Program-made: the position numbers and the translations under genes
Notes under the pieces: generated by a model
Seen by the model: the letters and a program-made list of their open reading frames with translations, nothing else
Told to the model about the DNA's origin: nothing
The model's database searches: none
IMG/VR virus record: IMGVR_UViG_3300037070_001539
Location: 1 to 28,184 of that record
Source: a virus
Strand: one strand, 5' to 3'
Length of the DNA stretch: 28,184 nt
Shown here: positions 1 through 28,184 of the stretch, one piece after another
Layout of the letters: each line of letters opens with the position of its first letter
How positions within the stretch are numbered: the first letter of the stretch is position 1

Positions 1-304
1 ATCCCAGAGCCAAATCACCCGGTGCATCCTTGATACTGGCAAGGCGGAAGGCCGAAAGATCAGCGCCCCCGCCTTCTTCAAAAGGGCCGGAGACTACTCC
101 ATTCTCATCAATGGAGTACATCTTGCCGTCAGTCCCGGCGAAGTTGCGAACCTTTCCGGCAGCTGGCGGTGACGGTTCCGCAACCTTAGGATAGTCCACG
201 TAATCGACGATCTGGTGAGCAGCGTCGAAGTCGGCACCGCCCACCAGATTACCCGCAGCGTTCGGGACTCCTGAAACTTTCGGATGAGAAATCCCTGAAA
301 CCAT
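1..304 (-). CDS. Partial tail/virion-associated protein, N-terminal part
   Basis: This is the N-terminal ~101 residues of a gene whose 3' end lies beyond position 1. It begins MVSGISHPKVSGVPNAAGNL at ATG 304-302, with TAGGAG about 6 nt upstream. The sequence is rich in G, A, P and V and includes a stretch like KVRNFAGTDGKMYSIDENG, resembling short beta-hairpin or collagen-like spacer segments in phage tail-fibre or appendage proteins. No catalytic motif is visible. It starts 9 nt after the stop of the preceding gene and belongs to the same transcription unit as the capsid genes. A tail or host-interaction role is inferred only from position and composition. Confidence 0.6.
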   Translation of the reverse strand, partial: MVSGISHPKVSGVPNAAGNLVGGADFDAAHQIVDYVDYPKVAEPSPPAAGKVRNFAGTDGKMYSIDENGVVSGPFEEGGGADLSAFRLASIKDAPGDLALG

Positions 305-313
305 CCGCAGCTC

Positions 314-742
314 CTAGAGCTTGAAGATACGGTTCGTCGTGTTATCCCACTGAACTGTGAGGTCGCCCCCGTTCGGCCCCACAGGGAGGCCGGTTGCGGT
401 ATCGATGTAGGCGATCAGAGGCCAGTCCGAACCGTTAGCGGTTGCCGTCGAGGCGAAGACGACGAGAGCCCCAACCGTCGGGCCGGAAACTGCCGAGAAG
501 ACAACATCCGCGCCATCCGCGATACCGGAAGTCGCTGTCTTCGTCCCGAGGCTGGCGACCGAGAACCCAACCCGCGCCCCTGTGGGAACGGAAGTATATA
601 CCGTGTCCAGCGAAGCGTTGAACACATATGCTGTTGGGGTGTTTGAGATGGCTACAAGTCCGACGCGGATAGGACTCGTAAGCCAGTTGATTGATCCGCC
701 GAGGAAGTAGTTTCGTCCGACATCGTGGAGAACGTTTGCCAC
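314..742 (-). CDS. Small virion structural protein (common phage beta-rich family)
   Basis: The protein has 142 residues from a GTG start at 742-740, with AGGAGA about 9 nt upstream; no in-frame ATG exists at the N-terminus. The layout is typical of a small beta-rich structural protein often seen next to phage tail or head genes: an N-terminal NYFLGGSINWLTSPIRVGLV segment, a middle rich in A, S and T, and a C-terminal LIAYIDTATGLP followed by PNGGDLTVQWDN and a final IFKL. The family resemblance is from memory and the exact virion role is unknown. Its first 91 bases overlap the 3' end of the glycosyltransferase gene in another frame, so translation may be coupled. Confidence 0.7.
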   Translation of the reverse strand: MANVLHDVGRNYFLGGSINWLTSPIRVGLVAISNTPTAYVFNASLDTVYTSVPTGARVGFSVASLGTKTATSGIADGADVVFSAVSGPTVGALVVFASTATANGSDWPLIAYIDTATGLPVGPNGGDLTVQWDNTTNRIFKL

Positions 743-3714
743 TGGAGAGTCTCCTGTAGGAACTGCTCAGCCCAGAGTTCAGCTACCCTATCCCAGCTGA
801 TTGCCGGGGCGTGTTGCGAAACCTTCTTATGGATCGCCCTCCGCTCCTTCATCGGCTGCTGGAGAAGTGTAACGGTGGCTTTGATGTACTTGGCCTGAAC
901 TTCACTGTCGTGGACATCACCGTCGATGATGACGCCGGACTTCACAGTTTCTGCAAGACCAGCCAGGTGGTTTGTGATAGGAATTGCCCCAGCCAGCTGG
1001 GCTTCAACTGCTGTGATGCAGTACGTCTCGGTGAAGTATGTCGGGTAGAGCCACAGGGACGAGCGCTGGAACTCCTTCGCCAGCACTGCCTGATCAACTC
1101 GACCGTGCTGAGTCACGTTCTTCGAGTTGACCATAAGGCTCATCACCTTATGCTTGAACTCCTGCAGGTGCGGATACATCGGAGTGAACTTGTCGATGTT
1201 ATTCCATCCGTAGTACACGTGCAGCTCGGCTTCAGGAACTTCTTCAAGAACCTTAGGCCAGATGTGTTCCAGGATAACGTCGAGGCCACGATCAGGCGAC
1301 GACGAGTAGATCACCCGGTTGGGATTACGCTCGACCTGCTCATCGAACCTGCAGAGGTCGACGCCATTCCCGATGACGAAGATGCGGTCAGCCTTCAAGA
1401 AGGGGTACGTCTTCAGGACGTGCTGCTTGTGCCACTCGGTCAGAACCACGATGGCCGTGAACTTACTGGCACGAGCTTCTGTCAGGCGATCGCCCGCGTC
1501 CGTATCATGAAGCCACAGGACGAGTCGTTTCGTGTTGATTGGGAGGTCCGCAGCTTCCGGCCATCGCCAGGCGATGAACAGATCGGACTCAATCTGAGAG
1601 CGGAAGTGCGTCTGATCCCGATAGCAGACCCCATCGTAGTAGCCAGGTTCATCCACGCTGGAGTAGACGATCGCCCTGTGGCCCTGCTTCGAGAATGCTT
1701 CAGCCACTTTGATGACAGCAGTCTCAGAACCACCCAGCCCGGAAGCTGTGAGGGTACGAGGGTTCCAGGCTTCAGGCGATCCCATCGCCCCGAAGATGAT
1801 TGTCTTGTCCTGCGTGATTCCCGGCTCGTACTCTGCGAACAGCCAGCCCCTGTTAGCCCACGGCTGTCGGTACAGATTATGAATCTTGCCCCGAGGCGCC
1901 ATCAGCTTCTCAAGGTCGTACTGGTCGAAGATGCGAAGATGGCCCTTCGGCTCCAGTCGATCCCAGGCGGTGACGTTCCCCCCTTCCCAGGACAGGTATG
2001 GAGTCGTCATGATGATATGCTTGGCCGTCTTCTCCAGCCGCGTTAGCGTAGCCGCCGGATCAACAACGTGTTCGATGACCTCGAAGAAGATGGCCAGATC
2101 GGCCTTTTCTCCTTCCCAGGCCCCAATCTCATCCACGTTGCCAACTTCGAACCTGGCATCGGCCTTCCAGCGTAGCGCACGATCAGTAGCAAGTTGTGTG
2201 CAGCGAGGATCCAAATCGAAGCCAGTAACATGAATCCCCAGGTCAAGAGCGAGCGGAAGTCCGATAAAACCGTCCGAACAACCCCAGTCGACGACATTCT
2301 TCGCTCCGATCCGGCGAGCAGTATCCATCGCGAACTTGAATCGTGGATACTTCTTCCACTCATCCGAGAGGATCATCTCCTCATCCATCGACTCCCAATG
2401 CGGATTACCCGTATAGAAGTCAGTCATGATCTGAGGATTGTCAACGTGACCGGTCTGCAACATCGTCCGTTCCCATGTTTCCATGATTGCGGGATGCTGC
2501 TGAATCTGCTTCGGAAGAGCGTCGTACAGCTTGCGAACCTTGAGCCACTCATCATTGCGACCGAGATGCTCTCGGAGAGCGAGGAAGTTGTTCACCACAG
2601 AGGCGAGGTGAACCTCTCGCTGGAGCATCGTAATCAGATCAGCGATGTCCTGACGAGGCTGGATTTCGAATGCCTTCTGGTAGTTGGCCAGAGCCATCTC
2701 GTGATCATTCAAACGAGCGTACGCGCCCGCGAGGATGACCGCCGGGTAGAAGGAGTAGTCCAGCGGGTTGATGATGAGCATGGTCTGTGGAGACTGCTTC
2801 GATGCGCCGTTCTTAGTGTACTCGATCGCCGCAGCTGCGTTCTCCAAAGCCAGATATGTCTCAGCCATGCCGTACCAAGCATCAGGCCACTCTGGCTTGA
2901 TGGTGATGGCGGACATATCCGCGATGAGAGCCTTCTGGTAGTTCCCCATCACCCGATGCATATCAGCGACCCGATGCTGCATCTGGTAGCGTTCTTCGTC
3001 CCACCCAGAAAGCTTTACGAACCGCTGACCGTGCAGAACCGCCTCATGCAGATTGCCGCGTCCCATGTTCTCTGTGCAGAGGTAACCTAGGATTCGGGCA
3101 TCCGGGTTTGGTTCAGAGGCTTCGAGCTGCTGGTAGAGGATTTTGATGTTTCGGTCAGCTTCGTGCTTGTTCGGCGGCTTGTGGTGCATGACGACGATGC
3201 CATCAACCATCTTACCGTCCGGGACGAAGCCCTGCGGTGCGAGAACCTCATGTATCGGTCCAATCCAGCGCCACCCCTTGTCAGGGAGCTCGTCCTGAAG
3301 TCGAACGAGCCGCTCACGGATCAGATAACAAACGCAGTTGCCGCCTTCATCACGAGCGTAGTCGTAGCCCATGTAGAACGCGTCGATGTTCGGATTTGAA
3401 ACGACCTGCTGCCGGAGCTTTTCAGCTCCGACAAGCACGTCATCTCCGTCGACCCACAGGAAGTAGTCCCCTGTGACTCGATCGAGAACCTGATTTCTCG
3501 CTGCCGAGAAGTCGTTTGTCCACTCGATTGGGAAGACCGTGATCGGAACACCCTTCGAGATGAACTCTTGGATGATCTTCTCAGTGTTGTCTGTGGACTT
3601 CCCACCGAGACCAATCACGATCTCATCTACGTGGGGAGCCACAGACAGAAGGCACTGAGCGAGGGTTTGCCCCTCATTCTTCACGATCATCCCGAGGGAG
3701 ATCTTGAACGTCAT
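652..3714 (-). CDS. Multidomain glycosyltransferase: GT2, TPR, methyltransferase, GT-B
   Basis: This 1020-residue enzyme has four recognisable parts. Residues 1-200 are a GT-A family 2 glycosyltransferase (SLGMIVKNEGQTLAQCL, then the metal/nucleotide-binding WVDGDD at 87-92). Residues ~240-355 look like TPR helices (DAWYGMAETYLAL; ALANYQKAFEIQP). Residues ~440-620 form a class I SAM methyltransferase (VVDWGCSDGFIG around 474-485, EVIEH at 545-549). Residues ~635-990 are a GT-B glycosyltransferase (GLGGSE at 659-664, YSSSPDRGLD, then PTYFTETYCITAVEAQ with the EX7E-like donor-site region). The ATG at 3714 is needed to keep the first GT2 strand; a weak AAAGGA lies 14 nt upstream. The gene follows the major capsid gene, so a virion protein or cell-surface glycan is the likely acceptor (inference). 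The Ser/Thr-rich tail overlaps the next gene by 91 bp. Confidence 0.9.
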   Translation of the reverse strand: MTFKISLGMIVKNEGQTLAQCLLSVAPHVDEIVIGLGGKSTDNTEKIIQEFISKGVPITVFPIEWTNDFSAARNQVLDRVTGDYFLWVDGDDVLVGAEKLRQQVVSNPNIDAFYMGYDYARDEGGNCVCYLIRERLVRLQDELPDKGWRWIGPIHEVLAPQGFVPDGKMVDGIVVMHHKPPNKHEADRNIKILYQQLEASEPNPDARILGYLCTENMGRGNLHEAVLHGQRFVKLSGWDEERYQMQHRVADMHRVMGNYQKALIADMSAITIKPEWPDAWYGMAETYLALENAAAAIEYTKNGASKQSPQTMLIINPLDYSFYPAVILAGAYARLNDHEMALANYQKAFEIQPRQDIADLITMLQREVHLASVVNNFLALREHLGRNDEWLKVRKLYDALPKQIQQHPAIMETWERTMLQTGHVDNPQIMTDFYTGNPHWESMDEEMILSDEWKKYPRFKFAMDTARRIGAKNVVDWGCSDGFIGLPLALDLGIHVTGFDLDPRCTQLATDRALRWKADARFEVGNVDEIGAWEGEKADLAIFFEVIEHVVDPAATLTRLEKTAKHIIMTTPYLSWEGGNVTAWDRLEPKGHLRIFDQYDLEKLMAPRGKIHNLYRQPWANRGWLFAEYEPGITQDKTIIFGAMGSPEAWNPRTLTASGLGGSETAVIKVAEAFSKQGHRAIVYSSVDEPGYYDGVCYRDQTHFRSQIESDLFIAWRWPEAADLPINTKRLVLWLHDTDAGDRLTEARASKFTAIVVLTEWHKQHVLKTYPFLKADRIFVIGNGVDLCRFDEQVERNPNRVIYSSSPDRGLDVILEHIWPKVLEEVPEAELHVYYGWNNIDKFTPMYPHLQEFKHKVMSLMVNSKNVTQHGRVDQAVLAKEFQRSSLWLYPTYFTETYCITAVEAQLAGAIPITNHLAGLAETVKSGVIIDGDVHDSEVQAKYIKATVTLLQQPMKERRAIHKKVSQHAPAISWDRVAELWAEQFLQETLQWQTFSTMSDETTSSADQSTGLRVLSASDL

Positions 3715-3737
3715 AGCCGCCGCCAGTTTCCTTTCTA

Positions 3738-3778
3738 GTACCCGATGGTACAGGTTTAGTACTGGGCTAACCCCAGTA
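3738..3778 (-). other. Two small hairpins between capsid and glycosyltransferase genes
   Basis: Two perfect inverted repeats fill the 69-bp gap. TACTGGG at 3760-3766 pairs with CCCAGTA at 3772-3778 over a 5-nt loop, and GTACC at 3738-3742 pairs with GGTAC at 3747-3751 over a 4-nt loop. In the mRNA they come directly after the capsid stop codon. No U-run follows, so this is not a typical intrinsic terminator. A partial attenuator or RNA-processing element that lowers glycosyltransferase expression relative to capsid is a guess. Confidence 0.5.
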
Positions 3779-3783
3779 TCAGT

Positions 3784-4821
3784 TTACTGAATGGAACCGA
3801 TGATCCCGCGCCACTCGATCGGCTTGAAGTGGAAGTCGTGCCGAATCTTGTAGGCAATCTCGTCGAAGTCGAACGAGTAGGGATCGTTCCCACCCAGAAC
3901 AGCCTTCACACCCGGGTCCTTGAGGCCAAGGAACGGAGTGGTGTTGCCGTTGAGGGTGATGTAAGCGATCGGGCTCAGCGCGCCGGTCGGATCGGCCAGC
4001 ACGTAGTAGTCGCTCGGGTCCGTGAAGAACGGCTCGATCATCACGTTGTCCCACAGGCCGCGAACAAGGTTCGCTTCCAGCTGGGACGAACCGTTCGGGA
4101 GCAGCTCGTTCTCGTTGATCGCCTTCGCGACGAACCGGAGCTCCGTCGGGATGAGGAGCGTGCGGTTCCCAGGGGAGACGATGGTGTAACCCTCGTCATC
4201 CGTCATGTCGTCGAACTTGAGGTCGAGCGTCTGGAGCGTTCCCATCCCCACCGTGGTGGCGAGGAGAGGAGTCGTGACCAGGTTCCCGTGGTTCGCGCTG
4301 ATGAGCGCGTTGCCATCGTACATCGTCGGGTTAGCGGCGAGGCAGGTGATGGCGGCCTTCTTCGACATCGTGCGCGCGAGCGCCTCAGCGAGGAGGCCCG
4401 GAAGCTCCGCGATCTTGTTCAGACGATCAGAGATGATCATCTGCCGCGTGACGCTGAACGCAGCGCCCCACTCCTTCACGCGAATCTTCTCGTTGTCGAA
4501 TTCACGGATCGCCAGCTGGTCGTACTGCCCGCCCAGCCCGCGCTCCGGAATGTCGGCGAACCGGCCGAAGCGGCTCGAGGTGGATTCCTCGAAGTCTTCC
4601 ACGTCCATCTGCCGGGTGTAGCTCGGCCAGATGCCCTGAATCTCGGTGAACCGAGTCAGGAACCGGTGACGAACCAACTTGAGCATGTACGTGGGGAAGT
4701 CGTTGATGGAAATCGCCTCTTCGGCGTCCTCATCGAAGACTTCCTGGTTCTCCAGCGCATCCAGATATGCGTCGAAGAGCCGAACGTGCTTCCCACCGGG
4801 AAGACCCATCGAATTCGGCAC
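3784..4821 (-). CDS. Major capsid protein, Mu gpT-like
   Basis: The protein has 345 residues. The region around EWGAAFSVTRQMIISDRLN, followed by LPGLLAEALARTMSKKAA and ALISANHGNLVT, is characteristic of the Mu-type major head subunit (gpT family), a HK97-fold capsid protein. The length suits this family. The start is GTG 4821-4819, because GGAGGG lies 9 nt upstream and overlaps the stop of the preceding gene; an in-frame ATG four codons later is less well placed. The neighbours upstream are the decoration-like protein and the protease/scaffold, the standard capsid-assembly order. It is expected to assemble with the portal into the procapsid. Confidence 0.9.
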   Translation of the reverse strand: MPNSMGLPGGKHVRLFDAYLDALENQEVFDEDAEEAISINDFPTYMLKLVRHRFLTRFTEIQGIWPSYTRQMDVEDFEESTSSRFGRFADIPERGLGGQYDQLAIREFDNEKIRVKEWGAAFSVTRQMIISDRLNKIAELPGLLAEALARTMSKKAAITCLAANPTMYDGNALISANHGNLVTTPLLATTVGMGTLQTLDLKFDDMTDDEGYTIVSPGNRTLLIPTELRFVAKAINENELLPNGSSQLEANLVRGLWDNVMIEPFFTDPSDYYVLADPTGALSPIAYITLNGNTTPFLGLKDPGVKAVLGGNDPYSFDFDEIAYKIRHDFHFKPIEWRGIIGSIQ

Positions 4822-4827
4822 CGTAGA

Positions 4828-5226
4828 TTACCCTCCAACCGTGTGCTGGTTCTCCGGGCCGAACAGGACAACCCGGGCATAGGAAGCGCCGTTCACGTAG
4901 GTCGCCATCAGACGGCCCACAGCAACTGCGCCGGACGGGATCGAAATCCCGGGGAAGAGGGTAAGCGAAGTAGCCGTGTGCGACGGGGCTGCGAAGACCC
5001 GAAGACCGGCAGGGATGTTAGCACCCTGGAAGATCTGAGGCAGATCCCAAACACCGTCGAGGATCTGAACGAACGGCCGATCAGCCGCCGTCGGAGCAGA
5101 GGAGAAAGCAGCGTCGTCGTTGCTCACCCCGAAGAAGCCCTGGTGGTAGACCAGATCGCCAGCCTTGTGACCGAGCGTGGGAACCCAGCTCCGGCGTCGA
5201 CCGGCTCCGATGAATGTGCGTGCCAT
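4828..5226 (-). CDS. Small capsid decoration-type protein (DUF2190-like)
   Basis: The protein has 132 residues, with ATG at 5226 and AAGGAGAG 8 nt upstream. The VPTLGHKAGDLVYHQGFFGV segment resembles DUF2190-type proteins, which carry a similar 'gd.v.. g.fGv' beta-hairpin and in many phages lie between protease and major capsid genes as head decoration or stabilisation proteins. The rest is short hydrophobic beta strands with no enzyme motif. Its stop codon is embedded in the ribosome binding site of the major capsid gene (GGAGGGTAA), implying coupled, high-level expression. The family assignment is by pattern only. Confidence 0.65.
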   Translation of the reverse strand: MARTFIGAGRRRSWVPTLGHKAGDLVYHQGFFGVSNDDAAFSSAPTAADRPFVQILDGVWDLPQIFQGANIPAGLRVFAAPSHTATSLTLFPGISIPSGAVAVGRLMATYVNGASYARVVLFGPENQHTVGG

Positions 5227-5255
5227 CGTGTAGCTCTCCTTGAGCTTGTAGTGGC

Positions 5256-6275
5256 TTAGTCCTTCTTATCGGGCTTGATCCCGAAAACCGCCTCGACGCC
5301 CTCACGAGCGTCCGTGTTCTTGGGCTTGCCACCGCCACCGGCAGCACCCGACGGACCCTCACCCTTGATGGCGGGGCCAACTCCAAGCTCCTTCAGCTCC
5401 TCCTTTGCATCCTCGACGGCCAGCTTGACATCGTCCTCGACGTACTCGAGCGCATCCGTGAACAGCCCGATGACGCGAGTCTGAACCCGCGGCGGAAGCC
5501 CAGCCTTCGCCACGTAGTCCCGAACGGACTTCGCGGTGATGGCCTTCTTCTCATTCTGCTCGTTGGCGCTCTGGACTGCTTCCTGAACGCCCTTGGCGAT
5601 CATCGCCGTAATCTCGTCGGCAGTCGGAGTGGGAGGCGGATCATCCTCACTCTCGGTGACCGGCTTGACCTCGGCCTTGATCTGCTCGATGAGCTGGGGC
5701 GCGTTGGCCTTCAGCGCATCGATCGTGACCTCGCTCCACTCCACCTGGTCTTCTCCTTCGCTTTCACGCGCGAAACTGAGGATTTCCCCTCCGGCGGAGG
5801 GATAAAGAACCCAGTCCACAGACCGGGCGAATGGGATCTCGAGGACGTCCTCGATCATCTTCTGGCCTTCCATCGCGGGGATGACGCGAATGCGATGGTC
5901 GGCTGAAACCCCGATGTACTTGCGGGCACGCTGTGCCTGATCGAAGAACTTCTCGTCGAAGAACTCGATCTCGCCCCGGATGCCGCCTGAAGGCTTGATC
6001 GTGGGGTCCCACGATGTGCTCTCAACCGCAGAAACCATCTCGCCGAAGTCGCGCTTCAGCGGGGGCTTCGAGCTGTGGTTGACGAACATCCGCATCCCAT
6101 TGTAGATGCCTTCTTTGGCAGCCTTCTGGAGCCCGGATGCCCGATAGTTCCGTGGGTTCTTTGCGCGACCAGCCTTGATGATGACAACGCTCGCCGTCAT
6201 CTTCCCCGTGGCTTCGTCCTTGCTGAACTCCGCTTCGAGGGCTTCGACCTCGTGTTCAATCCGTTCAGTCGGCAT
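5256..6275 (-). CDS. Capsid maturation protease fused to scaffold-like domain
   Basis: The protein has 339 residues. Residues ~1-165 look like a phage prohead serine protease: a MFVNHS segment with candidate catalytic His67 and KYIGVSADHRIRV with candidate Ser124, the usual spacing of the His/Ser pair in HK97-type proteases. Residues ~170-339 are acidic and helical with a low-complexity linker (DDPPPTPTADE) and a Gly-rich end, typical of an internal scaffold that the protease later removes. The ATG at 6275 has GGAGGAAAGG directly upstream. Position just before the decoration and capsid genes supports the call. I did not identify a third catalytic residue. Confidence 0.8.
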   Translation of the reverse strand: MPTERIEHEVEALEAEFSKDEATGKMTASVVIIKAGRAKNPRNYRASGLQKAAKEGIYNGMRMFVNHSSKPPLKRDFGEMVSAVESTSWDPTIKPSGGIRGEIEFFDEKFFDQAQRARKYIGVSADHRIRVIPAMEGQKMIEDVLEIPFARSVDWVLYPSAGGEILSFARESEGEDQVEWSEVTIDALKANAPQLIEQIKAEVKPVTESEDDPPPTPTADEITAMIAKGVQEAVQSANEQNEKKAITAKSVRDYVAKAGLPPRVQTRVIGLFTDALEYVEDDVKLAVEDAKEELKELGVGPAIKGEGPSGAAGGGGKPKNTDAREGVEAVFGIKPDKKD

Positions 6276-6284
6276 CCTTTCCTC

Positions 6285-6695
6285 CTAGACCGGCAGCTCT
6301 TCAGCTTCCATCTCGGGGTAGTTCGGGCCCTTGAGGATGCGAACCTCACCCTGCTTGGTGAGCTGATACTTCCCACCGTTGGAAGTGACGAATGTCCGCT
6401 TCTGGGCGTTCACGGAGATGACATCGCCCTTCTTATACCCTGACTTCTTCAGGAAGACGGCGGTGTTCTTGTCCGTCGCCGGCGCAGCATCTGAAGACTG
6501 CCCCTTCGGCTCGATGCGATCAGGCGTCGAGAGCGTGGGGTTGTTGTCGCTGGTGCCGGGGTTCCGGTCGTCGAGGGTGTTGATCTGACCCTCTTCCGGT
6601 GTGTTGTCGCCAACGCCAGCTTCGGCCTTCGCCTTGCCCGCGTCATCGCCGGAGTTGCCGGTGCTGGAACCAGTGGTCGTGGTATCGTCTGTCAT
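6285..6695 (-). CDS. Small head-region protein with acidic linker and paralogous C-terminal domain
   Basis: The protein has 136 residues. Residues 1-75 are low-complexity and rich in T, S, G, D and N, so probably disordered. The compact C-terminus, SGYKKGDVISVNAQKRTF followed by VTSNGGKYQL, matches the C-terminus of the next gene upstream (6705-6932): both share G-Y, D, S, N, R-x-F, T-x-NGGxY and a terminal GP. ATG at 6695, with AGGAGG upstream in the short gap. The domain looks like a small SH3-like beta barrel. Its place between the MuF-like protein and the protease suggests a minor head or connector role, but none is established. Confidence 0.6.
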   Translation of the reverse strand: MTDDTTTTGSSTGNSGDDAGKAKAEAGVGDNTPEEGQINTLDDRNPGTSDNNPTLSTPDRIEPKGQSSDAAPATDKNTAVFLKKSGYKKGDVISVNAQKRTFVTSNGGKYQLTKQGEVRILKGPNYPEMEAEELPV

Positions 6696-6704
6696 GATTT
6701 CCTC

Positions 6705-6932
6705 CTAGAAGTCCCACCGATCTTCAAGTGCCGGTGGCGGACCTGCGAGGTGCACGATGTCGTCTGCGGCGAACAGGTAGTGCCCGCCGTTGCGTGTGAG
6801 GAACTCTCGATGTAGGTAGTTCAACGAGAGAATGTCGGAGGGACCGTAACCGGTCGCTTCGAAGAACTGAGAACGGAGCTCACGCTGTTCGTCAGTAAGT
6901 GGCATTTCCTGAAGCATTGGTTCTAGGCCCAT
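6705..6932 (-). CDS. Small head-region protein sharing a domain with its neighbour
   Basis: The protein has about 75 residues from ATG 6932, with GGAGG 6 nt upstream. A longer reading from 7022 lacks a comparable ribosome binding site and would overlap the MuF-like gene much further. The N-terminal half (PLTDEQRELRSQFFEATGYG) looks helical. The C-terminal half (SDILSLNYLHREFLTRNGGH) is paralogous to the end of the 6285-6695 product. It overlaps the 3' end of the MuF-like gene by 41 bp. The function is unknown; a head completion or connector role is possible from position. Confidence 0.6.
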   Translation of the reverse strand: MGLEPMLQEMPLTDEQRELRSQFFEATGYGPSDILSLNYLHREFLTRNGGHYLFAADDIVHLAGPPPALEDRWDF

Positions 6933-7647
6933 TCGAAACCTCCAGTAACAGCCCTCGCAGTCTGTCAGCAAGATCCTCATTAGGTAGAGGAATCCCATTC
7001 GCCAACTCGATTGTACAACCACAGCGCGTGAGTCCGAGGCAGACAGAACCGTCGCCTGGGGCTCCTGGAAGCGGTGGAAGTCCTAATCCAGAGGTCCTAT
7101 CACGTTGGTATGGACCCTGGTAGGAGGCAAGCTGGCACTCTAAGCAGTGTTCGGTGATTCCCAGTCGCCATCTGTAGGGGCCGGGAGGCATTGCTTCAAC
7201 CCGTCCCCGCTCGAAGATTCCCCGCAGTCCTAGCAGATACAGCCTCGAGCGATGAACCGGATCAAGAAGAACGTCCCCAGCACGAATATCGCGAGCAAAA
7301 CCTCGAAGGAACCCGGTTTCTTCAGCCAATTCTTCACTAAGGATCCTAACATCTCGATCTGTCATAGTGTAGAATGGGAAGATCGAGATAGCGCCTAGTG
7401 AATAGGCGATGTAATATGCACGAAAGATGACTGCCTTACTTCTTGCAACGAATCCTCGAAAACCAATAGAACCGGAGGCAAGACCATCAACGAGAAATAG
7501 GAGCTCGCGGTTGAGCGTCCGTCCAGCAGCCACGAAAGATCGCTCAATCTCTCTTCCGTCAGCGAGTCCAAAGGAACGGCTATCAGGGTGCAGATATGGC
7601 GAATCTGCCCTTCTGAACGATTGATAGTCATTCCGGCTTTGGGCCAT
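6892..7647 (-). CDS. MuF-like minor head protein
   Basis: The protein has 251 residues. The C-terminal region has the cysteine/histidine pattern of phage MuF-type head morphogenesis proteins: ITEHCLECQ (His167, Cys168, Cys171), then a Gly/Pro loop and CLGLTRCGCTIEL (Cys203, Cys209, Cys211), probably binding zinc. The helical N-terminal half is consistent with the family, whose members bind the portal inside the capsid. The gene lies immediately downstream of the portal and overlaps it by 20 bp, the usual place for MuF. ATG at 7647, with GAAGG 7 nt upstream. Sequence divergence makes the family call probable, not certain. Confidence 0.7.
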   Translation of the reverse strand: MAQSRNDYQSFRRADSPYLHPDSRSFGLADGREIERSFVAAGRTLNRELLFLVDGLASGSIGFRGFVARSKAVIFRAYYIAYSLGAISIFPFYTMTDRDVRILSEELAEETGFLRGFARDIRAGDVLLDPVHRSRLYLLGLRGIFERGRVEAMPPGPYRWRLGITEHCLECQLASYQGPYQRDRTSGLGLPPLPGAPGDGSVCLGLTRCGCTIELANGIPLPNEDLADRLRGLLLEVSNGPRTNASGNATY

Positions 7648-9601
7648 TCGAAACCTTCTCGCCCTTACCCTTCACTAGGTGCTGGGTGTTAGGTCCGAGC
7701 CCACCAGTCGGAAGCTTCGCCTTTGGACGGTCCGTCCCGCCTTCTTCAGGGGCTCCGCCAGCAGCCAAACTCGCCGCCAGCAGTTGCTGCTGCTGAATCC
7801 GCAGCTGCTCTGCGTGCTCCATCTCCGCTTCCACCTCAGGCATCATGCCGTCGATGTTGGCGACGCCCATGATGTTGAGCGACCCGCGAATAGCTTCCTG
7901 CTTCACGCGCATGTTGTTCGGAGCGATGTCGCGAACGATCTGAGCCCAAGAAGTGGTGAACTTCACAACGTCCTGTGAGATGATTGGCGGGAAGGTGAAC
8001 CCGACCCGTTCCATCGCAGCTTCCACAAGCTCGTCGTCGTCAAGTGCCGCCGTGAGTGAGTATCGGATCCACTCTTTGTATTCGTCGTCGATCCACTGCT
8101 GCCAATCCTCATAGGTCTTCACCATCGGAAGTTCCATGGACTGAGCAGTTGCGAGGTTCGCGTCGCCACCCTCGCCGAAGTAGTGAACCATCGTTCCCAT
8201 GCCAGCACCGCCGACCATCAGCAGCATCTTGGCATCTTCTTTGGCGTTTGCAGCTCCTGTGTCCGTCTTCATCCACTCGAGGTCAATCGCCTCGTTGTGG
8301 TCGTACACAGCTCCTGGATTCGGACGTGTGAGCTTGCGTGTCTCGCTGCCAGCGTCAGCTCCAGTGCTCATCCCACCGAATGTGCCTTGGAACTGAGCAA
8401 CTGCTGTCGGTCCGGCCTTCACCTTCCGCTTGTAGGAGATGCTCTGGGCCGCCTGATTGATGGCAGCTCGACCCTCCATGAATTCACGGAAGACGCGGAA
8501 CCATTCACGAGACGAATAGAGTTCTGAAATCCCCCGCTTCCCGGACTTCGTCCACAGGGGGTTCACGTAGGAGTGCCGAATCTTCCGATCAGTCACCAGC
8601 TTCGATGCTGGAATCTTGATCAGCTTCTTCAGTTCCTTCCATTTCTCGTCGGTGATGCGATAATCCAGGTAATACTTGACCTTCGGATCACCATCGGGTA
8701 CGTAACGATCATTTGTCCCGTCGTACTTCTGGGACTGGAACAACCGACGATAGAGCACTGGCTCAAGGCGATTGTCCGGGTTGTAGACGATTCCATCAAT
8801 TTCCTCGAGGGGAATCTCGGTGACTTTGATGTACGGCGGTGAGTCTTCTGAGAAGCATGCGTAGAACTTCTCGCCATCCGTGATGACGTCATCCAGAAAT
8901 TCCTGCATTGCCCTGTGGGACGTAATCGCGAGTTGATTGTCCCGATCCTTCCAGAACGCCTCGACAATCTCTCGAACCTGATCGTCCTTGGCTGCGCTGT
9001 TCGGTCCATTGCTGCGAATGCTCGGGACGACGGGCTCAACTTCATTCGTGGGATTGTTCGGCGGGACGTTCCCATTGCCATTCTTGCTGGGATCGTACCC
9101 ATTCCCAGTATCCAGTTCCTGGGCTCGCGCCATTCTCGGCAGCTGCACAAACTTCGTCTGCGTTGGTCGGTACGCAGCGTGAGGCTTGTCGCCTTCAAGC
9201 AGGCTTGCTTTGCCGTTGGCGCTCTGCCCAGGAACCGGAACCTCAGAGGCGGGCTGCTCGTTCTCATCCGGAGGTTCAGAGGCAAGAACCCACTGAACAC
9301 CCTTTCCCAGGGTGAACCGGAGAATAAGTTTGACAGCCTGCTTCGCGAGCGGATTGTCATGGCGCAAACGACGAAGACGCGTGATCGTCTTCTTCCTATC
9401 CGCACCAGGAAGAACCTCTCCGATATTGTTGATATCGTAGAGGTTCAGGTAGTCGATGTCCTCGATCGTCCGCTGAAGCATCTGGTTATCTGAATACAGA
9501 TGTTCAACAGCGTCGCGGACTTCGGTGAGCTGCGTATTCTGTTCCTCGAAGACATCTTCAAGTCCGGCAACCTTCGCGATTGCCTGCTGAACCTGGTTCA
9601 T
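7628..9601 (-). CDS. Portal protein
   Basis: The protein has 657 residues. It follows the terminase region and precedes the MuF-like, protease and capsid genes. Features expected of a portal: a core around the HRAMQEFLDDVITDGEKFYA segment, a long central beta/alpha wing, RAAINQAAQSISYKRKVKA, and a helical C-terminus with a Gln-rich stretch (EHAEQLRIQQQQLLAASLA). Residues ~110-205 hold an unusually long low-complexity insert rich in N, P, G and E. The N-terminal ~45 residues look coiled-coil. ATG at 9601 lies 1 nt after the stop of the beta-helix gene with no strong Shine-Dalgarno sequence, so translation is probably coupled. The portal is the dodecameric vertex through which TerL pumps DNA. 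Confidence 0.88.
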   Translation of the reverse strand: MNQVQQAIAKVAGLEDVFEEQNTQLTEVRDAVEHLYSDNQMLQRTIEDIDYLNLYDINNIGEVLPGADRKKTITRLRRLRHDNPLAKQAVKLILRFTLGKGVQWVLASEPPDENEQPASEVPVPGQSANGKASLLEGDKPHAAYRPTQTKFVQLPRMARAQELDTGNGYDPSKNGNGNVPPNNPTNEVEPVVPSIRSNGPNSAAKDDQVREIVEAFWKDRDNQLAITSHRAMQEFLDDVITDGEKFYACFSEDSPPYIKVTEIPLEEIDGIVYNPDNRLEPVLYRRLFQSQKYDGTNDRYVPDGDPKVKYYLDYRITDEKWKELKKLIKIPASKLVTDRKIRHSYVNPLWTKSGKRGISELYSSREWFRVFREFMEGRAAINQAAQSISYKRKVKAGPTAVAQFQGTFGGMSTGADAGSETRKLTRPNPGAVYDHNEAIDLEWMKTDTGAANAKEDAKMLLMVGGAGMGTMVHYFGEGGDANLATAQSMELPMVKTYEDWQQWIDDEYKEWIRYSLTAALDDDELVEAAMERVGFTFPPIISQDVVKFTTSWAQIVRDIAPNNMRVKQEAIRGSLNIMGVANIDGMMPEVEAEMEHAEQLRIQQQQLLAASLAAGGAPEEGGTDRPKAKLPTGGLGPNTQHLVKGKGEKVSNGPKPE

Positions 9602-9602
9602 G

Positions 9603-10583
9603 TCAGCCCCATGTGCAGTTCTCGAGGATCAGCCCAGCAGGCTTGCCGCTCGGATAGTAGGGCTGACGGCCGGTGTTGGAGACAACGCGGCGAAGAACGA
9701 CGTTCGGTCCGCAGGCGTTGACGTTCAGCGGAGTCGCAGTTCCGGTGATCTGGCTATCCTCGATCAGCACGTCGCGGACGGAGCCCTCGTAGATGAGGAT
9801 CGCGGACATTGGCTGCGCTCCGTCAACCTTCATCCGACGCACGGTCAGGTTGTAGCCGTTCGGCGCGTGGTAGAACTGAAGTGCCGACTTGATCCCAGCT
9901 CCTGGGGTGCAGAGGTAGTCCTCGATCAGGACATCATGCCAGGCATCTGAGCTGAAATACATGGCATGATCGTTGTTCGCGGTCGCAGCAACGATACCCC
10001 TCAGAACCGACAACTTCCGCAGGCTGATGTGATGAGGTGCCGGCTTGCCGTACGCGCCGAACACGACCGAACCGCTCTGGTAAGGCTTCGCGTTGTCGAG
10101 GGAGAAGCCTCTCCAGTCCTGATCGTGGGCTCCATCAACAAAGGTGATGTGACCGGTGTTCGCCCCACCACCATCAAAGATGACTTCACCAGGCGTCTCA
10201 GCTCGAACGACTACAGGATTGGTTCTGCCTGCGAACCTAGAGCCAATCCACAAGCTAGTTGCCTGCTGCGTGTGAACCGGAGCTACCGGGTATCGTCCGT
10301 TCGCGACTACGATGTCCTTCGCGTTGTTATCAGCGAGGGCGTTGAGCAGAGCCTGAATCGAAGTGACCTTGATCCCAGGGGGTGGCGTGATGACTGGGGG
10401 AGGCTCCACAGGGGGTGGCGTGACGATCGGGGGCTTCTCCAACACCAGAAGACGCTTGTTTAGGTCTGTAACCGCGTTCATCAGCGGAACGACGACCTCA
10501 TCGTGGTACGTCGTAAGCTCATGAGAGTGCAGACCAGAGTTCGACTTCGGAACGGAACGCTGTTCAGTTCGCGGAATAGCCAT
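9603..10583 (-). CDS. Right-handed beta-helix protein between terminase and portal
   Basis: The protein has 326 residues. Residues ~20-48 are helical and coiled-coil-like, 51-70 are a proline linker (PPIVTPPPVEPPPVITPPPG), and 73-326 are a parallel beta-helix of the pectate-lyase/right-handed type, with repeated rungs such as DVLIEDYLCT, NLTVRRMKVDG, DVLIEDSQITG, VVLRRVVSNTG and GLILENCTWG. No catalytic pair can be assigned confidently. Such folds usually bind or cut polysaccharide in tailspikes. ATG at 10583 has TTGGAG 6 nt upstream and directly follows the TerL stop (TAGATG). Its location inside the packaging cassette is unusual for a spike or depolymerase. Confidence 0.75.
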   Translation of the reverse strand: MAIPRTEQRSVPKSNSGLHSHELTTYHDEVVVPLMNAVTDLNKRLLVLEKPPIVTPPPVEPPPVITPPPGIKVTSIQALLNALADNNAKDIVVANGRYPVAPVHTQQATSLWIGSRFAGRTNPVVVRAETPGEVIFDGGGANTGHITFVDGAHDQDWRGFSLDNAKPYQSGSVVFGAYGKPAPHHISLRKLSVLRGIVAATANNDHAMYFSSDAWHDVLIEDYLCTPGAGIKSALQFYHAPNGYNLTVRRMKVDGAQPMSAILIYEGSVRDVLIEDSQITGTATPLNVNACGPNVVLRRVVSNTGRQPYYPSGKPAGLILENCTWG

Positions 10584-12008
10584 CTAATACTCCAACCCCA
10601 GCGATACTCGTTCATCCATGTCCGGGATGACCTGATTCCAACTCACCGCTTCGTAGCTCTCATCCTTGCGATCTTCATTGAAGAGAGCGGGGAAGTAGTT
10701 GTAGTACCCGTATCGAACTGCGTCGATAGTGTGGTTGTCGATGTCCACAGGGTTCTCGGACGAGTTGACTTCTACGCGCTGTCGGATCGTGTCCGGGTAA
10801 TGGTAAAGTCCGTGTTCCTTGATTGCCGCTTTACAACGAGGGTCGTATGTGATACGAGGGACGATGAGCTGATCGGTGGATCGAAGTGGATCGCGGAGGA
10901 ACATATGGTGAACTTCAATCCCCCGGCGGACGTTCGTCGGCTTCTCCGATCGCGTCCGATAGCCGCGAAGTCTCCAAGTAGCAATTGCTTCAGAAGCCGC
11001 CTTGTCAACAACAACGTCAATCTCCTCTCGAGGATTGCCGAAGTCATTGAGAATGTACGGACCCCACTTGTTCTCGGCAAGCCTCACTACGTCACTTGTT
11101 GTATGCTGCGTGACGTAGATCTCATCCAGAACGTGAACTTCCTCTTCTGGCGTGATTTGAACCAGGAGAACGCAGTACGGGGCTGCTGATCCGGGGTCCA
11201 CCCACAGGGACGTTCGAAGCAAGGGATTGAAGACGTGGGAGCGAACGTGAACTTCCGAAGTGAATTCGGGGAATACCAGTCCACCGTATGCGATGAACTT
11301 GGCCTCCCATTCTTGTGCGAAGGCCTCCGGCGATGAATTCCGGCGGGCTTCCTCGATTTCTTCAGGAGGAAGGATCGGGTTCGACCGGGACGGAACTGTC
11401 CAGGATTCCCACCAGGCATGATCGGGATTGTCGTTGCTCTGGCCCTTGAGAAAGAACTCATGGAACCAGTTGAAGCCTCGCGGCGTTGACGAGAACAGAG
11501 CTCGTCCCTGGCGATCGGCAAGGGCCGGCCGGATGTACTGATGCCAGGTCCGTTCCTTCAACCGAGCAGCCTCGGCGAGAACGATGAAGTCCAAGCCTTC
11601 CCCGATGAGCTGATCCGGGTTCTCTTCGGACCGGCACTCGATCATGGAGCCGTTTTCGAACTGGATGAACAGCTCTCGTTCTGACTTGCGTCGAACGGGG
11701 ATCAAGCCCTTGTTGACGACGAGGTTCCAGACGACACGGAACTCTTTCTCAGCAAGGTCCATCGTCGGACCTACGATCCAGATATACGAACCGGGAATGA
11801 TGCACTGCGCGAAGGCTTCCCGCCCTCCCAGAACTGACTTCCCGATGCGTCGTCCGCCGTTGAGAACGCGGAATCTAGCCGTCGAGCGGTGAACTTGTGC
11901 CTGGTACGAGAACGTCTGAAGCCCCGTACTCCGGAAAATCGCTCCCATTCTTTCCGGGGTCAGGAGCGAAGAGCGCGGCGAGGATATTGTCATACTTGTT
12001 TCCGACAT
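10584..12008 (-). CDS. terL: Terminase large subunit
   Basis: The protein has 474 residues and is the ATP-driven packaging motor and nuclease. The ATPase domain shows Walker A GGRRIGKS (51-58), Walker B DFIVLAEAA (140-148; the usual Asp before the catalytic Glu is Ala, as in some phage terminases) and a coupling motif SSTP (173-176). The RNase H-like nuclease shows WVDPGS (Asp271), LDEIY (Asp295/Glu296) and DNHTIDAVRYG (Asp429). ATG at 12008 has GGAAGG about 8 nt upstream. The gene overlaps the preceding small-subunit candidate by 134 bp, so a start further in cannot be excluded, though the chosen ATG has the better ribosome binding site. Confidence 0.95.
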   Translation of the reverse strand: MSETSMTISSPRSSLLTPERMGAIFRSTGLQTFSYQAQVHRSTARFRVLNGGRRIGKSVLGGREAFAQCIIPGSYIWIVGPTMDLAEKEFRVVWNLVVNKGLIPVRRKSERELFIQFENGSMIECRSEENPDQLIGEGLDFIVLAEAARLKERTWHQYIRPALADRQGRALFSSTPRGFNWFHEFFLKGQSNDNPDHAWWESWTVPSRSNPILPPEEIEEARRNSSPEAFAQEWEAKFIAYGGLVFPEFTSEVHVRSHVFNPLLRTSLWVDPGSAAPYCVLLVQITPEEEVHVLDEIYVTQHTTSDVVRLAENKWGPYILNDFGNPREEIDVVVDKAASEAIATWRLRGYRTRSEKPTNVRRGIEVHHMFLRDPLRSTDQLIVPRITYDPRCKAAIKEHGLYHYPDTIRQRVEVNSSENPVDIDNHTIDAVRYGYYNYFPALFNEDRKDESYEAVSWNQVIPDMDERVSLGLEY

Positions 12009-12489
12009 TCACGTCGCCTTCCACGTTGATCGCCATCCCCTTCCCTCCAGAGGGACTAAGGCGATCCATGATCCGGAGCATGTCCAGCAGCTCCATGTTC
12101 TTGATCGTTTCGTTACCAGTGCGTCGATCAAGTTCACGGATGATGCGGCCATTGATCTTCGAGGTCGTAATTGCTCGAAGCTCGAGGATGCGAGCTCTGA
12201 AGTCAGCATCCTGCATGTACTTTTTGATCTGACGAGCGGAAACCCCCGCGTACTGAGCGGCGAGCTTCTGCGTTGAGCCCACAGCCAGCGCTTGGGCTGA
12301 CATCTCCATGTGAGCTCGCATCGCCGCATACTTCATGCGGGGCTTCTTGACTACTTCCTCGTGGTAATCTTCGTAGTCCTTACCGGTCGGATTGAGGATC
12401 GCCAGGCCCCGATTCGTCGCTTCCAGCCTCTTGCGATCCCCTGCCCCGGCGTTCGGAGGAAGCTGAACCAGATCTTGTCGTGTCGCCAT
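11875..12489 (-). CDS. Putative terminase small subunit (HTH protein)
   Basis: The protein has 204 residues from ATG 12489. An upstream in-frame ATG at 12546 would add 19 unlikely residues rich in W, F and R. Residues 72-104 (STQKLAAQYAGVSARQIKKY, then MQDADFRARILELRA) form a DNA-binding helix-turn-helix of the kind found in phage small terminases, followed by helices likely to oligomerise. The gene sits directly upstream of terL, where the small subunit recognises the packaging site. It overlaps its neighbours by 110 bp (upstream) and 134 bp (downstream), which is a lot for a phage. The ribosome binding site (GTGGGG) is weak, implying coupling. Confidence 0.65.
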   Translation of the reverse strand: MATRQDLVQLPPNAGAGDRKRLEATNRGLAILNPTGKDYEDYHEEVVKKPRMKYAAMRAHMEMSAQALAVGSTQKLAAQYAGVSARQIKKYMQDADFRARILELRAITTSKINGRIIRELDRRTGNETIKNMELLDMLRIMDRLSPSGGKGMAINVEGDVNVGNKYDNILAALFAPDPGKNGSDFPEYGASDVLVPGTSSPLDG

Positions 12490-13132
12490 CTGGAATGAAC
12501 CCCACTGCCACCCGAATCGCTTTCGCCATACGGATGTAAACATCAAGAACGGAAACCGAGATAGTGGCAGCTATCTCAGTTTCCGTCCGGCCACCTACCC
12601 CAAGAACAAGAACCCGGCCCAACGGCGGTTGGTATCCCATCAGGCGCCACAGGGCGGACGTGATAGGGAACAATCCCGGAGCGGGTCGGGAGAAAGGTTC
12701 CAACCTGAACTGGGGTACTATCTTCGAATGATCGAACGGGTTGCGCGTAGTATATTGCTCACGCGCGAGGGCCGATCGTCGTTTGCGGAAGTCTGAGAGA
12801 GCTTCACCCGGTTCGGGTGGCTTCAATCCCATACTTACATGCATATGACTGATCATTTTCGCTGTGGTTTGTGGGTTCCCATTGTCCGCAAGCGTTTTGA
12901 ACTGATGAATGCGGGTCGGAACTTCACTTTCTGTGCCTTCTCGGAAGAAACAAAGGCCACAGAACCAGGGCTGTTCCTTATAAAGCTTCAGGAGGTAGTG
13001 AGGGCTATGGCCGCAAACTAGGACTTCCCTGAAGGTATCATAAGGAAGAGATTGAAGATAATCTTGGGTGTACTTGGATACTAAACTCTTCCCTGCTTTT
13101 GGGCTAGGGTGGATTGAGTTTGTACCCGACAT
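12380..13132 (-). CDS. DNA-binding protein with zinc-knuckle-like and HTH segments
   Basis: The protein has 250 residues and is the first large gene after the late promoter. A probable zinc site is formed by CGH at 40-42 and CGLC at 58-61. Residues ~181-209 (GRTETEIAATISVSVLDVYI) look like a sigma/LuxR-type helix-turn-helix. The last ~35 residues are low-complexity (S, G, E, R, D) and are read across the start of the next gene. ATG at 13132, with AAAGGG about 12 nt upstream. Position suggests a partner of the terminase (second small subunit or packaging-site binder) or a late regulator; the sequence does not decide. Confidence 0.6.
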   Translation of the reverse strand: MSGTNSIHPSPKAGKSLVSKYTQDYLQSLPYDTFREVLVCGHSPHYLLKLYKEQPWFCGLCFFREGTESEVPTRIHQFKTLADNGNPQTTAKMISHMHVSMGLKPPEPGEALSDFRKRRSALAREQYTTRNPFDHSKIVPQFRLEPFSRPAPGLFPITSALWRLMGYQPPLGRVLVLGVGGRTETEIAATISVSVLDVYIRMAKAIRVAVGFIPDGDTTRSGSASSERRGRGSQEAGSDESGPGDPQSDR

Positions 13133-13278
13133 CTACTTCAACCCTTTGCTGAACCCGGGGAAGTGTTAGGTTCGTGAGCTCTTCCCTGGGAATAGGACCT
13201 GTAGCCTGGAAGTTTGGGTTCCCAACTGTTCCCCTCGTTTGACATGAGGGTAGCTGTGGAACCAGGAGCCCTGCCCGG

Positions 13279-13334
13279 AGAAGCGGAGCTTCTACTACCT
13301 GCGTATCATAATACCATCTCCAGGTTCTTGTCAA
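13279..13334 (-). promoter_or_regulatory. Probable promoter of the virion operon, with initial hairpin
   Basis: On the minus strand TTGACA (13334-13329) and TATGAT (13310-13305) are separated by 18 bp, close to the sigma-70 consensus. The expected start is near 13298. A perfect inverted repeat AGAAGC-3 nt-GCTTCT (13279-13293) begins at about +5, as in several other promoters here. The leader runs ~165 nt to the ATG at 13132. It contains a possible 35-codon reading frame (13245-13138) without a Shine-Dalgarno sequence, which I do not annotate as a gene. Confidence 0.7.
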
Positions 13335-13394
13335 GGCTGCTGATGTTAGGGTTTTCATGTAAAGGAAGAGCTTACATCAAATCTCTTCACCCTA

Positions 13395-13436
13395 CATCAA
13401 CATCTACCCGGTACAGGGTTATGGTTGATGTTGATG
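13395..13436. repeat. 10-bp inverted repeat upstream of late promoter
   Basis: CATCAACATC at 13395-13404 pairs perfectly with GATGTTGATG at 13427-13436 across 22 nt. The right arm continues into GATGTTGATGCTCAGGTTT, a member of the repeat family found again at 14271-14864. The site lies ~60 bp upstream of the late promoter -35 and could be a regulator or terminase binding site. The remainder of the gene-free stretch 13335-13699 shows this repeat, the hairpin at 13552-13577 and nothing else recognisable. Confidence 0.5.
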
Positions 13437-13551
13437 CTCAGGTTTACCCTCTGATCATTCGAAATTTTTATCACCTTCTTCATCTACTTCTTATAGTAAA
13501 AGTTTCCCGGTGGCGTTCACCAAAGTGCCGACCAAGTCAATAGACCTGTCC

Positions 13552-13577
13552 TGGGGGTAGAAGACCGCCTACCCCCA
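13552..13577. repeat. 9-bp perfect GC-rich hairpin
   Basis: TGGGGGTAG (13552-13560) and CTACCCCCA (13569-13577) form a perfect stem with an 8-nt loop. No U-run follows in either direction. It lies between the terminator of the GC-rich gene and the late promoter, so it could back up termination or be a protein-binding palindrome. Confidence 0.5.
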
Positions 13578-13699
13578 TCACGCATCCTCTCAGAGGCATC
13601 ACAAGGCCACAGGGCGCCGAGTCCCTGCCGACAGTCAACACATCTTGAGATTTAGGGGTACAACTTCTGAACTACCAACACCGGCTTCAGTCACGGGCC

Positions 13700-13735
13700 A
13701 AAAAAACGACAGTCTGGCGGGTGTCCGCCAGACTG
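13700..13735 (-). terminator. Strong intrinsic terminator
   Basis: Read on the minus strand, an 11-bp perfect stem (CAGTCTGGCGG / CCGCCAGACTG) with a 4-nt loop (ACAC) is followed after 3 nt by seven T residues. This is a textbook Rho-independent terminator, 15 bp after the stop of the GC-rich gene. It separates that gene from the late operon. Confidence 0.92.
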
Positions 13736-13750
13736 CCGTGCGGTCGCGCG

Positions 13751-14107
13751 TCAGGCCGTGGGCGCCCCCCCGGTCGTTTCGGGCGCCTTGGGCGCCTTGG
13801 GCGCCTTGGGGGCGGTCCCGGTCGCCTTGGGGGCGGTCGCCTTGCGCTGCGGGGTGCGCCCGCTGGACGCCGCTGCGGCGCGCCCGCTGGTGCCCGTGGC
13901 GCCCGGTCGGCGCCGCGCGACCATTCCATTGACGATCGCGTCGCGCTGCTTGGCGGTGTACGCATGGTGCGTATAGGCGTCGTCCTGATACGCGGCCATC
14001 GTGTCGCGCACGTAGGCGCGAACCTGCTTGTCGGACACCTTGCGCCCGACGCGCTTCGAGACGATCGCCGCGACCGTGCGAGCGTTGAACGTGACTGCTG
14101 CGGCCAT
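13751..14107 (-). CDS. GC-rich gene: HTH-like protein with basic Ala/Pro/Lys tail
   Basis: The protein has 118 residues. ATG at 14107 has GGAGGG 5 nt upstream; longer in-frame readings lack a comparable site. Residues ~1-60 (FNARTVAAIVSKRVGRKVSD, then KQVRAYVRDTMAAY) resemble the small DNA-binding fold in the 14932-15444 product: an F-x-A/T-K/R start, a V-R-x-x-L/V-R helix and a Y-T-x-x-Q/K end. Residues ~75-118 are a basic low-complexity tail with PKAPKAPKAPE repeats, like histone H1-type tails. Codon third positions are almost all G or C, clearly unlike neighbouring genes. It has its own terminator, so it behaves as an independent cassette, perhaps acquired. A nucleoid-like or regulatory DNA-binding role is inferred. 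Confidence 0.75.
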   Translation of the reverse strand: MAAAVTFNARTVAAIVSKRVGRKVSDKQVRAYVRDTMAAYQDDAYTHHAYTAKQRDAIVNGMVARRRPGATGTSGRAAAASSGRTPQRKATAPKATGTAPKAPKAPKAPETTGGAPTA

Positions 14108-14186
14108 GTCGGCCCTCCGGTGACTAGCCCCCCTGCTCTCATGGCCGGGGGTGCGCGTCAATTGTACCGGCCATGCAAGCGCGCGG

Positions 14187-14298
14187 GGCGAGTGTCTCGC
14201 CTGACGCAACACCGTTACGAAAGCCAGGGCGAGACGCCGGCCGTAACGCCTGACTTTCGCAGCGTTACGGGATGCTGAGGTTTGGGCGTCCCGTAACG
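14187..14298. repeat. Array of inverted repeats with 50-bp period (CGTTACG/CGTAACG)
   Basis: CGTTACG occurs at 14213-14219 and 14263-14269, and its reverse complement CGTAACG at 14242-14248 and 14292-14298. Each pair spans 36 nt and the pairs repeat exactly 50 bp apart. The second pair extends to CGTTACGGG/CCCGTAACG (9 bp). Near the first, CGAAAGCCAGG and CCTGACTTTCG form a further inverted repeat with one mismatch. A separate perfect GGCGAG-TGT-CTCGCC palindrome lies at 14187-14201. The array sits upstream of the GC-rich gene, so it could hold operators for it or be part of an origin or partition site. Confidence 0.65.
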
Positions 14299-14864
14299 TC
14301 GCGCCGCGACCTCCTCAAAAACTCAGCTGATGCTGAGGTTTCTTAACATCATAAATCCTAGAATTCATAAACGGCGGTTTATATGTGATCGTTGCTGCGG
14401 TTGTTTTCTGGGATGAAACCTCAGCATCTCCTACCTTCGGGCTGTTGATGCTGATGTTGATGCTGGGGTAGGATAGGTCCTAGGTTTGAAGCCCGGGACC
14501 AAACCCAGGACCCTGGTTCAGAGCCCCGGTCCTCGGTTGTTGCTGATGTTGAAGTGCCGCGCTCTTGGAAACCAGAGCATCAGCAGGCCCCGAATGGGGC
14601 AAACATCCTGAAGCTTCGTTGCTGCAGTAGTTGGATGTACCTGTGTGAACCTCAAACCTGGTGTCGGGGGCGGTGATCTTGAGTGCTGCTGAGGCTGAAG
14701 CTTCAGGCTGGCTTCGGGCTAAGAGGCTCCTAGTTAGACAAGGCTGGCTAAGAGGCTGAGGTTTAGCTCCCCTTCTACATGACCCCCCTATGCTCCTGGG
14801 GGAGCCTCTTCCAAACTGCCTACTCGACATACTATGATGTACCCTGGGTAGATGCTGAGGTAGC
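14271..14864. repeat. Dispersed GATGCTGAGGTTT repeat family
   Basis: The 13-mer GATGCTGAGGTTT occurs exactly at 14271-14283 and 14329-14341, and inverted at 14416-14428. Shorter or variant copies lie at 14447-14464 (GATGCTGATGTTGATGCT), about 14541-14550, 14753-14764 and 14851-14860. A further 19-nt variant with one mismatch to GATGTTGATGCTGAGGTTT is at 13427-13445, and a trace is at 21964-21975. No open reading frame with a ribosome binding site covers this stretch. Clustered iteron-like repeats beside AT-rich DNA are typical of replication origins or regulator arrays. The gene-free interval 14299-14873 holds these repeats, the 14367-14382 palindrome and GC-rich self-complementary patches around 14480-14540. 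Confidence 0.65.
14367..14382. repeat. AT-rich palindrome within the repeat region
   Basis: ATAAAC (14367-14372) and GTTTAT (14377-14382) form a perfect inverted repeat around GGCG. The surrounding ~45 bp (14341-14390) is markedly AT-rich in an otherwise GC-rich area, between two copies of GATGCTGAGGTTT. It could be an operator or the DNA-unwinding part of an origin. Confidence 0.45.
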
Positions 14865-14873
14865 TGAACACAC

Positions 14874-14911
14874 AAAAGAAAGAGGATGGTGCTACCCATC
14901 CCCTTCCTCTT
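14874..14911 (-). terminator. Intrinsic terminator after the acidic HTH gene
   Basis: On the minus strand a 16-bp stem (arms 14911-14896 and 14889-14874, three G-U pairs, 6-nt loop) has a 3' arm ending CTCTTTCTTTT. The U-rich 3' arm and its position 20 bp after the stop at 14932 support Rho-independent termination. Confidence 0.7.
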
Positions 14912-14931
14912 GCTAGACTAGAGGTGGAGGA

Positions 14932-15444
14932 TTACTCCTCGTCCTCATCCTCATCGTCGTCGACATCCTCGACCTCGACGACATCCTCGTCCTCGTCGTC
15001 ATCAGCCAGATCGTCCAGGGTGTCGAGTTCCTCCTCGACCTCGGCGGCTCCCTCCTCGACCGCGGTGTTCTTCTTGGACTTCTTCGGCTTCTTCTCAGCC
15101 TTGGACGCGGCTCCGGAAGCGAGGAGCTCCTTGATGTGATCGACCTCCTCCTGCGTGAGGTCGTACCGGGTGTACTCCTTGTCCGCGTGCCCGCCATCCT
15201 CACTGCGGAGGATACGGCGGAGGCGAACCGGCGTGATGCCCAGGAGCTCAGCGGCCTCCTTGGTGGAGAACCCCTGGCGCTCGGGCTTGACTGCCTTCGC
15301 CTTCTTCGCCTTCTTCGTGGTGGTGGTGGTCTCTTCCGCGACCGCCTCCTCCACTTCGTCAAGCTCCTCGAGCTCGTCGTCATCCTCGACTTCGACGGGC
15401 TCGACTGCCGCGGGCTTGACTGCCTTCTTGGTTGCTGCTGCCAC
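14932..15444 (-). CDS. HTH DNA-binding protein with very acidic tails
   Basis: The protein has 170 residues. GTG start at 15444-15442 with AAGGAGG 6 nt upstream. Residues ~1-55 are low-complexity (acidic, then Thr-rich, then KKAKKAKAVK). Residues ~58-110 (GFSTKEAAELLGITPVRLRR, then ILRSEDGGHADKEYTRYDLT) form a small helix-turn-helix with the layout of phage and actinobacterial DNA-binding proteins. The C-terminal ~60 residues change from Lys-rich to almost pure D/E/V. The gene is monocistronic, with its own consensus promoter (15491-15520) and terminator. The strength of the promoter suggests an abundant protein; an anti-silencing, DNA-mimic or replication accessory role is speculative. Confidence 0.8.
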   Translation of the reverse strand: MAAATKKAVKPAAVEPVEVEDDDELEELDEVEEAVAEETTTTTKKAKKAKAVKPERQGFSTKEAAELLGITPVRLRRILRSEDGGHADKEYTRYDLTQEEVDHIKELLASGAASKAEKKPKKSKKNTAVEEGAAEVEEELDTLDDLADDDEDEDVVEVEDVDDDEDEDEE

Positions 15445-15460
15445 TTCTGGCCTCCTTGAG

Positions 15461-15520
15461 TTCAGACGTTGGTGTCTGAAGTACAGATGTATTATATTAC
15501 AGCCTGACTGTGGTTGTCAA
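15461..15520 (-). promoter_or_regulatory. Consensus sigma-70 promoter with palindrome at +4
   Basis: TTGACA (15520-15515) and TATAAT (15496-15491) match the consensus perfectly with an 18-bp spacer. Transcription should start near 15484. TTCAGAC-6 nt-GTCTGAA (15480-15461) is a perfect 7-bp inverted repeat starting at about +4, which may be an operator or a 5' mRNA stem. The promoter drives the acidic HTH gene and begins 35 bp after the stop of the previous operon. Confidence 0.85.
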
Positions 15521-15553
15521 TGACCTCTTTCTACGAAGAGCCTCAATCTATCT

Positions 15554-15787
15554 CTACTTCCTACCCTCCCAAGCTTGAGCTTTACCCACCGCGATGCCAA
15601 GAGCATTCCGGTAGGCTGTGATGGGGTTGACGTGATGTTGGCTATAGGAACCGGAGAACTGCCGAGCCGCGCTGCGATGGCGTAGGGTAACGATCCAGAG
15701 GTTGTCTGATCCGGGCTTGGCAATTGTGTCGATGTCGTAATGGAACCGCCCAGCCCATTCCTCGAGCTCGGCGATGGTACTGGGCAT
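15554..15787 (-). CDS. Hypothetical protein, 77 aa
   Basis: This is the last gene of the operon that starts at 17372. The sequence begins MPSTIAELEEWAGRFHYDID and includes a SDNLWIVTLRHRS strand and an NPITAYRNALGIAVGKAQ helix, suggesting a small alpha/beta protein. It starts at ATG 15787 in a TAATG overlap with the preceding stop, so translation is coupled. No family recognised. Confidence 0.7.
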   Translation of the reverse strand: MPSTIAELEEWAGRFHYDIDTIAKPGSDNLWIVTLRHRSAARQFSGSYSQHHVNPITAYRNALGIAVGKAQAWEGRK

Positions 15788-16074
15788 TAGATCTTCTCGA
15801 CCAAGGAACCCGGAACCCTGATATCCCCGTGGAACCGTCCCACAGAGGCATCCATGCGGACGATCAGCTTGGAGACCTTCTTTCCCACCACCCGTGCTTC
15901 GATCCCTCGGAGGTACGTAGGCTTGATGGTAGGCACGAAGCGTACTCGATCCCCAACCTTGAAGGAGCTGAAGTTGAGAACGCCGATGGTCTTCTTCCTT
16001 GCCTGGATGGCGAGAAGCAGCTCGTCAAGATCTTCGTCGTGTTCGCCCCTGCGAACTTCTGAAATGAGGCTCAT
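15787..16074 (-). CDS. Small SH3/KOW-like protein, 95 aa
   Basis: The N-terminal ~35 residues are helical (LDELLLAIQARKKTIGVLN). The C-terminal part (FKVGDRVRFVPTIKPTYLRG, then VGKKVSKLIVRMD and VGRFHGDIRVP) has the G-D-x-V-x-F start and strand spacing of a KOW/SH3-like barrel, seen in small phage proteins of unknown role. ATG at 16074 follows the upstream stop directly (TAGATG), with GAGGAGGG in front. A nucleic-acid contact is possible for this fold but not shown. Confidence 0.75.
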   Translation of the reverse strand: MSLISEVRRGEHDEDLDELLLAIQARKKTIGVLNFSSFKVGDRVRFVPTIKPTYLRGIEARVVGKKVSKLIVRMDASVGRFHGDIRVPGSLVEKI

Positions 16075-16338
16075 CTAACCCTCCTCGTCGCCAAAGGCTG
16101 CGGTGAAGCGAACGCCCTTGTAGGTGAACTCAACCCGAGCCGGGTCCATGCCTGCGGATGCTTGACCATTGAGGTACTCGCCAGCCAGATTGAAGGCGGC
16201 AACCACCATGGGGATGTGGCCGTCCTTGGAACTCTGGACCTCCCCAATGAGCTCTCGGCGCTCGATGATGATGCGGTCCTGCTCCGGGCTCTCGATGTAG
16301 CGATCTGCGGGCAGAGGAGTCTTGCGCGGAAGTGCCAT
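16075..16338 (-). CDS. Hypothetical protein, 87 aa
   Basis: I start it at ATG 16338 (MALPRKTPLPADRYIESPEQ), which has GAGGTAAG 4 nt upstream; the longer reading to 16377 overlaps the preceding gene and lacks a ribosome binding site. The middle is a charged helix (DRIIIERRELIGEVQ) and the C-terminus a beta pair (ARVEFTYKGVRFTAAFGDEE). No family recognised. Confidence 0.7.
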   Translation of the reverse strand: MALPRKTPLPADRYIESPEQDRIIIERRELIGEVQSSKDGHIPMVVAAFNLAGEYLNGQASAGMDPARVEFTYKGVRFTAAFGDEEG

Positions 16339-16342
16339 GATC

Positions 16343-16546
16343 TTACCTCTTCTCTTCTGAGTAGTTTCCGTTCTCAACCTTGTCGATGAAGTCGGCTGCG
16401 GGTGTGGGATCGTTGAACCACCGGACGAGGAAGGCGTTCTCCCTGCCCGAATCCCTAATAGAAGCTCGGAACCTAATCGCGCCGTTGTCCAGTTGTACCT
16501 CTTCTAGCATTCCAATACGTTCCACCTTCCAGGTTCGCTGGATCAT
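16343..16546 (-). CDS. Hypothetical protein, 67 aa
   Basis: The reading frame stays open to a GTG at 16675, but that would overlap the membrane-protein gene almost completely. ATG 16546 (MIQRTWKVERIGMLEEVQLD) is preferred; GGGAGA lies ~13 nt upstream and AGGA only 2 nt upstream, so the start is uncertain. The product is beta-rich at its N-terminus with an acidic, hydrophilic end. No family recognised. Confidence 0.55.
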   Translation of the reverse strand: MIQRTWKVERIGMLEEVQLDNGAIRFRASIRDSGRENAFLVRWFNDPTPAADFIDKVENGNYSEEKR

Positions 16547-16572
16547 AATCCTAGTGGTGTCTCCCAAGATGT

Positions 16573-16707
16573 TCAGCCTTTCCAGACGATATCGAGGATG
16601 AAGTGGATAGTGAAGTACCCAATGGCGAAGATGGCTGTTGCCAAGAAGAACTTGGTAAGCAGTTTGTCCAGCCACGGGGGAATGGGATCGTGCCAGTCGT
16701 CGTTCAT
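16573..16707 (-). CDS. Tiny single-pass membrane protein, 44 aa
   Basis: ATG at 16707 overlaps the preceding TGA as ATGA. The product starts MNDDWHDPIPPWLDKLLTKF and continues with a hydrophobic helix (FFLATAIFAIGYFTIHFILD, about residues 20-39) before a short VWKG end. The acidic N-terminus, short lysine-containing amphipathic piece and one transmembrane segment suggest a small inner-membrane protein. It may act against the host or as an accessory membrane factor during early infection. A holin is unlikely in this early operon but is not excluded. Confidence 0.65.
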   Translation of the reverse strand: MNDDWHDPIPPWLDKLLTKFFLATAIFAIGYFTIHFILDIVWKG

Positions 16708-16919
16708 CCGAAGTACCAGATCATTGAGGTATGGAGGCAGCGCGTGAAGGGAATGTGCGGATGGCGTTCCACAAGGCCGATGAAGCCTTGGAAGATGATC
16801 CGCAGTTCCTCCTCCATTAGTTCACGGTTCGCGAGTTCATCCACCATATCCCCCATCGTTGGAACTGGCAGGGTTGTATCCAGGCTCCAGTCGTGATCCT
16901 TGTCGTCGAGGTAGCTCAT
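16704..16919 (-). CDS. Hypothetical protein, 71 aa
   Basis: Start chosen at ATG 16919 (MSYLDDKDHDWSLDTTLPVP), which overlaps the preceding stop as ATGA; a longer reading to 16943 starts inside the upstream gene. The middle is an acidic helix (DMVDELANRELMEEELRIIF). No family recognised. It is coupled to the membrane-protein gene downstream by another ATGA. Confidence 0.65.
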   Translation of the reverse strand: MSYLDDKDHDWSLDTTLPVPTMGDMVDELANRELMEEELRIIFQGFIGLVERHPHIPFTRCLHTSMIWYFG

Positions 16920-17179
16920 CCTGCGAGCCATTCCTGAGCCCATTCCTGGAGCTCGTTGTCGTAGCGATCCCAGCTATCCCCTTCATCCGGGCGAGCATCA
17001 GACCATTCCGCTACGGCTGCGGCAATGAGCTCCTGGAGGGCTGTGAACTTCTGCCTTCCCTGTGGTGAATCCACCAGTCGCGGATCGACCTCATCCGTGA
17101 ACTCGAAGCCCAGTACCCTGAGCCTCTCATTAGCCTCTTCCCTGTTCAGGAAGGGCTTGGGGTAGTCAGGCATTTCCAT
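16916..17179 (-). CDS. Hypothetical protein, 87 aa
   Basis: ATG 17179 has GGAGG 9 nt upstream (a second ATG follows two codons later). The product is mostly helical and acidic (FLNREEANERLRVLGFEF; LQELIAAAVAEWSDARPDEG). It overlaps the previous gene by 14 bp and the next by 4. No family recognised. Confidence 0.7.
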   Translation of the reverse strand: MEMPDYPKPFLNREEANERLRVLGFEFTDEVDPRLVDSPQGRQKFTALQELIAAAVAEWSDARPDEGDSWDRYDNELQEWAQEWLAG

Positions 17180-17372
17180 TGAGTCGATCCTCCATAATCT
17201 GGCGTGCAGCCGCCTCTTCCTCTGGGTTAGTGATGAGCTTGCGATCCAATACCTCGTACTGGAACATCTGGCCCCATTCGGAACGGTTCCTCCACCAGAA
17301 GACGTTCCTCTCGAGGAGATCCTCCAGGTACTTCCTGTGGATTTTGTCCCCCAGGATCTGATCCTTGTCCAT
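17166..17372 (-). CDS. Hypothetical protein, 68 aa, first gene of its operon
   Basis: ATG 17372 with AGGAGG 5 nt upstream, about 48 nt after the predicted transcription start of the promoter at 17427-17455. The product is helical and charged (KIHRKYLEDLLERNVFWWRN; NPEEEAAARQIMEDRLN). No family recognised. Its promoter suggests early, strong expression. Confidence 0.75.
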   Translation of the reverse strand: MDKDQILGDKIHRKYLEDLLERNVFWWRNRSEWGQMFQYEVLDRKLITNPEEEAAARQIMEDRLNGNA

Positions 17373-17404
17373 CCTACCTCCTAATTCCTGAGCCCTTGTC
17401 GGGC

Positions 17405-17463
17405 GACGGGCGGGTCCGTCATAGTTATTATATAATCTCTGGAACCGTGTGTCAATGAGTTGT
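17405..17463 (-). promoter_or_regulatory. Promoter module copy A with GACGG/CCGTC repeat
   Basis: TTGACA (17455-17450), 17-bp spacer, TATAAT (17432-17427). TTTATAAC lies exactly 6 bp upstream of the -35. The spacer ends CCAGAGATTA, as in two other modules. At about +1, GACGG (17405-17409) and CCGTC (17416-17420) form an inverted repeat, likely an operator or a 5' hairpin. It drives the operon 17372 to 15554. Confidence 0.88.
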
Positions 17464-17475
17464 TATAAACACTTC

Positions 17476-17835
17476 TCAATCCAAGTCCGACTCGAACCGA
17501 TCCTCGTAAGCCTCCTCGAGATGAGCATCTTCCCCGCCCACAGAGGCATCGGGCTCCCAGGACTTCGACTTGATGCTGAAGTGCTCAATGATCCTCATGG
17601 CAGCGGGCTTGTCTGTTTGCATGAGGTATCGGAACTGATCGAGCACGGAGTACATGGCGAGGTAGGGCTTCTCGGAAGCTCCCTGGCAGATTGCCTCCGC
17701 GAGGAACTTGGTAGTCTGCTCGTAGTTGGGCTCGAGGTTCATCTCTCTCACTTCTAGTACATCCTCATCTGTCAATCTGCCGCTGAAGGTTCCATCAGCC
17801 GTGATAACCGTGTAGGGGAAGTCGTTGTCAGGCAA
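17476..17835 (-). CDS. Hypothetical protein, 119 aa, TTG start
   Basis: The start is TTG 17835-17833 with AGAGGA 8 nt upstream; it overlaps the previous stop by 8 bp. Support for this start: the first 14 nt of coding region (reading PDND) match exactly the start of the 19086-19433 gene, which uses ATG. The product is acidic (ISADGT-like beta start, then MNLEPNYEQTTKFLAEAICQ and a D/E-rich end). No family recognised. Last gene of its operon; promoter module A follows directly. Confidence 0.7.
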   Translation of the reverse strand: MPDNDFPYTVITADGTFSGRLTDEDVLEVREMNLEPNYEQTTKFLAEAICQGASEKPYLAMYSVLDQFRYLMQTDKPAAMRIIEHFSIKSKSWEPDASVGGEDAHLEEAYEDRFESDLD

Positions 17836-18085
17836 GGTAAGGATCCTCTTCCACAGCCCGGGTCCACCAGGATAGGCTTGAGTATGCGCTGCTGTTCATC
17901 CAGGTGTTGAGAACGCCCTCCAGATCCCCCCAAGGGTAGGCGTTCGAGTCGATGTTGACGATCGTCCCATTCGAGTTGGGTACTACCTTGGTGATGAAGA
18001 TGGCTGATGGGAGCTGGTGGAAAACGATGTTCTCCGCCTCCAGCCTGGTGTGGAGCCCCCTGATGATCAGGTGATGTGTGTCCAT
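17828..18085 (-). CDS. Hypothetical protein, 85 aa
   Basis: ATG 18085 in a TAATG overlap with the stop of the RuvB-like gene, so the two are coupled. The product begins MDTHHLIIRGLHTRLEAENI and holds an IFITKVVPNSNGTIVNIDSN beta pair and a Trp-rich end (WWTRAVEEDPYLA). No family recognised. Tight coupling to the helicase makes a shared process possible. Confidence 0.65.
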   Translation of the reverse strand: MDTHHLIIRGLHTRLEAENIVFHQLPSAIFITKVVPNSNGTIVNIDSNAYPWGDLEGVLNTWMNSSAYSSLSWWTRAVEEDPYLA

Positions 18086-19038
18086 TACTTCTTCCTCTTT
18101 CTCAGGCTGGCGAGATGTGCCCGGCCTGCTTCCGTAATCTGCCTACCGTTCCTAATCCGTGCTGCCATCCCCGAATAGAGGATGTAAGGTTCGACGGTGT
18201 TCTCGAGTGTCACCTCCTGCTGCCTAAGTTGGGATGCAATAGCCTCCAGGCCCGTTGGGGTTGAAAAGGTTTCCAAGGCTCGGAGGTACTGGCGATCGAG
18301 GGCGGTGAGCCCCTTGTTGTCAATCTTCAGCTTGTCCCAAAGGATGCTGACCACGTAATCTTCCGAGATAACCTTGGGTACCAAGGCTGGTCGATAGATG
18401 GCGAAGTCGCGAAGCCATTTGAGATAGTTGTTCACGTACCTCGGTGTTCCCCGTGATCGGGATGCGATAGCCTCCAGGCCGATATCGTCGATCTTGAGGT
18501 GCAACTTGTGGGCTGTAATGCCTCCAAGTATGACCAGATCAGCGTTGTTGTAGAATTGAAGCTCGAATTGCAGTTGGAACCTGTCAATGAACGGCTGAGC
18601 GAGTTTGCCCAGATGTGTGGTTGCCCCTACCACAGTGAGTGGCAGAAGTGCTACCTCATTCGATCCATTCTGCCCGCGATAGAGGAGCCTCCCATCCTCC
18701 AGGACTGGATAGAGAACCTCCTGGACTGGATTGCGGAGGGCATGGATTTCGTCGATGAAGAACATCGTCTTAGTCTGGAGGAACATAAGCTTGTAGCTAA
18801 GATCCTTTGGCGTTCCAACGGTTGACCCAATGAGGTCGATCATCGGCCATCCCATTTCCGCCGCGAGGATCAATGCCAAAGTTGTCTTTCCCAATCCAGG
18901 CGGGCCTGAAAGAAGAACATGCGGTAGCGCCACATCTCGTGCTTTGGAAGAGGCAATAGCCGCGGCAAGTGGTTCTTTGATGTGGGTTTGGCCGATGTAT
19001 TGGTCGAGGCGTGCCGGTCGAAGAGCATCCGGATTCAT
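18085..19038 (-). CDS. RuvB-like Holliday junction branch-migration AAA+ ATPase
   Basis: The protein has 317 residues, close to bacterial RuvB (~330-350). Order of motifs: N-terminal RPARLDQYIGQTHIKEPL, Walker A GPPGLGKT (45-52), Walker B FFIDEIH (93-99), sensor 1 GATTH (138-142), arginine finger in FIDRF (Arg153), sensor 2 around RGTPRYVNNYL, and a C-terminal winged-helix domain (NTVEPYILYSGMAARIRNGR). All key residues are present. RuvB drives branch migration on four-way DNA junctions, normally loaded by RuvA; no ruvA or resolvase is visible in the window, so it may use host RuvA or act at phage replication forks. ATG 19038 with GGAGG 3 nt upstream. Confidence 0.92.
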   Translation of the reverse strand: MNPDALRPARLDQYIGQTHIKEPLAAAIASSKARDVALPHVLLSGPPGLGKTTLALILAAEMGWPMIDLIGSTVGTPKDLSYKLMFLQTKTMFFIDEIHALRNPVQEVLYPVLEDGRLLYRGQNGSNEVALLPLTVVGATTHLGKLAQPFIDRFQLQFELQFYNNADLVILGGITAHKLHLKIDDIGLEAIASRSRGTPRYVNNYLKWLRDFAIYRPALVPKVISEDYVVSILWDKLKIDNKGLTALDRQYLRALETFSTPTGLEAIASQLRQQEVTLENTVEPYILYSGMAARIRNGRQITEAGRAHLASLRKRKK

Positions 19039-19085
19039 GATCCTCCGCTAGTTGATCCACATTGGAACCCCTTGGGCTCCGGGGA

Positions 19086-19433
19086 TCAGGTCCATATGGG
19101 CTTGTTGTCCATGTAGTTCTCCCGGTAGATCTCCCTTGATGCAGTATCGAAGTGCTGCGCGATGAAGATGATTCGGGGTTCCTTGTCATCTCTGGTATCG
19201 AGATGAACCGTGAGAAGTGCCGGTCCCCCTTCATCCCCCATGCCCAGGAAGCAGTTGACCACCTCCAAACTTTCGAACCCCCATCCCACATGGAGGCGAG
19301 AGATGATCTGGCACTCGGCTGGCCAGAAGCTGTCGATTGTGAATGGCTCCTCCAGTCGATGGGGGTCGAAGTTCAGCCATTTGAGGTAGTATGCCTGGAT
19401 CATCCCGAGGATTTGGGGGTCGTTGTCAGGCAT
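19086..19433 (-). CDS. Hypothetical protein, 115 aa
   Basis: ATG 19433 in a TAATG overlap with the preceding stop. The product begins MPDNDPQILGMIQAYYLKWL, then has a Trp-containing beta region (CQIISRLHVGWGFESLEVVN) and TVHLDTRDDKEPRIIFIAQH. The first 14 nt of coding sequence after the start codon's first base are shared with the gene at 17476-17835. No family recognised. A 47-bp gap with a weak GC hairpin separates it from the RuvB-like gene. Confidence 0.7.
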   Translation of the reverse strand: MPDNDPQILGMIQAYYLKWLNFDPHRLEEPFTIDSFWPAECQIISRLHVGWGFESLEVVNCFLGMGDEGGPALLTVHLDTRDDKEPRIIFIAQHFDTASREIYRENYMDNKPIWT

Positions 19434-19867
19434 TAGGTAGAGAAGCTCCAGTTGATCTTGGGGTCGGTGAGGTCAATGGCGTGGATGTCGCGGAAGTGGT
19501 CGATGACGATACGATCCTCCTCGTCAGTTGTGCGGTACTCGTCCCCATTAGGATTGTACATGATGTCGGTTGAGAAGAACCCGTTGGGGTGGGTAGGGCA
19601 AGGATGGGATAGGGCGGAGGAGATATCCCAGGCATCCTCCTTGGTGATCTCGAGGTAGAGGATCATCTCGTCTTGGGTAGTGGGATAGGGAAGGTCGGCG
19701 ATGGTGTCGGAGAACTGCCTCTCGATGTTGTCCAATGGGTCGAGGTCGAAATGGTCGAACCCCATATTGTGCAGGCGGTTGAAGGATTGACTGATGATCC
19801 CCATATGGGCTTGGAGGAGACGAAGTTCCTCCATTTTGTCCATTGCGGTAGTCGTTATGTCGTTCAT
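19433..19867 (-). CDS. Hypothetical protein, 144 aa, first gene of its operon
   Basis: ATG 19867 with AAGGAGG 6 nt upstream, ~49 nt from the predicted transcription start; the longer frame to 19918 would start in the promoter operator. The N-terminal half is helical (MNDITTTAMDKMEELRLLQA; SFNRLHNMGFDHFDLDPLDN) and the C-terminal half acidic. No family recognised. It leads the operon with the RuvB-like helicase. Confidence 0.75.
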   Translation of the reverse strand: MNDITTTAMDKMEELRLLQAHMGIISQSFNRLHNMGFDHFDLDPLDNIERQFSDTIADLPYPTTQDEMILYLEITKEDAWDISSALSHPCPTHPNGFFSTDIMYNPNGDEYRTTDEEDRIVIDHFRDIHAIDLTDPKINWSFST

Positions 19868-19884
19868 CCTAGCCTCCTTAGTCC

Positions 19885-19959
19885 TGACGGTTGTCCGACG
19901 GGCGGGCGCGTCCGTCAACTATATTATATAATCTCTGGATCCGATTGTCAATAAGATGT
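19885..19959 (-). promoter_or_regulatory. Promoter module copy B with GACGG/CCGTC repeat
   Basis: TTGACA (19951-19946), 17-bp spacer, TATAAT (19928-19923), with TTTATAAC 6 bp upstream of the -35. The spacer ends GGATCCAGAGATTA. At the predicted start, GACGG (19897-19901) and CCGTC (19912-19916) face each other; an outer TGACGG (19885-19890) can also pair with CCGTCA (19912-19917). It drives the operon 19867 to 17476. Confidence 0.88.
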
Positions 19960-19981
19960 TATAAACTCATCTCAGGAGGCT

Positions 19982-20278
19982 TTAGAGAAGATCCAATTCG
20001 ACTTCATCCCTGATATCCTGCTTCTCCATTTCCGAGCGGTTGTTCCAGGCATCTTCCACGAGCTTCTTTTCGTGGCTGCTGTACCTGTTGAATGCGAACT
20101 TCGCCTTCTTGGCAAGCTGCTGGCTTTCCGTCGGGCGAGGCACATCATGGCGATCGGGATCGTCGTGTTCTGCCATTGTACTTCCTCCACACATGGGGCA
20201 CTCATCGTAGAAGTGCTGGTCCATCCAGCAAAGCTTATAGCCACAGGAAGGGCAATCCCTGTAGAGGCTATTCGCCAT
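19982..20278 (-). CDS. Zinc-ribbon protein, 98 aa
   Basis: The N-terminal 31 residues hold two CxxC knuckles, CPSCG (9-13) with nearby Cys17 and CPMCG (27-31), a compact zinc ribbon. A flexible DDPDRHDVPRP linker and a charged helical C-terminus (FNRYSSHEKKLVEDAWNNRS) follow. ATG 20278 has GAGGAGG 3 nt upstream. Last gene of its operon, ending just before promoter module B. Zinc ribbons often contact nucleic acid or protein; the target is unknown. Confidence 0.75.
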   Translation of the reverse strand: MANSLYRDCPSCGYKLCWMDQHFYDECPMCGGSTMAEHDDPDRHDVPRPTESQQLAKKAKFAFNRYSSHEKKLVEDAWNNRSEMEKQDIRDEVELDLL

Positions 20279-20450
20279 CGTCCTCCTCGTAATCTTCCCA
20301 GCCCTCGTCTAGGATCTCATCTGCATGTTCCATGTCATAGCGGTTCTCGGCGTACCAGATCGCCTGAGCCTCTTCGTTGTAGTGGCTGTAGGCGGAAACG
20401 TCCGGGATGTTGTCCCCGCGACGAACTACTCGGTGCTTGGGAGCTGCCAT
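20268..20450 (-). CDS. Hypothetical acidic protein, 60 aa
   Basis: ATG 20450 follows the previous stop directly (TAGATG), with GGCGGGG about 10 nt upstream. A basic start (MAAPKHRVVRRGDN) changes to an acidic end (DEILDEGWEDYEEDDGE). Overlaps the zinc-ribbon gene by 11 bp. No family recognised. Confidence 0.65.
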   Translation of the reverse strand: MAAPKHRVVRRGDNIPDVSAYSHYNEEAQAIWYAENRYDMEHADEILDEGWEDYEEDDGE

Positions 20451-20720
20451 CTACTTGTACCCCGCCTTGTAGTTCTTGAAGTCTTCCATTGCCTCGTAGA
20501 AGCTCGGGCCATCCTCGCTCTCGAAGCACATGCAATCCCCGCCACCGTGATCATGCATCTGACGGAACTCTGACTCGGGATCGTCATGGAGAACGGAGGA
20601 GCGTTGTGAGGAGCCACAGGGCACCCATTCCTGCTGGTCGTTGTACCAACCGGAGGTGCATCGTCCATCTGCATCCGGGACGTACTTGTGGATCGCGTCT
20701 GTCCAAACGGTGGTGCTCAT
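20451..20720 (-). CDS. Hypothetical Cys/His-containing protein, 89 aa
   Basis: ATG 20720 with GGAGGAAG upstream, overlapping the preceding TGA as ATGA. Cysteines at RCTSGW, VPCGSS and DCMCF plus MHDHGGG could bind metal. The C-terminal FYEAMEDFKNYKAGYK is helical. No family recognised. Confidence 0.65.
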   Translation of the reverse strand: MSTTVWTDAIHKYVPDADGRCTSGWYNDQQEWVPCGSSQRSSVLHDDPESEFRQMHDHGGGDCMCFESEDGPSFYEAMEDFKNYKAGYK

Positions 20721-20890
20721 GCCAGATCTTCCTCCATATCCTTGGCGATCATGTCGATCTCGTTCTCGATCATCGTGCGTTCATCCACCGAGAAGAAGTT
20801 GTCGTCCAAGAGGTTCTTCGCGTCCTCCGCGCTACCCATCTGGATGTCCATGAGTTCCTGGGCGAGGCTCCGGGCTGTGACGAGGTTCAC
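20717..20890 (-). CDS. Small acidic helical protein, 57 aa, GTG start
   Basis: GTG 20890 overlaps the preceding TGA as GTGA, and the TGA at 20719-20717 overlaps the next ATG as ATGA, so the frame fits the gene chain exactly. The product begins MNLVTARSLAQELMDIQMGS and continues EDAKNLLDDNFFSVDERTMI, strongly helical and acidic. No family recognised. The fit into consecutive overlaps is the main evidence. Confidence 0.65.
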   Translation of the reverse strand: MNLVTARSLAQELMDIQMGSAEDAKNLLDDNFFSVDERTMIENEIDMIAKDMEEDLA

Positions 20891-21036
20891 TGTCGTTCCA
20901 CCAGCTCGAATCGATCCGCCTTGCGTCGAACCTGGAGGAACTTGGGATCGGCCCCCTTGTTGATGAGATCTGCCTCGGCCTGCTTGGCATCATCCCAATG
21001 CTTGTGGGTGCTGAGTACCTTGCGTGTGCGGTTCAT
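20887..21036 (-). CDS. Small basic protein, 49 aa
   Basis: ATG 21036 overlaps the preceding TGA as ATGA; the longer frame to 21135 lies inside the upstream gene. The product begins MNRTRKVLSTHKHWDDAKQA, then GADPKFLQVRRKADRFELV. Pattern of a small alpha/beta protein; no family recognised. Confidence 0.65.
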   Translation of the reverse strand: MNRTRKVLSTHKHWDDAKQAEADLINKGADPKFLQVRRKADRFELVERQ

Positions 21037-21215
21037 GCCAGCTTCTTCGCAATCTCTCGGAAGGCTGCGGCGATCTTCTCGCACTGGATCCTCTCGGGCT
21101 CCCCCTCTTCCCAGTTGGCAGCTCCCTGTTCCCACCGGGCTGCGATCCTCTCGGCATGGGCGCGATCGGTTGGGCGGGCGAAGTTCATCCCGTCGATGGT
21201 AATCTGGTCGTTCAT
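21033..21215 (-). CDS. Hypothetical helical protein, 60 aa
   Basis: ATG 21215 with TAGGAG 7 nt upstream. The product begins MNDQITIDGMNFARPTDRAH and ends in an amphipathic helix (RIQCEKIAAAFREIAKKLA). Ends in an ATGA overlap. No family recognised. Confidence 0.68.
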   Translation of the reverse strand: MNDQITIDGMNFARPTDRAHAERIAARWEQGAANWEEGEPERIQCEKIAAAFREIAKKLA

Positions 21216-21224
21216 CCTAATCTC

Positions 21225-21536
21225 CTAGCAGTTGCAATTGTGAAGAACGTTGTTGCATCCCTGGCACCAGGAATGGGTGAGGTAGAGGCCCTGTTCCAGT
21301 GCTTGGTTGATGGTGCGGCGGAGCTTCTTGGCTTTGGAGTACCTCCCATCCCGTTCGGCGGCTATGAGTTCCAGTCTGAGGTAGGTGAGATTCAAGTTGT
21401 TCTCGCGGTCAGCCTCCCGGTGATTGTAGGAGATGTCGATCTTCTCCATATCCAGGCCCAGTTTCTGGGAACCTGCCTTCCGCTTCTGGCGGACAAAGGG
21501 GGAGGAGGAAGAGCGGATGGAGGCGGGGCGGCTCAT
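21225..21536 (-). CDS. Hypothetical protein with C-terminal cysteine cluster, 103 aa
   Basis: ATG 21536 overlaps the preceding TGA as ATGA; a longer frame to 21602 lacks support. The basic N-terminus (SPFVRQKRKAGSQKLGLDME) is followed by helices (YLRLELIAAERDGRYSKAKK) and an unusual Cys/Asn end (WCQGCNNVLHNCNC) with four cysteines that may bind metal. No family recognised. Confidence 0.68.
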   Translation of the reverse strand: MSRPASIRSSSSPFVRQKRKAGSQKLGLDMEKIDISYNHREADRENNLNLTYLRLELIAAERDGRYSKAKKLRRTINQALEQGLYLTHSWCQGCNNVLHNCNC

Positions 21537-21664
21537 CGAACCCAGAGCCCAAAGCGGCCGAGGCGGATGATGGTGCCATAGCCCTTGCGGAAGATCCCCC
21601 ATCGGGAGGTGGTCGGGCCAGACCAGAAGATCTGCCCCCAGGTGTAGTGCCTCCGCGTTGTCAT
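21533..21664 (-). CDS. Small basic aromatic protein, 43 aa, first gene of its operon
   Basis: ATG 21664 with GGGAGG 11 nt upstream, ~52 nt from the predicted transcription start of promoter module C. The product begins MTTRRHYTWGQIFWSGPTTS and ends RKGYGTIIRLGRFGLWVR: very rich in R, W, F and G, with net positive charge. The frame extends to 21751 but that would begin inside the promoter. No family recognised; a small host-takeover peptide is a possibility. Confidence 0.65.
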   Translation of the reverse strand: MTTRRHYTWGQIFWSGPTTSRWGIFRKGYGTIIRLGRFGLWVR

Positions 21665-21690
21665 TGGTGGTCGTTCCTCCCTAAATCCTA

Positions 21691-21763
21691 GTCCCGTCGG
21701 GACGGTCCCGTCGGCCATTACTAATATATAATCTCTGGATCCCATTGTCAAGGGGTAGTTATA
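21691..21763 (-). promoter_or_regulatory. Promoter module copy C with overlapping GACGG palindromes
   Basis: TTGACA (21751-21746), 17-bp spacer ending GGATCCAGAGATTA, TATATT (21728-21723), with TTTATAAC 6 bp upstream of the -35. Two overlapping palindromes lie at the start: GTCCCG-T-CGGGAC (21691-21703) and GACGG-TC-CCGTC (21701-21712). It drives the operon 21664 to 19982. Confidence 0.85.
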
Positions 21764-21851
21764 AACACATCACACATCCCCAGCAACTTCTACTTCCCAG
21801 GGGATGCTCCGGTTTCGTCCCGTCGCGTGACTATATAAAGGACCGCGCGCG

Positions 21852-21880
21852 ATATATTATAACCAGATTGAGTTTGTCAA
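21852..21880 (-). promoter_or_regulatory. Second upstream promoter
   Basis: A perfect TTGACA (21880-21875) is followed by an AT-rich -10 area; a 17-bp spacer gives ATATAT (21857-21852), while an exact TATAAT lies too close (13 bp). A TTTCAAAC element 6 bp upstream of the -35 resembles the TTTATAAC of the other modules. Downstream, GACGGGACG appears again near 21820. It adds a ~200-nt leader to the operon starting at 21664. Confidence 0.55.
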
Positions 21881-22008
21881 GGAGTTGTTTGAAACCCTTC
21901 CTACATCCCAGATCATGGAAAACCACTTCCCCAGCGTTGTTTGCGAAATTTTGAAAGGAGTTGCTGATGCTGATGTCCCCATCAACCCCGGGGGATAGTT
22001 TTGTCCCG

Positions 22009-22037
22009 TCTAGACCATAAAAATCTCAGTCTGTCAA
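22009..22037 (-). promoter_or_regulatory. Possible third upstream promoter
   Basis: TTGACA (22037-22032) lies just after the stop of the regulator gene, like other promoters here. At 17 bp the -10 would be TCTAGA (22014-22009), a poor match, and GACGGGAC overlaps it. Weak on its own; its position and the GACGGG neighbour are the support. Confidence 0.35.
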
Positions 22038-22045
22038 AAGAGCTC

Positions 22046-22663
22046 TTAAGCTTCCGTTTCCTGGTGAGAGTATTTCGTAGAATCTCCCATCCCGTGCCCG
22101 CCGCGAATAACTTCCACCGCCCCTTCAGCAACCAGAGGCTTCAGCACGTTGATTACTCCAGCTCGAGAACTACCAACCGCTGCCATGATTTCCTGAGTAG
22201 TGAACCATTCATTCACTCGAACATCCAAGAATTCCCAGACCTTATCAGCAAGTGGGATTCTTTCTTCTCGGTCGGAAGTGACAATGCGCTTAGTTTTCTT
22301 TACCTTCCTGGCTCGACTCGCATTAGTTCTTGTCTTATCTTCTTCATAGCTGGCTTCGGCCGGCTGTTCTGAAACCACAGGGAATGCTGGGTCAATGATC
22401 CGCCAGCAAAGTACGCAGCATTTGAAAACTCCCAGTGATGCCCAGGTTTTGCCGGTGTTGCCGAAGAGCTCGACTGGTAGCAACCCCCCCATGCTCCCAG
22501 AAGAATCATGCTCTACGCAGTCACGCACATACATCTTGCTACGGCCTGACTTGGTGGAGAACCGAGTTAGCTCGATCTTCTTCCTTCTATCGAGTCGTCC
22601 ATCCACTGAGATGGTTGAGATTCTGGTACGATCTGAGGTCTTGAGATAACCCCGCATCGGCAT
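22046..22663 (-). CDS. Winged-helix transcription regulator, 205 aa
   Basis: The C-terminal ~138-190 (LADKVWEFLDVRVNEWFTTQ, then EIMAAVGSSRAGVINVLKPL and VAEGAVEVIRGG) is a winged helix-turn-helix. A Lys/Arg-rich linker (about 110-128) precedes it. The N-terminal half is basic and beta-rich and carries KCCVLCW, a possible metal knuckle at 81-87. The gene has its own promoter (22686-22714) and a short leader, and lies between the two large early operons, so control of those promoters or of itself is likely. ATG 22663 has AAGGAGG 10 nt upstream (a second ATG two codons later). Confidence 0.75.
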   Translation of the reverse strand: MPMRGYLKTSDRTRISTISVDGRLDRRKKIELTRFSTKSGRSKMYVRDCVEHDSSGSMGGLLPVELFGNTGKTWASLGVFKCCVLCWRIIDPAFPVVSEQPAEASYEEDKTRTNASRARKVKKTKRIVTSDREERIPLADKVWEFLDVRVNEWFTTQEIMAAVGSSRAGVINVLKPLVAEGAVEVIRGGHGMGDSTKYSHQETEA

Positions 22664-22685
22664 GTAGTTTGTACCTCCTTGTGTC

Positions 22686-22714
22686 TAGTCTATAACCTTG
22701 TGACTCTTGTGTCA
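22686..22714 (-). promoter_or_regulatory. Promoter of the winged-helix regulator gene
   Basis: TTGACA (22714-22709) with TAGACT at 17 bp (22691-22686), or TATAGA at 15 bp. The mRNA would start ~16 nt before the ATG at 22663. Unlike the other promoters it has no inverted repeat at +1. Confidence 0.65.
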
Positions 22715-22773
22715 AGGAGCCAATTCTCAAATTGATCTGTGATCAAAACCAACGGATGATCTGGGGACGGGGA

Positions 22774-22837
22774 CCCCTAGTGTATACCTACCCAAATGGG
22801 GTGCCTGTAAGGCCCCCATTGGTGTAGGCACTAGGGG
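22774..22837. other. Long nested hairpin in a gene-free region
   Basis: Sixty-four nucleotides fold into one near-continuous stem: CCCCTAGTG (22774-22782) with CACTAGGGG (22829-22837), CCTAC (22787-22791) with GTAGG (22824-22828), ATGGGG (22796-22801) with CCCCAT (22814-22819), and GCCT (22803-22806) with AGGC (22810-22813) closing a 3-nt loop. That is 24 pairs with small internal loops, and outer GGGAC/ACCCC sequences could extend it. No U-run follows on either strand. It could be a structured RNA or cruciform protein site in the 22718-23043 gap. Confidence 0.7.
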
Positions 22838-22851
22838 GACCCCTTCCCCAT

Positions 22852-22940
22852 CCTGGCTAAAGCGTCAAAGTGTCGCAATACCGTCCCTGTGGTGAACCCT
22901 GACAGTATAGCCAGGGCGATGACAGTTTAGATACAGTTTC
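22852..22940. repeat. 8-bp inverted repeat and GACAGTWTAG direct repeats
   Basis: CCTGGCTA (22852-22859) and TAGCCAGG (22908-22915) enclose 48 nt. GACAGTATAG (22901-22910) recurs as GACAGTTTAG (22921-22930), 20 bp apart (two helical turns), with a shorter ATACAGTTT trace after it. Two-turn spacing suits a regulator binding site. The rest of 22941-23043 shows only a short CCACC/GGTGG palindrome. Confidence 0.4.
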
Positions 22941-23043
22941 CTGGAGATGATCGCATAATGCCGCCCCTAGTCAATAGACCCCCACCGGGTGGACAAGATT
23001 ACTGTAGTCCATCACGAGTCATCCCAGGCAATTTGAGATGGCC

Positions 23044-23718
23044 CTATTGGTCCCGCCCTGTGGCCCCGAGATGGGTCAACATCTCCGTGCCGATCCACTT
23101 CGAGTACGCCGGGGGGATGGCCTCTTTCAGATCACGCTGTGACGTGCGCTTATCCTCAGGCCAGTCCATCAACGTCCGCCACAACTGCGTGTGCTGTGAG
23201 TTCATCGCCTTACCTGCGATGCTCATGTGACGAGGGTTGATCCCATGCTCTGTGGCATACTTCAACTGGATAGCTTTGCACATCGGGTGCGGAGGCAGAT
23301 CGAATGGACCCAGCTGCAATGTAGTTTCGAAGAGACGATGGCGTGCGATGTGCAGACCGAACATCGTGCCGCAGAGTAGGATCGGCTGGATCATATCATC
23401 CTTCGCGCCGACCACGTTCTCAATGATGTACGGTTTGCCCGACTGCTTCAACATCTCTCTTGTCTCGGCAATCAACTTCGTCTTCGCGTTGGCAGTACGA
23501 ACACTGGTATGATGGCTGTACCCCTGACACGGGGGAGAAGCATGGATAACGTCGAACCTCTGGAGGTCCTTGATCCTCAGGTCCATGACATCTGCCGTGA
23601 CCTGGTTGAATGGGTAGTTAGTCTGGAACTTGATATCTACCCCAGTAATCTCGAAGCCTGCGGCCGCGTAACCCAGCGCAGCTCCTCCACCTCCGCAGTA
23701 GAGATCAAGTAGTTTCAT
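23044..23718 (-). CDS. DNA (cytosine-5) methyltransferase, orphan
   Basis: The protein has 224 residues. C5-methyltransferase motifs: I DLYCGGGGAALG (5-16, SAM site), IV ASPPCQGYS (catalytic Cys64), VI YIIENV (Glu100), VIII ARHRLFE (125-131) and X LKEAIPPAYSKWIG (197-210). The target-recognition region (~132-195) is short, so recognition may be loose. No restriction endonuclease is nearby, so self-protection against host restriction or control of gene expression is likely. ATG 23718 overlaps the preceding TGA as ATGA. It ends the operon from the promoter at 27184-27212. Confidence 0.92.
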   Translation of the reverse strand: MKLLDLYCGGGGAALGYAAAGFEITGVDIKFQTNYPFNQVTADVMDLRIKDLQRFDVIHASPPCQGYSHHTSVRTANAKTKLIAETREMLKQSGKPYIIENVVGAKDDMIQPILLCGTMFGLHIARHRLFETTLQLGPFDLPPHPMCKAIQLKYATEHGINPRHMSIAGKAMNSQHTQLWRTLMDWPEDKRTSQRDLKEAIPPAYSKWIGTEMLTHLGATGRDQ

Positions 23719-23981
23719 TCGACAGGTGTGAGGTTGCCGTTGTCATCAGGAAGTCCAGTAACAACTACTGTGCCAACGATCGTTCGTCCCAGCATCATCG
23801 AACCCAGGCGATTGACCGGCAGATCGAGGTGCTGTCCATCTTCGTTGACCATGACGTAGTACTGACTGTGGGGGATGTGCTGAAAGTCCCCACCCACCAG
23901 AGCTTGGAGCCCTTCCATTGTGGGGTTGATATCCTCGAAGCCCGGTTCAGTGTCACCGGACCTGATCACCATTGCCTTCAT
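23715..23981 (-). CDS. DUF3846-type protein, 88 aa
   Basis: The pattern EGLQALVGGDFQHIPHSQYY, then MVNEDGQHLDLPVNRLGSM and a final IVGTVVVTG matches the DUF3846 fold common in actinophages and on plasmids (G-G, then N-E-D/E-G, L-P-x-N, I-x-G-T). Members often sit beside antirestriction or modification genes; here the gene is coupled to the methyltransferase by ATGA. ATG 23981 has GGAGAAAT just upstream. Biochemical role unknown. Confidence 0.75.
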   Translation of the reverse strand: MKAMVIRSGDTEPGFEDINPTMEGLQALVGGDFQHIPHSQYYVMVNEDGQHLDLPVNRLGSMMLGRTIVGTVVVTGLPDDNGNLTPVE

Positions 23982-24201
23982 CCATTTCTCCTGTGGCGAT
24001 AGCTTCTTGTCGGTTCTCGAACAGTAGAACCCTGGCCTTCAAGCAGGCGGGGCAATCAACTACATCACCCATATGGTTGGGTGGTATATGCTTGGGGTTG
24101 GACCTTCTGAGCTGCTCCCTTTCGCACGGCCAGACTTGACCGTCGTTGATGCAGAAGAGGAACCTCCCCTTGTACTGCCTAGGTTCGTGAGGGTAGCTCA
24201 T
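23953..24201 (-). CDS. Small cysteine-containing protein, 82 aa
   Basis: The sequence has FCINDGQVWPCERE and DCPACLKARVLL, four cysteines in two pairs that could form a zinc site. The N-terminus (SYPHEPRQYKGRF) is basic. ATG 24201 has only a weak GTGATGG upstream; it overlaps the preceding gene by 23 bp and the next by 29 bp. No family recognised. Confidence 0.65.
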   Translation of the reverse strand: MSYPHEPRQYKGRFLFCINDGQVWPCEREQLRRSNPKHIPPNHMGDVVDCPACLKARVLLFENRQEAIATGEMDEGNGDQVR

Positions 24202-24439
24202 GTGCCATCACTTCCAGGTGACGAGGATGAGTACGAGAATAGTCCATACTAAACCCAGCAAAAGTAGCATCAGGTCTAGCCCAGACCGGGATTGTTTCAT
24301 GATCAGTCATCCACCATCTGCATCGTACGCAAAGCTCTGCGCTCCATAGGCCGTTGACTTGAACTTTCAACACTCCCGGCGGGTAGAGGCAGGGTTCCTC
24401 CTCCCCATCCCCTAGCCCCAGGAGTTCTGATGCCATCAT
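24179..24439 (-). CDS. Small cysteine-containing protein, 86 aa
   Basis: Begins with two adjacent ATG codons (24439 and 24436); the first overlaps the preceding TGA as ATGA. GDGEEEPCLYPPG and ELCVRCRWWMTDHE suggest a metal site with a CxxC. The C-terminus HPRHLEVMAHELPSRT is His-rich. No family recognised. Confidence 0.65.
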   Translation of the reverse strand: MMASELLGLGDGEEEPCLYPPGVLKVQVNGLWSAELCVRCRWWMTDHETIPVWARPDATFAGFSMDYSRTHPRHLEVMAHELPSRT

Positions 24440-24654
24440 TTCTTCGCCGTCTCCACGAGCATTCGACCGACGTGTGACTTCCTCACTGTGGCGATGGCAT
24501 CATCCCTTCCGCACGAACAGCGATATGTCACATCATCCTTGGGCTTCTTGGTGGTGATGATGCCCTGATAGTAGATTGCACAAGAGGTGTAGTGAAAGTC
24601 CCAGCCCTGGGTTTCCAGTACTACCAGCCTCTGCAAAGCCTTGCTCAGTTCCAT
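24436..24654 (-). CDS. Small protein with CxCG knuckle, 72 aa
   Basis: ATG 24654 (MELSKALQRLVVLETQGWDF) has AAGGGA just upstream. A GTG at 24675, 3 nt after the previous stop, would add seven residues and is a real alternative. YRCSCGRDDAIATV carries the CxCGRD knuckle also found in the 26031-26645 product. The rest is a small alpha/beta protein. No family recognised. Confidence 0.6.
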   Translation of the reverse strand: MELSKALQRLVVLETQGWDFHYTSCAIYYQGIITTKKPKDDVTYRCSCGRDDAIATVRKSHVGRMLVETAKK

Positions 24655-24678
24655 AGTTCCCTTCACGCGATCCACTGG

Positions 24679-25074
24679 TTACTCGAACTCCCTTGCAATC
24701 TTCTCTTCCAACGTTTCTTCCTTCGGTGCTGGGGTGGCGGCCCGGATGCGGGCGAGCGCCCATCGAGCGCCTGCCTTCCAGCCCGCCTCGTACTTGCCGT
24801 ACCACTGCGCGGCTTCTTCCGGCAGATCGGCTTCCGCCTGTTCCAGCGCCTCCCGCAATCGGTCGTCTCCGGTGGAGGGGGAGCCGAGACAAGCCGCGCA
24901 GTCGTAGGCGACAGCGTGCGGACAGAACGCCCGACCGAGCGTGGATTTCTTCTCAGGGATGACCCTGCCGATGCATGCGCAGCGCCCCGCCGAGGTGACG
25001 CTCGCGCCGCAACCCGTACAACGTCCGGTGTTCCCGTCGATGGGCGGGAGTTCGATGATGCGAGGGGCGTTCAT
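24679..25074 (-). CDS. Cysteine-rich protein with helical C-terminus, 131 aa
   Basis: N-terminal cysteines (RCTGCG, RCACIG, FCPHAV, DCAACLG) suggest two metal sites within ~60 residues. A GSPSTGDDRLREALEQAEAD linker and a long charged helix follow. Codon third positions are much more GC-rich than in genes on either side, and the 20-nt sequence reading SPSTGD is repeated exactly in the 25204-25497 gene. ATG 25074 overlaps the preceding TGA as ATGA. No family recognised; recent acquisition is likely. Confidence 0.7.
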   Translation of the reverse strand: MNAPRIIELPPIDGNTGRCTGCGASVTSAGRCACIGRVIPEKKSTLGRAFCPHAVAYDCAACLGSPSTGDDRLREALEQAEADLPEEAAQWYGKYEAGWKAGARWALARIRAATPAPKEETLEEKIAREFE

Positions 25075-25303
25075 CGTCCCCAGTCCTCCTCATTCGGTTC
25101 TTCGGTGAACAGCGTCGTGAACGGCTCCCACAGGACGACGGGGCGGACGAGCCGCCACAGCCACTCGGGCACCCACGCACGCTTCGGTCGGAACAGGTGG
25201 TAGTCAGGCATGGGGCCACGGCTTCCCGCACGCGCACCAGCCGGTCGGAACGTCGTCCAGCCATTCGGGGCGATGTGTCTCGGCGTCTCCGGTGGAGGGG
25301 GAG
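24864..25303. repeat. Exact 20-bp direct repeat, 420 bp apart
   Basis: The same 20 nt (plus strand, starting CGTCTCCGGTGG and ending GGGGGAG) occurs at 24864-24883 and 25284-25303, in two genes of the GC-rich patch. Both read SPSTGD. Identity at the nucleotide level, beyond what the peptide needs, suggests duplication, gene conversion or recombination between the two small genes. Confidence 0.8.
25071..25211 (-). CDS. Small Trp-rich protein, 46 aa
   Basis: ATG 25211 (MPDYHLFRPKRAWVPEWLWR, then LVRPVVLWEPFTTLFTEE) overlaps the preceding stop by 8 bp; the longer frame to 25307 lies inside the previous gene. A short amphipathic aromatic segment could touch the membrane. GC-rich like its neighbours. 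No family recognised. Confidence 0.55.
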   Translation of the reverse strand: MPDYHLFRPKRAWVPEWLWRLVRPVVLWEPFTTLFTEEPNEEDWGR

Positions 25304-25497
25304 ACACCGGCCCGGTGGTTGCGGAGCGTCCCGCAGCACTCGTCGTGATCGCGGATCGCGGTGACGTAGCCGGTATCCCAATCGGTCAGTGGCCGCTCCC
25401 GGTCATCCGCAGCCGGGACGGGGCGAGCGGTCATCGCCCGGTTCGCGTCTTGCACCAGCCGACTGGTGATAGTCGGTTCGGTGGCATCATCCTTCAT
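25204..25497 (-). CDS. Small protein with CxCG end, 97 aa
   Basis: ATG 25497 overlaps the preceding TGA as ATGA; a TTG at 25509 is less likely. The centre reads YVTAIRDHDECCGTLRNHRA, the linker GVSPSTGDAETHRPEW, and the end TGWCACGKPWPHA. The SPSTGD-coding 20-mer (25284-25303) repeats that at 24864-24883 in the 24679-25074 gene. GC-rich. No family recognised. Confidence 0.65.
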   Translation of the reverse strand: MKDDATEPTITSRLVQDANRAMTARPVPAADDRERPLTDWDTGYVTAIRDHDECCGTLRNHRAGVSPSTGDAETHRPEWLDDVPTGWCACGKPWPHA

Positions 25498-25685
25498 CGA
25501 GGTACCCAAGTTCCACTGGCGTCATCCCAATCCAGACCAAGGGCTTCAGCGGCTCTGCCTTCAGCTTCCATCTTCTGGTACTCACTATTGGTGAGGATGT
25601 CGGTGAGCAGAGCCTTCCAGTCTGTGGGTGCTGTCGAACTGATCGACGGCTGTCCCACAGCTGCTTTGCTCTCGATCGATTCCAT
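25494..25685 (-). CDS. Hypothetical protein, 63 aa
   Basis: ATG 25685 in a TAATG overlap with the preceding stop. Begins MESIESKAAVGQPSISSTAP with a helical centre (DWKALLTDILTNSEYQKMEA) and ends LDWDDASGTWVPR. No family recognised. Confidence 0.7.
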   Translation of the reverse strand: MESIESKAAVGQPSISSTAPTDWKALLTDILTNSEYQKMEAEGRAAEALGLDWDDASGTWVPR

Positions 25686-26044
25686 TATGCAGTCTCCATC
25701 AACTTCTGGTATCGCTCCTTCATGCGAAGGAACAGCGGAGTAGTACGAATCGCCTCGGGGCTATCGCCGAGGAAGCCAAGCGGCAACTCGTTCCGGTTCA
25801 ACTCGATGTAGAGATAGAGTTCAGGTGCCCTCTTGATGAGATGTACCATTGTAGAGAAGAGGTAGTCGAGGTCCATGTCCTTGATCCGGACGCGCTCGTT
25901 CTGGGCGTTGACCCAGTACTTGTCCTGGTTCAGGAAGGCTTCGATCCGCTTGGTGCCCCTCGCGATGGACAGCGGGTGCTGCCTCACATGCGAGATGGGG
26001 AACCTCTTGTTGTAGGGACGCTCGTCGTCATCAACCGGATACAT
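25685..26044 (-). CDS. Hypothetical protein, 119 aa
   Basis: ATG 26044 has GGAGG 8 nt upstream; a TTG five codons earlier is less likely. The sequence (RFPISHVRQHPLSIARGTKR; DLDYLFSTMVHLIKRAPELY) is helical and resembles small conserved phage proteins of unknown role. It overlaps the previous gene by 14 bp. No function assigned. Confidence 0.72.
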   Translation of the reverse strand: MYPVDDDERPYNKRFPISHVRQHPLSIARGTKRIEAFLNQDKYWVNAQNERVRIKDMDLDYLFSTMVHLIKRAPELYLYIELNRNELPLGFLGDSPEAIRTTPLFLRMKERYQKLMETA

Positions 26045-26645
26045 CGGTGTTGCCTCCAATCGGTGGGAACTCGTTCTTCAGTACTCGCCAGATGCGTACC
26101 CTTACATGTTGCGCCCATTCCTCTGTGGCGGCGAAGTCACGTCCGCATTCGCACTTGATCATCCATGCTGGTGAGCCCTTCCCCGGGCTGTGGACCATGA
26201 GGATTGACTTGACGCTGAGCTTCACTGCATCGCTGGCCAGATCAACCCAGGGGCTATCGCCTCCAGCGGCCACTCCCGCCGTAGAGTCGTTGACGGGTGA
26301 ACTACTAAAGTCGAGAGGAGCATCTTCGCGGGGTAAAACGGGATGGTTTTCTGGTTGGCCGTAAATGTAGGCTGCCTGCCCCTCTTCATTCTTGACCATG
26401 CCGACCCACATATGCATCAACTTGGCCGTGATGTCACCCAGCAGAACCTCCTCCCTGTGGCGACCAAGGAAGTGGTAGGCCAGATCGTAGATTACCACAT
26501 TCGCCATGCCAGGCTCTTGCATCATCTTCATGTTGCGGAGCTTGTGCAGTAGGGAATGGGTTGACGGTCGCATCATCTTGTTCGGGTGTCCCTCCTTCAT
26601 GATGTACTTGGGATCAGTGCGCCAGTTGTAGGAACGGCGAGTCAT
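26031..26645 (-). CDS. Hypothetical protein with C-terminal zinc-finger-like motif, 204 aa
   Basis: ATG 26645 overlaps the preceding TGA as ATGA. The N-terminal ~90 residues are helical and Met-rich (HKLRNMKMMQEPGMANVVIY). A low-complexity stretch (~105-130) follows, then a domain ending MIKCECGRDFAATEEWAQHV, a CxC...H finger-like motif shared in part with the 24436-24654 gene. Function unknown. Confidence 0.72.
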   Translation of the reverse strand: MTRRSYNWRTDPKYIMKEGHPNKMMRPSTHSLLHKLRNMKMMQEPGMANVVIYDLAYHFLGRHREEVLLGDITAKLMHMWVGMVKNEEGQAAYIYGQPENHPVLPREDAPLDFSSSPVNDSTAGVAAGGDSPWVDLASDAVKLSVKSILMVHSPGKGSPAWMIKCECGRDFAATEEWAQHVRVRIWRVLKNEFPPIGGNTDVSG

Positions 26646-26866
26646 TCGTGTTCGTGCTCGTCGTACTCCTTCTTCAAACGACGCACCGCCCGCTCGGCAC
26701 GCTGTGCACGATCGAGGGCTTCGCCACTGGTTTCGCGGGCTGCATCATCCCCGTCCGCGATGGCCTGGAAAGCATCACTGACAAGGGCGTCGAGCGATTT
26801 GAGGCGACGAACCACCGCTTTGCGGAACTTGAGAAATTCTGCTTGCGTGACTGGATCATCGTCCAT
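26642..26866 (-). CDS. Short coiled-coil protein, 74 aa
   Basis: ATG 26866 has GAGGAAGAAG upstream. The whole protein is predicted helical with heptad-like charge (EFLKFRKAVVRRLKSLDALV; GEALDRAQRAERAVRRLKKE) and an acidic end. It overlaps the preceding gene by 11 bp. Probably a dimerising scaffold or accessory; no family recognised. Confidence 0.7.
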   Translation of the reverse strand: MDDDPVTQAEFLKFRKAVVRRLKSLDALVSDAFQAIADGDDAARETSGEALDRAQRAERAVRRLKKEYDEHEHE

Positions 26867-27125
26867 TCTTCTTCCTCTTGACCTTGAACCCCTGGGTATC
26901 CAGATGATCGAGGAATGCGCCAGCGAGGATGATATCGAACGGAATGATCGCCTCCTTCGGTTCGGGGGCTGATTCCTTCAGGGCCAGAACGACGGCAGTA
27001 ATGGTGTGAATTGGGTGACCGATGTTACCGATGAGGCCATCCATCACAGTCTTGTCAGTCTCACTGATTGCCTCTGCGATGATATTCTCAACCTCTGCCT
27101 GGCGCTCCATCAAGTCCGAAATCAC
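26856..27125 (-). CDS. Hypothetical protein, 89 aa, first gene of its operon, GTG start
   Basis: I place the start at GTG 27125, with GGAGG 10 nt upstream. The frame opens at ATG 27182, but that codon lies between the promoter -10 and the expected transcription start near 27177, so it would not be in the mRNA. The GTG gives a 52-nt leader, like the other modules. The product (VISDLMERQAEVENIIAEAI; then HTITAVVLALKESAPEPKEA) is helical with a basic end. No family recognised. It leads the operon that ends with the methyltransferase. Confidence 0.65.
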   Translation of the reverse strand: MISDLMERQAEVENIIAEAISETDKTVMDGLIGNIGHPIHTITAVVLALKESAPEPKEAIIPFDIILAGAFLDHLDTQGFKVKRKKNGR

Positions 27126-27161
27126 TCCGGTATTGCCTCCTGATATGGCGTCCGAATCTTT

Positions 27162-27212
27162 GTCTGTCCGGTCGTCTGTCATTATTATATATTATCCTGA
27201 TCGCCCTGTCAA
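27162..27212 (-). promoter_or_regulatory. Perfect consensus sigma-70 promoter
   Basis: TTGACA (27212-27207), 17-bp spacer, TATAAT (27189-27184). It begins 5 bp after the stop of the RepA-like gene. Around the transcription start, GACAGAC occurs twice as a direct repeat (27174-27180 and 27162-27168). It drives the long operon from 27125 to 23044. Confidence 0.88.
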
Positions 27213-27216
27213 ATGT

Positions 27217-28184
27217 TTACTCAGGAGGTTCTTGGTCGGGGAGCCAGTACATCGTGGTGTTGCCTCGTCCGCCTCCCTTCTTCGAGAGAACGAGCTTGGC
27301 ACGGAGCAGGCGATTACCAATGGTTGAAATGTCCTGCCGCGTCCGTCCCATCGATGTGATCATCTCAGCACTGGTAGATGGACCGGACTGCGCGAGGAAG
27401 TCGAGGAACGTCTGTTCCTTCGCGCTGACTGTGGTGCTATCCTCGAACTCAACGGAGTAGGAGTAATCCTTCGTGCTGTCGATATGGAACTTGAGGCGCA
27501 GTCCCCGGCCAGATGGAGCTGCCTTGAACTCTCGTTCAACCAGTACCGACGTGATCTGCTTCTCTTCGTCCTCACCGTCGGGGATGATCGGCATGACGTG
27601 GAGTGCAGATTCGAGCCAGGCATGGAAGGCGAACGACCCGTACATGTGCTCGGCGAATCGCTCCCCGTTCTCGCTCTTGCCCTTGTTCCAGTGGTGGACG
27701 ATCGCTACTGCGCAACCGAACTCTTCGCGCCACATCTTGATGGACTGGAGAACTGCCGAGACCTCAACTCCCTTGTACTCATCCACCCCCTGTGGGAGAA
27801 GAACAATGAGCGGGTCGAGGATGACCATGATCGGGTTGATTTCTGCGATCAACCTCCGTACCTGGGCTACCTTCTCGGTGCTGCCGAGGTTGAAGCCCTG
27901 GAGGTTGATGATGTGCAGCGGCCACTCAGGATACTCAATTTCAACGAGGTCAGAACGGGCTGTCTTCAGAACTGGGAGCATGCCCTTGTTCTTGGCGATC
28001 AGTCGGATTCTTTCTTGGAGTACCGAAGTAGGATCTTCCTCTTGGATGAGCAGTACAGGACCCGTTCGCCCGACTCCATATCGACCCAGAAATGGAACCC
28101 CCGACACCACCGAGAGTGCCAGATCAAGCGCAATCCATGTCTTATAAGATTTCGACCTCCCGGAGATAAAGCCGACCGAACCTT
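27217..28184 (-). CDS. RepA/KaiC-like replicative ATPase (partial, 5' end beyond window)
   Basis: The frame is open to the window edge, so the true start lies beyond 28184; an internal GTG at 28110 would remove the ATP site. The first visible residues hold a Walker A, GFISGRSKSYKTWIALDLAL. Next come a RecA-fold core with GPVLLIQEEDP, a Walker B-like IMVILDPLIVLLP and VAIVHHWNKGKS, then a winged-helix-like end (GPSTSAEMITSMGRTRQDIS). This layout matches the RepA/AAA_25 family of hexameric helicase ATPases used in plasmid and phage replication. It overlaps no neighbour; its stop is 5 bp before the next promoter. Confidence 0.88.
   Translation of the reverse strand, partial: GSVGFISGRSKSYKTWIALDLALSVVSGVPFLGRYGVGRTGPVLLIQEEDPTSVLQERIRLIAKNKGMLPVLKTARSDLVEIEYPEWPLHIINLQGFNLGSTEKVAQVRRLIAEINPIMVILDPLIVLLPQGVDEYKGVEVSAVLQSIKMWREEFGCAVAIVHHWNKGKSENGERFAEHMYGSFAFHAWLESALHVMPIIPDGEDEEKQITSVLVEREFKAAPSGRGLRLKFHIDSTKDYSYSVEFEDSTTVSAKEQTFLDFLAQSGPSTSAEMITSMGRTRQDISTIGNRLLRAKLVLSKKGGGRGNTTMYWLPDQEPPE

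What the first reader, a model, noticed from the sequence alone, without database searches (positions are those of the whole stretch)
652..3714. Four-domain GT2-TPR-methyltransferase-GT-B enzyme in the capsid operon
Two glycosyltransferases of different folds plus a SAM methyltransferase and a TPR region are fused in one 1020-residue protein, directly downstream of the major capsid gene. This is enough chemistry to build and cap a small methylated glycan on one acceptor. Phage virion glycosylation is known, but a single-chain enzyme with this domain set next to the capsid gene would be a strong candidate for a self-contained virion modification system.
Basis: partly seen in the sequence, partly recalled or inferred. 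Interest (0 to 1): 0.75.

Follow-up and report, generated by a model that had tools for sequence, protein, structure and literature searches.

The report
Capsid-linked two-glycosyltransferase–methyltransferase fusion enzyme
An uncultured phage carries, right after its capsid gene, one large enzyme with two different sugar-adding domains and a methyl-adding domain; relatives in many unrelated phages sit at the same spot, so these phages very probably decorate their own particles with a small methylated sugar chain.

Summary
ORF 652-3714(-) encodes 1020 aa: GT-A/GT2, TPR, class-I SAM methyltransferase (MTase), GT-B. Family searches and a confident AlphaFold model support all four domains. It starts 69 nt after the major capsid (MCP) stop, on the structural-gene strand. 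In related contigs (MCP 54-86% identical), wherever sequence continues past MCP the same fusion follows (13 further non-duplicate complete copies). Catalytic motifs are invariant; dN/dS is about 0.13 against the closest relative.

A search started from the enzyme alone found 51 contigs with a GT2-TPR-GT-B relative lacking the internal MTase. In 47 it lies 0.3-1.9 kb downstream of an MCP of a different family (SU10_MCP). Against sampled phages of this type the enzyme is the only shared gene, apart from weak TerL matches. The MTase joined the enzyme about three times independently (once internally, twice at the C-terminus); elsewhere it is a neighbouring gene.

Best reading: a late, soluble enzyme that puts a short methylated glycan on a virion protein, most likely the capsid. 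Acceptor, sugars and chemistry are unproven. Function-level precedents: PBCV-1 A064R and mycobacteriophage capsid glycosylation. New variant of a known kind.

The parts
652..3714 (-). GT2-TPR-MTase-GT-B fusion protein, 1020 aa
3175..3702 (-). GT-A fold glycosyltransferase domain (GT2), residues ~5-180
   Evidence: Pfam PF00535 3e-16; nearest solved structures by sequence GmaR and SunS/ThuS, by fold SunS/ThuS
3439..3450 (-). DGDD motif (res 89-92), metal/nucleotide-sugar site of GT2, invariant in 14 homologues
3247..3252 (-). invariant His-Glu (res 155-156) of the WxxxHE motif of the GT2 domain
   Evidence: also conserved in the three-domain relatives
2650..3153 (-). TPR / alpha-helical repeat region, residues ~188-355
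   Evidence: Pfam TPR_1/TPR_8; paired helices in the model
2329..2649 (-). conserved helical linker, residues ~356-462
1819..2328 (-). class-I SAM methyltransferase domain, residues ~463-632; motif I VVDWGCSDG res 474-482, acidic D500, FFEVIEH res 543-549
   Evidence: Pfam PF13489 4e-13; invariant motif residues
760..1809 (-). GT-B (GT4-like) glycosyltransferase domain, residues ~636-985, with GLGGSET and E-X7-E (res 896-904) motifs
   Evidence: Pfam PF13692, PF13439, PF00534; PDB fold matches GlgM, PimA, BshA, glycogen synthase
652..750 (-). variable disordered C-terminal tail (res 989-1020) plus stop, overlapping the next gene
   Evidence: pLDDT < 50; absent or different in relatives
3784..4821 (-). 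major capsid protein (Phage_capsid_4), upstream neighbour and most likely acceptor
   Evidence: always upstream of the enzyme in relatives where the sequence is available
4828..5226 (-). head decoration/cement-like protein, alternative acceptor
   Evidence: weak matches Phage_cement_2 0.003, phrog_122 0.022
314..742 (-). downstream gene (phrog_644, unknown function), overlaps the enzyme's 3' end

Best explanation
The gene encodes a soluble, late-expressed virion-glycosylation enzyme. The acceptor is most likely the major capsid protein made from the gene just upstream, or another head protein such as the decoration protein. Sugars come from host nucleotide-sugar pools. Shown: domain composition, intact catalytic motifs, structural-operon position, conserved linkage to MCP, purifying selection. 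Inferred: late expression, acceptor identity, order of steps, O-methylation of the sugar, biological role.
For: All four domains supported by Pfam and a confident model; fold matches to protein/peptide glycosyltransferases SunS, ThuS, SPY and OGT (the SPY/OGT matches reflect the TPR + GT-B combination, at low whole-chain TM-scores). In the window's lineage the enzyme follows MCP at a median 58 nt and every contig that continues past MCP has it. An enzyme-seeded scan found 51 relatives, 47 with an SU10-family MCP 326-1851 nt upstream (MCP family); against a sample of these phages the enzyme is the only window gene with a match apart from weak TerL hits. The MTase is recruited repeatedly: internal (window lineage), C-terminal (L072/L074/L075 and, on another branch, L118), an overlapping separate gene (L085) or a separate gene in the head block (ctf1B273 and relatives). 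Only one GT2 gene per contig in the window's lineage. Corndog gp35-38 (O-MTase + 3 GTs in the structural operon) and PBCV-1 A064R (GT-GT-MTase in the MCP glycan) are precedents.
Against: No biochemical or proteomic data. No acceptor peptide can be read from the sequence. The CAZy-type folds do not fix the acceptor; related GT2 enzymes also act on non-protein acceptors. Adjacency in a late operon does not prove that the acceptor is in the virion. Some of the SU10-MCP contigs are close relatives, so the 47 are not independent events. Inter-domain placement in the model is uncertain (pTM 0.63).
Confidence: 0.62

Rival explanations
1. It modifies a virion component other than the head (tail tube, tail fibre/receptor-binding protein), altering adsorption rather than capsid surface.
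For: Tail tube as well as capsid is modified in cluster O mycobacteriophages. The structural operon continues into tail genes downstream of the enzyme in relatives (gene map; a Laminin_G_3 lectin-like protein is present).
Against: The recurrent neighbour is the MCP, in two MCP families, not a tail gene.
Confidence: 0.15
2. It remodels host envelope glycans during infection (receptor masking or superinfection exclusion).
For: GT2 and GT4 enzymes are commonly polysaccharide enzymes; the MTase domain has distant matches to WbdD, an O-antigen chain-capping enzyme. Such a role has been proposed for phage glycosyltransferases in freshwater actinophages (PMC10202952).
Against: No membrane segment is evident in sequence or model; SunS-like GT2 with TPR; a late position locked to MCP is odd for an early exclusion function; no other polysaccharide genes were found by the families searched in the contigs.
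Confidence: 0.13
3. It glycosylates hypermodified phage DNA.
For: The related 60-kb contig encodes a thymidylate-synthase-family protein, a dUTPase and a cytosine methylase, and DNA protection has been proposed for phage glycosyltransferases.
Against: The gene is linked to the capsid, not to nucleotide-metabolism genes; the closest solved GT2 relatives act on proteins or peptides.
Confidence: 0.05
4. It acts on a host protein (for example a surface appendage), as the flagellin glycosyltransferase GmaR does.
For: GmaR is the best PDB match by sequence for the GT2 domain (1e-12).
Against: Linkage to MCP in two MCP families; GmaR similarity covers only the generic GT2 N-terminal part.
Confidence: 0.05

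Closest known systems
Chlorovirus PBCV-1 A064R
   Same: One viral polypeptide with two glycosyltransferase domains and a methyltransferase domain, acting on the glycan of the major capsid protein Vp54 (PMC7019647).
   Different: Eukaryotic algal virus; order GT-GT-MTase, no TPR; extends an N-glycan made by several enzymes. No sequence match to the window protein was listed among PDB chains.
Mycobacteriophage virion glycosylation (Corndog gp35-gp38; Che8)
   Same: Tailed-phage O-methyltransferase plus glycosyltransferases; in Corndog they lie in the structural operon; capsid and tail tube reported modified (PMC4351075; PMC11600133; Freeman et al. 2023 cited there, itself not held).
   Different: Separate genes, not one chain; in Corndog between portal and protease rather than after MCP; no Mycobacterium phage was hit by tblastn with the window protein at 1e-5.
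GT2-TPR-GT-B proteins next to SU10-type MCP in uncultured phages (e.g. ctKR88 MW202524; IMG/VR contigs)
   Same: Homologous GT2-TPR and GT-B domains in the same order (27-38% identity per domain in the members compared), downstream of MCP.
   Different: No internal MTase; MTase absent, C-terminal, or a separate gene; a different MCP family; GT-B motif EX7K instead of EX7E in the three members aligned.
SunS/ThuS peptide S-glycosyltransferases
   Same: GT2 fold followed by a helical region; best PDB fold matches for one GT half.
   Different: Single GT; act on Cys of a bacteriocin peptide. The MCP of the window's lineage has no conserved Cys, so S-linkage to MCP is unlikely.
SPINDLY/OGT protein O-glycosyltransferases
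   Same: TPR plus GT-B architecture in fold search.
   Different: Low whole-chain TM-scores; GT41 family; no GT-A or MTase domain.

Membership tests
Glycosyltransferase family 2 (GT-A), N-terminal domain | PF00535 match over cut-off | tested here: met
   60.1 bits vs cut-off 23.3
Glycosyltransferase family 2 (GT-A), N-terminal domain | DxD-type motif intact | tested here: met
   DGDD res 89-92 invariant in 14 homologues
GT-B / GT4-like glycosyltransferase, C-terminal domain | PF13692/PF00534/PF13439 match and EX7E motif | tested here: met
   30.5, 26.4 and 29.3 bits, at or over cut-offs; E896 and E904 invariant
GT-B / GT4-like glycosyltransferase, C-terminal domain | GT-B two-lobe fold | tested here: met
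   AlphaFold/Foldseek: GlgM 6tvp TMt 0.66, PimA 2gej TMt 0.68
Class-I SAM methyltransferase | Profile match and motif I / post-I acidic residue | tested here: met
   PF13489 49.8 bits vs cut-off 27; D476, G478, D481, G482, D500 invariant
Sugar O-methyltransferase | Methylates a sugar hydroxyl | not testable with these tools
   Only distant resemblance (WbdD 3.5e-4); needs an assay
Phage virion glycosylation system | Glycosyltransferase genes in or beside the structural operon | tested here: met
Phage virion glycosylation system | Glycan shown on a virion protein | not testable with these tools
   no cultured member; needs MS of virions
PBCV-1 A064R family | Sequence homology and GT-GT-MTase order | tested here: not met
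   Order here is GT2-TPR-MTase-GT-B; no A064R chain among PDB hits to E 0.1. It may work like A064R but is not a member.
SunS-type S-glycosyltransferase | NCBIfam TIGR04195 cut-off | tested here: not met
   45.3 bits vs cut-off 350
Mycobacteriophage (Corndog/Che8) glycosyltransferases | Sequence homology | tested here: not met
   No Mycobacterium phage among tblastn hits at 1e-5; profile-level relation not tested

The most novel reading that the evidence does not exclude
A widespread, previously undescribed class of head-linked virion-glycan synthases in tailed phages: one GT2-TPR-GT-B polypeptide retained beside the capsid gene across different MCP families, onto which a glycan-capping methyltransferase was fused at least three separate times. 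In the window's lineage it behaves as a core head gene, which suggests the methylated glycan is part of normal capsid maturation or stability rather than an optional accessory.
Probability: 0.4. Interest if true: 0.8.

Novelty: new variant of a known kind. Interest (0 to 1): 0.6.

Why it matters
Phage capsid glycosylation has been shown in few systems, with separate enzymes. Here one polypeptide would carry two transfer steps and a methyl cap, and it stays beside capsid genes across different phage types. That would make virion glycosylation a recurrent trait of environmental phages, gives a genomic marker (GT2-TPR-GT-B after MCP) to find it, and provides single-gene enzymes for testing which virion protein is modified and what the glycan does (stability, adsorption, shielding).

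Tried and rejected
A spurious fusion or frame artefact was rejected: the four-domain order recurs in other contigs. A bacterial donor: the pattern-based genome-contig scan with the profile found only GT2 relatives (25-31%) in Clostridium ihumii and a Planctomycetales MAG, no four-domain protein; this scan is limited and does not exclude one. Phage-encoded sugar-nucleotide synthesis was sought and not found (PF01370, PF00483). Cys-linked (SunS-like) modification of MCP: rejected for MCP because no Cys is conserved in it. A cultured phage with the fusion: none in INPHARED. Papers describing the fusion: none in the held library (none; nothing on this gene); Freeman et al. 2023 is not held. DNA hypermodification kept only as a weak rival. 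One batch of the methyltransferase/intein Pfam scan failed on a wrong coordinate and was repeated.

Full report
OBSERVATION. The feature is an ORF on the minus strand, 652-3714, ATG start, 1020 aa. Pfam places GT2 at residues 6-94, TPR around 329-354 (weaker units from 220), a class-I methyltransferase at 471-608 and GT-B signatures at 731-962. PHROGs agrees: phrog_13126 over 4-355, phrog_2170 over 746-927, phrog_22502 over 450-560. The AlphaFold model (14 homologues) has mean pLDDT 86.4 and pTM 0.63, with disorder only at 989-1020, so domains are reliable but their mutual placement is not. Foldseek against PDB returns SunS/ThuS, SPY/OGT and GT-B enzymes such as GlgM and PimA.

NEIGHBOURHOOD. 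On the same strand, upstream, lie TerL (10584-12008), portal (7628-9601), a protease-like protein (5256-6275), a cement-like protein (4828-5226) and MCP (3784-4821, Phage_capsid_4). The enzyme starts 69 nt after the MCP stop; no promoter or terminator above chance lies between. A phrog_644 gene of unknown function (314-742) overlaps its 3' end.

THE WINDOW'S LINEAGE. Searches seeded with the enzyme and with MCP recovered contigs with MCP 54-86% identical. Wherever the sequence continues past MCP, apart from one contig ending about 290 nt after it (L043), the next gene is the same enzyme; every complete copy has all four domains. Alignment of 14 copies shows invariant DGDD, HE, methyltransferase motif I, GGSE and EX7E residues. 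dN/dS between window and L002 is 0.13 for the enzyme, 0.16 for MCP and 0.08 for TerL; other pairs were mostly saturated in dS. The ~56-62 kb related contigs each have one GT2 gene, and no PF01370 or PF00483 protein.

THE WIDER FAMILY. INPHARED holds only distant relatives. In podovirus ctKR88 (MW202524) a 761-aa GT2-TPR-GT-B protein follows MCP after one small gene, then further GT and MTase genes. In siphovirus ctf1B273 (MW202497) the GT2-TPR plus half of GT-B, the other GT-B half and a separate MTase gene (32% identical to the window MTase domain, 2e-15) lie between TerL and portal. A scan seeded only with three-domain proteins returned 51 contigs; 47 have an SU10-family MCP 326-1851 nt upstream (median 412), and the other four are the split type with a separate MTase gene. 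Because this scan used no MCP information, the linkage is not built in, though some contigs are close relatives. Window structural genes compared with eight such loci match only through the enzyme, except TerL with L067 (1e-33) and weakly with L029.

MTASE RECRUITMENT. A tree of the shared GT domains (quick IQ-TREE, SH-aLRT) groups all 14 internal-MTase proteins (100), the split type (100), and needs two separate origins for C-terminal MTases (L072/L075; L118). L085, sister to L072/L075, has the MTase as a separate gene overlapping the enzyme's end. About three independent fusions is the simplest reading. Repeated joining of the same activities suggests that they act on one product.

MECHANISM. 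Shown: domains, intact motifs, operon position, linkage, selection. Inferred: GT2-TPR starts on a polypeptide, GT-B extends, MTase caps; late expression; host sugars. The acceptor is most likely MCP, because the linkage to MCP holds in two MCP families; decoration or tail proteins remain possible. S-linkage to MCP is unlikely (no conserved Cys).

KNOWN SYSTEMS. PBCV-1 A064R combines two GTs and an MTase in one chain for the capsid glycan (PMC7019647). Corndog-type phages carry an O-MTase and GTs in the structural operon, and capsid and tail-tube modification has been reported (PMC4351075; PMC11600133; PMC11256854). The window protein works plausibly like these but is not a member of either by the tests made. 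No paper on this fusion was found in the held library, which is not exhaustive.

VERDICT. Observation confirmed; interpretation partly supported. New variant of a known kind, interest 0.6.

Noticed in passing
L091:3308-6430: The three-domain enzyme of this contig carries an intein (PF14890, 1e-21) inserted inside the GT-B catalytic EX7E/K motif.
   Followed up: partly
L067:3472-7791 (MW202497); also L111, L112, L114, L116: The GT-B domain is split between its lobes into two ORFs; in L067 a phage GroEL gene (5640-7208, phrog_5725) lies between them, followed by a separate MTase gene annotated 'capping protein'.
   Followed up: partly
L072, L074, L075, L077, L087, L100: The SU10-type MCP appears as two ORFs about 370-750 nt apart, suggesting an intron or other insertion in the capsid gene.
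   Followed up: no
window 9603-10583 (-): 326-aa protein, by eye beta-helix-like with no Pfam or PHROG match, between TerL and portal; relatives L002, L003, L005, L007 have only a short gap there.
   Followed up: no
window 6285-6695 and 6705-7022 (-): Two small, apparently paralogous genes upstream of the protease gene; relatives also have two matching ORFs there.
   Followed up: no
L085:6887-9810: Sister of the C-terminally fused L072/L075: MTase gene overlaps the enzyme's 3' end by about 31 nt, a likely pre-fusion or fission state.
   Followed up: partly
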